The notes under the pieces were generated by a model, which saw only the letters and a list, made by a program, of their open reading frames with translations, did not search any database and was not told where the DNA came from. The position numbers and the translations under genes were made by a program. Below, piece after piece: positions 1 to 64,000 of a stretch of 64,000 bases of DNA; within the stretch, counting starts at the first letter, position 1, and every line of letters begins with the position of its first letter. Source of the DNA: Planctomyces sp. (GTDB taxonomy: Bacteria > Planctomycetota > Planctomycetia > Planctomycetales > Planctomycetaceae); NCBI GenBank assembly GCA_019636235.1, contig JAHBXW010000001.1:558001-622000 (forward strand). Reading direction: 5' to 3'.

Positions 1-527
1 AGAGCCGGCGAGCCCCCGACGCCATGCAGCGGCGCGTAACGAAGTTCATTCGTCTTCCACAGGATGTCGCCGTCGAGCGACAGCGCCGCCGTGCCGTGCG
101 GTCCGAAGTGCACGTACACGCGGCCGTCGGCGACGATCGGCGAGGCGCTGGCGTGGCTGTTCTTCTTGTGGATCTCGACGCGGCCGCGCTGCGAGAAGAC
201 CTCGCGGGCCCACAGCACTTCGCCGGAATCCGCCGCCAGACAGAGCGCCTGCAGCGACTGGTCCTCTCCCTCACCCGGCACGGCGGTCGTCAGAAAGATC
301 CGTCCCTCGACGATCGCTGGAGAGGACCAGCCCAGGCCGGGAAGCGGCGTCTTCCACGCCACGTTCTCCGATTCGCTCCACGTCGCCGGCAGATCCCGGG
401 CCGCGCTGATTCCCTGACCGGCCGGGCCTCGGAACTCCGTCCAGTCGCCGGCGACCACGAGTTCTCCCAGGCAGCACAGGACCGCCGCGATTGACAGACG
501 CCGCATTTCGCAGCGAGACCACGCCAT
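1..527 (-). CDS. PQQ-binding-like beta-propeller protein (N-terminal part, cut by window edge)
   Basis: The reading frame runs off the left edge, so about 175 N-terminal residues are visible. A short signal peptide (MRRLSIAAVLCCLGELVVAG, after a seven-residue lead) is followed by DWTEFRGPAGQGIS. That opening, with its W-x-x-F-R-G-P core, is typical of the secreted PQQ-like or BamB-like beta-propellers abundant in planctomycetes. Blade-like stretches follow (SSPAIVEGRIFLTT, LCLAADSGEVLWAREV, ASASPIVADGRVYVHFG). The ATG at 527 was chosen because an AAAGGA Shine-Dalgarno lies just upstream; ATG codons at 554 and 506 are in frame alternatives. These proteins are exported and often act in carbohydrate or sulfate-ester degradation, but the substrate cannot be read here. 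Confidence 0.85.
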   Translation of the reverse strand, partial: MAWSRCEMRRLSIAAVLCCLGELVVAGDWTEFRGPAGQGISAARDLPATWSESENVAWKTPLPGLGWSSPAIVEGRIFLTTAVPGEGEDQSLQALCLAADSGEVLWAREVFSQRGRVEIHKKNSHASASPIVADGRVYVHFGPHGTAALSLDGDILWKTNELRYAPLHGVGGSPA

Positions 528-580
528 GGCAGTTTCGTCCTTTCGCTCGTTCATCACTCCGCGCTGAGCCGCGCGGGGCG

Positions 581-1528
581 TCACTGATCCTTCGAGTCCG
601 CGGGAATCCATCCATTGCCGGCCATCCAGTCCCGGGCGCGATCCGGCCAGGTCGTCGCCGGCTGACTGGTGCGCCGCAGTCCGTAGCCGTGCCCCCCCTT
701 CGGATACACGTGCACTTCCACCGGCACGCTGGCCCGGTGCAGCGCCAGCGACCAGGCCAGCACATTCTCCACGCCGACGCCATCATCCTGAGCCATCGTC
801 AGGAATGACGGAGGATGGTCCTTGGTCACCGGGAGGTCAGACGAAACCGCGCCCCCCGCCGACTTGTCGACGAGATACCCCGGATAGACGAGCACGGAAA
901 AGTCCGGACGGCAGCTCTGCGAGTCGGCCTCATCGACGATGTCGTAGGTCCGCTGTTCGAAATTGGCCCCCAGCGACGCCGCGAGATGCCCTCCCGCGGA
1001 GAACCCCAACACGCCGATCCGCTGCGGGTCGATGCCGAGTTCGCCGGCGTGCAGCCGCAACAGCCCCATCGCCCGCTGGGCGTCCTGCAGCGGCGCCGCT
1101 GGACGCGATTCACCCGGCTTGCGCGGCACGCGGTATTTCAGCAGGACGCCCGTCACGCCAATCGAGTTCAGCCATTCGCAGACCTCCCAGCCCTCGAGGT
1201 CGTACGCCAGGATGTGATAGCCGCCGCCGGGGCAGACCAGCACGGCGGCGCCGGTGTTGTTGTCCGCCGGCGCGGGGAAGATCGTCATCGTCGGGCGGTG
1301 CACGTTCCCGAGACGCACCACGGGCTTGCCGGCGACTTCGCCTTCATCGGGCTTGGACAGGTTGCCTTCGGGGGCGGCAGGCTCGGCCGGTTCGCCCGGC
1401 GCGACGTCCGGCCACAGCGAGATCTGCCGGAAGGGCCCCGCAGCCCAGGCCGATTGGCCCTGCCCTGTCAACAGGACCGTCGCCGTCAGCAGTCCCAGCC
1501 CCCAGCGCCACGTCGTCCCCGGCAGCAT
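581..1528 (-). CDS. Secreted alpha/beta hydrolase (esterase, acetylxylan-esterase or BD-FAE like)
   Basis: Predicted 315-residue exported esterase. A signal peptide covers about residues 1-30 (hydrophobic GLGLLTATVLLTG, cleavage near AWAAG). The oxyanion motif CPGGGYH is at about 99-105, the nucleophile elbow GFSAGG has Ser177, the acid is Asp248 or Asp249 in AQDDG, and His280 lies in GGHGYG. This arrangement matches the hydrolases that deacetylate plant polysaccharides. The ATG at 1528 was preferred to a GTG at 1564 because GGGAGAGACGAG directly precedes it and it gives a normal signal peptide. It is followed on the same strand by the PQQ-propeller gene, 53 bases downstream, so the two may be co-transcribed. 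The substrate is inferred only. Confidence 0.85.
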   Translation of the reverse strand: MLPGTTWRWGLGLLTATVLLTGQGQSAWAAGPFRQISLWPDVAPGEPAEPAAPEGNLSKPDEGEVAGKPVVRLGNVHRPTMTIFPAPADNNTGAAVLVCPGGGYHILAYDLEGWEVCEWLNSIGVTGVLLKYRVPRKPGESRPAAPLQDAQRAMGLLRLHAGELGIDPQRIGVLGFSAGGHLAASLGANFEQRTYDIVDEADSQSCRPDFSVLVYPGYLVDKSAGGAVSSDLPVTKDHPPSFLTMAQDDGVGVENVLAWSLALHRASVPVEVHVYPKGGHGYGLRRTSQPATTWPDRARDWMAGNGWIPADSKDQ

Positions 1529-1607
1529 CTCGTCTCTCCCACTCAGAGCCGATTGAAACGCCACGCCGCGCGTCGCGGCGACGAAGTCCGCCTGTCCGCC
1601 GTCGAAT

Positions 1608-2534
1608 TCAATCCAGCCTTTTGACCGCCTCCCGCACCGACGCCAGGCACAGCTCGATGTCCGACAGCGGATTCTGTTCGCTTTCCTCGTACTCCAGCGC
1701 CACGACGCTGTCGTAGTTCAGCTTGCGCAGTTCGCGGAGCGTCCCCACGACGTCCAGCTCCCCCTCGCCGAGGATCGTGAAGATCTTGCCTTCCCGCTTG
1801 AGCATGTTGACCCGATGCTCGGGCAATTCCCGCGACAGCCGGGCGATGTCCTGTTCCGAGCGGATCGACCGGACGTCCTTGAGGTGCACGCCGAACACCC
1901 GGGGGCCGAACTTCTGAATCACTTCGACGGGATCTTCATCGCTGCGGAGATAATGCCCGGTGTCGACGCAGGCGCCGATCTTCGGATGCCGGTCCCGCAC
2001 CCATTTCAGAACGTCGTCGGCCTTGTCGTAACGGTGCCCCGGTCCGTGATTGTGAATGCCGATGGCGACGTCGTACTCCTCCACCAGCTTGTCGAGCAGA
2101 TCGAATGTCTCCGCGTTCGGCTCCGGGTCGGCCGACAGCGACTTCAGGTCCATGGCCTTCGCGAAATCGAACAGCTCCCGGGCCTTTGTCTCATCCGGGC
2201 TGAACGGCACGACGCCATAGGCCAGCAGCGTCACGCCGGCGTCCGCGAGGCGCTGGCGGCTCTCCTCGACCTGGGCGGGCAACGTGCTCAGCGGCACGTG
2301 CTTGGGGAATGATTCCCAGTAGCGCACGCCGAGCGTGCGGGTGTGCTTCAGCGCGTCGTCAGCGTCGTAGACGCGGAGCGAGTAGCTCTGCAGTCCGACT
2401 TTGAATCCGCCGTACGGGTCGGCCTCATCGGCGAATCCCCAGGCTTCCAAAGCGGCGATGGAGGCGGCCGCGGCCGAGGCTTGGAGGAACGTCCGGCGAG
2501 TCAGAAACGCGGGATCAGCGAGCATGGCAGGCAT
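1608..2534 (-). CDS. Sugar phosphate isomerase/epimerase-like TIM-barrel protein with Tat signal
   Basis: Protein of 308 residues. A twin-arginine signal (TRRTFLQASAAAASIAALEA) comes first and indicates export in folded form, followed by a xylose-isomerase-like TIM barrel. Barrel signatures are VGLQSYSLR after the signal, the metal-site strands IGIHNHGPGHR, ACVDTGHYLR and FGVHLKDV, and a late ALEYE strand. Members of this family isomerise or epimerise sugars or inositols using a divalent metal, and planctomycetes carry many Tat-exported copies of unknown substrate. It lies upstream of the esterase on the same strand, fitting a small secreted carbohydrate-processing cluster. Confidence 0.88.
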   Translation of the reverse strand: MPAMLADPAFLTRRTFLQASAAAASIAALEAWGFADEADPYGGFKVGLQSYSLRVYDADDALKHTRTLGVRYWESFPKHVPLSTLPAQVEESRQRLADAGVTLLAYGVVPFSPDETKARELFDFAKAMDLKSLSADPEPNAETFDLLDKLVEEYDVAIGIHNHGPGHRYDKADDVLKWVRDRHPKIGACVDTGHYLRSDEDPVEVIQKFGPRVFGVHLKDVRSIRSEQDIARLSRELPEHRVNMLKREGKIFTILGEGELDVVGTLRELRKLNYDSVVALEYEESEQNPLSDIELCLASVREAVKRLD

Positions 2535-3048
2535 GTCCGGGAAGGAGGCGGAGGACTGTCAGACAGGGGACGCTGAGTCTACCGGGGGGCGCGCCGCGGG
2601 GCACGTGTCGGCGCGTGAAACTGTGCGGGTTGTGTGCAGGATAGCGGTTCCTCCGCGGATGCGGTTCGTGCCGCGCATGACGGTTGTTCCATGCGCGCAA
2701 CCGCCTGTGACGCATGACATTCGGAAAAGCAGGCCCATCCCGGAGGACAGGCGGGGAATGTCTCATTGACACGACTGACATTGGCCGAATCAGAGTTGTG
2801 ACCGGGCGGATTGTCTGCGAGGGACGCAGCGCCGCCCGATCCCGGATCGGCCGGCCGACAGGCCGGGGGGACGTTCCGGTCAGATCGATCGGCGAGCCGC
2901 ATCAGGCTTGGCCCGGGTTGCCGCAGGCCGGTTTCGAACACGAAGCCAATCGCCTGCGGCTGGGGATCCCGGCCCGACGCGAACGGTCCTTTCGGGCCGC
3001 CGCACTGAGCGCCGCGCGCCGCAAACCTTCGTTCTCAGGGAGGGGAAC
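2535..3048. other. Divergent intergenic region, 514 bases, no gene seen
   Basis: No convincing open frame fits here; the frames present are rich in Arg and Pro and have no family features. The region separates the minus-strand TIM-barrel gene from the plus-strand secreted protein and so should hold both promoters. It contains an 8-base inverted repeat at 2672-2697 (listed separately) and a TTGACA at 2766 without a good -10 partner. Confidence 0.6.
2672..2697. repeat. Inverted repeat CGCGCATG-N10-CATGCGCG
   Basis: A perfect 8-base dyad with a 10-base spacer, centred about 150 bases upstream of the TIM-barrel start. It could be an operator or an RNA hairpin. No regulator gene is adjacent and no function can be assigned. 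Confidence 0.4.
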
Positions 3049-3519
3049 ATGTCTCGCATCGCATTGATGGGCGCAGTGATGCTCGCTGCGTCCAGCCTGA
3101 CGTCCGTTCAGGCCCAGGAGAATCGCGGCCACGCCGCCGCCTTCCAGACAATCGCCCGGCAGGCGCCCGTCCAGCCGGCCAGCCATGCGGGCGTCGCCGT
3201 CGACGAATCCGGCGCCGTCCTGGGAGGGGCCGCCTACCCGCGACTCAACGCTCCGCTGTACCCCTCGCCGGTGCAGTCGATCCAGCCCTGGAGCGGCGGC
3301 ACGATCATCACCAACCAGGCCCTCGCGCCGCACGAGATGCTGTACCCGCACAAGTACCACGCCATGTATCCCCCCTTCTACTACCGCGTGAAGGGCTGCT
3401 GGGTGTGGACGCCGTTCGGCATGCGGCAGCACGAACAGTGGAAGCTGCAGGGGACCGAAGTGAAGGTGAACTACCGGTCCACCTACGCCCCCTTCTCGGG
3501 CTTCCATCCGCGTCACTGA
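3049..3519 (+). CDS. Small secreted protein, planctomycete type, function unknown
   Basis: Protein of 156 residues starting at an ATG preceded by the strong ribosome site GGGAGGGG. The first 23 residues (MSRIALMGAVMLAASSLTSV) form a clear Sec signal peptide ending in AQA-like QAQE. The mature part is rich in Tyr, Pro and His (YPHKYHAMYPPFYYRVKG, FGMRQHEQWKLQGTEVKVNY), a composition typical of planctomycete wall or surface proteins. No enzyme motif is visible. It is the first of three consecutive secreted genes read in the same direction, ending at a terminator, so a shared role at the cell surface is inferred. Confidence 0.8.
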   Translation: MSRIALMGAVMLAASSLTSVQAQENRGHAAAFQTIARQAPVQPASHAGVAVDESGAVLGGAAYPRLNAPLYPSPVQSIQPWSGGTIITNQALAPHEMLYPHKYHAMYPPFYYRVKGCWVWTPFGMRQHEQWKLQGTEVKVNYRSTYAPFSGFHPRH

Positions 3520-3688
3520 CGCCCGGAGCTGCGGTTCGCCGACGCCTCCCGCGGCGCGGCAGCCCCCGACCAGAAATCTCACCAGCGGCTGTGAAGCCGG
3601 CCCGCCGCGGAGACGCCCCGCGGCGCGTCAGGCCCACCGCCGTCGTTCGACACGTCACTCACATTCCGCCATGACCCAGGAGCCAGCA

Positions 3689-4411
3689 ATGGCAATTACC
3701 GCTTTTCGAAACTTCGTCCGCGGCAGCCTCGCCGGCCTGCTTGCGGTCGCTGCGACGGCCGGCGCGGTCGCGGAGGACGCCGAGGGCGTCGTCCGCATCC
3801 GGTCGCTGCCCAGCGCGGCGCAGACCCAGGTTCCGCAGGGAACCGTCATTCGCGGACAATCCCCCGCGTGGGACGACGCCGCGGAGCCGACCGACGGGAT
3901 CATTCCCGCCGGACATCGCCGCCGCGAGAAACTGGAGCAGCGGGCTCACAAGGACGCAGCCAACTGCCCGCCGGCGTACGAGTGCCCGCCGGACGCCTAC
4001 GCCTATGGCGCGGATTGTCCGCGCAGCGTGCTCAGCAACAACTGCGTCGCGCATCGCCTGCGGCTGTGCTCGATGAACCACCGCTACAAGAACCGCATGG
4101 CCAGCGCGTACATCTCGCACTGCGTCCATCGGGAGTGCGAAGAGAAGTTCAACTGGTTCCGCTGCAAGTTCGGGTTCTTCTTCCCGAGCGGCTGCTGCGG
4201 CCAGGGCTGCCCGCCGATCGGACATTATTCGATGGTCTATCCGTTGAATCCGTCGTACGCCGACGGCCGCGACGGGCAGGTCTATGCCGCCGAAGAGTAC
4301 GCCGGCCCCGTGTCGGTCCCGCTCGCGCCGGTGGTGCATCACCAGTTCAACTACGGCTGGGGCGTGCCGTCGAGCCGCCTGACGCCGATTTCCAATCCCA
4401 TCGGTTACTGA
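3689..4411 (+). CDS. Secreted cysteine-rich protein, function unknown
   Basis: Protein of 240 residues from the ATG at 3689, chosen because CAGGAG lies eight bases upstream; an in-frame ATG at 3671 lacks this. A signal peptide covers residues 1-29 (AGLLAVAATAGAVAE). The mature N-terminus, DAEGVVRIRSLP, closely resembles DAEGIIRISDC in the next gene, so the two look like diverged paralogues. Many cysteines occur in pairs or spaced motifs (CPPAYECPPD, FRCKFGFFFPSGCCGQGCPP), suggesting disulfide bonding outside the cytoplasm. No enzymatic motif was recognised. Confidence 0.8.
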   Translation: MAITAFRNFVRGSLAGLLAVAATAGAVAEDAEGVVRIRSLPSAAQTQVPQGTVIRGQSPAWDDAAEPTDGIIPAGHRRREKLEQRAHKDAANCPPAYECPPDAYAYGADCPRSVLSNNCVAHRLRLCSMNHRYKNRMASAYISHCVHRECEEKFNWFRCKFGFFFPSGCCGQGCPPIGHYSMVYPLNPSYADGRDGQVYAAEEYAGPVSVPLAPVVHHQFNYGWGVPSSRLTPISNPIGY

Positions 4412-4502
4412 GCCGCGTTCCGCCGCATCCCAGGGCCCGCGCGCTCCGGCACGTCGCGCCCGCGCTGCGGCGGACGACTCTCCAGCAGACAGGAACGCTG
4501 CC

Positions 4503-5273
4503 ATGACCTGCCTTTCCAAACTTGTGGGGGCGACGCTGGTGGTCGGCGGAATGCTGACGATCGGATCCAGCCTCCTCCAGGCCCAGAGCGGCGATGCCGA
4601 AGGCATCATCCGCATCTCGGACTGCCATCCGGGACCGTCCGGCCCCGCCGGATGCCCGGAGGGGAACTGCCCCTCCGCCGCCGGCTGTCCCTCCGGCGCC
4701 TGCCCGACCGGCGGCTGCCCCACCGGCTGCCGCAAGAGCTGCTGCATCAAGCCCTGCCGCTGCTGCCGGCACTGCGTGTACGGCTTCCTGAGCTGGCTGG
4801 ATCCGCACGGGAAGTGCACGTATTCGCCGGACCACGGCTGGTCGCCTCCGGGCAAGGTCGCCATCTGGCGGAAGCCGGTCGCCTACCACAAGTTCTACCC
4901 GGACGCGTGGACCGGTCAGTCCACCGGCGCCCCCGAAATGCGGGCCCGGCACATCCTCTACCCGACGGACACGACGCAGCTCGGGTACTACTACCAACAC
5001 GTGCCCTATTGGCAGCCAAACCCCGGGATGTATCCCCCGGCGCCGAATCCGAACGACTGGCATCAGCCGCTGTGCGGCGCCGCGAACGGCATCTGCGAGA
5101 CGGGCTTGGTCTACGAAGGTTCGACCGTCAGCGAGCCGGCCGGCGCCGTCCCCTCGGATGCGCCGAAAGAAGCCGCGCCGCTGCCGCCGGAACCGGTCAG
5201 CGCGCTGAATGCCGGCGACCTGTTCCGGGCCGGAGCCCCGTCGCTCCAGCCCACGCCGCCGGCTGCGGAATAA
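4503..5273 (+). CDS. Secreted cysteine-rich protein with Gly-Cys-Pro repeats, paralogue of upstream gene
   Basis: Protein of 256 residues. A signal peptide (VVGGMLTIGSSLLQAQ) is followed by DAEGIIRISDC, the same mature N-terminal motif as the upstream gene. Residues about 47-90 form a low-complexity Cys-rich stretch with repeats such as CPEGNCPSAAGCPSGACPTG and then CCIKPCRCCRHC. After it come a Trp/Tyr/Pro-rich segment (HGWSPPGKVAIWRKP) and an acidic Pro-rich tail. The composition suggests a disulfide-linked surface or wall component. It is the last gene before a strong terminator, so the three secreted genes probably form one transcript. Confidence 0.8.
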   Translation: MTCLSKLVGATLVVGGMLTIGSSLLQAQSGDAEGIIRISDCHPGPSGPAGCPEGNCPSAAGCPSGACPTGGCPTGCRKSCCIKPCRCCRHCVYGFLSWLDPHGKCTYSPDHGWSPPGKVAIWRKPVAYHKFYPDAWTGQSTGAPEMRARHILYPTDTTQLGYYYQHVPYWQPNPGMYPPAPNPNDWHQPLCGAANGICETGLVYEGSTVSEPAGAVPSDAPKEAAPLPPEPVSALNAGDLFRAGAPSLQPTPPAAE

Positions 5274-5312
5274 CTCTTCTGGATGCAGCGACCTCTGCCC
5301 CTCCTCAGGTCC

Positions 5313-5349
5313 GGGGAGCCGATTCCCCAATCGGCTCCCCGTTTTTTTT
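5313..5349 (+). terminator. Rho-independent terminator after the secreted-protein trio
   Basis: A perfect 12-base stem (GGGGAGCCGATT paired with AATCGGCTCCCC), a CCCC loop and then a run of eight T. This is a textbook intrinsic terminator 40 bases after the last secreted-protein gene. Confidence 0.93.
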
Positions 5350-5493
5350 GTTGCCTGGGCCGCGGGATCATTGGCTTGAAACGCGAATGCGGGCACGGCG
5401 GCTAAATGTGCCGCTGAATTCCCGGCGGGGGTCCACTATCCTGCCGTTCGCCAAGTTGCGTTCGCCTTCGCCTCGCCCGATCTCCCCGGTTCC

Positions 5494-6447
5494 ATGCAGG
5501 AGCATCTGTCTCCATCGGCCCCGATTCCTCCGCCGGCCGCTGCAGCGTCCCATGCCGCGCCCATCCCGGAAGGCTGCCCCACGCCGCTCGCCTGGCAGGA
5601 AGTGCTGGCCAGCGTGGAACGGGACGGCCGGGCCAGCGAATTCGTCGACGACGACGCGGTGGTCCGACAGATCGTCCTTGGCGACGGCCCCCCCTTGTGG
5701 TTTCTGAATGGCTTCACCGGCGACAGTCGGCTGTACGCGCTCCTCGCCTGGCTGCTTCGTGATCGCTTTGAATGCCGGCTCGTCGACATCGACTGGCGCG
5801 CCGCGCCCCCAGCCCCCGCTGCGCTGACCGACGGGCTGGCCGATGCGCTCACGGGCGCGATGCGCGCCGCCGGCGGCGGACCGCCCATTCTTTATGGAGC
5901 GGACTACGGGGCCTGCCTGGCGATCGCGATTGCGGCCCGGTCCCAGGACGCCGTCCGCGCGATGATTCTGCAGGGAGGCTTCTTGCGGCTGCGCGACTCC
6001 TGGACAGAACGCCTGCTGGCCGCGATCGGACGGCGCGTGCGCCGGCCAACCGGAACTCTCGCCGCCTGGCGGACGATTCAGGAGTCGAACCATCGCCACT
6101 GGTTCCCGCCGATGGATCCCACGCGCTGGGAGTTCCTGATGCAGAATCGCGGCGCCACGTCCGTCGCCGACCTCAGCCGTCGGCTGCGCGCCGCATCCGC
6201 CATCGACCTGCGTCCGCGCCTGTCCCAGGTCCGCGCGCCGGCACTCGTGCTGCGAACCGAAGGCGATGGCCGCGTGCGTTCCTCCGCGCAGGACGAGCTT
6301 GTCGAGCGTCTGCCGCGGGTCTCGGAAGAGATGCTGCACACCACCGGCCACTTCGCCTTTTTGACTCACCCGCACCGCGTGGCGAAACTCGTCCGCGCCT
6401 TCGCGGATTCGCTGTTGCCGTCCCCGGCCACGCCCCCTGCCCCCTGA
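5494..6447 (+). CDS. Alpha/beta-hydrolase-fold protein with Asp at the nucleophile position
   Basis: Protein of 317 residues without a signal peptide. The fold is indicated by LWFLNGFTG (oxyanion-loop region), a nucleophile-elbow motif YGADYG (Asp137 where most esterases have Ser), a late strand [12 protein letters not shown] and a conserved-type catalytic His286 in TTGHFAF. Asp nucleophiles are known in haloalkane dehalogenases and epoxide hydrolases, but the overall sequence does not match either family well, so the reaction is unknown. It sits 19 bases before the PIG-L deacetylase gene and is probably co-transcribed with it. The start has no strong ribosome site, so a later start is possible. 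Confidence 0.78.
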
Positions 6448-6466
6448 CCCCTGCCCCCCGCGCACG

Positions 6467-7204
6467 ATGCCACCGGAACTGCCTGAACCCGTCGATGTGA
6501 TCGCCGTCGGCGCCCATCCGGATGATGTCGAAATCGGGATCGGCGGGACGCTGGCGCGGATGGTCCGGCAGGGCTATCGCGTCGGCATCGTCGACCTGAC
6601 CGACGGCGAGCCGACGCCGCTGAGCCCCTCCCCTGAGGCGCGGCTGGCCGAGGCCCAGGAGGCCGCGCGGATCCTGGGCGTCGACTTCCGGATCACGCTG
6701 CCGTTCATCAACCGCCGGCTGTTTGACGGCTACGAGCCGCGCGTGGCGCTGGCCAGCATCCTGCGGCGCTATCGGCCGCGGCTGGTGATCGGCATCTACG
6801 GCAAGACGCCGCTGGCGTCCCCGGATCACTGGCAGGCGTCGCAGATCACCGATGCGGCGATCTTCTATTCCCGTTTATCGAAGTGGGATGCCGAGTTCGA
6901 GGGCTACGGCGTGCACACGATTGACCGTCAGCTGTGGTATCCGTTGCGGCTGAACTCCCCTGCCCGGCTGATCGAGGACGGCGCGTTCGTCGCCGATATT
7001 TCGGACACGCTGGACGTCAAACTGGCGGCGATCCGAGCCTTCGCCTCTCAGTTTCCGCCCGCCAAGGAACGGGTGTTTCGGATGGTCCAGGCGCATGCCC
7101 ATTTTTACGGCGGCGCGGCCGGGTTTCTCGCGGGAGAGCTGCTGATCGCCCCGTCCTGGGTGGGCGTCCGGGACGTCGTCGAATCGATCTGCGATCCGGG
7201 GTGA
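6467..7204 (+). CDS. PIG-L family deacetylase (BshB1-like)
   Basis: Protein of 245 residues. The zinc-binding AHPDDVE motif (His17, Asp19, Asp20) and the later SPDHWQ motif supply the usual metal ligands and catalytic Asp of PIG-L/LmbE N-deacetylases. The length and the motif [15 protein letters not shown] resemble BshB1, which deacetylates GlcNAc-malate in bacillithiol synthesis, but related proteins act on other N-acetylglucosaminyl compounds. Neither BshA nor BshC is in this window, so the assignment stays at family level. Confidence 0.88.
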
Positions 7205-7220
7205 TGTCCCGCGCGGCGGA

Positions 7221-8129
7221 TCAGCGTTTGGACTTCCGGCGACTGCGCGCGTCCAGGTACGCGCCCAGCGCCTTCGCGTAAGGCTGCGTGGTGTCGAGCT
7301 GCACCAGGTCCACGCCGGAGTGGCTGCAGATGTCCGTCAGTCCCGACTGAAACGCCTGAAACTGTTCGAGGTAGGCGGCCCGCAGCCGATGCGGATCGAC
7401 CAGGATCCGATGCTGCGATCGTTCCAGACTGCGAAACAGCGTCGGCCGGTTGAACGGGAACTCGCGCTCTTCAGGCGCGATGATCTGAAACAGAATCACC
7501 TCATGCCGCGCGTGCTGAAACGCCTTGAGCGCCTGCGTGAGGGGCGGCAATTGATCAAAGAAGTCGCTGAGGATCACAACCAGGCTGCGACGTTTGAGCG
7601 TCGGGATCAGCCGGGTGAACACGTTGGCCAGGCTCGTCTCCCCGCCAGTCTCCCAGTTCTTCAGCATCTGCGTCAGCCGCTGGAAGGTGTGCGGCGACAC
7701 GGCCGGCTCGATCCGTTCGCGAACGTCGGCATCGAACGTGACGAGCCCCACCGCGTCCCGCTGCGACACCAGAAGGTAGCCCAGCGCCGAGGCGAGATAC
7801 CGGGCGTACACGAACTTCGACAACGTGCTCTCGCCATACCCCATGCTGCCCGACCCGTCGACCACCAGGTACGAGCGGAGGTTGGTCTCTTCCTCGAATT
7901 CCTTGACGTAATGCCGGCCCGTCTTGCCGAACGCTCGCCAGTCGATGTGCCGGATTTCATCGCCGGGGTAGTACTGGCGATGCTCGACGAATTCGACGCT
8001 CGAGCCTTTGAACGGACTCTTGTGCTGACCGATCATGTAGCCTTCGACGATCAGCCGCGCCGCGACATCGAGTCCGGCGAACCGGGCCAGTGCCGTCGGG
8101 TCTTCGAGAGGCGGCAGCGATTCCGACAT
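7221..8129 (-). CDS. DUF58 protein with von Willebrand A-like domain
   Basis: Protein of 302 residues. The DUF58 signature (SVEFVEHRQYYPGDEIRHID) lies at about residues 44-63, followed by a vWA-like domain with the MIDAS motif DGSGSMGYG and strands VGLVTFDADV and LVVILSDFFD. DUF58 proteins normally work with a MoxR-type AAA ATPase and BatA-like proteins in assembling or activating envelope complexes. No MoxR gene lies next to it here. It converges with the PIG-L gene, only 16 bases away. Confidence 0.88.
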   Translation of the reverse strand: MSESLPPLEDPTALARFAGLDVAARLIVEGYMIGQHKSPFKGSSVEFVEHRQYYPGDEIRHIDWRAFGKTGRHYVKEFEEETNLRSYLVVDGSGSMGYGESTLSKFVYARYLASALGYLLVSQRDAVGLVTFDADVRERIEPAVSPHTFQRLTQMLKNWETGGETSLANVFTRLIPTLKRRSLVVILSDFFDQLPPLTQALKAFQHARHEVILFQIIAPEEREFPFNRPTLFRSLERSQHRILVDPHRLRAAYLEQFQAFQSGLTDICSHSGVDLVQLDTTQPYAKALGAYLDARSRRKSKR

Positions 8130-8158
8130 CGGGCGAACCGGGGCGGGCGGGAATGAGT

Positions 8159-8749
8159 TCAGGCGAGGGAAGTTGCGTTCTGCGGGGCTGCGGACGCCGC
8201 CCGATTCGCCAGCCGTCGCAACTGCTCGGCGATGGCCTCCAACAGCACGGCGGCGGCCTCCATTTGACGCAGCAGCCGGAATTCCAGCGGGTCCCCAGTG
8301 GGCTGGGCCTCGAGCCGGAGGGCGTCGGCGAAGTTCACAGGTTCCGCGAAAGCGACTTGGTCCGCACGCTGCAGCACCTGCACGAAGATGCGGCCATCCA
8401 GTTCAGCCGGGGCATCCGGCCCCAGGTGTCCGGTGATTGTCGCGGCCAGGTCCGCCTCGGGAGTCGTCCGCAGGAGCGCCTCCGCCAGCGCCCGAGAGGT
8501 CCCTGCGCCGACGCTGTCCGGTTCGGGAGGGACGAGATGCGGCGGATCGACGCCCAGCCAGGCCATCTTTGTTTCCGTCCGGTAGACGACGGCCGATCCG
8601 CACAGCCAGCACGAACCGCCGGGAATGCCTCCCAGCGCAGCGGCAGCCAGCCCGGCCGTGCAGCTTTCCGCCAGCGCCAGCTTCAGCCGCAGCCCGGCAA
8701 TCAGTCCCCCGACCTCGCGGGCGGAGTGCGTCAACCGGGGCGTCAGCAT
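8159..8749 (-). CDS. CinA C-terminal-domain amidohydrolase (PncC-like)
   Basis: Protein of 196 residues. The motif LAESCTAGLAAAAL matches the active-site segment of stand-alone CinA C-domains, which deamidate nicotinamide mononucleotide for NAD recycling. Supporting segments are GGIPGGSCWLCGSAVVY and ATITGHLGP. The ATG at 8749 was chosen because longer frames run into the divergent aminotransferase gene and lose family resemblance. The C-terminus carries an extra helical, Ala-rich tail. It lies 29 bases upstream of the DUF58 gene on the same strand. Confidence 0.85.
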   Translation of the reverse strand: MLTPRLTHSAREVGGLIAGLRLKLALAESCTAGLAAAALGGIPGGSCWLCGSAVVYRTETKMAWLGVDPPHLVPPEPDSVGAGTSRALAEALLRTTPEADLAATITGHLGPDAPAELDGRIFVQVLQRADQVAFAEPVNFADALRLEAQPTGDPLEFRLLRQMEAAAVLLEAIAEQLRRLANRAASAAPQNATSLA

Positions 8750-8855
8750 CGAGTCATCATCGCGAAGGAAGGGCGAGACAGGGGCCGCTGACGTCGCTTG
8801 TGAGGCTCCGCCGCGACCGATAGTGTGGCAGCGTCTCACCCTGAAAGGAACTTCT

Positions 8856-10118
8856 GTGGCCGCGACCCTGAGCAATTTTGCCCGCTCGTTGACGGTGGAA
8901 ACCGCGTTCTCCGTGCTGGCGATCGCCAAAGCGCTGAAGGCGAAGGGGAAGGATGTCGTCGAGCTGGAGATTGGCGACAGCCCGTTCGACAGCACAAGTT
9001 CCGCGAAGACGTCCGGCGTCGCGGCCATCCAGGCGAACCAGTCGCATTACTGCCCGTCGCCAGGGCTGCCGGAGTTCCGCGAGACGGCGGCGGCCTTCGT
9101 CCGCGAGGAGTTCGGCATCCCGGCCGAAGCGGCCAACGTCGTCGTCGCGCCCGGGGCCAAGGTCTTCGAACAGTACTTCTGCGAGGCCTTCCTGAATCCG
9201 GGCGACAGCGTCCTGGTGTTCAGCCCCTACTTCCCGACGTACCTGCCGAACATCCTGCGGCGGGACGCGAAGATGGTGACGGCCGCACTGACGCAGGCGA
9301 ACGAATTCCGTCCCGATCCCCGGGACATCGAACGGTTCCTCGATCAGGAGAAATCGCCTCGCGCCATTTTCCTCAACTCGCCGCACAACCCCACCGGCGG
9401 CGTCGCCACGGAAGAGGACCTGAAAGCCATCGCCGATCTCGTCCGCGGCCGGGACGTGGCCGTCTTCAGCGACGAACCCTACTGCCACATGGTCTGGAAA
9501 GGGCGGCACCATTCGATCCTCGCCCAGCCCGGCATGCTGGACCAGTCCGTCGCCGCGTTCACGTTCAGCAAGTCCTACAGCATGAGCGGCTGGCGACTGG
9601 GGTTCGCCGTGGCCGGCGCGGAGATCGCGGAATCCATCGGCAAGATGATCAACACGACGTTGTCCTGCACGCCGCCGATCGTCCAGCTGGCGGGGATGAA
9701 CGCGCTGCGGAACGACCGCGCCGAGCGCGACGGACAGATGGCGAAATTCCGCGAGAAGGTCGTCCTGCTGGCGAACGGCCTGAATGCGATTCCGGGGTTC
9801 AAGACCCTGGAGCCGACCGCCACCTTCTACGTGTTTCCCAGCGTGGCGAAAGTCTGCAACGAGCTGGGCATCACCAGCCATGGCCTGGCGCTGTACCTGC
9901 TGGAGGGCGCGGACGACCAGTTCGGCGTCGCCTGTCTGGGGGGCGAATGCTTCGGCGAGGCGGGGGGCGGCTTTCTGCGGTTCAGCTGCGCGGAGCCCAA
10001 CGAACGGCTGGAGGCGGCGCTCGAGTTCATTCCGCGGGCCATCGAGCGGCGGGACCGGGTCGCCGCCTACATCGACGCTCACCCGCAGCACCGGCTGCGG
10101 AAGCCCTACGCGGAATAA
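8856..10118 (+). CDS. Class I/II PLP-dependent aminotransferase (aspartate aminotransferase-like)
   Basis: Protein of 420 residues starting at a GTG preceded by AAAGGAA. It shows the fold-type I aminotransferase order: a substrate-binding N-terminus with LEIGDSPFD, FSPYFPTY, the NSPHNPTGG loop, DEPYCHMVW, the PLP-lysine motif FSKSYSMSGWRLGF, and a C-terminal RFSCAEP segment with the carboxylate-binding Arg. These enzymes transfer amino groups between amino acids and 2-oxo acids in the cytoplasm. The exact substrate (Asp, aromatic or other) cannot be read. It is divergent from the CinA-like gene. Confidence 0.92.
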   Translation: MAATLSNFARSLTVETAFSVLAIAKALKAKGKDVVELEIGDSPFDSTSSAKTSGVAAIQANQSHYCPSPGLPEFRETAAAFVREEFGIPAEAANVVVAPGAKVFEQYFCEAFLNPGDSVLVFSPYFPTYLPNILRRDAKMVTAALTQANEFRPDPRDIERFLDQEKSPRAIFLNSPHNPTGGVATEEDLKAIADLVRGRDVAVFSDEPYCHMVWKGRHHSILAQPGMLDQSVAAFTFSKSYSMSGWRLGFAVAGAEIAESIGKMINTTLSCTPPIVQLAGMNALRNDRAERDGQMAKFREKVVLLANGLNAIPGFKTLEPTATFYVFPSVAKVCNELGITSHGLALYLLEGADDQFGVACLGGECFGEAGGGFLRFSCAEPNERLEAALEFIPRAIERRDRVAAYIDAHPQHRLRKPYAE

Positions 10119-10134
10119 CGTCCCCGAGGCCGCG

Positions 10135-10169
10135 CGAGCGCCGTCCGCGACAATGGCGAACGGCGCTCG
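10135..10169. terminator. Hairpin between convergent genes, possible bidirectional terminator
   Basis: A 10-base perfect inverted repeat (CGAGCGCCGT / ACGGCGCTCG) with a 15-base loop sits in the 71-base gap between the convergent aminotransferase and DUF1559 genes. There is no T-run, so it may not terminate by itself. Confidence 0.4.
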
Positions 10170-10189
10170 GCAACGCCTGAGAAGTTCGA

Positions 10190-11107
10190 TCAGAATTCGC
10201 CGACGACCTCGCCCCCCTGGATCGTTCCCAGGGCCTTGTACAGCGCCTCGTCGATGTTCTCGTTGACGAACCGCACCGAGCCATCGCCCAGGAGGAAGTG
10301 CGCGCCGCCAATGTGGTAGCTGCTGAAATCCTCGAAGTGGGCCGAGGGATGGTTGGGCGTGTGGTCCATCGAGCCGAGGACCCGCTGGAAGGCCTCCTCC
10401 CCCTCCGCGACACGGCCGGACCAGGTCGACAGCCAGCCCAGGTTGGCGACCGATTTGCGCTCGCCCGTCATGATCGTGTTCGTCGTCCCGTCGATGATGT
10501 CGCGAATCTGGACTTTGCTGTTGTGGTAGAAGACGCCGTCGGAAACGCACTGCCCCTGCGGCGTCACGGGGAAGTTGCCCGGCGCGTTTTCGCAGTCGTG
10601 CAGCTCAACCGTCCCGAACGAGCCGATGTAGTTGGCGGTGGTCAGCCGGCAGATGACGTCCCCGGGATGCCCCTCTTCCTCGATCTCCCACTCCTGCGGC
10701 GCTCCGGCGTCCGACGGGCAGTTGAAGACCGTCAGGTACGACCTCCGAAACGGCTCGTTCAGCGGGTCCTCGATGCCGACGTGCGAGTTGAACAGATTGT
10801 ACAGCGGCGCCTGATCGATCTGCGGGAGGATCATCGCGCCCCAGGCCGCGCCGTTGACCCCCTCGTGAGCCGACGGCAGCCGGGTCACCGGATCGACGCC
10901 GATCCAGCCCGACGGGAAGCACCGAAAATTGTCGTGATAGTTGTGCAGCGCCAAACCGATCTGCTTCAGGTTGTTGCGGCACTGGGTGCGGCGGGCGGCC
11001 TCACGGGCCTGCTGCACGGCGGGCAGCAACAGCGCCACGAGGATGGCGATGATCGCAATCACCACCAGCAATTCGATGAGCGTGAAACCACGCTTGCGGG
11101 AACGCAT
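10190..11107 (-). CDS. DUF1559 pseudopilin-like surface protein
   Basis: Protein of 305 residues. It begins with a type IV prepilin signal: MRSRKRGFTLIELLVVIAII, basic lead, Gly-Phe cleavage site, Glu at +5, hydrophobic helix. The DUF1559 body follows, ending with the H-X9-DG motif (YH-IGGAHFLLG-DG) characteristic of this planctomycete family. These proteins are processed by prepilin peptidase and are thought to form surface or type II secretion-like fibres. The ATG at 11107 was chosen for the prepilin motif and the CTGGAGAG site upstream; a longer frame adds 53 unrelated residues. Confidence 0.93.
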   Translation of the reverse strand: MRSRKRGFTLIELLVVIAIIAILVALLLPAVQQAREAARRTQCRNNLKQIGLALHNYHDNFRCFPSGWIGVDPVTRLPSAHEGVNGAAWGAMILPQIDQAPLYNLFNSHVGIEDPLNEPFRRSYLTVFNCPSDAGAPQEWEIEEEGHPGDVICRLTTANYIGSFGTVELHDCENAPGNFPVTPQGQCVSDGVFYHNSKVQIRDIIDGTTNTIMTGERKSVANLGWLSTWSGRVAEGEEAFQRVLGSMDHTPNHPSAHFEDFSSYHIGGAHFLLGDGSVRFVNENIDEALYKALGTIQGGEVVGEF

Positions 11108-11355
11108 GAGACTCTCCAGGGAATGATGAATCCGAATCCGGAAGGAATGAGCGGCGTCGGCGCGGCGCACGACGGAAAGTCGTCTTTGCAATCGCGGCGA
11201 GATGGTTCGCGAAGACCGCCCGCGGAACCTGGCGGGGGCGTTCGGCGCGAGAATTCCCTCGGCCATCGGAAAGTTGAGCCGCGCTCCCGAATCGCTGTTT
11301 CAGCGAAGTCGATCGGAGCGCAAAGCCTCAGCGCATGCCGTGGCCGGAACTGGCG

Positions 11356-11847
11356 TCAGACGTGCGTCGGCGGACCGCGGATCGGCGGCGAAGAGACGGC
11401 TCTCGAAACCGGCAGGCAGTCCGGGAGAGACGCGACATTCACAAGGCAATCGACGGTCAGCTCTGGAGCGATGACCGGAGCCACGACGCCCGGCGCCGCG
11501 AAGTGCTGGCAGATCGAGCAGTCGTCGTGGTGATGATGCGGAACCGGGGCGGGACCTTCGGGCTCCGTCGCGTCCCCCGGCGCAGCGTGCCCGCAGGCGC
11601 CGTGCGCGTGGGAATGGCTGTGGGCGGCCTGTCCGTGAGAATGTCCGCTGCAGAGGGACTCGGACTTGTCAGGGCTGTCCGTGCCGGGAGCGGCTGAAAC
11701 GTTGCAGGCGACGGAATCGTGACAGCAGTGCGGCGTCAGGGCGTGCAGGCCGCCCGAACCAAGCAGCGCAGTCGTCAGGTGCAACAGCAGCGCGCAGCAG
11801 ACGACAGCGCGACGGCGCAGGCCGGTCTGCTGGAGTCTGCGGTGCAT
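11356..11847 (-). CDS. Small secreted histidine- and cysteine-rich protein (DUF2946-like)
   Basis: Protein of 163 residues. The N-terminus is basic with a hydrophobic segment (AVVCCALLLHLTTALLGSGG), read as a signal peptide or membrane anchor. The middle is His-rich (CSGHSHGQAAHSHSHAHG), and a second cluster HHHHDDCSICQHF joins four His to a C-x2-C pair. DUF2946-type proteins share an H...C-x-x-C pattern near copper-resistance genes, so metal binding is inferred. No metal transporter is nearby. The His clusters and signal argue against a chance frame despite the high GC. Confidence 0.65.
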   Translation of the reverse strand: MHRRLQQTGLRRRAVVCCALLLHLTTALLGSGGLHALTPHCCHDSVACNVSAAPGTDSPDKSESLCSGHSHGQAAHSHSHAHGACGHAAPGDATEPEGPAPVPHHHHDDCSICQHFAAPGVVAPVIAPELTVDCLVNVASLPDCLPVSRAVSSPPIRGPPTHV

Positions 11848-12042
11848 CAGGAAACCTGCCGATGGGCGGCCCGCGAAACGGAAGTCTCATTCCTGACAAG
11901 CCATGGAACTGCGATGCGGCGCACCGTCAGCCCTGCCTCCTGCAGTCCCTGTTTGTAGTCAATCGCAGAAACCTTTGGCAATCGAGACCTTGCGCTTTGC
12001 GCGTTCTTCTCAGACACGCTCACGGCAAGCGGCCGCTGTTCG

Positions 12043-12630
12043 CTAAGGCGCGAGGCCCAGGAAGTCGTCGATGTTCCACAAGCGCCGCGCCTGGAGCCCG
12101 GAGCCCGAACCCGTCTGCTGGCCGGTTTCGCCGCTCGCCACCGCAAAGTCCCGCTCCATTCGATGGCGGTAACCGGACGACCGCCACACCGCCGGGGGCT
12201 CATTCAGCCTCGCGCGCCCGACGACCACGGCGTCATTGGGCGCCAGGAGCGGCTGAACCGTCAGCATCACGGTCGACTGCGGGGGCGCGAACACCGGGCC
12301 CCGCATGACGCTGTGTCCGATCGTCGCGTCCAGCAGCGCCAGCCCGGATGCGGCCGGCGAGGCGCCTGCGGTCGCTGACGGGGGAAACCACTCGGCCGGG
12401 CGACCGGGCCGTACGGGCTGCCTGGGCCAGACCTGCTGAAACGCGGCGTCGCGGGCGACCGTCTGAGCCCGGACGCGCCACGCGCCGGTCGTCCCGATGA
12501 GAATCATCAGCGCGGCGATCATGATCCAGACCGGCAGCGCCAGCACAAGTTCGACTGGCGCCAGCCCGCTCCGTCGGCCTCCGGGCGGACAAGCCGGCAG
12601 CGTCGGCGATCGTCCGCGACGGCTGATCAT
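12043..12630 (-). CDS. TadE-like pilus assembly/pseudopilin protein
   Basis: Protein of 195 residues starting after a GGAAG ribosome site. The N-terminal pattern RRSGLAPVELVLALPVWIMI (residues about 19-38) is a TadE-like signal: basic stretch, Gly-Leu-Ala, Glu and then one hydrophobic helix. The rest is periplasmic with no known domain, ending in DDFLGL. TadE/TadF proteins are minor components of Flp pili; planctomycetes carry many isolated copies. No other tad gene is visible here, so its partner machinery is elsewhere. Confidence 0.7.
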   Translation of the reverse strand: MISRRGRSPTLPACPPGGRRSGLAPVELVLALPVWIMIAALMILIGTTGAWRVRAQTVARDAAFQQVWPRQPVRPGRPAEWFPPSATAGASPAASGLALLDATIGHSVMRGPVFAPPQSTVMLTVQPLLAPNDAVVVGRARLNEPPAVWRSSGYRHRMERDFAVASGETGQQTGSGSGLQARRLWNIDDFLGLAP

Positions 12631-12788
12631 CGAAATTCTTCCTGCTCTCGCCGGTCCGCCGATCCGTCCCGGACCGCCTGAACCGCCATTGACCCCCTTT
12701 GACGGTCTCCAGTATGACGCCGCCCCGGCTCGGGAGGCCAGACGGTTTGTTTCCCGCCGGGGTCCGGGAACCGCGATCAGGTCGCCAC

Positions 12789-13982
12789 GTGCCGCTGCTG
12801 CAACGCTATATCTTCGGCGAGCTGCTGCGGGTGTTCCTGTTCGTCCTGTTCTGCCTGACGGTGCTCGTCAACTTCATCGGCGTGTTTCAGACCGCCACGG
12901 AACGGGGCCTCGGCGCTGAACAGGTCTGGCAGGTGCTGCCGTACATCATTCCCAGCATGCTGCCGTTCACGATTCCGGCGGCGCTGCTGCTGACGGTCTG
13001 CCTGGTTTATGGCCGCATGGCGGGGGACCAGGAGGTCACCGCGGCCAAGGCCGCGGGGATCAGCGTCGTGACGATGCTCTGGCCGTCGATCGCGTTTGCC
13101 GGAGCGCTGAGCGCGGCGTCGCTGGTGCTCACCGATCAGGTGATCCCCTGGGCGATGGCTACGATCGAGCAGAAGCTGGTGCAGACGATGGAGGACGTGT
13201 TTCTCGAGCGGCTGCGGACGGAGCATCATTTCAGCGATCGGGCTCGCGGGTATGAAATCACGGTGGTCGACGTGCGGGACCGGACGCTGATCCGCCCCGT
13301 CATCCGGCAGGTCCGCAAGAACGGGCACTCCTACACGCTGATGGCCGACGAGGCGACGATTGAACTCGACGTGCCGAACCAGCGGGCCGAGCTGCACATC
13401 AAGGGGGGGTTCATCGACCTGCAGCGCGGCGGCCCACGGGGCGTCACCGAATCGCTCACCGTCCGGGAACATCGCGAGGTGTTCTCGCTGGCGAACGAGC
13501 TGGGCAAGCCCAAGCCCCGGAACCTGCCGATCGCCGTCATTGAAAGCCAGATTCACGAGGCGCTGGAAGAGGAAGAGGAGGCCCGCGAGCGGCGGCTCGT
13601 CGATGCGGCGATGTCGCTGACGATGGGGCAGTTTCAGCGCCTGCCCAAACTGTCGCAGTGGAAGGCGGACGAGGCCGGCACGCACTCCAGCGTTTACCAC
13701 CGGTTGCACACCGAAATCCACAGCCGGTATGCGATGTCGTGCAGCTGCGTGTTCTTCGCGCTGCTCGGCGGGCCGTTCGCGATCTACAAGGCCAAAAGCC
13801 AGTTCCTGACGGCCTTCATGTACTGCTTCGTGCCGATTGTCGCGGTCTATTACCCGCTGATACTGGGCATGATGACGCAGGCCAAGCGGGGGCACGTCGA
13901 CCCGCGCTGGGCGATGTGGTCGGGCAATGCGGTGCTGCTGGCCGCCGCCTGGCTGGTCCTGCGACGCGTGATCCGGCATTAG
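12789..13982 (+). CDS. LptF/LptG family lipopolysaccharide export permease
   Basis: Protein of 397 residues if started at GTG 12789, with an in-frame ATG at 12714 as alternative. The later start puts PLLQRYIFGELLRVFLFVLF, the usual first membrane helix, at the N-terminus; the 25 extra residues look non-coding. About three N-terminal helices (including LPFTIPAALLLTVCLVYGRM), a large periplasmic beta-jellyroll-like middle and three C-terminal helices match the LptF/G layout. The permease works with the ATPase LptB to extract LPS from the inner membrane. It carries a charged insertion EALEEEEEARERR near residue 260. It agrees with the lpx genes elsewhere in the window. Confidence 0.88.
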   Translation: MPLLQRYIFGELLRVFLFVLFCLTVLVNFIGVFQTATERGLGAEQVWQVLPYIIPSMLPFTIPAALLLTVCLVYGRMAGDQEVTAAKAAGISVVTMLWPSIAFAGALSAASLVLTDQVIPWAMATIEQKLVQTMEDVFLERLRTEHHFSDRARGYEITVVDVRDRTLIRPVIRQVRKNGHSYTLMADEATIELDVPNQRAELHIKGGFIDLQRGGPRGVTESLTVREHREVFSLANELGKPKPRNLPIAVIESQIHEALEEEEEARERRLVDAAMSLTMGQFQRLPKLSQWKADEAGTHSSVYHRLHTEIHSRYAMSCSCVFFALLGGPFAIYKAKSQFLTAFMYCFVPIVAVYYPLILGMMTQAKRGHVDPRWAMWSGNAVLLAAAWLVLRRVIRH

Positions 13983-13995
13983 GCCGCTGCGGCCT
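13981..13995. terminator. Small hairpin between convergent genes
   Basis: AGGCCG-CTG-CGGCCT forms a 6-base stem spanning the end of the LptF/G stop codon and the 14-base gap before the convergent dipeptidase gene ends. There is no T-run, so the role is uncertain. Confidence 0.3.
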
Positions 13996-13996
13996 G

Positions 13997-15100
13997 TCAG
14001 AGCGCGGTGGCCCGCTCCAGTTCGGTCGCGTCTTCTCCCCACGCCCGGCCGAAGAACTCGACAAAGTTCCGCCAGAAGATGCCTTCGATGTCCGCGTGCG
14101 GGTAACCCCGCCGCTCGAAGATGCCCCGCAGCTGTTGAACGTCCGCGATCGTATCCAGGTCGCCGGGGGACTGTTCGCGTCCGAAACCGCCGTCGAGATC
14201 GGTGCCGATCCCGCTGTGCCGCGCATTGCCGGCCAGCTGGCAGACATGGTCGATATGGTCGGCGATCTGCTCCAGCGAGACTTCCGCCGCCGGCGTGACC
14301 TGCTTCACGTAGCCGGGGACGATCATCCAGTTGTCGAACGCCGCGCCGATGACGGCCCCGCGTTCGATCAGCGCGCGAAGCTGCTCGTCGGTCAACTGGC
14401 GGTCCCCGGGAACCAGGGCCCGGCAGTTGTGATGGCTGGCCAGGACCGGGCCGTCGAACACGTCCAGCGCCTCCCAGAACGACTGGTCCGCAAGATGCGT
14501 CGCGTCGAGCAGCAGCCCGGCGGCCCGCATCTCCTTCAGCAGAGCGCGGCCGTCCGCCGTCAGCCCTCCCTGACTGCCCGTCCCGTGGCAGTATTCATTC
14601 GGGCCGTAATGCGCGGGGCCCACGATCCGCAGGCCGTCGGCATGCCATTTGTGAACCTGATCCGGGGAGAGGATCGGCGGCGCCCCCTCCATGCTGAGGA
14701 TGTAACCGATCGGCGGCGGGGCGGCAGCGGCGGCAGACGCGGCGTTCCATGCCTCGACGTGGCTGGTGAGAGACGCCAGATCCGGCAGTTCCCGTAGCAC
14801 GCCCTTGGCGCACATCGCCCGGTAGTAATGCCGCTGGCCGTGCGCTGCGGCGTAGGCGGACTCGCGCGACTGGTAGAACGTCAACTGCGGCTCGCGGCGA
14901 TGCAGGCGCGGCAACAGCGTCGCGATGCAGACTCCCACCCGCCCCCGTCGCATCTCGGGGTAGGTGACCGTCAGGTCCCCCGGCACGATGTCCACGAACT
15001 GCTTTTCGAACTCCCGGACCTGCGCCGCCGGCAACTCCAGGTTGCGGTTCCACTCCAGCGCGTTCCAGGCGAGATCCAGATGGGCGTCAAAGATCAGCAT
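13997..15100 (-). CDS. Membrane dipeptidase family protein (peptidase M19)
   Basis: Protein of 367 residues starting MLIFDAHLDLAWN. The zinc ligands of M19 are visible: His-x-Asp in DAHLD, Glu in LSMEGAPP, His in DATHLAD and in ASHHNC, and Asp in GIGTDLDGG. Family members hydrolyse dipeptides, including peptides with a D-residue from cell-wall turnover. No signal peptide is seen, so it is probably cytoplasmic. The ATG at 15100 was chosen because the alternative at 15175 would overlap aroB and adds no family sequence. It lies 49 bases after aroB on the same strand. Confidence 0.92.
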   Translation of the reverse strand: MLIFDAHLDLAWNALEWNRNLELPAAQVREFEKQFVDIVPGDLTVTYPEMRRGRVGVCIATLLPRLHRREPQLTFYQSRESAYAAAHGQRHYYRAMCAKGVLRELPDLASLTSHVEAWNAASAAAAAPPPIGYILSMEGAPPILSPDQVHKWHADGLRIVGPAHYGPNEYCHGTGSQGGLTADGRALLKEMRAAGLLLDATHLADQSFWEALDVFDGPVLASHHNCRALVPGDRQLTDEQLRALIERGAVIGAAFDNWMIVPGYVKQVTPAAEVSLEQIADHIDHVCQLAGNARHSGIGTDLDGGFGREQSPGDLDTIADVQQLRGIFERRGYPHADIEGIFWRNFVEFFGRAWGEDATELERATAL

Positions 15101-15149
15101 CGGCGGGTCCGTCTTTGGGAGTGGCGTCAGTCGGGACAGGTTCGCGGAA

Positions 15150-16268
15150 TCACGCATCCAGCGCAGCCAGGACATCGGCGTGATCGACGTCCGACACCAG
15201 TTCCACAGCGCCCAGCCGGGACGGCAGGACGAACCGCAGCCGCCCCGCCTCCGACTTCTTGTCGAGACGCATGCAGTCGAGGATTTCCGATTCCCGATTG
15301 CGCAGATCGCCGGGAACTACCGTCGGCAGTCCGCAGCGTTTCAGCAGTTCCACCTGCCGGGCAGTGATGTCCGGGGAGATGCGGCCCAGCCGTTCCGCCA
15401 GTCGGCTGGCGCAGACCATCCCGATCGACACGGCTTCGCCGTGCAGAAGTTCGCCATATCCGGCGAGCGCTTCGAACGCATGGGCAAATGTGTGACCGTA
15501 ATTCAGCGCCGCCCGCAGCCCGCTGCGCTCGAACTCATCCTGTTCGACAACGTCGGCCTTGAGACGGCAGCTCCGGGCAATCGCGTGTCGGACCGCCGCT
15601 GGCTCCAGTCCGGCCACAGATTCGACCTGCCGTTCCAGCCACTCGAAGAATCCGGCGTCCAGGATCACTCCGTACTTCACGATCTCGGCCAGTCCGCTGC
15701 GCAGTTCCCGTTGGGGAAGCGTGCGCAGGCAGGCGATGTCGATCAGGACGCCCAGCGGCTGATGAAACGCGCCGATCAGGTTCTTCGCGCGGGGATGGTT
15801 GATGCCGACCTTGCCCCCCACGGAGCTGTCGACGTCCGCGAGCAGCGTCGTGGGAACCTGGACGAAGGGCAGTCCGCGATTGAACGTGGTCGCCACGAAC
15901 CCCGCCAGATCCCCCACCACGCCGCCGCCCACCGCGAACACCGGCGTCCGGCGATCCGCATTCAGCTCCACCAGCCGATCATACAGCGCCGCGGCCTGAG
16001 CCAGGCTCTTCGACGTCTCGCCCGGCTCAACGGTCAGCACGGTCGCGGACCAGCCGGCCTGCGCAAGACTCTGTTGCAACCGCCCCGCGTGCGCCTGGAC
16101 ATTGGCGTCCGCGATGATGGCGGCCGCATGCGGCACATGCCCGGGAAACTTTCGCAGAAACCAGGGCGCTGCCGCGTCCGCCGCGGCGGACAGGATGCCG
16201 TCGGCAATCAGAATGTCGTAACTTCGGTCCCCGAGCGAGACGTGAACGGTGTCCGGTTCAGCTGCCAA
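15150..16268 (-). CDS. aroB: 3-dehydroquinate synthase
   Basis: Protein of 372 residues. It catalyses the second step of the shikimate pathway (DAHP to 3-dehydroquinate; NAD and Zn2+ or Co2+ dependent). Diagnostic segments are EPGETSKS, the NAD loop AVGGGVVGDLAGFVATTF, PTTLLADVDSSVGGKVGIN, the metal-site SGLAEIVKYG with RAALNYGHTFAHAFE, and LLHGEAVSIGM. The start was set at TTG 16268, because GCAGGAG precedes it at good spacing and the length then fits the family; an ATG at 16364 adds 32 residues with no resemblance. No other aromatic-pathway gene is adjacent. Confidence 0.96.
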   Translation of the reverse strand: MAAEPDTVHVSLGDRSYDILIADGILSAAADAAAPWFLRKFPGHVPHAAAIIADANVQAHAGRLQQSLAQAGWSATVLTVEPGETSKSLAQAAALYDRLVELNADRRTPVFAVGGGVVGDLAGFVATTFNRGLPFVQVPTTLLADVDSSVGGKVGINHPRAKNLIGAFHQPLGVLIDIACLRTLPQRELRSGLAEIVKYGVILDAGFFEWLERQVESVAGLEPAAVRHAIARSCRLKADVVEQDEFERSGLRAALNYGHTFAHAFEALAGYGELLHGEAVSIGMVCASRLAERLGRISPDITARQVELLKRCGLPTVVPGDLRNRESEILDCMRLDKKSEAGRLRFVLPSRLGAVELVSDVDHADVLAALDA

Positions 16269-16464
16269 GTTGGGCTCCTGCGGGCGCGGATCGCAGAGCG
16301 GCGACGGCACGCTCTGACGGCAGTTTAGCGCAATCGGGGCGTGGCCGCACCGATTCGTTCCCATTCAGCGACAGGACCAAATTCGTAAACTGTGGGCCGC
16401 CGTTGGACGAGCCCCGATCCAGCCTGACCATTCGTCGCGGCCGTTTCTTCGAGAAGCGAACTCC

Positions 16465-17841
16465 ATGCCTCCTGCCAGCGCCCCCGAGAATCCGGACACC
16501 CCCTGGGCGCCGCAGCCGGAAGCGGGCCGCGTCATTGCGAGGCTTGTCGAGGAGTGCTGCGGCGTATCCCCCTGGCTGCGTCGACTGCGGCAGCGGCTGC
16601 TCGACGACACGGGCACGCGATTGGTCGACTGGATCGAACGGCTCGTCCTCCCGGAAGATGACTCGCTCGCGGAGGAGTTGGATCGAGCCGGATTTCGCGA
16701 CAGCGACTCGCGCGGCCTGTGGCGCCATGAGCGCGGCATGTTTCCGGCGGTCGAGCTGCGTGCCACTTCGGTCCGCCGGGCCGACGTTCGGGTCGACTGC
16801 GTCGCCGACTGCCTGCACGCGTTCGGCATCACCGAAGTGGAAGCCCTCGGCGCCCCCTGCGCTGCGGTTCGAGAGGCGCGCCTGTCCGCTGAGGACGGCG
16901 TCGAAACGTGGTGCGTCGAGCGGCACGGCTGCCCGGTGGGGACGCCGGACTCGGACATCCTCTCCGTGAACGCCGCCGACCTGCAGCATCACTCCGAGCG
17001 GTTGCGGCTGCGCCGCCGGCGTTTCGAGCAACTGAGCACCGGTTTCGCCGATGTGCGGCGGACGCTCGCCGACGCCGAGGGCGCACTGGGGCTGCCGTGG
17101 GCGGTCGACCTGTTCTTCCGCGGAGAACGGGAGTACTGGCAGAGCCGCAATCGCGCGGCCCGGGTTCAGAAAGCCCGGCAGGATCAGCTCGGATTGGGCT
17201 GGGGCAACCACGATCACCACACCTACCGCAGCAGCCGGCCGGCGTTCCGGGACCTGATGGCGTTGTTTCGCGGGATGGGCTTCGTGTTTCGCGAGCGATT
17301 CTATGCGGGCCGGGAGGCGGGCTGGGGCGCGCAGGTTCTGGAGCACCCGCCGACGGGCGTCGTGGTTTTCGCGGATGTCGACCTGTCGGCGGCTGAGGTC
17401 GTCGACAACTTCGCTCTGGAACCTCTCGCCCCCCGGGATGAGCTGGGCACGATCGGCCTGTGGTGCCGGCTGCATGGCGAAGCGCTGTTCGAGGCGGGCA
17501 TGCACCACCTTGAATGCCAGTTCGATTTCGACGCGGCATGCCGTCAGCTCACGGAGGCCGGCATCGGCGTCATGAAGCCCTTCACCGACCTGCCGTCACT
17601 GCGGCAGGCGTTCACCCGGGGCGAGACCTGGGCGATTGCGGACGAGCGGCTGGAAAGCCTGGCGTCGAGCGGGGCCGTGTCCGCGGAACAACTGGCCCGG
17701 TTCCGGTCGGAGGGCGCCGTCGGCAGCCATCTGGAAATCCTGGAGCGCAACGACGGCTACAAGGGCTTCAACCAGGCCGGGATCAACGAAATCCTGCGGG
17801 ATACAGACCCTCGCAAACGCCCGCCGCTGACGCCGGGGTGA
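16465..17841 (+). CDS. Unrecognised 458-residue protein, possible VOC-like fold in the second half
   Basis: I do not recognise a characterised family. The N-terminal 190 residues are rich in Arg and acidic residues with a helical segment (LQHHSERLRLRRRRFEQLS). The second half contains GWGNHDHHTYRSSRPAF, MGFVFRERFYAGREAGWGAQ, VVVFADVDLSA and HHLECQFDFDAACRQLTEAG. These look like the beta-alpha-beta-beta-beta modules of vicinal-oxygen-chelate enzymes, with several His and Glu that could bind a metal. The C-terminus (LEILERNDGYKGFNQAGINE) is conserved-looking. No signal peptide or membrane helix is seen. It is divergent from aroB and alone in its transcript. Confidence 0.75.
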   Translation: MPPASAPENPDTPWAPQPEAGRVIARLVEECCGVSPWLRRLRQRLLDDTGTRLVDWIERLVLPEDDSLAEELDRAGFRDSDSRGLWRHERGMFPAVELRATSVRRADVRVDCVADCLHAFGITEVEALGAPCAAVREARLSAEDGVETWCVERHGCPVGTPDSDILSVNAADLQHHSERLRLRRRRFEQLSTGFADVRRTLADAEGALGLPWAVDLFFRGEREYWQSRNRAARVQKARQDQLGLGWGNHDHHTYRSSRPAFRDLMALFRGMGFVFRERFYAGREAGWGAQVLEHPPTGVVVFADVDLSAAEVVDNFALEPLAPRDELGTIGLWCRLHGEALFEAGMHHLECQFDFDAACRQLTEAGIGVMKPFTDLPSLRQAFTRGETWAIADERLESLASSGAVSAEQLARFRSEGAVGSHLEILERNDGYKGFNQAGINEILRDTDPRKRPPLTPG

Positions 17842-17941
17842 GGGAGTTCCGCGTTGACGGCGGATCGGCCCCTGGGAATGAACGACCCCGTCGCACGGGA
17901 GACGGACGGCGGCTCCAATGCGACGGGGGTTCGACGATTCG

Positions 17942-18343
17942 TCAGGCGCTGACCAGCTGGTCGGAAGACTCGGCATCCTCGAGGACCACGCGCACGCGTT
18001 TGCCCATGGCGGCGGCGTACCGGGTCAACGTGCGGAGGGTGGGGTTGCAGGCGGCGTCGTTTTCGAGCTTGCAGAGGGCGGAGCGTTCAATGCCGCTCCG
18101 TTCCCGCATGTCGGCCAGGCTCAGCCCCTGGCGCATGCGCTCGGTCTTGAGGGAGTCCATCGCTTCCCGAACGACTTCCACGGAGAGCGTCTTGACGGTT
18201 GGCTCGGACAGGGGCCGGGCCGGCCGGAACGCTTCAAGCCTCGCCAGCAATTCCTCCATCTTCTGCAGAATCTCGCGCTCGACGACGAGCGGCTGAGTGC
18301 CGCGAGAGTTGGAGATTTCGACTGGTTGAGAATTTCTGACCAT
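17942..18343 (-). CDS. XRE-type helix-turn-helix regulator
   Basis: Protein of 133 residues started at ATG 18343, because AGGA lies eight bases upstream; ATG 18352 has the same AGGA too close. A helical N-terminal half (EREILQKMEELLARLEAF) precedes a C-terminal HTH domain (MRQGLSLADMRERSGIERSA ... KLENDAACNPTLRTLTRYAA) of the Cro/C1 type. That domain is also found in HigA-like antitoxins, but no toxin gene is adjacent. It converges with the 458-residue gene and is divergent from TetR, across a region with two palindromes. Confidence 0.82.
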   Translation of the reverse strand: MVRNSQPVEISNSRGTQPLVVEREILQKMEELLARLEAFRPARPLSEPTVKTLSVEVVREAMDSLKTERMRQGLSLADMRERSGIERSALCKLENDAACNPTLRTLTRYAAAMGKRVRVVLEDAESSDQLVSA

Positions 18344-18599
18344 CAGTTTCATTCCTAAATCCCGATCGCCGGCGGGTGGTCGCCGCAGTCGGATTCCGGC
18401 GTGAAGGCCGATGTCCGACGGGTGCGCCGCATCCCTGCATGTCCTGAGCGTACGGACGAACCTGCTCGGTTGAGTCAGGACCGACAAGCGCACACGGATG
18501 GCAAGGCTCCCGGCCGGCGAAACAAATTCCGCACGACCGCCAGACCGGAACACAAGGTCCCAGCCTGGACACTGATCAACTCGCCTCGTGTGATTCTTT

Positions 18600-18615
18600 A
18601 CGCACAGATGTGCGT
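18600..18615. promoter_or_regulatory. 16-base palindrome, candidate operator
   Basis: ACGCACAGATGTGCGT is a 7-base inverted repeat with a 2-base centre. Its length and spacing suit a dimeric HTH regulator. It lies 257 bases upstream of the XRE gene and 210 upstream of the TetR gene; which protein binds is not known. Confidence 0.4.
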
Positions 18616-18725
18616 CTTCGTGAGCAACGAAATGCCCGGCTCGCGCCTGGCGTCGCGTTACCCATTTCTGCGGATTGCCCGCCGCAGTTCAAGCGTCTGA
18701 ATTGTTGCCGCCGCGTTTCGAATTG

Positions 18726-18765
18726 TCAATCAAAAAACCGTCAAGCGGTGTGGTATTTTGATTGA
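18726..18765. promoter_or_regulatory. 10-base inverted repeat upstream of TetR gene, candidate operator
   Basis: TCAATCAAAA and TTTTGATTGA are perfect reverse complements separated by 20 bases, ending 60 bases before the TetR start. The position suits autoregulation by TetR, although the spacer is longer than in most TetR operators. The spacer holds a smaller dyad ACCG-N5-CGGT. Confidence 0.45.
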
Positions 18766-18825
18766 ACACCTGTTAGAAACTCAAGCATAGCTCCCGTTTC
18801 CGCCTTTATCGAGCGTCGCCGAATT

Positions 18826-19512
18826 ATGGTTCACGCGGTCGAGCTTGAATCCCCAGCCCCCCAGGGTTCAGAGAACGGTCCCATCGTCAAGACCAACCAG
18901 TACCACCACGGCAATCTTCGTGAAGCCCTGATTGCCGCCGGCTTGGAAATGGTGGAACGCGATGGCGTCGAATCCCTGACGCTGAGGTCTGTCGCCAAAC
19001 GCATCAACGTCAGCCACAGCGCGCCCTACCACCATTTCGGCAGCAAGGCGCATCTCCTCGCCGCAGTGGCGGACGCCGGGTTTCGGCTGCTTGTCGGCGC
19101 GATCGATTCCGAACTGTCCAAGGTGAACTCGCCCCACCCTTACGAACGGCTGAAGTCGGTAATTGCCGGCTACTTCCGATTCGCGCTCGCCCGGCCCTCG
19201 CTGTTCCGGCTGATGTTTCGGCCGGAACTCACCCGCCCGGACGAATACCCGTTCCTGGCGGAGGCCGAGGCCCGGACCTTTGCCATCCTGCTGAAGTCGA
19301 TCATCGCCTGCCAGGCCGAAGGCTGCATGGCCGACTGCGACCCGATGCCGTTCGCAGCGTTCACCTGGTCGACGATTCACGGCCTCGCGACGCTGTGCAT
19401 CGACCGGGTGATTCTGGAGACGCCGCTGCGTTCGATGCCGACGGAAGACCTGCTCACGCAGACAGTGGAGCGGATTCTGGCAGGGATGGGGGCGGTCGGA
19501 CCCGCGATCTGA
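18826..19512 (+). CDS. TetR/AcrR family transcriptional regulator
   Basis: Protein of 228 residues. The N-terminal DNA-binding domain covers about residues 23-80 (YHHGNLREALIAAGLEMVER, VAKRINVSHSAPYHHFGSKA). The KTNQYHHGNLREAL start is typical of the TetR subgroup with a WHG-type C-terminal ligand domain. Residues 85-225 form the helical ligand and dimer domain. Such repressors usually control a neighbouring exporter or enzyme and themselves. The gene is flanked by the divergent XRE regulator and the convergent metX, so the target, apart from itself, is not obvious. Confidence 0.9.
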   Translation: MVHAVELESPAPQGSENGPIVKTNQYHHGNLREALIAAGLEMVERDGVESLTLRSVAKRINVSHSAPYHHFGSKAHLLAAVADAGFRLLVGAIDSELSKVNSPHPYERLKSVIAGYFRFALARPSLFRLMFRPELTRPDEYPFLAEAEARTFAILLKSIIACQAEGCMADCDPMPFAAFTWSTIHGLATLCIDRVILETPLRSMPTEDLLTQTVERILAGMGAVGPAI

Positions 19513-19558
19513 AAGTCACACTCAGGCTGTTCCGCAGCGCCTGCCGATGAACGGCCGC

Positions 19559-20746
19559 TCAAGCGCGCGGCAGGTCTCGCCAGGTCCGGTCGAGAAACGG
19601 GCTGACCAGCCGGGCCAGCATCGGCAGCTCTGACTCGATCAGAAACGCGTCGTGGCCGTGCGGACTCGACAGTTCCGTAAACGTCACATGCCGTCCGGCC
19701 TGGACCAGCGACCGGACGATCGCCCGGCTCTGCTCCGTCGGAAACAGCCAGTCGGTCGTGTAGGAGACGACCAGGAACCGCGCCGCCGTCGCCGCCAGCG
19801 AAGCGGGCATGGGTCCGTGGTCGCGCTCCATGTCGAAATAGTCCATCGCCCGCGTCAGCCGCAGGTAGCTGTTGGCGTCGAACCGCTCGACGAACCGCTT
19901 GCCCTGGTAGCTGAGGTAGCTTTCGATCTGGAACTCAGTGTCTTCAGTCAGGCTGTAACACAACTGGTCGCGGTGCTGCAGCCGGCGGCCGAACTTCTGC
20001 TCGATGGCCTGCTCCGAGAGGTAGGTGATGTGCGCGATCATCCGCGCCAGGGCCAATCCGAATCGCGGCGTCTCCGCCTGCCCGTAATAGTTGCCTCCGT
20101 TGAACGACGGATCGGTCAGAATGGCCCGCCGACCGACCGTGTTGAACGCGATGCCTTGGGCCGACAGCCGCGATCCGGACGCCAGCAGGATCGCACTGGC
20201 GACGCGCTCGGGATGCCGCGCGGCCCATTCCAGGACCTGCATGCCGCCGAGGCTGCCGCCCACCGCCGCGAGCAGCCGGTCGATTCCCAGCGAGTCCACC
20301 AGCGTCTGATGCACCCGAACGATGTCCGCCACCGTGATGAATGGAAACTCTGGTCCGTAGGGGCGGCCCGTCGCCGGATTGAGGGAGTTTGGTCCCGTCG
20401 TCCCCTGGCACCCCCCCAGCACGTTCGCACAGATCACAAAAAACCGATCAGTGTCGATGCCCTTCCCCGGCCCGACGAACCCGTCCCACCAGCCGGGCTT
20501 GCGATCGTCGGCGTTGCGACGGCCGGCGACATGAGAATCCCCCGTCAACGCATGGCAGATAAAGACCGCGTTGTCCCTGCGGGAGTTCAGCTCTCCGTAA
20601 GTCTGGAAGTCCACGGTGATCGGCCCCAGCGTCAGGCCGCATTCCAGGGTCAGCGGCTGCTCGGCGGTGAACAGCGTCGCCTGCTGTCGCCGGACGAGCG
20701 CGGGTTCGGAGGGGTCGGCGGCGAGGGGCGAGGCGGTCAATTCCAA
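19559..20746 (-). CDS. metX: Homoserine O-acetyltransferase
   Basis: Protein of 395 residues that transfers acetyl from acetyl-CoA to homoserine for methionine synthesis. Family hallmarks are FICHALTGDSHVAGR, the CANVLGGCQGTTGPNS segment, the nucleophile elbow GGSLGGMQ (Ser165), the acid in YTTDWLFP and the base in SSPHGHDAFL. A succinyl or acetyl preference cannot be proven from sequence. The start is a TTG at 20746 without a clear ribosome site (a second TTG is at 20740); the nearest upstream ATG is out of frame. It is followed by a short gap and a convergent TetR gene. Confidence 0.93.
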   Translation of the reverse strand: MELTASPLAADPSEPALVRRQQATLFTAEQPLTLECGLTLGPITVDFQTYGELNSRRDNAVFICHALTGDSHVAGRRNADDRKPGWWDGFVGPGKGIDTDRFFVICANVLGGCQGTTGPNSLNPATGRPYGPEFPFITVADIVRVHQTLVDSLGIDRLLAAVGGSLGGMQVLEWAARHPERVASAILLASGSRLSAQGIAFNTVGRRAILTDPSFNGGNYYGQAETPRFGLALARMIAHITYLSEQAIEQKFGRRLQHRDQLCYSLTEDTEFQIESYLSYQGKRFVERFDANSYLRLTRAMDYFDMERDHGPMPASLAATAARFLVVSYTTDWLFPTEQSRAIVRSLVQAGRHVTFTELSSPHGHDAFLIESELPMLARLVSPFLDRTWRDLPRA

Positions 20747-20821
20747 CGCAGGGCCATTGCAATCAGTGACACAGAAACGGGAAACCTGAAAGCAGAAGTA
20801 TACGAGGACGCCGCGGCAGCG

Positions 20822-22138
20822 TCAGTGGTTCGCGTCCCCTGCCGGATCTTCGATCCCCAGCAGCCAGAGCGGCGCCGTCAGCCGCCCGAACAGGGAGATC
20901 GCGAACAGCAGCTGAAACCCCGTCCAGACGCCCCAAGGAACGGCCAGCGACCACTCTTCCCGCAGCAGCCGATCCAGCGCCCAGCCGCCGAACAGCCCGG
21001 CGACCGCGGCCAGAAACCCCGTCACCGGACGGAACAGGGCCAACTGCACCGTGTTGTCGCTCCGCGGCGCGAGCCGCAGCGCCAGCGTCTGGCTGCACAG
21101 GTTGACGGCTCCGAACAGCCCCCACACGGCATAGGCGCCGAATTGCAGGAACCATGTTTCGGGCGTCGCAGCGAGGGTGAACAGCAGGGCCGTGCCGACG
21201 GCGAAGCTGCTGACCGTCAGCACGCGAACATCGCCGATCCGGTCCGAAATGCGCCCGGCGACGAGGTTCCAGACAGTCTGCAGAACGAGCATCAGCCCAT
21301 GCATCGCCAGGAACCAATGCAGCGGAATCGTCAGGACTTCAATCTGAAACTTGGTGATGACGGCCTGCGTCAGCCCCTGAAACAGGGCGAGATGGCAGGC
21401 CCAGCCCAGCAGGTTCCGAAACCCCGGGGTTCGCAGTGCGCGGCGCAGCATCGTCCGCAGTGACGCGGCGCCGGCGGCGGTTCGCGTGGGGACCGACGGC
21501 ACGCGGAGCATCGGCAGGACCGACGACAGCACGATCGCGCCGCCGAGCAGGAACGCCCCGACGAAGAACGTCGTCCGATCGCCCGGCGGCAGCGTGCGTC
21601 GCGCCCACTGGCTGGCCAGAATGGCCGACGTGTAGACGATCAGCGACGTCGCCAGCGCGGCCGACTGCCGACTCGCGAAGAACCGACCCCAGCGCCGTTC
21701 GGGCGCGAGGTCGGACAGCCACGAGAGATAGGCGACGTACCCGAGGCCCTGACAGACATGCCAGACCGCCAGACAAGCCAGAATCGCTGGCAGGATCAGG
21801 GACGCCGGCGCGTCCGGCCCCAGCCAGACCGCCAGCAGCGGGATCGCCAGCGCTGCGCTGCGGCCGATCAGCAGCCCCGCCATCCATAATGTCTTGCGGC
21901 TGAAAAGCCGGAGCACGAGGGGTCGGACGAACAACCCGGCCGTCTCGAAGAACTCGGGCGCCGCCTGCAGCGTCGCCAGCCACAGAGCGCTCGGTCCGTA
22001 TCCGCTGACGAAGTAATTGAAGAAGCCGCCGACGGTCAGTGTGTTCCCCGCGGAGAACAGCACCTGGCTGGCGACGACGCGGCGCGTCAGCGCCGGGAGC
22101 GGCGTCGCCCTCGCGGGGTCGCTGGATTCGTTCGACAT
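20822..22138 (-). CDS. Major facilitator superfamily transporter
   Basis: Protein of 438 residues with about 12 hydrophobic helices in two halves. The loop LSWLSDLAPERRWGRFFASR between early helices and the loop VAGRISDRIGDVRVL in the second half match the MFS A-motif position (G-x-x-x-D-R-x-G-x-R). The cytoplasmic N-terminus contains VVASQVLFSAGNTLTVGGFF. It would move a small solute across the inner membrane; the substrate is unknown. It lies between metX and an SDR gene on the same strand, with a 22-base gap to the latter. Confidence 0.85.
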   Translation of the reverse strand: MSNESSDPARATPLPALTRRVVASQVLFSAGNTLTVGGFFNYFVSGYGPSALWLATLQAAPEFFETAGLFVRPLVLRLFSRKTLWMAGLLIGRSAALAIPLLAVWLGPDAPASLILPAILACLAVWHVCQGLGYVAYLSWLSDLAPERRWGRFFASRQSAALATSLIVYTSAILASQWARRTLPPGDRTTFFVGAFLLGGAIVLSSVLPMLRVPSVPTRTAAGAASLRTMLRRALRTPGFRNLLGWACHLALFQGLTQAVITKFQIEVLTIPLHWFLAMHGLMLVLQTVWNLVAGRISDRIGDVRVLTVSSFAVGTALLFTLAATPETWFLQFGAYAVWGLFGAVNLCSQTLALRLAPRSDNTVQLALFRPVTGFLAAVAGLFGGWALDRLLREEWSLAVPWGVWTGFQLLFAISLFGRLTAPLWLLGIEDPAGDANH

Positions 22139-22160
22139 GGCTGGCCCGCCTGCCCTCCCC

Positions 22161-22892
22161 TCAGGAGTGAGGTTGCGTCGTCGGCTTGATGATCATGTCG
22201 GCGACATGGGCGCGCGGAGGCAGCAGGGCGATCGCGACGACCATGTCTGCGACATCGGACGGCTGCAGTATCCGGGCCCGGTGCTCGGCCGAAACGGGGA
22301 CGGGACGCTTGTCGAGGATGGGCGTTTCCACTTCGCCCGGGTAGATGTTCGTGACGCGGATGCCGTGATCCTTCTCCTCGAGCGCCACGCAGGTCCCCAG
22401 CGCGGCCATCGCGAACTTCGAGGCGCTGTAGGCCACGCCCCCCAGCATCGACGCCCGCATGCCGGACGTCGAGGCGATGTTGATGATCAGCCCGTCCTGA
22501 CGGTCGCGCATCGCCGGCAGCGCGGCCTTGATGCAGTTGAACGCCCCGGTGGCGTTGACGCGCAGCACCGTGTCCCAGTCTTCCGGGGAAATATCGTGCA
22601 TCAGCCGCTTGGGCGTGTTGATCCCCGCGCAGTTGATGAGGATGTCGATGCGGCCGAGCTGCTTCTCGGCGAACCGGATCAGCTCATTGGCGCTGTCGCG
22701 ATCGCCGACGTCGGAGACGTGCGTCAGGATCGCCGGGTCGCCCGTCCACTGGCTGGCGGCCTCGGCCAGTTTGTCGGCCCGGCGTCCGGAAATCACGACC
22801 CGGCAGCCCTCCTGTGCCAGGCCCAGGGCGCAGCCGGCGCCGATGCCTGTTCCGCCCCCGGTCACCACCGCCGTCTTGCCCTTGAGCCGCAT
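22161..22892 (-). CDS. Short-chain dehydrogenase/reductase
   Basis: Protein of 243 residues starting MRLKGKTAVVTGGG after an AAAGG site. Classical SDR features are the NAD(P) loop TGGGTGIGAG, the INCAG motif, a catalytic Ser in NIASTSG, the YSASK pair (Tyr and Lys), and YPGEVETPI. The segment VVISGRRADKL after the second strand suits NADP(H) preference. These cytoplasmic enzymes oxidise or reduce alcohols and ketones, including fatty-acid and sugar intermediates; the substrate is not deducible. The gene is 85 bases after the giant cytochrome gene on the same strand. Confidence 0.93.
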   Translation of the reverse strand: MRLKGKTAVVTGGGTGIGAGCALGLAQEGCRVVISGRRADKLAEAASQWTGDPAILTHVSDVGDRDSANELIRFAEKQLGRIDILINCAGINTPKRLMHDISPEDWDTVLRVNATGAFNCIKAALPAMRDRQDGLIINIASTSGMRASMLGGVAYSASKFAMAALGTCVALEEKDHGIRVTNIYPGEVETPILDKRPVPVSAEHRARILQPSDVADMVVAIALLPPRAHVADMIIKPTTQPHS

Positions 22893-22977
22893 TGGTCGCA
22901 CCTTTGAAGTCAGCCGCCTGGAAATGAAGTCGCCGCTCATCCTGACGCCTGGCACGCGGCGGTCAAGTCGCCGGGCG

Positions 22978-25900
22978 TCAGCGAGCGGAACCGACGCCGC
23001 CCGACGTCAGATACGCCAGCAGATCCGCGATCTCGGCCTCCGTGAAGGAGTCGAGCAGCCCGGTCGGCATCGGTGAAACAGGCGATTCCCGCACTTCGTC
23101 GATCCGCCGTTTGTGAACCTCCGTGACGATCGAAGGCCGCAACGGGTCCGAGACGATCTTCAGCACCTCCGAACGGAAATCGCCGCCGGGGAGCACGCGG
23201 CCGGAGAGGACCTCGCCGTCGGTCGTCGCGACCTGCACGCCCCGGTAGATCTCCGCAACCACTGCTGACGGCTCGACGATCGATTCGAGCAGATCGCGGC
23301 GACTGAACCGGCTGCCGACGTGCGTCAGGTCGGGTCCGACGGACGGCCCGCGTGCCCCGACTTTGTGACACCGCGCACAGAGCGCCTGCTGGAACACCTT
23401 CTCGCCCCGCCGCGGGTCGCCCGCCCTGGTTCCGTCGTTGGCCAGCGACTCCAGATCGGCCAGCGTCCACTGCCGGACCACGGGCCGCGGCGGCGGCAGC
23501 GCCTCGTCTGCGGACTCCGGCGGCTCCAGCCAATCAAACAGCGACTCGCGTTCCGCTTCCGTCAGCGATGCGACGAACTCCTTGCGAAGGAGTTCGAGAA
23601 ACCGGGGCATCCCCTCCCCGCCAGTGAACGACTCTGAAGAATTCAGCACGTCCAGGTACAGCCGGCGATCGTCAAGACTCCAGGACTGGGGGACGTTGCG
23701 GAGGATCAACAGGCCGTACATCTGCTCTTCCTGCCGCGCATCCCGCAAAAAGGCGGCGGCGACAGGCGGAACGATTCCAGGCGCCTCCAGCGAGACGAGC
23801 AGCCGCGCCAACTGTCGACGAAGCTCGACGCTTCCGCCGAAGGGGGATCGCCAATCGCCCCCGGCGCAGGCCGCCGCGAGTTCCGGTTGAAGCTGGCGGA
23901 TGACGGGTTCTCGCAATCTCAGCACGTCCGCCGACGCCGCTTCCTGCAGCAGCAGCCAGACATTCAGCGCCATCAGTTTCTGGTCGATCGTCAGCGTTCC
24001 GAAGTCGAGATCGAGCAATCGCGCACCGATGCGCGGCGCGAGCGACGCGTCGCCGAGGCGGGCCAGAGCCGTCAGCCCTTCGAGCAGCGCGGTCGGCCGC
24101 GATTCCTCGAAGGCCCGCGATTCCCAGGCGGCGCGCGGGCTGCGTTCGATGGCCGTGCGCGCCGCGTGTCGCAGCAGGGGCTCGGGGCTGTCCAGATGCG
24201 GCCAGGCCGCATCGACGGACTCCGGAGCGGCCGGAAGGCGTTCCAACGTTTGGCGCACGAGCCGCGCCGTCCGGGCTTCGTTCTGGCAGTTGATTTCGTG
24301 GCTGGCGCGCTCCGCGCTGTCGTCGGCAGGCGACGGCCCTCCCCGCCAGCGGACCCGGTACAGCGCTGACTGCGTCCGCCGGCCGCCCGTCGTGAGATAC
24401 ATCGAGCCGTCCGGCCCGGCCGCGATGTCCGTCACGTTCAGCGGACGCCCCTTCAGAAATGTTTCCGCGCCCGCCCGGCAGCCGGAGCCGCGGGGAGCAA
24501 GGTGCACCGCCAGCACGCGGCCGTAGGCCCAGTCCAGGATGTACAGCGCGTGTCGATAATCGGCCGGGAACTCCAGGTCCGTGCCGAACATCACGGCGGT
24601 CGGCGACCCCTTGCCAATGTCGAGCGTCGGCGGAGCGTGGTCCGGCCGATCTGGAAAATACGGCGGCCAGCGCCCCGTCACAGCCCGCCAGCCGAAGTCG
24701 GCGCCGCGCGTCAACTGCACCACGCGCGTCGGCCGGTACCAGGGCGCGCCCATGTCGTACTCCGCATCGGCGTCATACGTGAACGCCTCCGTGTCGCCGG
24801 CGAACGCCACTCCGAAGGGATTTCGCAGTCCCCCGGCCACCACTTCCGTTGTCTGACCGTCCGCGGACCGCCGCATCAGCCAGCCTTCCTGCGATCGCCC
24901 CGTGCGACGTGGTTCGCGGCTGGGAGACGTTTGATCCATAACGCCCTCGGTGGGGATCTCGACGTCGTCTCCATGCATCGAGTACAGGCTGCCATCGGCG
25001 CCGATCGCCAGATCGTTCCGACCGTGCCCCACGCCTCCGGGAAGCTCCCGCAGCAGCGTCGCTTCGTCGAACCGCCCATCGCCCGTCGTGTCCCGCAGGC
25101 GGTACAGGCCCCGCGCATTGTTGGCGTTGGCGTACAGCGTTTCGCCATCGAACACGAGGCCGCGGCACTCCAGCAGTGTGTCTTCGACGGTCTGCACGCT
25201 GGCCACCGACGTGCGATCGTCGTTCAGCTCCATTCGCAGCAGGCCCCGATCCTCCCGGGCGACGATCAACCGGCCCTGCGGATCGAATGTCAGGCTGACC
25301 CACGAGCCTTCCTCCGCGGCGGCCGTGCGAATGCATGTCAACTCGAAGCCCGGCGCCAGCCAGAACGACGATTCCGCGACCTGATTGTCGGCGGTCGCCA
25401 GCCGCCACTGCTCGTAATTGTCAAAGGCGTCGATCGCGATCGATCGTCTTCCGCTGCCCCACAGTCCAGCGTTCACCGGGCCCAGCGTCCGGACCGCCGT
25501 CGGCTTGCTCGAATCGCTCGACGCCTGCCAGTTCGATCCGGTCGCCACCGACCAGGCACGCCCCGTCGTGGTGTCCGACAGGCTGAGCGCGATCGCCGAC
25601 GGACCGTCGATCTCCGTCGCGAACGCTTCGACGACGTTCCGACCCAGCGTCAAGGCGGTCGTCACGTCCTGCTCGACAGTCTGCGTGAACGGAGCGACGG
25701 CCAGCACCGGATCGCCGTTGATCCGAATCTCCACGGAGCAAAAGTCCGCCGCGACCTTGAGAACGGCTGCCGCCGGGCTGTGCTCGAGGGTGAACTCGTG
25801 CGTCAGCCGGACCGGTCCGACTTCCGCCGACTCCTGGGAACCGTCAGATTCCCGCGACACATCGCTGATCCAGATCCATTCGGGGCGGGACGCGGGGGGC

Positions 25901-25992
25901 GCGTCCGCAGCCTGGAGCCAGGTCTTCCCAGTACCGGCCAGCAGAATCCCCGCCAGCCCCAGAACGATCGTTAAGCGGCGCGGTCCGATCAA
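22978..25992 (-). CDS. Giant secreted PVC-type protein: sandwich, beta-propeller, HEAT region, cytochrome c
   Basis: Protein of 1004 residues. A signal peptide covers residues 1-29. Residues about 35-190 resemble a beta-sandwich domain (FTLEHSPAAAVLKVAADFCS). A sugar-dehydrogenase-like beta-propeller follows (SLTFDPQGRLIVAREDRGLL, GPDGSMYLTTGGRR), then a helical HEAT-like stretch, and a C-terminal c-type cytochrome with CARCH (Cys872, Cys875, His876). Such membrane-bound dehydrogenase-type proteins are expanded in planctomycetes and are thought to oxidise extracytoplasmic substrates and pass electrons via the heme. The electron donor is unknown. A second protein of this kind lies at 38777-42151. 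Confidence 0.92.
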   Translation of the reverse strand: MIGPRRLTIVLGLAGILLAGTGKTWLQAADAPPASRPEWIWISDVSRESDGSQESAEVGPVRLTHEFTLEHSPAAAVLKVAADFCSVEIRINGDPVLAVAPFTQTVEQDVTTALTLGRNVVEAFATEIDGPSAIALSLSDTTTGRAWSVATGSNWQASSDSSKPTAVRTLGPVNAGLWGSGRRSIAIDAFDNYEQWRLATADNQVAESSFWLAPGFELTCIRTAAAEEGSWVSLTFDPQGRLIVAREDRGLLRMELNDDRTSVASVQTVEDTLLECRGLVFDGETLYANANNARGLYRLRDTTGDGRFDEATLLRELPGGVGHGRNDLAIGADGSLYSMHGDDVEIPTEGVMDQTSPSREPRRTGRSQEGWLMRRSADGQTTEVVAGGLRNPFGVAFAGDTEAFTYDADAEYDMGAPWYRPTRVVQLTRGADFGWRAVTGRWPPYFPDRPDHAPPTLDIGKGSPTAVMFGTDLEFPADYRHALYILDWAYGRVLAVHLAPRGSGCRAGAETFLKGRPLNVTDIAAGPDGSMYLTTGGRRTQSALYRVRWRGGPSPADDSAERASHEINCQNEARTARLVRQTLERLPAAPESVDAAWPHLDSPEPLLRHAARTAIERSPRAAWESRAFEESRPTALLEGLTALARLGDASLAPRIGARLLDLDFGTLTIDQKLMALNVWLLLQEAASADVLRLREPVIRQLQPELAAACAGGDWRSPFGGSVELRRQLARLLVSLEAPGIVPPVAAAFLRDARQEEQMYGLLILRNVPQSWSLDDRRLYLDVLNSSESFTGGEGMPRFLELLRKEFVASLTEAERESLFDWLEPPESADEALPPPRPVVRQWTLADLESLANDGTRAGDPRRGEKVFQQALCARCHKVGARGPSVGPDLTHVGSRFSRRDLLESIVEPSAVVAEIYRGVQVATTDGEVLSGRVLPGGDFRSEVLKIVSDPLRPSIVTEVHKRRIDEVRESPVSPMPTGLLDSFTEAEIADLLAYLTSGGVGSAR

Positions 25993-26016
25993 TGGCGGCC
26001 TCCAAACAGCGGCAGG

Positions 26017-26328
26017 TCAGGATGGAAGTTCGATCAGCACATCGTCGTTTTCGATCATCAGCGGCAGCGTGGGCTGGCGGATGCGGGGCGTCAACTGGTG
26101 CTGTCCTGTCACGACATCGAACTGCCAGCCATGCCAGGGGCAGGTGACGACGGTTCCCGTCAGGCAGCCTTTGGCCAGCGGTCCCCCCGCATGCGGGCAG
26201 ATCCCGTCAAGGGCATGCAGCGTTCCGTCGACGTTGAACACCGCGACGATCCGGTCGCCGACGACGAATTCCCGTCCCCCGCCGGACGGCACGTCGTTCA
26301 CGTTGCAGAGTCGGACGCGTTCAGGCAT
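26017..26328 (-). CDS. Rieske [2Fe-2S] ferredoxin-like protein
   Basis: Protein of 103 residues. The two Rieske ligand boxes are intact: C-x-H in CPHAGG (Cys44, His46) and C-x2-H in CPWHGW (Cys63, His66). The size and the sequence VVTCPWHGWQFDVVTG fit the soluble ferredoxin subunits of nitrite reductase (NirD-like) or aromatic-ring dioxygenase systems. No reductase or oxygenase gene is adjacent, so the partner is unknown. It has no signal peptide and is cytoplasmic. It lies 24 bases upstream of the giant cytochrome gene on the same strand, and co-transcription is possible. Confidence 0.93.
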   Translation of the reverse strand: MPERVRLCNVNDVPSGGGREFVVGDRIVAVFNVDGTLHALDGICPHAGGPLAKGCLTGTVVTCPWHGWQFDVVTGQHQLTPRIRQPTLPLMIENDDVLIELPS

Positions 26329-26577
26329 CGCGGGGGGATGAACTTTTCGGGGAGGTCCAACAGTCGCGGACCGCGTCGCGTAGGAGGGGTGTCCGGCCGG
26401 TCCTTCGCACGGACGCGGATGATGCTATCGTTTCCCGAACCTGACGACGACAGGGCGACCGTACGGCGCCGGCGGAGCAGGCCGTCGCAGACTGTGCTAA
26501 TCTGATTCGCGTCCCTCGGGCCTTGTGCCCGCGGCGACACTCCACCGCCCCTTCCATCGCATCCAGGTTTCTGCGAC

Positions 26578-27471
26578 GTGTCGACGCCCGTCCAGTTCAC
26601 AACGCTGCTGCCGAACGAAGTCCTCGCGCGGGTGGAACGCATGCGGTTGTCGCCCGTGAAGCGGCTGACGAACCGGCAACGCGGCGAGCACCTGGCGGAG
26701 AAAGGCGGATCGAGCATCGACTTCGCGGATTTCCGCGATTACGTGGCCGGCGACGACCTGCGGCATGTCGACTGGAACATTTTCTCGCGGCTAAATCACC
26801 CGTACCTCAAGCTGTATGCGCATGAAGAGGACATGCACGCGGTGCTGATCCTCGACGGGTCGACCTCGATGGCGTTCGAGAACAAGTTCGAGCTGGGCCG
26901 TCAGCTCGCCGCGGCGCTGGGCGTGATGGGGCTGACGAACGTCGAACGCGTTTCCGTGTACGCCTGCAGCCGGTCCCCGGAGCCGACGCTCCTGCCTCCC
27001 TGCACCGGCCGGCAGGCCATGAAGAAGTTCTTCCGGTTTCTGGAGGATCTGGAACCGGGCGGCGAGATCACGATCGATGCGGCTGTCGAACTGGCGCTGC
27101 GCCGGCACCGGGGACGCGGGATTGCGATCCTGATTTCCGATTTCCTGACATTCGGCGACGTCACGCGGTCGTTCAACCTGCTGCACGCCGCCGGGCTGGA
27201 GATCTATGGCCTGCAGATCCTCGGCCCCAGCGAGCTGAATCCCGAATTGGCGGGGGATCTGCGAATGGTCGATTCAGAGAGTCAGCACACGCTGGACATC
27301 TCATCGATTGGCGAACTGCTGGGCATTTATCATGAGCACCGCCTCGCGCTGGAGAATCACCTGGCGGCGGAGTGCCGACGCCGCAACGGCCGTTTGTTGT
27401 CATTGTCGGCAGAGGAACCGTTAAAGGCGGTGCTGTTCGACAAGCTGCTCCGCCGCGGCTGGGTGAAGTGA
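26578..27471 (+). CDS. DUF58 protein with von Willebrand A-like domain
   Basis: Protein of 297 residues from a GTG start (a later ATG is at 26641). The DUF58 signature SSIDFADFRDYVAGDDLRHV is followed by the MIDAS motif DGSTSMAFEN, and the late vWA strand is GRGIAILISDF. It differs clearly from the DUF58 protein at 7221-8129 and is not a recent copy. DUF58 proteins normally partner with MoxR ATPases; none is adjacent. It is followed 48 bases later by moaE, with no obvious functional link. Confidence 0.87.
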   Translation: MSTPVQFTTLLPNEVLARVERMRLSPVKRLTNRQRGEHLAEKGGSSIDFADFRDYVAGDDLRHVDWNIFSRLNHPYLKLYAHEEDMHAVLILDGSTSMAFENKFELGRQLAAALGVMGLTNVERVSVYACSRSPEPTLLPPCTGRQAMKKFFRFLEDLEPGGEITIDAAVELALRRHRGRGIAILISDFLTFGDVTRSFNLLHAAGLEIYGLQILGPSELNPELAGDLRMVDSESQHTLDISSIGELLGIYHEHRLALENHLAAECRRRNGRLLSLSAEEPLKAVLFDKLLRRGWVK

Positions 27472-27519
27472 TTCGGGCATCAGGCGAGTGAGACTGACGA
27501 CGGGAGCGACGAGAACGGC

Positions 27520-27939
27520 ATGGCGGAGATTCGGGTGGAGTTGAGGCGGGAGCCGATCGACCATGCCGCACTGACGGAGTGGGTGCGATCCGACCAGGCG
27601 GGAGCGGTGGTGCTGTTCCTGGGGACGGTGCGCGAGCTGACGGACGGGCGTCGGACTGTGGCGCTCGATTACGAGGCCTATCCGGAGATGGCCCGGCGGT
27701 CGATGCAGGAGCTGGCGGAACAGGCGGCGGCGCGGTGGCCTGTGATCCGCGCGGGGCTGTCGCACCGGTTCGGCCGTCTGGAGCTGGGGGAAGTCAGCGT
27801 GGCCGTGGCGGTGAGTTGTCCGCATCGGGACCAGGCGTTCGAGGCCGGCCGGTTTCTGATCGACACGCTGAAGCAGGTCGTGCCGATCTGGAAGCAGGAG
27901 AACTGGTCGGACGGCACGCAGGAGTGGGTGCACTCCTGA
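27520..27939 (+). CDS. moaE: Molybdopterin synthase catalytic subunit
   Basis: Protein of 139 residues, the normal MoaE length. It inserts sulfur (supplied by MoaD thiocarboxylate) into cyclic pyranopterin monophosphate to make molybdopterin. Typical segments are GAVVLFLGTVRE, LDYEAYPEMA, HRFGRLELGEVSVAVAV, and the catalytic-lysine-containing end LIDTLKQVVPIWKQENW. No moaA, moaC or moaD gene is present in the window, so the rest of the pathway is encoded elsewhere. It converges with leuC. Confidence 0.95.
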   Translation: MAEIRVELRREPIDHAALTEWVRSDQAGAVVLFLGTVRELTDGRRTVALDYEAYPEMARRSMQELAEQAAARWPVIRAGLSHRFGRLELGEVSVAVAVSCPHRDQAFEAGRFLIDTLKQVVPIWKQENWSDGTQEWVHS

Positions 27940-27979
27940 GCGCGCCCGCGCGTCGACCGTCAGGCTGCCAGCAGCGGCG

Positions 27980-29386
<1,407 letters not shown>

Positions 29387-29833
29387 GGAGGATCGGCGCC
29401 GGGCCGGCGGCTCGGCATAAGGCTGTCGACAGATTGAGGGCCGAAGGCGTGGGCGGCGGCGCCGCGACGAAAGCGTGGCGAAGTCGGCGCGGCCAGCGTT
29501 CGGGCATCGGCCGGGAAACCCTCATTGTGGGATGTCGAGGGCGGACCGGCAAGACGCTGGGAGCCGCGGAACGCCGGGAATTGCCCGGGCCGGAGGAATT
29601 CGCTCGCGCAATTTCCGCCGGATTTGCGAGATCGCCGTCGGGCGGTCGCCGCCTCATCTTGACCGATTCCGCCCATCCTGAGAGATTTTGCCCGCACGCC
29701 AGCCGGCGACAGGACGCTCCGGCGGCATTTTCCACAGGTATCCAAACCCCATTCGGGGGCCAGGCCCAATCGGAGCATGTTGGCCGCTCTCGCGGCCGGG
29801 TCGCGTCCGGCTCAGCAAAGGAGTGCTTTCGCC
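29387..29833. other. Divergent intergenic region between leuC and skp, 447 bases
   Basis: No supported gene. It should contain both promoters. A small perfect hairpin (GGCCGC-TCTC-GCGGCC, 29782-29797) lies 36 bases before the skp start. No clear attenuator, T-box or riboswitch was recognised upstream of leuC. Confidence 0.55.
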
Positions 29834-30496
29834 GTGAAGAAGCTCATCGTCTGTTCCGCCGCATTCGCCCTCGCGGCCGGCGTCTTTCTGTCGCAGCGCG
29901 ACGTGCTCGGTCAGGCCGCCAGCGGCGCCAAGCCGGCCTCGCCGCACCAGGTCGGCCTGATCGACATGGCCTACGTGTTCAAGAACTATGACAAGTTCAA
30001 GGCCTCGACCGAGCAGCTCCAGGCGGACATCAAGGCCGCCGACGACCAGGCCAAGGCGATGGTCGAAGGCATGAAGCAACTCCAGGAGCGGCTGGGCAGC
30101 CTGCAGAAGGGATCCCCGGACCACAAGAAGGCCGAAGAGGCCATCATCACCGCCCAGACGAAGCTCGAGACGTTCCGCAAGACGTCGCAGCTCGATTTCC
30201 TGCGGCGCGAGGCGGACGTCTACAAGACGGTATACCTCGAAGTGCAGAAGACCGTTGAGCAGTACGCCCGCGCGTACAACTACACGCTCATCATGCGGTT
30301 CAACCGGGCCCCGGTTGAGGATGCCGACAATCCCCAGGAAATCATCCAGAGCATGAACCGCCAGGTCGTGTTCTACCGCGGAGAGGACGACCTGACCGAC
30401 CCGATTCTGAAGTACCTGAACGAGAAGTTCACGACGGGCGGAACGCGTGCCGCGCAACCCCGCACGGCCAACGGCGGCAATCAGCCCCGGAACTGA
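29834..30496 (+). CDS. OmpH/Skp family periplasmic chaperone
   Basis: Protein of 220 residues from a GTG preceded by AAAGGAG. A signal peptide covers about residues 1-25 (LIVCSAAFALAAGVFLSQRD). The mature part begins VGLIDMAYVFKNYDKF, the usual OmpH/Skp opening, then has long charged coiled-coil arms (residues about 55-135), and ends in an Asn/Gly-rich tail. Skp-type chaperones carry unfolded outer-membrane proteins through the periplasm. It precedes lpxC and lpxA, as skp often precedes lpx genes in Gram-negative bacteria, but a strong terminator separates it from lpxC. Confidence 0.9.
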   Translation: MKKLIVCSAAFALAAGVFLSQRDVLGQAASGAKPASPHQVGLIDMAYVFKNYDKFKASTEQLQADIKAADDQAKAMVEGMKQLQERLGSLQKGSPDHKKAEEAIITAQTKLETFRKTSQLDFLRREADVYKTVYLEVQKTVEQYARAYNYTLIMRFNRAPVEDADNPQEIIQSMNRQVVFYRGEDDLTDPILKYLNEKFTTGGTRAAQPRTANGGNQPRN

Positions 30497-30529
30497 TTCC
30501 CACTTCGATTTGCGGCCAATGCTCCCGAA

Positions 30530-30570
30530 CACGGATGGACGGCCGTTCCGTCCATCCGTGTGTTGTTTTT
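30530..30570 (+). terminator. Rho-independent terminator after skp
   Basis: A perfect 13-base stem (CACGGATGGACGG / CCGTCCATCCGTG) with a CCGTT loop, then TGTTGTTTTT. It would end the skp transcript, making lpxC start its own unit. Confidence 0.93.
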
Positions 30571-30669
30571 GATTCCCTGACTGCGTGCAGACCGACTGCC
30601 GGGCGCCCGACGCCCACTGGCCTCCCCGGTCCCGGCATCCGGCTGACCTGAAGATTGAGGTCGAGAGAC

Positions 30670-31548
30670 ATGGATGTCGCTCGCCAGCGGACGATCGCCC
30701 AGCCGGCGGAAGTCACCGGCTTTGGACTGTTCCACGGGCAGGATTGCCGCCTGACGTTTCGCCCGGCGCCTCCCGGACACGGCCTGGCCTTCCGCCGCGC
30801 CGACCTGCCCGGCTCGCCGGTCGTGCCTGCCACGATCGAGCATCTGCAGCCCGCGCCGCGCCGCACCGTTCTCGCTCAGGGCGGCGCTCAGGTGGAGACC
30901 GTCGAGCACGTGCTGGCCGCCCTGGCTGGCCTGTGGATCGACAACTGCCTGGTCGAACTGACCGCTGTCGAACCGCCGATCGGCGACGGCTCCTCGCTGG
31001 CGTTCGTCGAGGCGCTGCGTACGGCGGGCGTCGTCGAGCAGCCCGCTCCGGCGAACATCGCGAAAGTCGACGTTTCATTCCGCTCCGGCGATCCCCTTTC
31101 GCAGATTCAGATCGACGCGGAGCCCGCCGACGGGCTGGAAGTCCGCTACGACCTCGACTACGGCAGCCCGCTGATTCCCCCGCAGAGCGTCGCCTGCACC
31201 GTGACGCCGCAGCGATTCATGGGCGAAATCGCGTTCGCCCGGACGTTCATCCTGGATTCCGAGGTGGACGGTCTGAAAGCGCTGGGCTTCGGTCGGCGGG
31301 TGACGACGGACAACCTGCTGGTGATCGGTCCCCGCGGACCGCTGGGAAACGTCTTCCGCAGCCCTGACGAATGCGCCCGCCACAAGCTGCTGGACGCCAT
31401 CGGCGATTGGGCGCTGTGCGGCGCGCGAGTTCAGGGGCGGTTTCATGCTGTGCGCTCCGGCCATTCCCAGAACCACGAACTGGCCGCCCGACTGCGGAGC
31501 GTCGCGGCCTCCCGGCGGTCGGGAACGGCGTCCCCGTTTGCCGCCTGA
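30670..31548 (+). CDS. lpxC: UDP-3-O-acyl-N-acetylglucosamine deacetylase
   Basis: Protein of 292 residues. It performs the committed, zinc-dependent deacetylation step of lipid A synthesis. Active-site features are all present: VETVEHVLAAL (Glu and first zinc His), ARHKLLDAIGD (second His and Asp of the zinc site) and SGHSQNHELA (catalytic His). LpxC is a single-domain protein here, not fused to FabZ. The ATG at 30670 follows a GAGG-containing leader; an in-frame TTG 15 bases earlier is less likely. It is followed 40 bases later by lpxA, and the pair is probably one transcript with the Gfo/Idh gene. Confidence 0.95.
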   Translation: MDVARQRTIAQPAEVTGFGLFHGQDCRLTFRPAPPGHGLAFRRADLPGSPVVPATIEHLQPAPRRTVLAQGGAQVETVEHVLAALAGLWIDNCLVELTAVEPPIGDGSSLAFVEALRTAGVVEQPAPANIAKVDVSFRSGDPLSQIQIDAEPADGLEVRYDLDYGSPLIPPQSVACTVTPQRFMGEIAFARTFILDSEVDGLKALGFGRRVTTDNLLVIGPRGPLGNVFRSPDECARHKLLDAIGDWALCGARVQGRFHAVRSGHSQNHELAARLRSVAASRRSGTASPFAA

Positions 31549-31588
31549 ACGTGTCCCCTCAAACGCCCTTTCCGGAAAGCGATGGTTC

Positions 31589-32431
31589 ATGCCGACGAAG
31601 ATTTCCCGGTTCGCTGACGTGCATTCGGACGCCCGCATTGGCGAGGACGTCCAGATCGGCCCGTTCTGCGTCGTGGGAAAGAACGTCAGCGTCGGAGAAG
31701 GTTGCGTGCTGCACAGCCACGTGGTCCTCATTGGCCGGACGACGATCGGACGACACAACGTGTTCCACCCGAACTGCGTGATCGGCGGCGAACCGCAGGA
31801 CAAGTCCTACGTCAACGGCGAGACTGAAGTGCGGATCGGCGATCGGAACCAGTTTCGGGAAGGAGTGACGGTCAACCGCGGCGCGGAGAAAGAGGATGGC
31901 GCGACGCGGATCGGCAGCCGCAACCTGCTGATGGCCAATGCGCATGTCGCCCACAACTGCCGGATCGATGACGACGCGATTCTGGTGAACGGCGTGCTGC
32001 TGGGCGGCCATGTGCACGTCCAGGACCGGGCGATCATCTCGGGGAACTCGGTGGTGCACCATTTCTCAACGATCGGCACGCTGGCGTTCGTGTCAGGTGG
32101 CTGCCGAGTCCCGTTCGACATTCCGCCTTACATGCTGTCGGCCGGCAGCGACAATCCCGAGATCAAGACGGTCAATCTGATCGGCATGCGGCGCGCCGGC
32201 ATCCCGGCGCGAGGCATCGACGTCATCAAGACGGCCTACCGGCGCGTCTTTCGCGACCATTGCTCGATCTTCGACGTCCGGCAGGAGCTGACCCGCATGG
32301 CCGACGGCGATTCGCCGCCGGAGCTGGCCGTGTTCCTGGACTTCATCGAGCGGCAGCGAAACGGGCGGTTCGGCCGTCAGCGGGAGGGGAGCCGCGGCGA
32401 TTCGTCGACTGGCGATTCGCGCGCCGCCTGA
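31589..32431 (+). CDS. lpxA: UDP-N-acetylglucosamine acyltransferase
   Basis: Protein of 280 residues made of left-handed beta-helix hexapeptide repeats followed by a helical C-terminus. It catalyses the first step of lipid A synthesis, adding an R-3-hydroxyacyl chain from acyl carrier protein. The catalytic His lies in NAHVAHNC and the VHHF and PPYMLSAGSDNPEIKTVNLI segments are typical. Aligning SGNSVVHHF onwards with the E. coli enzyme gives a Gly at the position of the acyl-length ruler Gly173, which would suit a long chain (inference). A 25-residue Arg/Ser-rich tail is extra. A longer upstream frame overlaps lpxC and was not used. Confidence 0.95.
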   Translation: MPTKISRFADVHSDARIGEDVQIGPFCVVGKNVSVGEGCVLHSHVVLIGRTTIGRHNVFHPNCVIGGEPQDKSYVNGETEVRIGDRNQFREGVTVNRGAEKEDGATRIGSRNLLMANAHVAHNCRIDDDAILVNGVLLGGHVHVQDRAIISGNSVVHHFSTIGTLAFVSGGCRVPFDIPPYMLSAGSDNPEIKTVNLIGMRRAGIPARGIDVIKTAYRRVFRDHCSIFDVRQELTRMADGDSPPELAVFLDFIERQRNGRFGRQREGSRGDSSTGDSRAA

Positions 32432-32532
32432 AAGGCGCCGCACGGCAACGTTGCCAGCGGAATTGGAAACAGATCGAAACGCGGACAGTGCAGCCACAGT
32501 GACGCATGGACACGACGTCGGGGGAGTGCGGG

Positions 32533-33576
32533 ATGGAACCGTTGCGAATGGCGGTCGTGGGGGTCGGGGCGCTGGGGCGGCATCATGCCCGCATCCTGTC
32601 GCAGATGTCGGACGTGCAACTGGTCGGCGTGGCCGACTCCAATGAAACGCAGGGCCGCGCCGTCGCCGACAGTTGCGGCAGCGAATGGACGCCCGATTAC
32701 CGGACGCTGCTGGGCCGGGTCGATGCCGCGTCGATCGTCGTTCCCACGGGCATGCATTTCGCTGTCGCGGCGGACTTCCTGCGGCGGAGCATTCCGGTTC
32801 TCGTTGAGAAGCCCCTCGCGGCGACGGTCGAGGAAGGCCGTACGCTGGTGCGGCTGGCGGCCGAGCATCGCGTGCCGGTCCAGGTCGGCCACATTGAACG
32901 CTTCAATCCCGCGTTCGAGGCGCTCGAGCGGCAGGTCCGCGCGCCGCGGTATCTGCGTGCGGAACGGCTCAGCCCGTATGCGTTCCGTTCAATGGACATC
33001 AGCGCGGTGTTCGACCTGATGATCCATGACATCGAACTCTGTTTGCACCTGGCCGGTTGCGGAGTGGAGCGAGTCGAGGCGCTGGGCGCGTCGCTCGTGG
33101 GCGGGTTGGAAGATGGCGTGCAGGCGCGGCTCGTCTTCGAGAACGGCTGCGTCGCCGATCTCTCCGCCCTGCGGGTCTGTCCGTTCTTCCGCCGGACGCT
33201 GCTGGCCTGGTCCGACGACGGCTGCGCTTACGCCGACCTGCACGAACGCAAAGTCTGGACCTGCGAACCAGGCGAGCGATTGCGGGCGGGCGAAAGCCCC
33301 TACGAACTTGCACAACAGCCCGGCGCGGACATCACGGCGCTCAAGGCCGAGATGTTCGGCGAGTTCTTCCAAGTCGGCCAGCCGGAGGTCGCCGAGGGGG
33401 TCGATGCGCTGACCGCCGAGCTGACGGACTTCATCGGCTCAGTGCGGACCGGGCGGGCGCCCCGCGTCGACGGACGCTCGGGCCTCGCGGCGCTCGAAGT
33501 CGCCAGCCGGGTCGAGGCCGCGGTCAGGGCAGGTCAGCGGACCCGCTTGCGAATCGCTCGTCCGGACGCCGCGTAA
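32533..33576 (+). CDS. Gfo/Idh/MocA family oxidoreductase, possible GnnA-like UDP-GlcNAc dehydrogenase
   Basis: Protein of 347 residues starting after GGGGGAG. The NAD(P)-binding motif VGVGALGRHHARIL is at the N-terminus, EKPLA follows, and the C-terminal domain has VGHIERFNPAF. Dehydrogenases of this family encoded next to lpxA (GnnA in Acidithiobacillus ferrooxidans and Leptospira) oxidise UDP-GlcNAc at C3, and GnnB then aminates it so that LpxA makes an amide-linked lipid A. The gene is 101 bases after lpxA on the same strand. No GnnB-type aminotransferase is nearby, so the role is inferred. An upstream ATG at 32506 lacks a ribosome site. Confidence 0.88.
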   Translation: MEPLRMAVVGVGALGRHHARILSQMSDVQLVGVADSNETQGRAVADSCGSEWTPDYRTLLGRVDAASIVVPTGMHFAVAADFLRRSIPVLVEKPLAATVEEGRTLVRLAAEHRVPVQVGHIERFNPAFEALERQVRAPRYLRAERLSPYAFRSMDISAVFDLMIHDIELCLHLAGCGVERVEALGASLVGGLEDGVQARLVFENGCVADLSALRVCPFFRRTLLAWSDDGCAYADLHERKVWTCEPGERLRAGESPYELAQQPGADITALKAEMFGEFFQVGQPEVAEGVDALTAELTDFIGSVRTGRAPRVDGRSGLAALEVASRVEAAVRAGQRTRLRIARPDAA

Positions 33577-33735
33577 TGCTCGTAACGGGGCCGGCCGCCA
33601 GCGGCGTTTGCAAACCGCGCCGACACGTGATCTGATTCCGCCCCTTTGACGTGATGAAATCCTGCTCAGGATTCGGATTCCATTGCGCCAGGGCTGCGTA
33701 GAATCTCCCGCGAGCCGAGACATCCTGAGCGGGGC

Positions 33736-34356
33736 ATGGTCACGCACGAAATGCAGGACGCGGAATACACCCGCAGCGCCATCATGGTCGCGCTGCGCGA
33801 GGCGACCCGAACGCGACATGACGCCGTTGAGGCGGCTGTCGATTTGACCGGCCGGCCGCTGACGATGGGCCGATATCGGCGGCTGTTGCGGGCCTTTCTG
33901 GGGTTCTACGACCCGCTGGAGGCCCGGCTGTCCGCACTTCCCGATTGGAACCGGCTGGAACCCGCTCCGGGCCGGTTGGAGAAGTCGGACTGGCTGCGCC
34001 AAGACCTGCTGGCGCTGCACGATGCAGCGGTGTTTGAGGGGGAGATTGAGCGCTGTCAGGACCTGCCGGACGTCGCGGATTTCGGCTGCGCTGTCGGCAG
34101 TCTGTATGTCATGGAAGGAGCCACTTTAGGCGGCCGCATTGTGCTTCAGCACGTCCGGAATTCGCTCAACCTGAAGGGAGACAAGGGCTGTCGCTTCTTT
34201 ACCAGCTACGGCACGGCGGTTGCTCGGCGGTGGACCGAAACCTGTCGTTTTATCACGACGCATGCGGACTCCCCGGGAGCGGCGCCGCTGATCATCCGGG
34301 GAGCCTGCGACACCTTTGACTCACTCCATCGTTGGTTTCAGTCCCGATCCTTATGA
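33736..34356 (+). CDS. Biliverdin-producing heme oxygenase
   Basis: Protein of 206 residues of the bacteriophytochrome-associated (BphO-like) type. His28 in RTRHDAVE is the expected proximal heme ligand, and GSLYVMEGATLGGR is the conserved distal-helix segment. It opens heme to biliverdin IXalpha, iron and CO in the cytoplasm, using a reductant. Its stop codon overlaps the start of the phytochrome gene by four bases (ATGA), strong evidence of translational coupling: the enzyme makes the chromophore for the next protein. Confidence 0.93.
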   Translation: MVTHEMQDAEYTRSAIMVALREATRTRHDAVEAAVDLTGRPLTMGRYRRLLRAFLGFYDPLEARLSALPDWNRLEPAPGRLEKSDWLRQDLLALHDAAVFEGEIERCQDLPDVADFGCAVGSLYVMEGATLGGRIVLQHVRNSLNLKGDKGCRFFTSYGTAVARRWTETCRFITTHADSPGAAPLIIRGACDTFDSLHRWFQSRSL

Positions 34357-36638
34357 GCCCCCGACTTCGCGATCAAGCCGACGCACGCGCGCACGGCGGT
34401 CCGGACCTGAGTGGTTGCGAGCTCGAACCGATTCATGTGCCCTCCGCGGTTCAGCCGCACGGCGTCCTCCTGGCGCTGGACCCTGAATTGACCATCATTC
34501 AGGTCAGCGAAAACAGCGCCGTGCTGATCGGCGTCCCGACAGAGGAACTCCGCGGCCGCTCTCTGTCGACGCTGATCGACCCCCGAGCCAGCGGCCCGGT
34601 GCTGAATGCCGTTGCGAACCTGGCCGCAAGCGGCCAGCCATCCTACTTTCCCGGCGTGACGTTGCGGACCGGCCAGTCGGGCTGGGATGCGATCGCCCAC
34701 CGCACGCCGCAGGCGATCGTGTTCGAACTCGCGCCCGGCAACCTCGATGCGCCTGTGGCGACCAATGCTCAGTATCAACTCGTCCGCCATGCCATCGCCC
34801 GCCTGCGTTCGGCGGGATCGCTGCACGCGCTCTGCCGGTCGGCAGTCGAAGAAGTCCGGCGGATCACTGGCTTCGACCGGGTGATGGTCTATCGCTTCGA
34901 CGCGGACTGGAATGGCGAGGTGATCGCCGAGGAGACCGTCGACGGACTGAATTCCTGGCTGGGCCTGAACTACCCCGCTTCCGACATTCCGCCGCAGGCG
35001 CGGGAGCTGTACCGGAAGAACTGGCTGCGGCTGATCGCCGACGTCCGATACTCGCCGGCGCGGCTCGTGCCCGCACTGTGTCCGATCGACGGCCAGCCGC
35101 TCGACATGAGCCACAGCACGCTGCGCAGCGTATCGCCCGTGCATCTGCAGTATCTGAAGAACATGGACGTCGGCGCGTCGATGTCCGTATCAATCCTGAA
35201 GGGGGATCGTTTATGGGGGCTGATCGCCTGTCACCATCAAACTCCGCGCTACGTTCCCTACGAACTCTGCACGGCGTGCGAACTTCTGGGACAGATGTTC
35301 TCGACGGTGATCTCCAGCGTCGAAGATGCCGAGCATCGCGAGTACCGCACCCAGATAACGCAGGTCCAGGCTCAGCTCGGCGACTCGATGGAGCAGGAAC
35401 GGGACATCGCCAGGGCGTTGACGGAACGGCGCCCGAACCTGCTGGCGTATCTGAATGCGGACGGCGCGGCCGTCTGGCGGGAGGGGCATTACGAACTCGT
35501 GGGCCGCGGTCCAGAGGCCCGGGATGCCGAACGCATCGTGCGCTGGCTGTCGTCCGACATCGACTCTCCCATCTACCAGACGCATTCGTTGCCCCGGGCG
35601 TTGCCTGGCAGCGAGGCACACAAGGACGTCGCGTGCGGGTTGCTGGCGGCGCGGATCTCCCGAGAGCCGGACTTTTACCTGCTGTGGTTCCGGCCGGAGA
35701 TTCTGCAAACCGTCCAGTGGGCCGGCAACCCGGCGAAGGCGTTTGAACAGGTCGAGGTTCCGGACGCTCCGCCCCGGTTGTGCCCGCGCACGTCGTTTGA
35801 AATGTGGAAGCAGATTGTCGAACTCACCTCGCGGCCCTGGCTGCCTTTGGAGCTCGAGGCGGCCGAGTCGCTGCGCGTCGCCGTACTGAGCGCCGAACTG
35901 GCGAATCTGAACGCGGAACTCAACCGCAGCAATCGCGAACTCGATTCGTTCGCGCATGTGGCGTCGCACGACCTCAAGGAGCCGCTCCGGGGCATGCAGG
36001 CCTACGTGCATTACCTCGTCGAGGACTACGCGCCGCAACTCGAGGAGGAAGGCGTCCGCAAGCTGCACGTGCTGAAGCATCTCAGCCATCGCATGAGCAT
36101 GCTTATCGATTCGCTGCTGTACTTCTCGCGCGTCGGCCGCAGCGAGCTGAACCGCGAGCCCGTCAACCTGGACCAGGTGCTGCGGGAAACGGCGGAGACG
36201 CTGCGGATGCAGGCGGAGTGGGCGAACGTCGAGATACGGATCCCGCGGCCGTTGCCGACAGTCGTTTGCGACGGAATCCGCGCCGGCGAGGTGCTGCAGA
36301 ACCTGTTGTCGAACGCGATCAAGTACAACGACAGCCAGCAGAAGATCATTGAGGTTGGATACGCGGACGATCCGGCCGCGCTGGCGGGCTCTGGCGGCGT
36401 CGGTCCCGTGTTCTACGTGCGGGACAACGGCATCGGCATCGCCGGCAAGCACTCGCGGAAGGTGTTCGAGTTTTTCAAGCGGCTGCATGGGCGGGACAAG
36501 TACGGCGGCGGAACGGGCGCCGGGCTGGCGATCGTGAAAACGATCATCGAGCGGCACGGCGGCCGGATCTGGCTGGAGTCGACGCCGGGAGAGGGGACCA
36601 CGTTTTACTTCACACTTCGTCCCGAGGATGAGACATGA
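34353..36638 (+). CDS. Bacteriophytochrome sensor histidine kinase
   Basis: Protein of 761 residues: PAS, GAF, PHY, HisKA and HATPase. The biliverdin-attachment Cys22 precedes EPIHVPSAVQPHG. The GAF domain has PASDIP (Asp211), SPVHLQYLKNM (His264) and ACHHQTP (His294), equivalents of DrBphP Asp207, His260 and His290. The PHY tongue motif PRTSF is at 478-482. The kinase has phosphoacceptor His539 in ASHDLKEPL, then NLLSNAIKYND, DNGIGI and GTGAGLAIVK. It senses red/far-red light and phosphorylates a regulator. The ATG at 34353 overlaps the heme oxygenase stop. All chromophore and kinase residues expected of a functional protein are present. Confidence 0.97.
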   Translation: MSPRLRDQADARAHGGPDLSGCELEPIHVPSAVQPHGVLLALDPELTIIQVSENSAVLIGVPTEELRGRSLSTLIDPRASGPVLNAVANLAASGQPSYFPGVTLRTGQSGWDAIAHRTPQAIVFELAPGNLDAPVATNAQYQLVRHAIARLRSAGSLHALCRSAVEEVRRITGFDRVMVYRFDADWNGEVIAEETVDGLNSWLGLNYPASDIPPQARELYRKNWLRLIADVRYSPARLVPALCPIDGQPLDMSHSTLRSVSPVHLQYLKNMDVGASMSVSILKGDRLWGLIACHHQTPRYVPYELCTACELLGQMFSTVISSVEDAEHREYRTQITQVQAQLGDSMEQERDIARALTERRPNLLAYLNADGAAVWREGHYELVGRGPEARDAERIVRWLSSDIDSPIYQTHSLPRALPGSEAHKDVACGLLAARISREPDFYLLWFRPEILQTVQWAGNPAKAFEQVEVPDAPPRLCPRTSFEMWKQIVELTSRPWLPLELEAAESLRVAVLSAELANLNAELNRSNRELDSFAHVASHDLKEPLRGMQAYVHYLVEDYAPQLEEEGVRKLHVLKHLSHRMSMLIDSLLYFSRVGRSELNREPVNLDQVLRETAETLRMQAEWANVEIRIPRPLPTVVCDGIRAGEVLQNLLSNAIKYNDSQQKIIEVGYADDPAALAGSGGVGPVFYVRDNGIGIAGKHSRKVFEFFKRLHGRDKYGGGTGAGLAIVKTIIERHGGRIWLESTPGEGTTFYFTLRPEDET

Positions 36639-37084
36639 CCACGCGCACGATTCATCCGATTCTGATCGTCGAGGACTGCCCCGAGGATCACGAAGCGATG
36701 ACGCGCTCGCTGCGCGAGGCCGGCCTGGCGAATCCGATTTTCGTCTGCGACGACGGCGATTCGGCGCTCAACTACCTGTACCGCCGCGGCAAGTTCGCGG
36801 CGCCCGAGTCTGCGCCCCGCCCGGGGCTGATCCTGCTGGACCTCACGCTGCCGGCCACCGACGGCCGCGAGGTGCTCCGGGAGATCAAATCCGATCCCGA
36901 ACTGAAGGGCATTCCGGTCGTCGTCATGACGTCTTCGTTCGATCTCCGGGACGTCGAGGATTGCTATCTGGCCGGGGCCAACAGCTATGTCACCAAGCCA
37001 GTCGATCTGGACGGACTGGTCCAGGCGGTCAAACGCCTCAAGGAATTCTGGTTTGGAATTGTCGTCCTGCCCCGCGCCAACTGA
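36635..37084 (+). CDS. Rcp1-like single-domain response regulator
   Basis: Protein of 149 residues, one receiver domain without an output domain. The acidic pocket is VEDCPEDHE, the phosphoacceptor Asp69 lies in LLDLTLP, the Thr/Ser switch is in MTSSFD, and the Lys is in VTKPVD. Single-domain regulators of this type (Rcp1) are the known partners of cyanobacterial and bacterial phytochromes. It overlaps the phytochrome gene by four bases (ATGA), so the pair is coupled. Confidence 0.95.
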   Translation: MTTRTIHPILIVEDCPEDHEAMTRSLREAGLANPIFVCDDGDSALNYLYRRGKFAAPESAPRPGLILLDLTLPATDGREVLREIKSDPELKGIPVVVMTSSFDLRDVEDCYLAGANSYVTKPVDLDGLVQAVKRLKEFWFGIVVLPRAN

Positions 37085-37089
37085 TCGTC

Positions 37090-38712
37090 ATGATGCAACG
37101 GCTCTGTGTGCTTATTCTCGATGACAGTCCCGAGGACCGGGAGACGATCGTCCGATCGCTGCGCGGCGACCCGGACGTCGAGTTCGAAACCATTCAGGCC
37201 GAGACGGCCGAACTGGGCGTCGTCGCCCTCCTGGCGCGGCGACCGGACTGCCTGATCCTTGACCACGACCTGCCCGACAGCAGCAGCCTGGAGGTCCTCG
37301 CCGAGCTGGGACGCCTGGACGGCGGCCTGCCCTGTGCCGTGATCGTCGTCACCGGCAAGGGCAGCGAGGCGCTGGCCGTCAATGCGCTCAAGAACGGCGC
37401 TCTGGACTACCTCGCCAAAGGCCGGCTGACGGCCGACCTCGTCCGCCAGACCGTCCGCAACGCCGTCGAAAAACACCGGCTGCTTCAGCGAATTGAGAAG
37501 CAGCAGCAGGAACTGGAAAGGCTGTACCGCGGCGAGCAACTGCGCGGCGCCGAGCTCGAGCGCCGTGTGACCGAACGCGATCAGTTTCTCGCGATGCTGT
37601 CGCACGAACTTCGAAATCCGCTGAGCGCGGTCATCACCGCGGCGCGGCTGTTGAATCACCCGCGGCTGGACGCCCGCGCCGACCGCGAGGCCCGGACGAT
37701 CATTGAGCGGCAGGTCGAACAGATCACCCGGCTGCTGGAGGACCTGCTCGACGTCTCGCGCGTCACGCTGGGGAAAATCGACCTCCGCGTCGGGATCCTG
37801 GATCTCAATGAAACGGTCGACGACGCCGTGCGATCAGTGTCCAGCCTCGCCGACCAGAACGGCGTCCACGTCGTGGTCTCGCCCTATCGCAGTCCGCTGA
37901 TGATCGAGGGTGATGCGACGCGCCTGCAGCAGATTCAATCGAACCTGTTGTCGAACGCGATCAAGTTCTCGCCGCGCGGCTCGAAAGTGATCCTTGAAGT
38001 CGATCGCGAATCCGGGAACGAGGAGCCGCAGTCCGGCGAACGGGCCGCCCCTCGCGAGTTCGCCGTCATCCGCGTCATCGACCAGGGCGCCGGCATCCGT
38101 CCGGAAATGATCGGCCGCATCTTCGACATGTTCGTCACGTCCGAGCAGCTGCTCGACCGCAGCAAGGGAGGGATGGGCGTCGGGTTGACTCTCGTCCGGG
38201 CGCTGACGGAACTGCACGGCGGAACAGTGACCGCCTGCAGCGAAGGCGTGGGGCACGGCAGTCGCTTCGAGGTCCGGCTGCCGCTGGCGACACCCTCAAA
38301 TCCGCCTGGGGATCAACCGCGCCAGGACCTGGCCGCGCAGGGGTGCCGCAAGCAGTTGCGGGTCGTGCTGGTCGAGGATCAGGCGGCGAACCGGCTGATG
38401 CTGTCCAAGCTGCTGGAACTGCAGGGACACGAGGTCTGGTCCGCCGAGGACGGGGCCGCGGGCGCAGCGCTGATCCTGCACAAGTCGCCCGACGTCGCGA
38501 TTGTGGACATCGGCCTGCCGGAGCTCGATGGTTATCAGGTGGCCCGGAAGGTGCGTTCGGAAGCCGCCGGCCGGAACGTCGTCCTGGTGGCGCTCACCGG
38601 CTATGGCCAGCCGTCCGACGTCGAGCAGGCGCTCGCCGCGGGCTTCGATCACCATCTGACAAAACCGCTGAGCCGCGCTGCGTTGGAACAGGTTCTGGAC
38701 GGCCTGCACTGA
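37090..38712 (+). CDS. Hybrid histidine kinase, REC-HisKA-HATPase-REC
   Basis: Protein of 540 residues. An N-terminal receiver comes first (LILDDSPEDRE; Asp58 in LILDHDLP; GALDYLAKG), then a coiled linker (residues about 130-160) and a kinase core with His172 in MLSHELRNPL, NLLSNAIKFSP, DQGAGIRPEM and GGMGVGLTL. A second receiver follows, with Asp473 in IVDIGLP and the Lys in LTKPL. It has no sensory or membrane domain, so its input is probably phosphotransfer into the first receiver, plausibly from the phytochrome. It begins five bases after the response regulator stop. The output is not encoded here. Confidence 0.94.
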   Translation: MMQRLCVLILDDSPEDRETIVRSLRGDPDVEFETIQAETAELGVVALLARRPDCLILDHDLPDSSSLEVLAELGRLDGGLPCAVIVVTGKGSEALAVNALKNGALDYLAKGRLTADLVRQTVRNAVEKHRLLQRIEKQQQELERLYRGEQLRGAELERRVTERDQFLAMLSHELRNPLSAVITAARLLNHPRLDARADREARTIIERQVEQITRLLEDLLDVSRVTLGKIDLRVGILDLNETVDDAVRSVSSLADQNGVHVVVSPYRSPLMIEGDATRLQQIQSNLLSNAIKFSPRGSKVILEVDRESGNEEPQSGERAAPREFAVIRVIDQGAGIRPEMIGRIFDMFVTSEQLLDRSKGGMGVGLTLVRALTELHGGTVTACSEGVGHGSRFEVRLPLATPSNPPGDQPRQDLAAQGCRKQLRVVLVEDQAANRLMLSKLLELQGHEVWSAEDGAAGAALILHKSPDVAIVDIGLPELDGYQVARKVRSEAAGRNVVLVALTGYGQPSDVEQALAAGFDHHLTKPLSRAALEQVLDGLH

Positions 38713-38721
38713 CGCCGGAAG

Positions 38722-38745
38722 CCGGCGGTCCCCTGCTCCCGCCGG
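38722..38745. terminator. Hairpin between convergent kinase and cytochrome genes
   Basis: CCGGCGG and CCGCCGG form a 7-base perfect stem with a 10-base loop, ten bases after the hybrid kinase stop. No T-run follows. Confidence 0.3.
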
Positions 38746-38776
38746 AGCGGAAGCGCACAGGCGTCTCCGTCCATGG

Positions 38777-41700
38777 TCACAGTCCCTCGGCGACGCCGTC
38801 CCCCGCGAGAGTCGTTCCCGTGCCGAGACTGCGCAGGTACGCGTACAGATCCGCCAGGTCCTGCGGCCCCAGATCCTTCAACAAACCGTTCGGCATCAAC
38901 GATTCGTTCAGCGTTCGTCGCGTCTCGATGTTCCTGGATTCGATCCGGAACGTCTGGTTTGTCGAGTTCCGCAGCACCAGGCCGTCCACGGACTCGTAGA
39001 CGATCAGCCCGGCGTACACCTCGCCGTCGACCGTCGCGATCATGGTCGTCTGGTACCGGGGCGAAACATCGCGACTGGGGTCCGCGATCGCCACAAACAG
39101 GTCCTCTCTCGAAAACCGCCGGGCGACTCCGTTGAGGTCCGGCCCCAGAGCGCGGCTGCTGCCATGGCACTGCACGCAGGCCCGGGATTCAAACAGCCGG
39201 CGGCCGCGCTGTTCATCCCCCTGCGACCAGTCCGCTTCGTCAAGCAGCGCGAAGAGCTGCGCCACGTCAACGCCGGAAGCGGCCGTCTGCCGTTCGAACT
39301 CTTCGGGATAGCGCTCGCGAATCGCATCCGTCCATTGCTGGATGCCGGCCTGCTGATCATCGCCGTCGCGTCCCAGCGAGTAGGCGAATCGCAGCCCCGT
39401 GTTGCGCTGCAGAACTTCAATCGCCTGATCGCGGGCCTCCCGTTCCTGGCCACGACTGCCCAGCCGCCGCAGAATTCGCACCAGCGCCACCTGCTCCTGC
39501 GGAGAATCTCCCGGTTCCAGCAGCAGCAGCGCTTTGACGCACTCCGCGAGGACGTCCAGCGGCGAGTTCTCCAGCCCTTCGACAAACAACGCGCGATGCT
39601 CGGACTGCGGGTCGGAGGCCAGCGCCGTCAGCACGGCGTTCCGCAGCGCGATGTCCTCGAACTTCGACAGCACGAGTTCCTGCGGCTCGGGCTCGAGCGA
39701 ATGGCTGAGCAGGAAGATGACGTCGCTGTTCCAGGCGTATTCGGGATCGGCCTTGATCTGCCTCAGGAAGGCGTCCACGGCGTCATGGAAGCGCTCCGGC
39801 GGCAACGCCATGACGAAGGCCACGTGCGCCGGCCGGCCGAATTGCGGCTGATCCAGCAGCGCCTCCGGCAGTTTCGAATCCGCATCGACGTGCGCCATGT
39901 ACATCTCGCCGATCCGGTCGTCCCAGTTGCTGTCCAGCGGCAGGCCGCGTGCCCGGATCTTTTGATCGAGTCCGACAATCGCGCGGGCAATGGCGGCCTG
40001 CGCGTCGCTGGAGCGGGCGGCCGGCAGCCGCGCCGAGATGATCAGCCAGTGCAGGTCCTCGACCGGGTCGGAACCCTCGGTGATCTGCGACAACACCGCT
40101 GACAGCAGCGCTGGATCGGCTGGCGCCAGCATTGCGAGGATTCGCCCCAGCTCCCGGTCCAACTCGACATCTCCCGTAGGAAACAGCTTGGCCACGGCTG
40201 CCAGCGCGGGCTGAGTCGCCTCCGCATGCCCCTCCAGCGATTCCCGACTGGCGTAACCTTCGAACACCCCCGCGATCTTGCCTTCGGGCGGCGCGAGATC
40301 GCCCAGCCCGATCTGCATCAACCGGGCGGCGTCGATCTTGAGTTCCCTGGGATGCCGGCCAGCCAGGACTCGCCGGGAGACATCAATCACGTAGGGCTGC
40401 ACGCCGGGATTTCGTTCGGCGTAGGCGGCGGCAATGGCGATTCCCGCCCGCCAGCCCGTCGCCGCCCCCGCCGCCGAAGCGTCCAGGTAGCCCTGCTGAT
40501 TCATCTTCGCGAGGATCCGCACCGCCGCCATTCGCACGTGCTGATCCGGGCTGTCGAGGCAATTGCCGATCGGCTCGGCCAACCGGTCCGCGATCTCGGG
40601 GGGCGCGGTCAACAGCGCTTCGAGCGCGTGCCGCTGGACGAACGCCGTCTCATCGCTGACGAAGGGCTCCAGCAGCCGGGCCGGATCCTGCCTGGGCATC
40701 GACCGGCCCAGCGACCAGGCCGCGCGTGCCCGCAGGTCCACGGAATCGACGGTCGCCAACGCCCGCGCCGCCGCCGCATCCAGTCCCCCGAACTTCTCGG
40801 TGAGGATCTCCAAGGCCCGCGCCCGGAGCTGCGGATCGAGCGCCGGATCGAGCACGGCATCGCGAAACGCCTCCGCCCCCAACTGCTGCGCCGCGGGCTC
40901 CCATTGACGCCGCGACCAGCTGCTCAACGGCTGGGGCGCCGACAGGCAGGCGATCAGCTTCTGGCGGCCTTCGAGCGACGCGATCTCCCGACCATCGGTT
41001 CGCGGTGCACGGTCTTTGGCCCGGATGCGATACACGCCCCCCCGGGTTCCGCGACCGCCGACGCTGACGTACAGCGACCCGTCCGGGCCGACTTCGGCGT
41101 CCGTCGGGGCGAACCCGTGCTCGCCAATCGCCGTCAAGAACGTCGTCGCCTCGCCGACCGCGGCGCTCCCGTTCCGGTTGAGCCGGACGGCGAACACCCG
41201 ACCGTAGGTCCAATCGAGGGCGAACAACGCGCCCTGGTACTCCTCGGGGAACTGCGTATGCCGATAGCAGACGACGCCCGTCGGCGAGCCGCGTCCGAAA
41301 TCGCCCGTCACGGGGGGCATGTCGAAGAAGCCGTTTGGCCGTTTCCAGTTGCGGCTCAGCCAGCCCGCGTGCGAGCCGGGCGCGGCCTGCAGAACGCGCG
41401 TCGGCACGTACCAGGGCAGCGAAATCTCGCGCTCGCCGTCGCTGTCGAAAGTGTAAATGTCCGTCTGCGCGTCGAAGTCAAAGTCGTACGCGTTGCGATA
41501 GCCATGCGCCACGACCTCTCCCCGCGTCAGATCCGGGCTGAGCCGCAGCAGCGTGCCACGCTCCGGGTTTCGGACGGGCGATTCCGGCAGCGTGATGTAG
41601 TTCTTGTCGATGCCGGCCATGTTTCCGCAGATCACGTACCACCACCCGTCCGGTCCGCGGCGGATGGCGTGCGAGTCGTGTTCGCCCCCCGCCTTGACCT

Positions 41701-42151
41701 GCAGAAACAGGTCCGGAGGGCCGTCCGCGACGTCATCCCCGTTCTCGTCGCGATAGCGGATCAGCCCGGCGTCCCCCGTACAGAGCAGGTCCCGCCCATG
41801 AAAGTAGAGGCCCTGGGCTCCGGTTTTCGGGCCGTCGACGAACTGCCGGAACGTGTCCGCGCGGCCGTCGCCGTCGGAATCGATCAGAATCCGCACGTAG
41901 CCGGCGCCGCTGACGACGACCCGCCCCTGCGAATCGACCGTCATTGCGAAAATGTCGTGCGCCAGCTCATCGTCGGCGTACAGCGTGACTTCGAATCCCG
42001 GAGGGGCCTGCACGCCGATCGACAGATCCGCCGCGGGAGTCGCCGACAGCGGGGCCAGCGTCAAGACGGCGACGCACAACATTCGCCGCAGCGCGGCGGG
42101 CGACAGACGGGCCAAAGTGCAGGCGCAGCTCATCCGGCGAGTGGGCATCAT
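38777..42151 (-). CDS. Giant secreted PVC-type protein: beta-propeller, HEAT region, cytochrome c
   Basis: Protein of 1124 residues. A signal peptide ends near residue 41 (LCVAVLTLAPLSATPAADLS). Then comes a sugar-dehydrogenase-like propeller (FAMTVDSQGRVVVSGAGYVR, GPDGSLYVSVGGRG), a long HEAT-like helical region (residues about 400-950), and a C-terminal cytochrome c domain with CVQCH (Cys992, Cys995, His996) followed by GPDLNGVARRFSREDL. It lacks the N-terminal sandwich of the protein at 22978-25992 but shares its other parts. A role in extracytoplasmic oxidation is inferred. It is convergent with the phytochrome operon. Confidence 0.92.
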   Translation of the reverse strand: MMPTRRMSCACTLARLSPAALRRMLCVAVLTLAPLSATPAADLSIGVQAPPGFEVTLYADDELAHDIFAMTVDSQGRVVVSGAGYVRILIDSDGDGRADTFRQFVDGPKTGAQGLYFHGRDLLCTGDAGLIRYRDENGDDVADGPPDLFLQVKAGGEHDSHAIRRGPDGWWYVICGNMAGIDKNYITLPESPVRNPERGTLLRLSPDLTRGEVVAHGYRNAYDFDFDAQTDIYTFDSDGEREISLPWYVPTRVLQAAPGSHAGWLSRNWKRPNGFFDMPPVTGDFGRGSPTGVVCYRHTQFPEEYQGALFALDWTYGRVFAVRLNRNGSAAVGEATTFLTAIGEHGFAPTDAEVGPDGSLYVSVGGRGTRGGVYRIRAKDRAPRTDGREIASLEGRQKLIACLSAPQPLSSWSRRQWEPAAQQLGAEAFRDAVLDPALDPQLRARALEILTEKFGGLDAAAARALATVDSVDLRARAAWSLGRSMPRQDPARLLEPFVSDETAFVQRHALEALLTAPPEIADRLAEPIGNCLDSPDQHVRMAAVRILAKMNQQGYLDASAAGAATGWRAGIAIAAAYAERNPGVQPYVIDVSRRVLAGRHPRELKIDAARLMQIGLGDLAPPEGKIAGVFEGYASRESLEGHAEATQPALAAVAKLFPTGDVELDRELGRILAMLAPADPALLSAVLSQITEGSDPVEDLHWLIISARLPAARSSDAQAAIARAIVGLDQKIRARGLPLDSNWDDRIGEMYMAHVDADSKLPEALLDQPQFGRPAHVAFVMALPPERFHDAVDAFLRQIKADPEYAWNSDVIFLLSHSLEPEPQELVLSKFEDIALRNAVLTALASDPQSEHRALFVEGLENSPLDVLAECVKALLLLEPGDSPQEQVALVRILRRLGSRGQEREARDQAIEVLQRNTGLRFAYSLGRDGDDQQAGIQQWTDAIRERYPEEFERQTAASGVDVAQLFALLDEADWSQGDEQRGRRLFESRACVQCHGSSRALGPDLNGVARRFSREDLFVAIADPSRDVSPRYQTTMIATVDGEVYAGLIVYESVDGLVLRNSTNQTFRIESRNIETRRTLNESLMPNGLLKDLGPQDLADLYAYLRSLGTGTTLAGDGVAEGL

Positions 42152-42434
42152 GCCAGTCAGCTTTCCATCGTAAGGGAGATCCGCGTCGCCGGATCATACG
42201 CCGGATCAAAAAGATCGGGCAACAGGCATCGTCCGCGGCGGACATTGGCGAGCGAGCCGCCGCCTGCCCCCTCGCGTTCCACGGCCCGCAGCGGACGCCG
42301 GCCCGTTCAAGTTTTTCCGCGAACCCGCGCATTGCTCCCGTTCGCCTGTTAAACTTCTGGCAACCCCACCTCGGCTGTGACTCGCGAGAAAGAAGCGATC
42401 CGGGGCCGCGAGTCCCTGCTGAATCGATCCTCCC

Positions 42435-44123
42435 ATGGCCAAGCTGATCGTTCTTCAGAGCGGACAGGTCACTCCCTTCGATCTGCGCTCGAATGAAATC
42501 ATCGTCGGGCGACTGCCGGAATGCGACATCCAGTTCAATTCCACGATGATTTCGCGCAAGCACGCGCGGCTGCTCCGCCAGGACGGGCAGGTCATCCTTG
42601 AGGACCTGGGCAGCGGCAACGGGACGTTCGTCAACGGCCGGCGGATCAACGCCAACGAGCCGATCACTCTCGCCAACGACGACCGCGTCAAGTTCGGGCC
42701 GATCCTCACCCGGTTTGAAGCGGACGATCCGAATCAGGCCGGCGGCGAAGACGATGATTCCAGCGGGCTCGGCGTCCGGATCAGCGCCGAAGACGGCGGC
42801 TCGACCATCATGGGGTCGCTCGACAACGCCCAGGGCTTCGGACTGCTGGACGTCCAGCCTGAAGCCAAGCTGAAGGCGGTTCTTGAAATCAGCCGCACGC
42901 TGGCCGGCACGCTCGAAATCGACAAGCTGCTGCCGAAGATTCTCGAGTCGCTGTTCGTGGTGTTCCCCCACGCCGATCGCGGGTGCATCCTGCTGAAGGA
43001 CGACGCTTCGGGAAAGCTGCTGCCGCGGGCGATGCAGCACCGCCGGGCGGACGAGGACGAGACAGTCAAGCTCAGCCGGACGGTGCTGGCCGCCGTGATG
43101 GAGGAGAAGAAGGCCATTTTGTCGGCCGATGCGGGGAGCGATTCGCGGTTCCAGGCGGCGGAGTCGATTTCGTCGCTGTCGATCCGGTCGATGATGTGCG
43201 TGCCGATGCTGGGACTGAGCGGCGACGTGACGGGCGTGATTCACATCGACACGCAGAATCCGCTGGCGCAGTTCCGCAAGGACGACCTGGAGATTCTGGT
43301 GGCCGTCGCCGGACAGGCGGCGATGTCGTACGAGAGCGCGCGGCTGCTGCACTCCTACGTGGAGAAGCAGAAGCAGGACAACGAGATGGCCATTGCGGCC
43401 AATGTCCAGCGGGCGCTGCTGCCGGACGGTTCTCCCCAGGTGCAGGGCTACGAGTTCTACACGGCTTACGAGGCGGCGCAGGCGGTCGGGGGCGATTACT
43501 ACGACATCATCCCGCTGTCGAACGGCCTGATCTGCCTGGCGTTCGGCGACGTGGCCGGCAAGGGCGTGCCCGCGTCGCTGGTCATGTCCCGGCTGTCGAG
43601 CGCCGTGCGCACCACGGTCGAATTCGTCAACACGCCGAACGTGGCGGTCGCGCGAATCAACAATCACATGTGCGCGAAGGCTGTCGAGGGACGCTTCGTG
43701 ACTTTCGTGCTTGTGATGCTCGACACCGTGAACCACACAATGTCGCTGGCGAACGCGGGTCACATGTCGCCCATGATCCGCCGGACCGACGAGTCGATCG
43801 AGGAGTTTGACGACACGACGGTCGGCATCCCGCTGGGAGTGATGGAGGACTTCGAGTTCGAACTCGTCTCACGGCCGATCGCGGACGGCGAGACGGTCGT
43901 CATTTACACGGACGGCGTCAGCGAAGCGATGAATCCCGCCGGCGACCTGTATGGCATGGAGCGGCTAAGGAAGCTGGTCAGCGGAACGTCTTCCCGCCCG
44001 ACCGAGTTGGGGCCGGTGATTCTGGGCGATGTCCGCAAACACGCGGCCGGCCGCGCGCAGAACGACGACATCACGCTGATGGCCTTTGGCCGAACAGGCG
44101 CCGCGCGCGGCGCCGAGGCCTGA
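42435..44123 (+). CDS. FHA-GAF-PP2C (RsbU/SpoIIE-type) phosphatase
   Basis: Protein of 562 residues. The N-terminal FHA domain covers about residues 1-95 ([33 protein letters not shown]) and binds phosphothreonine. A GAF domain spans about 145-300 ([20 protein letters not shown]). The C-terminal SpoIIE/PP2C phosphatase (about 330-555) has [36 protein letters not shown] and NDDITLMAF, keeping the metal-binding Asp residues. Such proteins dephosphorylate anti-anti-sigma factors in partner switching; the partner is not in the window. It is followed nine bases later by pgpA. Confidence 0.95.
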
Positions 44124-44132
44124 CCCCAGCCG

Positions 44133-44618
44133 ATGCAACGCACGATCGTCGACAGGCTGGTGCTCTGGATTTGCGAAGGGTTCGGCCTGGGCCGCTCGCC
44201 CCTGGCGCCGGGCACCGTGGGCTCGCTGGGCGGGTTGTTGCTCGCCGCCCTGTTCAAAGTGCTGTTTCCGACGCCCTGGCAATATGCGGCGGCGACGCTG
44301 GCCGTGTGCGCCGTGGGCGTGCCGCTGTGTTCGCGCGCGACGGTGCTGCTGTCGTCCAAGGATCCGCAGAATGTCGTGCTCGACGAGATCGCGGCGGTGC
44401 TGCTGGTGTTCGTGTTCGTGGGCTGGTCCTGGCCAGCGGCGCTGTTGGGCCTGGCCATGTTCCGCGCGCTGGACATCACCAAGCCCTGGCCGGTGAGCGC
44501 GCTGGAGCGTCTGCCGCGCGGCTGGGGCGTGATGGCCGACGACCTGTTCTGCGGTCTGCTGGCCAGCCTCGCGCTGTACGTGCTCAGCATCATCCAGAGC
44601 CAGCCGGTCGGTTCCTGA
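44133..44618 (+). CDS. pgpA: Phosphatidylglycerophosphatase A
   Basis: Protein of 161 residues with about four membrane helices. It dephosphorylates phosphatidylglycerol phosphate to phosphatidylglycerol in the inner membrane. Family motifs are GLGRSPLAPGTVGSLGG, VLDEIAAVLL, RALDITKPWPV and GWGVMADDLFCG, which hold the conserved acidic residues. It follows the FHA-GAF phosphatase gene by nine bases and is probably co-transcribed with it, which is a chance-looking pairing. Confidence 0.95.
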   Translation: MQRTIVDRLVLWICEGFGLGRSPLAPGTVGSLGGLLLAALFKVLFPTPWQYAAATLAVCAVGVPLCSRATVLLSSKDPQNVVLDEIAAVLLVFVFVGWSWPAALLGLAMFRALDITKPWPVSALERLPRGWGVMADDLFCGLLASLALYVLSIIQSQPVGS

Positions 44619-44759
44619 TCGAGCGGCCATCGGCCCGTTTTCGCCGCCACAAAAGCCGTCCGCAAACTACTCTCTCCGTCAGGGAGTCCCTACACTCGGC
44701 AGCTCCGCGGGAGCCTCCCCGCTCCGTGCTCGACACGACATTGGAACCGGCGATTCAGG

Positions 44760-46604
44760 ATGAAGCGCACCGTCCCACTGCTGATCACGTCCTGCGTGGG
44801 CGCTTTGCTGATCGCGTCGACGTTCATCCCTGTCGCTCAGTCGTGGAGCGACCGGTTCATGATCTGGTTCGACATCCTCGCGGCGATCGCCTTCGTCCTC
44901 GGCGGAGGCAACCTTGTCGCTTCACAGCTGCGGAAGGTGAGCGACCGCCGCCCCGGCTGGGGCTATGCGCTCATCACGCTGATTTCGTTCCTGCTGATGC
45001 TGTCCTTCGGACTGCTGAAGCTGGGCGTGAAGCCCGCGCCGAACCAGGAGTACTTCGGCGAATCGTTCGCGCGGCTGCCGGTCGAGGCGCTCCCCGAGTT
45101 TCCCATGGCCGCCGACGTGCCAGCTTCCCTCCGCAGTCAACAGTTGCCCGCATCCGTCCGGAAGCAGGTCCGCTGGACGGAAGACGGCCTCGTGGTGAAC
45201 GGATGGCTGACCCCCGAACAGTCGGCGGATCTGGTGGGCCTGAATCCGGTTCTCGAATGGCAGTGCGCGATCGAGCGGCTGGCTGCCCAGGCGCAGCCGC
45301 CCGTGCCGCTGCAGGGCCGCCTGTTCTATCATCCGGACCACCGGGTGCTCGCCTTCCGGGGCTGGATGAGCGAGGCCGATGAAATCGAGCTCCGGGGCCT
45401 GGCCGACGGCCACTCGGCGTTCGAATCGGCTGCGACGCAGCTGGCCATCGCGGCGCGCCGCAAGACGACGGTCTCCGCCGCCCCGGCGCCCGAGGGCTTT
45501 CAGTTGCCCCCGTCGCTTTCCCAGAGCGTGACGATCGAAAACGGGCAGGCCTCAATTCTCGGGCCGATGTCCGCAGCCCAGCGAAACGCCCTCGCCACGG
45601 GTTCGCTGAACGCTCGCCGCGAACTCCCCGGGGACGCCACGCGGGACTCGATTCTCGCGGCGCTCACGGACGCTGGCCCGCTGACCGCCGAACAGCGCGC
45701 CGTCGTCGAGAAGCGTTTTCTGGACAACCCCGCCGACGCCCTGATCGCCGCAATCAACACCGCGGGCGTCTCGGCGCCGACAAGGAAGACGGCCTGCGAG
45801 CTGATGGCGGAGCGCAACGCCGGCGTCACCGACCTGGTCTCAGAAATTGCCGCGGGGCCCCCCAGCCTGTTGAACGCGGAGCAGGAAAATCTAATCCGCG
45901 AACGGCTGGGCGCTGCCCCCGTCGATTGGGACGCGCTGCCGACGGCGATTGAGGCGGCCGGTTCACTGACGCCTGCGCAGACTTCGTCAATCGCCGCGTT
46001 CCGCTCATCCCTGCCGACCACCGGCGCGCTGCGCCGCACTTTATTCGAGGATCTGCTGAGATCAGCGGCTGCTGACGCCAGCGCCGGGCGCCCGGCCCCG
46101 ACATTGAACGCCCAGCAGCGGACGCTGCTTCTGGCTCCGTATCTCGAGGAACACCGCTGGCGGCAAAGCGTCCGGGAACTGTTCCGCGCGGCGCACGTCG
46201 TGAAGTACCCGTGGTCGGGGGAGTTCAACCAACAGGGCGCGGCGTTCTGGTGGTGCTACGAATACATCTTCCAGCCGATCACAGCGATGATGTTCGCGCT
46301 GTTGGCGTTCTACGTGGCGTCGGCGGCGTTCCGCGCGTTCCGGGCGAAGAACGTCGAGGCGACACTGCTGCTGGGAACGGCCTTCATCATTCTGCTGGGC
46401 CGCACCTACGCGGGGGTGCTGCTGACCGACTGGCTGCCGAAGACGTCGCCGTTCCGGATGGAGAACCTGGCGGTCTACCTGATGAACGTGTTCAACTCGG
46501 CGGGGAACCGCGCAATCATGATCGGCATCGCGCTGGGCATCGCGTCGACGTCGCTGAAGATTCTGCTGGGCATTGATCGTTCGCATGTGGGAGGCAAGGA
46601 ATGA
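44760..46604 (+). CDS. Multi-pass membrane protein with internal repeats, function unknown
   Basis: Protein of 614 residues, family not recognised. Three N-terminal helices (about 5-27, 35-55, 69-90) and about three C-terminal ones (505-525, 533-555, 570-600) flank a 400-residue soluble part. In it, a strand-strand-helix unit ending G-W/P-L/M-T/S repeats near 137-161, 188-214 and 257-281. A short helix-start motif of the type L-T/N-A/P-E/A-Q recurs at 150, 270, 308, 371, 403 and 449 (LTPEQ, MSAAQ, LTAEQ, LNAEQ, LTPAQ, LNAQQ). No catalytic motif is visible. It is the first of three consecutive membrane genes. Confidence 0.82.
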   Translation: MKRTVPLLITSCVGALLIASTFIPVAQSWSDRFMIWFDILAAIAFVLGGGNLVASQLRKVSDRRPGWGYALITLISFLLMLSFGLLKLGVKPAPNQEYFGESFARLPVEALPEFPMAADVPASLRSQQLPASVRKQVRWTEDGLVVNGWLTPEQSADLVGLNPVLEWQCAIERLAAQAQPPVPLQGRLFYHPDHRVLAFRGWMSEADEIELRGLADGHSAFESAATQLAIAARRKTTVSAAPAPEGFQLPPSLSQSVTIENGQASILGPMSAAQRNALATGSLNARRELPGDATRDSILAALTDAGPLTAEQRAVVEKRFLDNPADALIAAINTAGVSAPTRKTACELMAERNAGVTDLVSEIAAGPPSLLNAEQENLIRERLGAAPVDWDALPTAIEAAGSLTPAQTSSIAAFRSSLPTTGALRRTLFEDLLRSAAADASAGRPAPTLNAQQRTLLLAPYLEEHRWRQSVRELFRAAHVVKYPWSGEFNQQGAAFWWCYEYIFQPITAMMFALLAFYVASAAFRAFRAKNVEATLLLGTAFIILLGRTYAGVLLTDWLPKTSPFRMENLAVYLMNVFNSAGNRAIMIGIALGIASTSLKILLGIDRSHVGGKE

Positions 46605-46692
46605 CGGAGCGACCGCTCATTCCCCCGCCCCCCCGAGATCACGGCCCCCGCCCCGCCCCTGTCCGCCGACATGGAATCCGTTGAGCGCCGGC

Positions 46693-47562
46693 ATGTACGA
46701 CTTTTTCAGCAACCTCGATCGGCGCTGGATCTTTCTGGCGATGGGCTTGGCCGTCGCCATCCCTGTCCTGTTTCAGCTCCAGTTCCCCGAGTCGTCCTCC
46801 GCGCTGTCCGAGGCGTGCTTCACCGCCATTGAGGAACTGCCTCCGGGCTCGCGGGTGCTGCTGGCGTTCGATTTCGACCCGGCCAGCAAAGGGGAACTCG
46901 AGCCGATGGCGACATCGTTCGTCCGGCATTGCTGCGAGAAGAAGCACAAGCTGTACTTCATGACGCTCTGGCCGGTCGGCGTCCAGATGATCGACAACGC
47001 GATCGATCGCGTGATCCGGGCCGACTTCCCCGAAATGGTGTACGGCGAGGATTACGTGAACCTGGGCTACAAGCCGGGGTACGAGGGGGTCATCAAGGTC
47101 GTCGTCTCGGACCTGAAGAAGCTGTATTCCACTGATTCCCGCGGGACGAACATCGACCAGATTCCGATGTGCCGAAACCTGAAGAACATTCTGTCGATGC
47201 GGCTGATCGTCAATGTGAGCGCCGGATTCCCGGGCGCGAAGGAATGGATCCAGTACGCCGCCACTCCCTACAAGGAGCTGTCGATCGTCGCCGGCTGCAC
47301 CGGTGTTCAGGCGGCCCTGCTGTACCCCTACGTTCCCGACCAGTTGCCCGGCCTGCTCGGCGCCATCAAGGGGGCCGCTGAATATGAGCAACTGGTGAAC
47401 GCGGCCTACACGCCGGCGGACGCGACGCCGGTCGCCAAATACCTGGAAGCCAAACGCAGAATGGGTCCGCAGTTTGTCGCCCACCTGCTGATGATTTTTC
47501 TGATCATTCTGGGCAACACGGTGTACTTCCTGCAGCGGGCTCAGGCACGGAGGCGGGGCTGA
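46693..47562 (+). CDS. Membrane-anchored protein with alpha/beta soluble domain, function unknown
   Basis: Protein of 289 residues. One helix near residues 13-29 and one at 262-280 anchor a roughly 230-residue domain that begins VLLAFDFDPASKGELEPMA and continues with alternating strands and helices (LYFMTLWPVGVQMID, VIKVVVSDLKKLY, LIVNVSAGFPGAKEW, LSIVAGCTGVQ). The pattern suggests a Rossmann-like fold, but no nucleotide-binding loop is evident. The ATG at 46693 was chosen, with a TTG at 46681 possible. Its stop codon overlaps the next start by one base, so the two are coupled. Confidence 0.82.
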   Translation: MYDFFSNLDRRWIFLAMGLAVAIPVLFQLQFPESSSALSEACFTAIEELPPGSRVLLAFDFDPASKGELEPMATSFVRHCCEKKHKLYFMTLWPVGVQMIDNAIDRVIRADFPEMVYGEDYVNLGYKPGYEGVIKVVVSDLKKLYSTDSRGTNIDQIPMCRNLKNILSMRLIVNVSAGFPGAKEWIQYAATPYKELSIVAGCTGVQAALLYPYVPDQLPGLLGAIKGAAEYEQLVNAAYTPADATPVAKYLEAKRRMGPQFVAHLLMIFLIILGNTVYFLQRAQARRRG

Positions 47563-48443
47563 TGGATCGCCGGAAACTGTGGGCGGCCGCCTGGCTGGCG
47601 TTCGCGATCTATCTGTTGTACCGGGCGACGCTCGGGGCCGGCTCGACGTACGTCATGGAGTCGGACAACGGCAACTGGGTCTACGCCGATCCGGTGGAAT
47701 ACGTGGCGGGGGGCGCGGTCTTCAGCCCGATTCGCACGCTGGGCGTGTGGATCGCGGCGCTGCTGACGCTGTGCGTCCTGTCCTACATGTACCGCGACAA
47801 CCCGTACTACCGGTTCGCCGAAGCGGTGATCGTCGGCGTCTCCGCGGCATACGCCATGGTCGTGGCCTTCTGGTCGGCCCTCATTCCGAATCTGTTCGGC
47901 GAACTGTGGCCGGCGTTCATCCAGTCCTGGGCGATTCCCGGCCTGTCAGCCGAACACCGGGAGAACTGGTGGTTGTCCTTCATTCCGCTGGTGCTGGGCG
48001 CGATGCTGTTGTGGCGCCTGGCGCCGCGGGGCTCGTGGATCGCGCGGTGGCCGCTGGCGTTCATCGTGGGGACGACGGCCGGCGTGCGTCTGATCGGTTA
48101 CATCGACGCCGATTTCGTCAGCCAGATCCGCGCGACGATGCTGCCGCTGATCGTCCGGACGGCCGAAGCCGGGACCATCGACTGGGGCCAGTCCCTGCAG
48201 AACACGCTGATCGTGTTCGGGGTGCTGAGCGCGTTGGTCTACTTCCTGTTTTCCGTCGAGCACAAGGGGCTTGCCGGCCGCGTCGCGCGGGTGGGGACGT
48301 GGGTGCTGATGATCGCCTTCGGGGCGGCGTTCGGATACACGGTCATGGGACGGATCGCGCTCCTGGCGATCCGCTTCGAGTTCCTGTTCGACGACTGGCT
48401 GTGGCTGATCGACCCGCTGGAGCGTCGGGACGGGATTCTGTAG
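47562..48443 (+). CDS. Polytopic membrane protein, function unknown
   Basis: Protein of 293 residues with about eight hydrophobic helices (among them LWAAAWLAFAIYLLYRATLG, VLGVL-type helices and RVARVGTWVLMIAFGAAFGY). Loop features are NGNWVYADPVEY after helix one and GLSAEHRENWW. It matches no transporter or enzyme family I recognise. It begins on the last base of the previous gene (TGATGG), so it almost certainly works with the anchored and repeat proteins before it as one membrane complex. Confidence 0.82.
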   Translation: MDRRKLWAAAWLAFAIYLLYRATLGAGSTYVMESDNGNWVYADPVEYVAGGAVFSPIRTLGVWIAALLTLCVLSYMYRDNPYYRFAEAVIVGVSAAYAMVVAFWSALIPNLFGELWPAFIQSWAIPGLSAEHRENWWLSFIPLVLGAMLLWRLAPRGSWIARWPLAFIVGTTAGVRLIGYIDADFVSQIRATMLPLIVRTAEAGTIDWGQSLQNTLIVFGVLSALVYFLFSVEHKGLAGRVARVGTWVLMIAFGAAFGYTVMGRIALLAIRFEFLFDDWLWLIDPLERRDGIL

Positions 48444-48546
48444 GTCTTCGTCGCTCGCGAAGCGTCGGTCGATAGTGTACCTTTGGATAGTCGCTGCGGA
48501 AGGCGCCGCGCGGACTGTCCCTTCTCGCACGGACCGAATCGACCAC

Positions 48547-51276
48547 ATGCCGATCCGTCGCAACTTCCTCTGCTGGACGCAACCGGCGCTCCCCGCCGTC
48601 GTCCGCGATCTGCAGGCGTCCCGTGGCCAGTCCGGATTCCTCGACCTCTCGGACCTCGTCGTCGTCACTCCCTCCTCGGGCGCGGGACGGCGGTTCCTGG
48701 AACTCCTTGCTGAAGCCACCGATGGCCGCTGCGTCCCGCCCCGCACGATCACGCCCAAAGACCTGCCCGAGCTTCTGTACGTTCCCAAACGACCCTTCGC
48801 GTCCGAACTCACTCAGGAACTCGCCTGGGTCGATGCGCTCCGCAGTTCCCCCGCCGAACGCATCCGCCAGGTGACCGGCAACCCGCCGGCCGACGCCGAC
48901 ATCCGCGGCTGGATGACCGTCGGCCGGACGCTCTCCCGTTTGCACCGCGAACTCGCCGGCGACGCGTTCGATTTCTCCAAGGTCGCCTGCTGTCCGCTGC
49001 TCAGCGACCTTGCCGAGCGGGACCGCTGGCAGGCGCTCAGCGAGGTTCAGGCCGCCTACCTGAGGCGGCTGGACGATCTCGGCCTGTGGGACCTGCAGAC
49101 CGCTAGGCTGGTGGCTGTCGAACATCGGGAATGCGCATCGTTGATGTCGATCGCGCTTGTCGGAACCGTCGACATGAACCGCACTCTGCGGCAGATGCTC
49201 GAGCAGGTGACCGGCGATATCACGGCTTACATCCATGCGCCCCGTGAAATGTCGGACCGGTTCGACGAGTTCGGGATTCTCCGGGCCGATCTCTGGCTGG
49301 AGGCGCCGATCGATTTGCCCGATGACCGGCTGCGGCTGGCGGACGGGCCGGACGACCAGGCGGCGGAAGTCGTCCGGGCGCTTGCGGCGCTGCCGGAGCG
49401 ACGGCGGGCGGACGAGATCGTCATCGGCCTGGTCGACGAGGAACTCGCGCCAGCCGTCCGGGAGGCGCTCGCGGCCGAAGGCATCGCCTCCCGCTGGATC
49501 GGCGGGCGGACGGTGCAGCAGACGTCCCCCTGGTCGCTGCTGGACGCCATCGCCGACTGGCTGGATGACGATCGCGCCGTATCGACCTGCAGCCTCGTGC
49601 GTCATCCGGACGTGTCGCGCTGGCTGGATTCGCGGGGACTGTCGTCGGACTGGCTGTCCAGGCTGGACGCGTTCGTGGCCGGCCGGGCGCCGCGTCGGCT
49701 GACGGCATCGGACGCGAATCCGGAAGTGGCCGGCCTGTCGGCCGAGGTCCAGGCGTGGCTGCAACCGCTGCGCGGCGATGCGCGGCCGCTGGGAGAATGG
49801 GCGACTCCCATCGCCCGGATACTGAGCGTGATCTACGGGCGCCAGACATTCGACATGGAGCAGCAGGCCGATCGCCATGTCGCCGAGGCGCTCCAGTCGC
49901 TGACTTCGGCGTTCGAGGAGCAGTCCGACATTCCGGAATCGCTCTCGCCGGCGGCATCGGCGGCAGCCGCCATCCGGTTGGCGCTGGAGTCCTGCGCCGG
50001 CGTCCTGCTGCCCCCCGATGTCGTTCCCGAGGCCATAGAACTCAGCGGCTGGCTGGAGCTGCCGCTGGATGATTCGCCGGTGACGATCGTGTGCGGATTC
50101 AACGAAGGCCTGGCGCCGTCGTCGTTGAACGGCGACCTGTTCCTGCCGAACAGCCTCCGCGAGCATCTCGGGCTGACGGACAACGCCCGCCGCTACGCGC
50201 GGGACGCCTACGCGGTCAGCGTTCTGCGGCAGTCCCGGCACACGGTGCTCATCGGCGGTCGCCGGACATCGGGCGGAGAGCCGCTGTTGCCCAGCCGCCT
50301 GGCGTTCGCCTGTGATCCGCAGACCATCGCCCGGCGGATTCGGACGCTGCTGCGCCCGCCCCGTTCGGAGTTCGATGCCGACGGCGCTCGCCGCGCCGCC
50401 GAGAAGCAGCAGTTCCAGGTCCCCCGCCCCACGCGGCTCTGCCCCGAGCCCAGGTTGTCGGTCACCGCGTTTCGCACCTATCTCGCGTGTCCGTACCGCT
50501 TCTACCTGCAGCACGTCGAGCGGCTCGAGGCGATTGAGGACCGGGTCGATGAGCTCGATCCGATGGTTTACGGAACGCTGCTGCACGACGTGCTCAACAA
50601 GTGGGGTCAGGGGCCGCTGGCCGCATCGACGGACGCCGCCGCCATCCATGCCGCGTTGCAGCAGTTGCTGCGGGAATCCGTCGGAGAGGCGCTCGACTTC
50701 GATCAGTCGCCGGCGGTGCGGCTGCAGATCGAGCAGGCCGCGCGGAGGCTGGAAGCCTTCGCGAACTGGCAGTCCCGATGGGCCAGCGAGGGCTGGCGGA
50801 TCGAGACGGTCGAGGCCAGCATCCGGCACGAGTTTCCGCTGTCGGACGGCCGCCGCCTGACGATCAGCGGCCGCATTGACCGCATCGACCATCGCCCGGC
50901 GACCGGAGAGCGTGTGATTTTCGACTACAAGACGGGCGAATCCGGCAAGAAACCGGAAGCCGCGCACTTCAGCGGCGGCCGCTGGTGGGACCTGCAGCTC
51001 CCCCTGTACCGGCTGATGGCGGAGTCGCTGGGCCTTCCGAAACTGGGTGTGCAACTGGGATACATTGTGCTGCCGAAGACGTCGACGGATGTCGGCGAGT
51101 TGATCGCCAATTGGTCGACGGAACAACTGGCGGACGCGGAATGCGAAATCCGCCGAGTCGCGGAGGCGATCTTCGTCGAGGGGGTGTTCTGGCCTCCGAC
51201 CAGCGAGCCTCCCGCATTCGACGACTGCGCCCCCATCTGCATGGAAGGCGTGTTTGGCCGCGAGACAGGAGTCTGA
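48547..51276 (+). CDS. AddB/RexB-like nuclease-helicase subunit with PD-(D/E)XK nuclease
   Basis: Protein of 909 residues. The N-terminal part is a helicase-like scaffold (WTQPALPAVVRDLQASRGQS at the start, DLVVVTPSSGAGRRF). The C-terminal nuclease contains FRTYLACPYRFYLQHVERL, YGTLLHDVL, GRIDRID and FDYKTG, the PD-(D/E)XK signature. In AddB the nuclease is held by an iron-sulfur cluster from four Cys; here only CPYRF and a C-terminal DDCAPIC pair are seen. It is followed two bases later by the AddA-like gene, the usual addB-addA order, for double-strand break processing. An earlier GTG start is less likely. Confidence 0.88.
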   Translation: MPIRRNFLCWTQPALPAVVRDLQASRGQSGFLDLSDLVVVTPSSGAGRRFLELLAEATDGRCVPPRTITPKDLPELLYVPKRPFASELTQELAWVDALRSSPAERIRQVTGNPPADADIRGWMTVGRTLSRLHRELAGDAFDFSKVACCPLLSDLAERDRWQALSEVQAAYLRRLDDLGLWDLQTARLVAVEHRECASLMSIALVGTVDMNRTLRQMLEQVTGDITAYIHAPREMSDRFDEFGILRADLWLEAPIDLPDDRLRLADGPDDQAAEVVRALAALPERRRADEIVIGLVDEELAPAVREALAAEGIASRWIGGRTVQQTSPWSLLDAIADWLDDDRAVSTCSLVRHPDVSRWLDSRGLSSDWLSRLDAFVAGRAPRRLTASDANPEVAGLSAEVQAWLQPLRGDARPLGEWATPIARILSVIYGRQTFDMEQQADRHVAEALQSLTSAFEEQSDIPESLSPAASAAAAIRLALESCAGVLLPPDVVPEAIELSGWLELPLDDSPVTIVCGFNEGLAPSSLNGDLFLPNSLREHLGLTDNARRYARDAYAVSVLRQSRHTVLIGGRRTSGGEPLLPSRLAFACDPQTIARRIRTLLRPPRSEFDADGARRAAEKQQFQVPRPTRLCPEPRLSVTAFRTYLACPYRFYLQHVERLEAIEDRVDELDPMVYGTLLHDVLNKWGQGPLAASTDAAAIHAALQQLLRESVGEALDFDQSPAVRLQIEQAARRLEAFANWQSRWASEGWRIETVEASIRHEFPLSDGRRLTISGRIDRIDHRPATGERVIFDYKTGESGKKPEAAHFSGGRWWDLQLPLYRLMAESLGLPKLGVQLGYIVLPKTSTDVGELIANWSTEQLADAECEIRRVAEAIFVEGVFWPPTSEPPAFDDCAPICMEGVFGRETGV

Positions 51277-51278
51277 CG

Positions 51279-54200
51279 ATGGCCGCGCCCCGCCCCCCTG
51301 CCGCTGATCCCGCCGCCAGCTCCGCCGCCGGATCGAGCTCCGACTGCGGATCAGACGGTGAAACCGCCTCCATCCGGATTGGCGACGGCCAGGTGCTGAT
51401 TCGCGCCTCGGCCGGTTCGGGCAAGACATTTCAGCTCTCAAACCGCTATCTCGCGCTGTTGCGGCGCTGCCCGCCGGAACGCATCCTGGCCGTCACGTTC
51501 ACCCGGAAGGCGGCCGCCGAGATCCTCGACCGCGTGCTGAACCGTCTGGCCGCGGCGGCTCTCGACGCGGAGGAACGTCGCAGGCTCGGATCGTTCATCG
51601 GCGACATCTCCGAGGAAGAGTGCCTGCAGTTGCTGGCCGGGCTGACCCGTCAACTGCATCGCGTCCGGATCGGCACGCTGGATGGCTTTTTTTCGCGGCT
51701 GGCGTCCAGCCTGTCGCTGGAGATCGGACTGCCGCCGGACTGGCGGATCGTCGATGAGCACGCGGACCGCGATCTGCAGCGGCGGGCGATCGACGCCGTC
51801 CTGCACGAACGCAACGGCCAGTTCGTCGGCCCGCTGGTGAATCTGCTCGCCAAAGGGGACTCGCCGCGCTCGATCGGCCGACTGATCGAGGATGCGGTCG
51901 CGAATTTTTATGACGTCTCGCGTCTCGTCCCCGCCGCAGCCTGGTCCCGCATTCCGCAGGGGGGAGTGGTCTCGGGCGAAGAGTTGCAGGCTCTCATCGC
52001 CCAGGTCGCGGCGCTTCGCCTGCCTCCCGGCGGCCAGCTCGCGAAGGCCCGCAACAAGGATCTGGCCCTCATCGAAGTCGGCGACTGGCTGTCGTTTATG
52101 GGCAGCGGCCCCGCGGCCAAACTGCTGGCCGGCGAGACGAAGTACTATCGCGCCGAGCTGCCGGAAGAACTCGTCGCCGCCTATCGGGCGCTCCTCGCGC
52201 ATGCCCGCGGCATCCTGCTCAAGGCCTGGTCGGAACAGAACGACGCGACGCGGCAGCTGCTGGACCGCTATCACGAGGCCCGCCGCCGACTGCTGCTGGA
52301 GACGGGCAGCATCCGCTTCAACGACGTCGCGTCCGCGCTGGCGGAACGCGTCTCCGCGATCGACGGCCCGACGCTGGTCCACCGGCTCGACATGGACCTG
52401 GACCACATGCTGATCGACGAGTTTCAGGACACGTCGCTGAACCAGTGGCGGGTGCTGCGGCCGTTTGTCGAGGACGTCGTCCAGCGTCCGCGGGGTACAT
52501 TTTTTTGCGTGGGGGACGTCAAGCAGGCGATTTACGGCTGGCGGGGAGGCGTGGCCGCGCTGTTCGACAAGGTCGCCCGCGAGACGCCCGGCATCCAGGA
52601 ACAGCAGTTGAATGCCAGTCGCCGTTCGTCGCCGCCGGTCATAGAGGCCGTCAATGAGGTGTTCCTCAATCTGTCGCGACACCTGGAACTCGGCGAGATC
52701 GGGACGCACGTCGACGACTGGAGACGGGCCTTTCCCAGGCATGCCACCGTCAACAACCACCTGTCCGGCTATGTTCGGCTGGAGTCCAGCGACTTGCTTG
52801 AGGGGAACGCGGACGAGCATCGGCTGGCGTGCAGCGCGCGGGCGGCGGACCTGGTCGCGGAGCTGATGCAGACGCACCCGCGGGCGACGATCGGCGTGCT
52901 GGCCCAGCGGAATGCCGTCGTGGCCCGGACGATGTACGACCTCGGACAGCGCGGCATTCTGGCCAGCGAAGAGGGGGGCGTGCCGATGACGAACTCCGCC
53001 GCCGTGCAACTCGTGCAATCGGTCCTGCGGTTCGCAGACCACCCGGCGCATTCGATTGCGCGGTTTCATGCAGCGCATTCGCCGCTCGGTCCGCTGCTGG
53101 GCATCGAGGCGCAGATGTCGGACAAGTCCGCGCATGCCGCGGCGCTGGCCATCCGCGAGGAACTCGCCCGCACCGGCTACGAGGCGGCCGTGGCGCGGTG
53201 GGCGGCGGCGCTGAGGCCGCTGTGCAATTCCCGGGAGTGGAGCCGGCTGCGTCGTCTTCGCGGGCTGGCCGCGGCCTGGCAGCCCGAAGCGACGCTCCGC
53301 TGCAGCGACTTCGCCGACCGGATCGACAATGAGAAGGTCGAGGAGCCGTCCGAAAGCCGCGTCCGCGTCATGACGATTCACAAGGCCAAGGGGCTGGAGT
53401 TCGACATCGTCATCCTACCGGACCTCGACACCAAACTCTGCGATGTCCCCGCTTACGCCGCCTGCGGCCCCGGTCCCGCGGAACTGCCCGACACGATCCT
53501 CGTCTATCGAAATCAGGCGCTCACGGCCCTGTTGCCGCCGGAGCTGCAGCGCGCCGTCGAAGAGCAGCAGCGGACCGGTGTCCAGGAATCGCTGTGCTGC
53601 CTGTATGTCGCCATGACGCGGGCGGCGCATGCGCTTTACATGATTGTCCGGCCGCAGCCGGCCAGGGACGGCAAGATCGGCAAGCTGCCAGCCACCGCGG
53701 CGGGCCTGCTGCGAGCGACGCTCGCCGACCGGCCCGATGCGCCCCCCTCCGCCCGGCTGTACGAATGCGGCGATCCCGAGTGGCGTCAGCCGCTGACGGT
53801 CGATGGGCTCGGTTCCGAAGACGAAGCGGCTCGTCCGGTCAAACCGGCTCGGCCGCTCCTTCTGCCCCTCGAAGGCGGACGACGGCGACGACGCGAGGCC
53901 GTCGCGCCATCCGCGTCAATACGCAGCCTGAAGGTCTCCGGCGACCGGCTGCTGTCCCTGTCCGCCAGCGAATTCACCGAGCGCGGCAGCCTGTGGCATG
54001 CCTGGTGCCAGGAGATCGGCTGGCTGGACGATGGCTTGCCGCCGCGCGATCGGCTGCTGGAGATCGCCGCCCGCGTCCGCATCGGCGGGGGACCGTTCGA
54101 GGAGGATCTGGACGCGTTCTTGACGGCCATCGGTCGGCCCGCGATCCGGGCCGTCCTGTTGCAGTCCCGTTACCGTCCCGAACAGGCGGGAAAACTGCCC

Positions 54201-54533
54201 GCCGCGCTGGGGGCCGTGTGCCGGCAGGAAGACTTGCGGCTCGCCTGTCACACCGAACGGCGGTTCACGCTGATCGATGGCGACCGGCATCTTTCCGGGA
54301 TGATCGATCGGCTGGTCGTTCTTTCCCGGGGAGAGACGCCCGTGGCCGTGGAAGTGCTGGACTTCAAGACCGATGCCGGCGGAGACGCCAGCGGCCGCAG
54401 CGCGGCCTACGAGGAGCAATTGCGGTTGTATGCCCGCGCGGCGGCCCGCAGCCTGGGTCTCGATCCCGGCGTCTCGGGCGCGACGCTGGTGTGGCTGGCG
54501 ACCGGAACGGTCCGCAATGTGCCGGTCAGGTAG
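51279..54533 (+). CDS. AddA-like UvrD-family helicase-nuclease
   Basis: Protein of 1084 residues. It has helicase motif I ASAGSGKTFQLSNRYL, motif Ia TFTRKAAAE, motif II LIDEFQDTS, motif III-like GDVKQAIYGWRGG, and motif V VMTIHKAKGLEFD followed by YVAMTRA. The C-terminal nuclease has GMIDRLVV, EVLDFKTD and YEEQLRLYARA. It unwinds DNA 3'-5' and cuts one strand, with AddB cutting the other, to prepare breaks for RecA. The ATG at 51279 follows the AddB stop by two bases; longer frames only overlap AddB. It is slightly shorter than the typical AddA of about 1200 residues. Confidence 0.92.
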   Translation: MAAPRPPAADPAASSAAGSSSDCGSDGETASIRIGDGQVLIRASAGSGKTFQLSNRYLALLRRCPPERILAVTFTRKAAAEILDRVLNRLAAAALDAEERRRLGSFIGDISEEECLQLLAGLTRQLHRVRIGTLDGFFSRLASSLSLEIGLPPDWRIVDEHADRDLQRRAIDAVLHERNGQFVGPLVNLLAKGDSPRSIGRLIEDAVANFYDVSRLVPAAAWSRIPQGGVVSGEELQALIAQVAALRLPPGGQLAKARNKDLALIEVGDWLSFMGSGPAAKLLAGETKYYRAELPEELVAAYRALLAHARGILLKAWSEQNDATRQLLDRYHEARRRLLLETGSIRFNDVASALAERVSAIDGPTLVHRLDMDLDHMLIDEFQDTSLNQWRVLRPFVEDVVQRPRGTFFCVGDVKQAIYGWRGGVAALFDKVARETPGIQEQQLNASRRSSPPVIEAVNEVFLNLSRHLELGEIGTHVDDWRRAFPRHATVNNHLSGYVRLESSDLLEGNADEHRLACSARAADLVAELMQTHPRATIGVLAQRNAVVARTMYDLGQRGILASEEGGVPMTNSAAVQLVQSVLRFADHPAHSIARFHAAHSPLGPLLGIEAQMSDKSAHAAALAIREELARTGYEAAVARWAAALRPLCNSREWSRLRRLRGLAAAWQPEATLRCSDFADRIDNEKVEEPSESRVRVMTIHKAKGLEFDIVILPDLDTKLCDVPAYAACGPGPAELPDTILVYRNQALTALLPPELQRAVEEQQRTGVQESLCCLYVAMTRAAHALYMIVRPQPARDGKIGKLPATAAGLLRATLADRPDAPPSARLYECGDPEWRQPLTVDGLGSEDEAARPVKPARPLLLPLEGGRRRRREAVAPSASIRSLKVSGDRLLSLSASEFTERGSLWHAWCQEIGWLDDGLPPRDRLLEIAARVRIGGGPFEEDLDAFLTAIGRPAIRAVLLQSRYRPEQAGKLPAALGAVCRQEDLRLACHTERRFTLIDGDRHLSGMIDRLVVLSRGETPVAVEVLDFKTDAGGDASGRSAAYEEQLRLYARAAARSLGLDPGVSGATLVWLATGTVRNVPVR

Positions 54534-54556
54534 GCCCAGCTCCGGACGTCAGAGCG

Positions 54557-56053
54557 TCACTCGGCAGCGGAAGCGGCCTGCTCCTGCAGATGGCTGACGA
54601 CCTCCCAGGCCGCCTTTGGCCGCCCTTCGCCATCGACCAGACCGGCGTGCGGATAGCGGTGCGGCATCGAATCGTCGAGATGCGACAGGAACACGCCCGT
54701 CACCGCCGGCTTGGCCAGCAGCAACGACAGATAATCGTGCAGCCACACGGCCTGCGAGCGTTCGGACCAGGGCGCATGCTCGGCCGATTCCACTTCCAGA
54801 TCGACATCGGCCAGACCATCCCGCGATTCCGCGGACGGGCAGGCCAGCGTCACGTGCAGCTGGATGCTCAACTGGCTCCACAGGTCAATCAGACGCGACA
54901 GCGACAGCAGGTCCCGTGACAACGAGCCGGCCGGCTCATAGGCCATCGCGATCTCCAGGTTCACGCCGGTCAGCCCCAGATTCGATCGCAGCAGCGCGTC
55001 GACGAACTGGAACGGGGACAACCGATGCTGCCCGCGGGCCTGATATTCCCCCCAGGGCTGATCGATCCGGATGAAGAAGGCTCCATCGCTCTGCGTATGG
55101 ACGGCGGATTCCAGAATCCGGGCCACCAGCGCCAGCCGATGATCCTCGGACAGCGCCAGGGCGCCGCCCGTGTTCGGATGCGCGGCGACTTCCCACACGC
55201 GAATCGCGCCGGAATACCGGCCGATCGCCGTCTCGATGTAGTCGCACACAAAGCTGGGCAGGTTGAGGACGTCGTTCTCCCACGTCTTCAGCCACTCCGG
55301 CAGGCCGCGCGGACCCAGGTCGATCAGCGGGCCTCCGCGGAGCACCAGCCGGCGGTCGAGCGCGTACGAAACCATTCGGTCCAGCGGCTCCCAGTCGTAC
55401 TGCCCTTCCACCGGTTCGATGTTCCGCCACTCGATGGGAATCTCCGCGGCCGAGAAGAGCTGCGGAAACCGTTCCCACATCGCGTCCCCCTGCGGCCAGG
55501 GTTCAAGCCGGCAGCCCAACAGGCTGGGCTTGTGTCCGGTGACGGCTTTCCGCGTCGCCTGCCGCTGAACGATATAGGCCTTCGTCAGCGCATCGGCCGC
55601 CGCGAACGCGTACTGCAGGCACTCCTGCGCGAACCGGCAGGTCTGCGACAAATCCGACTGCGCGGCGCTCGCCCGCGCCAGCAGTTGAAACGCCCGCTGC
55701 TGGGCCTGTTGATAGCCCTCGGGAAGGACCATCCGCAGCTGCTGCCAGATCGCCGCCTGGTCCCGGACTTCGGCGAGTTTCCCGCGAGCCAGCTCCAGCG
55801 GCAGCACATAGGGCTGCTCCCGTTCGGGAAGCGACGTGGTGCTGACTATCGCCGACCCGCGGCCCGGCACCTGCCAGGGGACGTGCAGCTTGCCGCTTTC
55901 ATGCTGCTGGCGACGGCAGGACAGCACCCGGCCGTCGTACTCGACTTTTGTGGGATGCACGCGCCCGTCATACGCGCTGATGAACGCGCGATGGCCATGC
56001 CGCCAGTCAGGAGGCGCTTCGAACGGATCGACGAAAAAACGCAGCAACCCCAT
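54557..56053 (-). CDS. GH10-like TIM-barrel protein (endo-1,4-beta-xylanase family), cytoplasmic
   Basis: Protein of 498 residues. The C-terminal 320 residues resemble family 10 glycoside hydrolases: EWRNIEPVEGQYDWEPLDRM is the typical opening, WEVAAHP offers the acid/base Glu, VNLEIAMAYEP the candidate nucleophile, and GVFLSHLDDSM the last strand. The N-terminal 170 residues are a planctomycete-type addition with no known fold. No signal peptide is seen, unusual for a xylanase, so the substrate and location are uncertain and it may be a divergent or non-hydrolytic member. It converges with addA. The start at 56053 (MGLLRFFVDPFE) was preferred over a longer Arg-rich frame. Confidence 0.75.
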   Translation of the reverse strand: MGLLRFFVDPFEAPPDWRHGHRAFISAYDGRVHPTKVEYDGRVLSCRRQQHESGKLHVPWQVPGRGSAIVSTTSLPEREQPYVLPLELARGKLAEVRDQAAIWQQLRMVLPEGYQQAQQRAFQLLARASAAQSDLSQTCRFAQECLQYAFAAADALTKAYIVQRQATRKAVTGHKPSLLGCRLEPWPQGDAMWERFPQLFSAAEIPIEWRNIEPVEGQYDWEPLDRMVSYALDRRLVLRGGPLIDLGPRGLPEWLKTWENDVLNLPSFVCDYIETAIGRYSGAIRVWEVAAHPNTGGALALSEDHRLALVARILESAVHTQSDGAFFIRIDQPWGEYQARGQHRLSPFQFVDALLRSNLGLTGVNLEIAMAYEPAGSLSRDLLSLSRLIDLWSQLSIQLHVTLACPSAESRDGLADVDLEVESAEHAPWSERSQAVWLHDYLSLLLAKPAVTGVFLSHLDDSMPHRYPHAGLVDGEGRPKAAWEVVSHLQEQAASAAE

Positions 56054-56217
56054 CCAACGCTCTGGCTGTGATCCGAACCCGGAATGGCGATCAGCATCTT
56101 GCCGAAGGCAGGCCCCAGCGCGGCTCATCCGGTCTGAGCCGAATTGCAGTGTATCCCCGGCCCCGGCGATTACCAATCCTCGGCGGGCAGCGGACTTCCG
56201 CGTCGCCGCTCAATTCG

Positions 56218-57465
56218 TCAGCCGGCCGCCGGCGACGTCTCCGAGGACTGCAACAGCTCCAGCAGTTTGCCGGCCGCGGCCGCGGCGAATTCCGGATCAT
56301 TGATGTGCAGATCGAGCTCGATCAGGTCCACGTTGTGGTTGCAGTGCAGACGGATCGCCTGAAACAGGACCGCGTCCGCCTCGGGGTCATGAAACGGCTG
56401 GCCGGGCGCGTCAATCGCTGAAACGCCTCGCAGAGGCAGCAGGATGGCCGTCGGCCCTTTCGCCGCCGTCGCCTTCCGGCCGATCTCCTCACCAAACCGG
56501 GCATTCTCGTCGGGAGTGGTCCGCATCAGCGTCACGGCCGCGTTGTGCTGGTAAAAGTTCCGCCCGCGATAACTCTCCGCCGCCCCCTCGGGCAGCCCCC
56601 CCGACTGCATCGGTCCGAAATTCACCATGTCCAGCGCGCCGACGGAAATCACCTGCGGCACGCCCAGCTTCCCCGCGGCCGTCAGGCGCTCCGGCCCGGC
56701 CGACAGGACGCCTCCTGCCAGCTCATCCGCAAGTTCCGTGGTCGTGATGTCCAGCACGCCGGACACCAGCCCATCGGCGATCAGCGCCTCCATCGTCCGG
56801 CCACCGGCGCCCGTCGCGTGAAACACCAGCACCTCGTTCCCCTGCTCCTCCAACGGCTTCCGCGCCTGTTCCACGCAGGGCGTCGTCACGCCGAACATCG
56901 TCGCCGTGATGATTGGGCGGTCCGGAACCGGCGCCGGCCGCGGCAGCGTGACCATGCCCGCCATCGCCAACGCGGCGTTCGTCAGCACCGTCCGGCTGAT
57001 GCGATTGATGCCCGCCACGTCGACCACCGACGGCCACAGGACAATGTCCCGTTCTCCCACGTAGGGCCGCGTCTGCCCGGAGGCCAGCGTGCTGACCATG
57101 ATTCGCGGCACGCCGATCGGCAGCGCGCGCATCGCCGACGTGGCGATGATCGTGCCGCCGCTGCCGCCCAGTCCGAAAACGCCCGTGATGGCTCGCTCGG
57201 CATGCAGTTGGGCCGCGATCGTTCGCGCTCCCTCCGCGGCTGCCGACACGGCCCGGCCCCGGTCGCGTTCGGCCTGCAGCTCGGAAAGCGAAACGCCCGC
57301 CGCGGAGAACACCCGCTCCCGCGAGATGTCCGCGGGAATCGTCGGCGGCCCCAGAATGCCGACGTCCATCACCAGCGTCGGAACGCCCGACTCCTGCAGC
57401 CGATCGCGGACAAATCCGACCTCGGCCCCCTTCGTATCCAAAGTGCCAATCAACAGCACGGTCAT
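56218..57465 (-). CDS. UPF0261 (Tm-1-like ATP-binding domain) family protein
   Basis: Protein of 415 residues. It begins MTVLLIGTLDTKGAEVGFVR, the UPF0261 signature, with GLGGSGGTIIATSAMR and VSTLASGQTRPYVGERD in the first half and VFHATGAGGRTMEALI in the second. Family members (the ATP-binding half of plant Tm-1) are of unknown enzymatic role. The second half, LPLRGVSAIDAPGQPFHDPE, also fits. No partner phosphoenolpyruvate-hydrolase-like gene (often adjacent in plants and bacteria) is seen. It lies in a minus-strand run upstream of the GH10-like gene. Confidence 0.92.
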   Translation of the reverse strand: MTVLLIGTLDTKGAEVGFVRDRLQESGVPTLVMDVGILGPPTIPADISRERVFSAAGVSLSELQAERDRGRAVSAAAEGARTIAAQLHAERAITGVFGLGGSGGTIIATSAMRALPIGVPRIMVSTLASGQTRPYVGERDIVLWPSVVDVAGINRISRTVLTNAALAMAGMVTLPRPAPVPDRPIITATMFGVTTPCVEQARKPLEEQGNEVLVFHATGAGGRTMEALIADGLVSGVLDITTTELADELAGGVLSAGPERLTAAGKLGVPQVISVGALDMVNFGPMQSGGLPEGAAESYRGRNFYQHNAAVTLMRTTPDENARFGEEIGRKATAAKGPTAILLPLRGVSAIDAPGQPFHDPEADAVLFQAIRLHCNHNVDLIELDLHINDPEFAAAAAGKLLELLQSSETSPAAG

Positions 57466-57563
57466 ACCGGCCCCTCGACGTCCGACGGTTCGCGGGTCGC
57501 CGAAGCCCCGCTCCGCGAATCGTATCGGGCCGCACGACCAGCCGTCAGAGTACGGCCGAACAG

Positions 57564-59018
57564 TTAGTTCGGAACACCCCCTTCCGGGAAGTCGAACTCC
57601 TCCAGAATCGACTCCGCACGGAAACTGATCTCCGGATCCGAGTTGTTTACCGCCTCCTGCAACCGGGGCCGTGCCGCCGGACCCAGCGCCCGCAGCCGCG
57701 CCGCCGCCGCCTCGCGCTCGCTGTAAGTCCCAGCGCCCAGCTGCTTCACCAGCCCGTCGACACGGTTCATCAGGTCCGGATCGGAATCGAGCAGCACGAC
57801 GAGCGCCACGCGAATCTGCCGATCCGGCAGCGGCGTGACTTCCAGCGGCAGCAGCGCGTCCAGCTGCTCCTCGTCCAGTCGGAAGACGACCGTCGCCGAG
57901 TCGGCCCGCAGGGCCTGCGCTCCCAAAATTTCCGTGAGGTGCCGAATCTCGGCGTCGCCCAGGTTGAGTTCCCGCAACCGGTCCGCCCAGATCTTCAGAG
58001 CCTCGTCTTTCGACAGCGGCGTCGCGTCCGCCTGGACCGGGGTGACGGGCTGATCGCCAGCCGCGGGCGCCGCCTGGCCAGGCGCGGCGGGCGTCTCGCC
58101 AGGCGGGGGCGGCGGCGTTTCCCCGGGAGCGACCGCATCCGCCGCGACGGCGATGGCCACGGGCGCGACGGCGCCGTCGGTGATGAGGACGCTCAGCCCC
58201 TCGGGCGCCGGGGTCGCGGCCGGGGCAGCGGGCGCGGCTGCAGCCGGGGCGGCGGCATCGGGCATCGGCGCCGCTGAAGGCTGCCCATCCTCAAAGATGG
58301 CGTCCGGACCTTCCGGCGGCTTCTTCTCCGCGGGATTCTCCTTCTTCGCCGTCGTCTCCAGGCGTTCCAATCGGGCCGTCGTCCACTTCTCACCCTCGGG
58401 GCGGAAGATGACGATGTCGTGCAGGGCGAACCGGCTGAGATTCGCGATGCCGTAGCCCCCTTCGGCCAGCGTCACCTTCATCGGCGCGGCGAACGGCAGT
58501 TCCGCGTCGTACAGGATGAACCGCTCGCTCCGACGACCCGCGGAAATCCATAAACGGTCGGTTTCGCGGAGATGCGACAACCAATGCCCGTCCGGAAGCT
58601 GCGGAGGCGCATCTCCCGTGGCGCCAAGCGCCGCATGCGGCCACAGCAATCGCCGCGAACGCTGCGTCGCCGGAGGCCACGCGGCGAAGAACCGGCCGTT
58701 CTCGAATTCCATCAGCACATCGATGTCCGGCGCCGGCTGCCCTTCAAACGTGATCAGCCCGGACGGACTGGGCTGATTCAACTGCCGGCGATCCGCCATG
58801 GTCCGCTTGGCGGAGGCGAAGCCGGGCAGCGTCGAGCGGAACAGGTCGCGATGATTCAGCGACGACCCGTAGTTCGACATCACATAGACATTCACGTCCC
58901 GGACGACGAGCTTGGGCTCCGGATCGGCCGCGATCGCCGGCAGGCCGATCAGGCAGGCCAGCAGTGCCGCCGCCAGGGCATACCGGGACAGGAGCAATCG
59001 ACGCGGACAGCGAGTCAT
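57564..59018 (-). CDS. Secreted Pro/Ala-rich protein, function unknown
   Basis: Protein of 484 residues started at MTRCPRRLLL. A signal peptide is clear (RYALAAALLACLIGLPAIAA). The mature N-terminus DPEPKLVVRDVNVYVMSNYG and later VKVTLAEGGYG-like strands suggest a beta-rich domain. A long Pro/Ala/Glu low-complexity linker (about residues 230-325) separates it from a helical C-terminus that ends LGAGTYSEREAAAARLRALG and EISFRAESILEEFD, an HEAT-like pair. No enzyme motif is seen. It is the last of three secreted genes read in order, 87 bases after its neighbour. Confidence 0.78.
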   Translation of the reverse strand: MTRCPRRLLLSRYALAAALLACLIGLPAIAADPEPKLVVRDVNVYVMSNYGSSLNHRDLFRSTLPGFASAKRTMADRRQLNQPSPSGLITFEGQPAPDIDVLMEFENGRFFAAWPPATQRSRRLLWPHAALGATGDAPPQLPDGHWLSHLRETDRLWISAGRRSERFILYDAELPFAAPMKVTLAEGGYGIANLSRFALHDIVIFRPEGEKWTTARLERLETTAKKENPAEKKPPEGPDAIFEDGQPSAAPMPDAAAPAAAAPAAPAATPAPEGLSVLITDGAVAPVAIAVAADAVAPGETPPPPPGETPAAPGQAAPAAGDQPVTPVQADATPLSKDEALKIWADRLRELNLGDAEIRHLTEILGAQALRADSATVVFRLDEEQLDALLPLEVTPLPDRQIRVALVVLLDSDPDLMNRVDGLVKQLGAGTYSEREAAAARLRALGPAARPRLQEAVNNSDPEISFRAESILEEFDFPEGGVPN

Positions 59019-59105
59019 TGGCGGTGCGCTTGAGAAAAACGACGCCGGCTCCTGCGGGAGGAGCCGGGCGAGGAACGGGTCAGATCCATCATCCATGCAG
59101 CGATG

Positions 59106-59756
59106 CTACTCCGAGCCGGGGGCCGCAGTGTCGGCCGCCGGAACCGCAGCAGCTTCCGCGGTCGACAGCCGTCGGAAGTAATCCGCCAGCACGTCCTCAA
59201 AGCCGGGGGGGAAACCCTCGGTCTTGGATTGCAGAATCTTCTCCCGTTCCTTCGGAGTCAGATCGGCGTACCCCTTGCCGTTCGTCTTGGGCGCCCTCAG
59301 TTCGCCCATTCCTCCCGGGCCTTTGCGGATCACCGACGCCTCAGCGGGACGGTTCGGCATCGGCCCGCCCGGCCCCGTGCCGCTGCACGAGCGTTCGAGG
59401 ATCTCGATCAGCGAGTCGAACCGGGACACGATTCGCGGCTGCGTCACTTCCGCCGGAGGCTTCGCCTTCTTCTCGTTGAGATCGATGACGACCGCCTCCA
59501 TCTCCATGTCGAGCACCAGGAACGGATCCTTCAGCCATTCCTCGCCGTCGAGCGGATACAACTCGACGACTTCTTCGCCCGCAGACTCCCGCACCTTCGG
59601 CTGCTTCTTTGCCGGGGGCTGTGCGGCCGGCGCAGCCTCCTCGACGACCGCCGCAGCGGGCGCCGGGGCCGCATCGGGAACAGCGGCGTCCTCCGCCGCG
59701 GCCAACGCGCCCATCACAGGCCACAACACCGCCGATAACGAAATCATGCGACGCAT
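59106..59756 (-). CDS. Small secreted protein, function unknown
   Basis: Protein of 216 residues starting MRRMISLSAVLWPVMGALAA, a signal peptide. An Ala/Pro-rich linker (residues about 22-50) leads into a short structured region (GEEWLKDPFLVLDMEMEAVV, IDLNEKKAK, SRFDSLIEILERSC). The C-terminal part contains NGKGYADLTPKEREKILQ and PPGFEDVLADYFRRLS, reminiscent of the ends of proteins from the same planctomycete cluster. It lies between the coiled-coil protein and the Pro/Ala-rich protein, all on one strand with gaps of 67 and 87 bases, so one transcript is likely. Confidence 0.78.
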   Translation of the reverse strand: MRRMISLSAVLWPVMGALAAAEDAAVPDAAPAPAAAVVEEAAPAAQPPAKKQPKVRESAGEEVVELYPLDGEEWLKDPFLVLDMEMEAVVIDLNEKKAKPPAEVTQPRIVSRFDSLIEILERSCSGTGPGGPMPNRPAEASVIRKGPGGMGELRAPKTNGKGYADLTPKEREKILQSKTEGFPPGFEDVLADYFRRLSTAEAAAVPAADTAAPGSE

Positions 59757-59823
59757 GGTGAACTCCGGTTTCCGCGATTTCGCAGGCAGCCGACGCTCGA
59801 CTGCTGCTCCAGCCAATCGCCGC

Positions 59824-61245
59824 TCACAATCCCAGGCAGTGCTCGCACGTCTGGTCGTGCAACTGCTGGGTAATGGTCTGAATCTTCTGCTGACGCTGAC
59901 GCAGCGGCGCGATCCGCTCAAGGAGTTGCGCGTCGTCCGGCGCGGCCGACAGCTCGTCCTTCAACGTCTGCGTGTCCTTGTTAAGCGCCAGTTCCATCCA
60001 GCGGAGCATCTTCACTTCCGCCAGCAGTTTGTTGAGGTTGCCGTTGCAGCCGCTGCACTGTCCGCCGCTCTGGCTGTTGCTGGGACGCGAGGCCTGCTTG
60101 AGGGCGTTCAACAGTTCCTGCAGGTCCTCTTCGATCTGCTTCTCGCGGCCGATGACGTCGTCATTCGCCACGCCGGACGACAGGTCCGCCGCCACGTGCT
60201 CCATCCGGGAAATCACCCCCTGCAGAGCCGGCGGAAACGCCAGGCTGAATTCGACCAGCTCGCACAGACCGAGCGCTTCCTCGCCCAGCATGATGATCTT
60301 CTCTTCCGTCTCGCCCAGCCGACGCACCGCCAGCGTCGCCTCGCGACGGCCTTCGCTGACCCGCGGCGCCAGCTTCTCTGTGGCCGAGCGCACCTGATGC
60401 TGATCGGCGATCATCTGCGCCAGCGTCTCCATCACGCGCTGTCGCACGAACGCCTCCAGTTCCTTCTCCAGCGACTGCTGCAGGTCCTGCAGTTCCGCGT
60501 CGGCCTGCGACAGCTTCTTGATCGCTTCCATCTGGCTTTCCGAGGCGCCCTCGCCATTCCGTTTCGAAAGGCTGCTCGCGGCGCTGCCCATGGACTGGCA
60601 GGCCCCGTTCACATTCCCCGCGGCGCTGGCCGCCGACGCCCCGAACTGCCGCAGCATCTGTTCGAGATCTTCGCCCAGCCGCTGATTCCGGTTCTCCGAA
60701 TCGGCCAGCGGATCGAAATCCGCCGGGCTGGCGGCGTCCGGCAGCTTGCGCGTCTCCTCCAGTTGATCCTTCTCTTTGCGGATCAGGGCGTCGAGCTGCG
60801 CCCGCGCTTCTTTCAGCTTCCGGAGCTGCTCAAGCTTGAGCTGCAGATCGATGTCCGTCGACAGCAGCAGCTTCTTGAGTTCCTCCAGCTCCGCGATGAT
60901 GACCTTCTGTTCGCTGGATGCCTCGTTGAGTTTCAGCGTCGCGAGCAGCTTCGAGGTCTCCGCCATGCGGTCCGCGATCAGCTTCTCGCGGGCTTTTTCG
61001 ACCCCCAGCACGAGTCGCGCGGCGTCGTCCGGCTGAGCTTCTCGAAGCAGGTTCGCCAGGCGGAACATGCGCTGTTCGAGTTCGCGCATGTGCGACTGCG
61101 CTTTGTCCTGCTCGAACTGGATCTCGTCCTGCGGTTTGACATCCACGGGGCGTTCCTGGGCGGCGGCCCAGCGGCCGGGGCCGAATGCGACGAGAAGCGG
61201 GATCGCCAGCCACAGCCGTGTTCGCACTACGTCGCGCATCGCCAT
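59824..61245 (-). CDS. Secreted coiled-coil protein with two C-terminal CxxC pairs
   Basis: Protein of 473 residues. A signal peptide (RTRLWLAIPLLVAFGPGRWA) is followed by a long predicted coiled coil from about residue 45 to 380, rich in Leu/Glu/Lys/Gln heptads. Near the C-terminus are CSGC (Cys397, Cys400) and, at the very end, CEHC (Cys467, Cys470). The pairs could bind a metal or form disulfides in the extracytoplasmic space. No known family was recognised; architecture is of a structural or tethering protein. It heads the three-gene secreted cluster. Confidence 0.8.
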   Translation of the reverse strand: MAMRDVVRTRLWLAIPLLVAFGPGRWAAAQERPVDVKPQDEIQFEQDKAQSHMRELEQRMFRLANLLREAQPDDAARLVLGVEKAREKLIADRMAETSKLLATLKLNEASSEQKVIIAELEELKKLLLSTDIDLQLKLEQLRKLKEARAQLDALIRKEKDQLEETRKLPDAASPADFDPLADSENRNQRLGEDLEQMLRQFGASAASAAGNVNGACQSMGSAASSLSKRNGEGASESQMEAIKKLSQADAELQDLQQSLEKELEAFVRQRVMETLAQMIADQHQVRSATEKLAPRVSEGRREATLAVRRLGETEEKIIMLGEEALGLCELVEFSLAFPPALQGVISRMEHVAADLSSGVANDDVIGREKQIEEDLQELLNALKQASRPSNSQSGGQCSGCNGNLNKLLAEVKMLRWMELALNKDTQTLKDELSAAPDDAQLLERIAPLRQRQQKIQTITQQLHDQTCEHCLGL

Positions 61246-61481
61246 CCTCCGGATCGGGAAGCGCGTGGCCCCGGTGTGCCGCAGACCTGCTGCGACAGGA
61301 TTCCGGACTCACGCCAGCAAGGCCTCACTCTATCGAGTTGGGACGGAAAAGCAAGACGTTCCGTCTGTTCCTGGTCCTCGGACGGCAACCGCCCCGTCAA
61401 TTCCAGACGTATTGACTGGACCGTGCGGCCAAGCGTAGCTTCGCCGGCGCGACCAAGACTTCGACCCGGAGGGAGCGTGCG

Positions 61482-63392
61482 ATGCGACGATCTCAGTGCT
61501 TAATTCGGCTCTTCTTGCTGACGACGGCCATTGTCGGCGCCCTCATCAGCTCCCTCCGCGCGGAGCAGCCTCCGGCGGCAGCCATCCTGGAGACGTATCG
61601 GGCCAATGCGTCCAAACTGACGACGCTGCACCTGCAGGTGGTTCAACGTCAGGAATGGACCGACGCCTTCCGCGAGTCCCACCGGCTCCGCGCGGAACAG
61701 CAGGAAGCGTTGCTCAAGTCGCTGGGAGAGGACCCCGGCCAGTCCGAGGCCCTCGGGCTGCCGGAAGGCTACTCGGTCAGCCAGTTCATCGAGACTATGC
61801 GGCAGCAGGCCAGACACGCTCGGGAGTTCGAGAACAACCGGGAGATCGAACACCGCTACGAGATCTTCGTCGATGGGGACGACTACCAGTTGCGGACGCT
61901 GTGGACCTGGACCAACGAGCCGCCCGAGGGGGGCTGGGCGTTTCCCGCCTCGAACGTGACGCCCGAATCGCTGCCGGTCGATTACGCGCTGTGCCGGATC
62001 TATTCGCGATCGTCGCTGCAGGCCCCGCCGGCCCGCATCTGGCCCGGTCAGCCGCGACCCGATTCCGCCGCCCACGTGATGTTGACCGAACAGCATGCGG
62101 GAGGCACGCAGAGCCTCGATCTCCCGCCGTTCACGGCCTTCATGTGGGTTCCGCTGCGCGGCACGCGGCACCCGATCGACGAGTTCTTCTCGGGACAGGC
62201 TGACGACTACCGCGTGGTCGGCACGGAAACGGTCGAGGGGCGCGAGCTGACGATTGTCGACGTCATCCTGGCGACGGAATTTCAGAGCGGCGTCCAGGAG
62301 GCCGATGGATCGGTCACCCTGACTCCGATGGTGAATCATTACCGAGCCTGGCTCGACCTGAGCCGCGGCGCTCTGCCGTTGACGCTGCATCGCTGGCAAA
62401 GGCTGCAGGGATACGACCTGTCGGATGCCGACCGGAAGCAGCCCCAGAAAGTGACCACCGTCGCGGAAGTTCGCACGCTCGAGAACGGGGCGTTCTATCC
62501 GGCGGCGACGGCCTGTGACGATTATCAGCTGGACCCGAAGGCATCGAATTTCACGCAGGAGCAATGGGCCGAGGTGCGGGAGGGCAAACGCACCGTGAAG
62601 CAGGTCGTATTCGACCGGATGACCTGGATGTGCGACGTCGTCCGGACCGATTACCCCCACGATGACGCGTTCTTCGTGCTGAACTTCTCAAACGAACAGC
62701 CGTTGTTCGACCTCGACGCCGGCAAGGCGGTGGGAGCGATTGAACAGCAGCCTCCCCTGCCCGTCGGGCAGCCAGCGCCGCCGCTGCAAACGGCGCGCTG
62801 GGTGGACGGCGAGACGCGCCAACTTGAGGACTTTCGGGGCCAGGTCGTCCTGCTCGACTTCTGGGGCCTGTGGTGCGGTCCGTGCCGCGGCGCCGTCCCC
62901 GCCAACAAGCTGCTTCAGGAGCGGTTCCAGGGGCAGCCGGTCGTGTTCATCAGCGTGCACACGGCCGGCGGAGATCCCGAGAAGCTCGCCGGCCGGATCG
63001 CGGAGTTCGCCCGCCAGCAGGAATGGAACTACCTCGCGGCGATCGACGCCGGGACGATGATCGAGAACTCGCAGACCTGTGCGGCGTACGGCGTGCAGGG
63101 CTTTCCGACGCACATGGTCATCGGCCGGGACGGCCGCGTGACGTTCAACAGCGGGCTGCCCCCCGCCGGGCTGGAGGACCTTTTCGGGAAGTCCTGCGAC
63201 GAGGCGACGCCGGAGGACGAAGCCCGGATGGAGGCTTTCCAGAAGGCGCAGTTCGAGGCCGCTGGGGAGACCTATCCGCCCGCGGAGGGTCTCAGCCAGG
63301 CGGAGCTTTCCGAGGTCCTGACGCGAGTGTCGGCATTCCACCTGACGCAGGAGATCGCAGCGGCGCTGGCCGCCGAACCGGCGCCGGAATGA
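61482..63392 (+). CDS. Secreted protein with C-terminal TlpA-like thioredoxin domain
   Basis: Protein of 636 residues. A signal peptide (LIRLFLLTTAIVGALISSLR) comes first. The N-terminal 420 residues are an unassigned mixed domain with an early LETYRANASKLTTLHLQVVQ segment, typical of planctomycete outer-membrane lipoprotein-sorting-like (LolA-like) regions. The C-terminal thioredoxin domain has WCGPC at 464-468 and the cis-Pro loop GVQGFPTHMVIG. It probably reduces disulfides or thiol targets outside the cytoplasm, and the N-terminal part may provide the client. It is divergent from the coiled-coil cluster. Confidence 0.9.
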   Translation: MRRSQCLIRLFLLTTAIVGALISSLRAEQPPAAAILETYRANASKLTTLHLQVVQRQEWTDAFRESHRLRAEQQEALLKSLGEDPGQSEALGLPEGYSVSQFIETMRQQARHAREFENNREIEHRYEIFVDGDDYQLRTLWTWTNEPPEGGWAFPASNVTPESLPVDYALCRIYSRSSLQAPPARIWPGQPRPDSAAHVMLTEQHAGGTQSLDLPPFTAFMWVPLRGTRHPIDEFFSGQADDYRVVGTETVEGRELTIVDVILATEFQSGVQEADGSVTLTPMVNHYRAWLDLSRGALPLTLHRWQRLQGYDLSDADRKQPQKVTTVAEVRTLENGAFYPAATACDDYQLDPKASNFTQEQWAEVREGKRTVKQVVFDRMTWMCDVVRTDYPHDDAFFVLNFSNEQPLFDLDAGKAVGAIEQQPPLPVGQPAPPLQTARWVDGETRQLEDFRGQVVLLDFWGLWCGPCRGAVPANKLLQERFQGQPVVFISVHTAGGDPEKLAGRIAEFARQQEWNYLAAIDAGTMIENSQTCAAYGVQGFPTHMVIGRDGRVTFNSGLPPAGLEDLFGKSCDEATPEDEARMEAFQKAQFEAAGETYPPAEGLSQAELSEVLTRVSAFHLTQEIAAALAAEPAPE

Positions 63393-63720
63393 CGGGCGGC
63401 CGGCCTCATTTCGAGCGGCCGAATGCCTCGCCCGTCAAGCACAATCCCGTGAAGAATTTCCGCCACAACGACACGTCTTGACACCGCTAGGGGGCAGCGT
63501 AGCATTGCCGGACGTTCCGGGCGGGCGGAACACAGCGGCGATTCCACATCCAGCAATAGCGATGAGAACAGGCTGAAAGCGCGGCCTGGAGTTCGGGCAT
63601 CGCGCCCACGCCGGATTGGCAGTGGCCCGTGCGCAGCGAATCCGCGGCACGGCAGACCGACCCCGTTGCGACAGCATCGCGTGTTGCGCACCACGAGCAT
63701 ACAGACAGGAAGTGACACGG
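63393..63720. other. Intergenic region before ispE, 328 bases
   Basis: No supported gene. A candidate promoter (63478-63505) is listed separately; it would give ispE a leader of about 210 bases. I recognised no riboswitch or small RNA in the leader. Confidence 0.5.
63478..63505 (+). promoter_or_regulatory. ispE: Candidate sigma-70-type promoter for ispE
   Basis: TTGACA at 63478-63483, a 16-base spacer and TAGCAT at 63500-63505, which matches four of six bases of the -10 consensus. The -35 is perfect. It lies about 215 bases before the ispE start. Confidence 0.4.
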
Positions 63721-64000
63721 ATGCGGTTCCGACGATCCGGGCCGTCCCTTGTCATCGACACCCCTGCCAAACTGAACCTGCACCTCGAGGTTCTGGGCAG
63801 GCGGCCGGACGGCTTTCATGAGCTGGAAACCGTAATGGTTTCAGTTGGCCTGTTCGACACGCTGGTGATCACGCCGGCTGACGAACGGATCGAACTGAGC
63901 TGTCAGGCGGACGGTGCATTCGCGGGTCAGCCGCTTCCGCCCTCCGACGCCCGCAACCTGGTCCTGCGGAGTGCGGAACTGCTGCGGGAGCTGACGGGCC
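63721..64000 (+). CDS. ispE: 4-diphosphocytidyl-2-C-methyl-D-erythritol kinase (N-terminal part, cut by window edge)
   Basis: About 93 residues are visible before the sequence ends. The start ATG follows AGGAAG. The segment DTPAKLNLHLEVLGRRPDGF is the IspE signature, followed by HELETVMVSVGLFDTLVI. IspE phosphorylates CDP-ME at the 2-hydroxyl in the non-mevalonate (MEP) isoprenoid pathway, using ATP; it is a GHMP-kinase whose glycine-rich ATP loop would lie beyond the window. The rest of the gene cannot be checked. Confidence 0.95.
   Translation, partial: MRFRRSGPSLVIDTPAKLNLHLEVLGRRPDGFHELETVMVSVGLFDTLVITPADERIELSCQADGAFAGQPLPPSDARNLVLRSAELLRELTG

Follow-up and report, generated by a model that had tools for sequence, protein, structure and literature searches.

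The three consecutive membrane genes A, B and C of the analyzed DNA belong to a larger conserved unit. DUF6754 is an obligate fourth membrane subunit of this unit, and MutL, RNFC and U200 are its probable cytoplasmic partners. Conserved gene order together with joint presence and loss strongly supports a single inner-membrane complex of A, B, C and DUF6754, in which physical association of the subunits is inferred. The best overall explanation, which we offer tentatively, is that the complex, operated by MutL, transports a ligand through the membrane.

The A-B-C locus and its proteins

The window, i.e. the whole stretch of 64,000 nucleotides analyzed here, contains the following features.

44760..46604, + strand: gene A, membrane protein with 6 TM segments, 614 aa (ORF, TM prediction)
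45024..46274, + strand: insert of A, residues 89-505 (alignment, topology, repeat test)
46693..47562, + strand: gene B, TM helix, Rossmannoid alpha/beta domain, TM helix, 289 aa (AlphaFold2 model)
46801..47412, + strand: alpha/beta domain of B, model residues 37-240 (AlphaFold2 model)
47562..48443, + strand: gene C, polytopic, 7-8 predicted TM segments, 293 aa (ORF, TM prediction, C-terminal motif)

An ORF check of the window sequence found all three genes between 44760 and 48443. The sequence-only reading had described three consecutive membrane genes, and A (44760-46604) and C (47562-48443) were recovered where it had placed them. The frame of gene B is open from 46573; the likely start, judged from the conserved LDRRW beginning, is the ATG at 46693, which leaves a gap of 88 nt between A and B. 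The overlap of one base that had been noted for the last two genes was evident as TGATG, formed by the stop codon TGA of B and the start codon ATG of C. The three proteins had also been said to match no recognized transporter, secretion or division family. In agreement with this, Pfam and NCBIfam searches gave no hit above cut-off for any of them, family members run singly against Pfam gave no consistent match, and profile searches against PDB sequences yielded nothing significant.

In the window, A-B-C is flanked by genes for an FHA-GAF-SpoIIE phosphatase, for PgpA (pgpA; Pfam PgpA) and for an AddB-like nuclease. Among the 24 relatives with B, pgpA adjoined A-B-C in one, a member of the same genus, and addB in none. 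The AddB-like nuclease lies directly downstream of C at a distance of only 31 nt and is followed by an ORF resembling its AddA helicase partner (48475-54533); this adjacency is not kept in relatives. Scans of the locus for Rfam families, promoters and terminators revealed nothing notable. Elsewhere in the window, at 20001-22000, the AT skew reached 0.22, strong and local and unlike the remaining window.

Protein A has six predicted TM segments. Its homologues in relatives usually comprise about 210-240 aa as opposed to 614 aa in the window, and alignment identified residues 89-505 (417 aa) as an insert in the loop between TM3 and TM4. The insert was found in close relatives of the window (versions of about 610 aa) and was missing from most other homologues; a different insert occupies the same site in Binatota, Bdellovibrionota and some Planctomycetota types. 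According to the positive-inside rule, the large loop of A would be extracytoplasmic. Internal similarity of the 417-aa loop scored 51 compared with a 95% point of 48 for shuffled sequences, and 5 of 200 shuffles reached 51. The repeats are therefore marginal and the insert weakly repetitive, so that the description of A as repeat-bearing was weakened. The proposal that this part forms the head of the complex in general was not sustained, as the insert, predicted to lie outside, is restricted to close relatives of the window.

Two matches of A to subunits of Mrp-type cation/proton antiporters (E 0.16 and E 0.45), both below threshold, brought up the idea that the system is related to these antiporters. 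Profile-profile alignment of A and C with MrpF resulted in a probability of 0.2%, however, and we consider this kinship highly improbable. Assignment of A as an Mrp-type subunit F was rejected on the basis of the hhalign value. Nor was homology detectable between the profiles of A and C themselves (hhalign, 0.4%).

Protein B was modeled with AlphaFold2 from an alignment of 61 sequences (pLDDT 94.0, pTM 0.89). The model consists of a TM helix, a Rossmannoid domain and a second TM helix. Thus, the "anchored alpha/beta protein" of the sequence-only reading indeed has a well-folded alpha/beta domain, but this is held between two TM helices. DRR is conserved before TM1 and RR after TM2, and the charge pattern, read by the positive-inside rule, would place the domain outside the cytoplasm. 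In a fold search with the model, the best VIA Z was 9.4 to 1kjn (rmsd 3.5 over 139 residues, ~10% identity). Many unrelated Rossmann folds were tied near Z 8, indicating matches to a generic Rossmann fold only; no transporter or enzyme family stood out in VIA-align, and B was assigned to none. B shares its alternating alpha/beta order with Rossmann-fold domains such as those of short-chain dehydrogenases, TrkA/RCK, the CODH/ACS epsilon subunit and MT0777. It differs from them in lacking the glycine-rich nucleotide loop, in its predicted location outside and in its position between two TM helices. Strand 1 is followed by FDFDPASKGELEPM, and no GxxxGxG, i.e. no glycine-rich dinucleotide-binding loop, is present.

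The outer domain of B carries lineage-specific inserts, near residue 110 in L230, L231 and L234 and near residue 230 in L232 and L233. In a Latescibacterota genome (L180, 11451-13075), B alone is tandem-duplicated between A and C. No homologues of B were found in viral contigs or plasmids. The B tree groups mostly by phylum, with 17 label changes compared with a minimum of 14 and a mean of 34 after shuffling, which suggests mostly vertical descent.

Protein C has 7-8 predicted TM segments and a conserved C-terminal motif, GASFGYTVMxRxxLLxxR. In the closed genome G014, B and C are joined in one uninterrupted ORF of 596 aa (L043, 9813-11600). No comparable fusion was seen in the other long frames checked.

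DUF6754, MutL and the smaller partners

Partner genes were found by clustering the neighbors of A-B-C in relatives, followed by Pfam analysis, and profiles were built for all components. In the genome from which the window derives, MutL, RNFC and DUF6754 are encoded together on contig C45 (about 154.6-158.9 kb) and U200 on contig C18, with A-B-C in the window.

The DUF6754 protein on C45 (403.9 bits; cut-off 27) and its counterparts in relatives are full members of Pfam family PF20539, a family that has a name without a function. The AlphaFold2 model of DUF6754 from locus L188 (61-sequence alignment, pLDDT 93.8) consists of an FN3 domain, a TM helix, an alpha/beta domain and a second TM helix. 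In many lineages FN3 is missing, and the matched DUF6754 stretch there measures ~245 aa; the core of DUF6754 is thus TM-alpha/beta-TM. On the evidence of the models, B and DUF6754 appear to share a TM-Rossmannoid-TM plan. Homology between the two was not detectable with hhalign (1.2%). The list of matches in the DUF6754 fold search was filled by FN3, leaving the inner domain unrepresented. Positive-inside charges predict that the alpha/beta domain of DUF6754 lies inside and FN3 outside.

The optional outer FN3 domain fits the idea of a trans-envelope sensor or scaffold. According to this alternative, B, FN3 and the inserts of A and B would bind a periplasmic partner and signal to the inner domain of DUF6754 and to MutL. 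It would also account for the recurrent, lineage-specific inserts in the predicted outer loop of A and in B, which are reminiscent of heads that bind ligands or partners. Yet the conserved set has no output domain such as a kinase, a cyclase or a transcription factor, and two large polytopic proteins would be unusual in a sensor. On balance, we regard a sensor or scaffold as unlikely.

The MutL protein on C45 scored 433 bits against PF13941 (cut-off 27). Among the system MutL proteins, the ASKHA motifs were conserved almost without exception (phosphate-1 in 51/52, phosphate-2 in 52/52, adenosine in 52/52). MutL/GlmL (PF13941) is an accessory protein of B12-dependent glutamate mutase, and the ASKHA core with its three nucleotide motifs is common to GlmL and the system MutL. 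Unlike GlmL, the system proteins are mostly 595-660 aa long compared with 459 positions in the GlmL model, and MutL of the window's own genome reached 229.7 bits, below the NCBIfam GlmL equivalog cut-off of 475. Moreover, their genomes lack glutamate mutase: in 59 relatives, including 26 that encode MutL, no protein scored above the cut-off for glutamate mutase E (PF06368). From this we deduced that MutL serves something else there, and the annotation "MutL, glutamate mutase accessory" misleads on function in these lineages.

GlmL-type proteins are thought to repair or activate B12 enzymes. By analogy, the system could be a membrane-bound, cofactor-dependent enzyme, with MutL as its repair or activation ATPase and RNFC handling cofactor or protein exchange. 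Membership of MutL in PF13941 with all ASKHA motifs agrees with this possibility, as do the polar and acidic motifs of DUF6754 (GRxxExG, AESL, CDYT and GEE), which are very strongly conserved and suit an active site better than a passive scaffold. On the other hand, the membrane subunits show no recognized cofactor-binding motif or enzyme family, and subunits with six and seven TM segments exceed the needs of an enzyme anchor. An enzyme of this type therefore seems to us a doubtful candidate, to be kept in mind next to transport.

RNFC gave a weak Pfam match to the RnfC-type barrel-sandwich and is barrel-sandwich/KOW-like. U200 is a protein of ~100 aa.

Gene order, joint presence and loss

A, B and C usually stand together in the 24 relatives having B. 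Downstream sequence of at least 4.5 kb was available for 89 DUF6754 loci, of which 87 have the order DUF6754-A-B-C on the same strand. Component profiles showed the longer order U200-MutL-RNFC-DUF6754-A-B-C at many distant Planctomycetota loci. When named genomes were searched with DUF6754, at least 557 related stretches emerged, and lineages were drawn from 80 of these. Outside Planctomycetota, the order DUF6754-A-B-C occurs in about 15 lineages of phylum level; most of the named-genome loci are metagenome bins, whose lineage labels can be wrong. The matches listed include Planctomycetota (among them anammox bacteria), Armatimonadota, Nitrospirota, Poribacteria, Zixibacteria, Binatota, Bdellovibrionota, WOR-3/Stahlbacteria, Cloacimonadota, Fermentibacteria/Aegiribacteria, Eisenbacteria, Latescibacteria and others. 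No archaeal DUF6754 locus was seen among the 80 matches listed of at least 557. Gene order, for which Planctomycetes and archaea had been proposed as the comparison, is thus conserved well beyond Planctomycetes, in about 15 lineages, but with no archaeal case among the matches listed.

MutL, RNFC and U200 are frequent but not universal neighbors of DUF6754-A-B-C. In other lineages in which MutL does not adjoin the quartet, it was encoded elsewhere in 22 of 24 genomes. The quartet is present in two or three tandem copies at seven loci (L093, L100, L106, L107, L162, L185 and L189). Other neighbors of the system loci are mostly varying housekeeping genes.

Joint presence was equally pronounced. 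Within 59 relatives, B and DUF6754 occur in the same 25 genomes, and MutL and U200 in those 25 plus G013. Of 392 Planctomycetota genomes, 110 have DUF6754 and 111 have B. B is present in 110/110 genomes with DUF6754 and in 1/282 without; this lone genome, G124, is 72% complete. MutL exceeded the cut-off in 103/110 genomes with DUF6754 and in 12/282 without it. The corresponding Fisher P values for association with DUF6754 (B, about 1e-98; MutL, about 1e-71) are overstated because related genomes are not independent. G013 (93% complete, 780 contigs) harbors MutL and U200 on contigs C67 and C636 and neither DUF6754 nor B, a partial set that could stem from assembly gaps or from real partial loss.

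The closed, single-contig genome G005 has each component once, at six separate sites: U200 at ~119 kb, DUF6754 with RNFC at ~294 kb, MutL at ~793 kb, C at ~2303 kb, A at ~3479 kb and B at ~3527 kb. Conversely, A, B, C, DUF6754 and MutL are all absent from G019, G008, G029 and G347, the first three of which also lack U200. Retention of the scattered components in G005 and their joint loss elsewhere speak most strongly for a common function of the parts, whatever their linkage.

One might still assume that a conserved operon encodes membrane proteins that act independently and form no complex, since what was tested was co-localization and co-occurrence. Independent proteins would hardly be expected to be kept when scattered, to be duplicated as a unit, to be fused as B and C are, or to retain their order across phyla, and we judge this alternative improbable. 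The proposal of a membrane complex of undescribed function was instead strongly supported by the order at 87/89 loci, the phyletic coupling and the B-C fusion. The gene order, too, proved conserved, with A-B-C recurring in about 15 other lineages, and the searches showed no strong similarity of the three to a well-studied machine. As to the extent of the unit, A, B and C are coupled as proposed, but more than these three genes belong to it: DUF6754 joins them as fourth membrane subunit, and the probable cytoplasmic partners MutL, RNFC and U200 are encoded elsewhere in this genome.

A possible mode of action

In the tentatively preferred explanation, a complex operated by MutL, proteins A and C would make up the transmembrane body. 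B would hold its Rossmann-like domain outside the cytoplasm with one anchoring helix on each side, and DUF6754 would present a similarly built domain inside, with FN3 outside in many lineages. The MutL/GlmL-type ASKHA ATPase, assisted by RNFC and U200, would bind the inner face of the complex from the cytoplasm, and its use of ATP would switch or drive the complex. That MutL acts on the membrane complex is inferred. Most likely, a small ligand or an ion would pass through the membrane between one Rossmannoid domain and the other. Transport is a guess, ranked first because two polytopic proteins, linked to an ATPase, are situated between domains of ligand-binding type on either face. A and C matched no transporter family. 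Carried further, the idea would imply a four-subunit transport complex that bears Rossmannoid domains on either side of the membrane and is powered by a MutL-family ASKHA (actin/Hsp70-like) ATPase instead of one of the ABC or P type. This would be an undescribed class of ATP-driven membrane machine widespread in diverse bacterial phyla, a proposition that we put forward as speculative and more likely wrong than right.

The system matched no recognized kind of system, although A and C may yet prove to share a known transporter fold. No literature on DUF6754, on MutL in Planctomycetes or on the A-B-C partners was found in a search that covered few subscription journals. None of 14 well-known control genomes contained DUF6754, and this may explain why the system has escaped notice so far. 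The order kept across deep lineages and the loss as a set imply that it must do something substantial, and its hosts include Planctomycetota with anammox bacteria, Nitrospira, Armatimonadota, Poribacteria and many candidate phyla. The seven subunits named here (A, B, C, DUF6754, MutL, RNFC and U200) provide a concrete, testable list.

Directly upstream of U200, a protein of ~160 aa that probably has two TM helices and contains the conserved stretch LSPFxxPSRLDxFRG was observed at L120 (9099-9617), L125 (6262-6732), L151 (5693-6133) and 14 other loci. Its hosts are Armatimonadota, Fermentibacteria, Latescibacteria and some Planctomycetota. It gave one weak match to bPH_6 and is possibly an eighth component.
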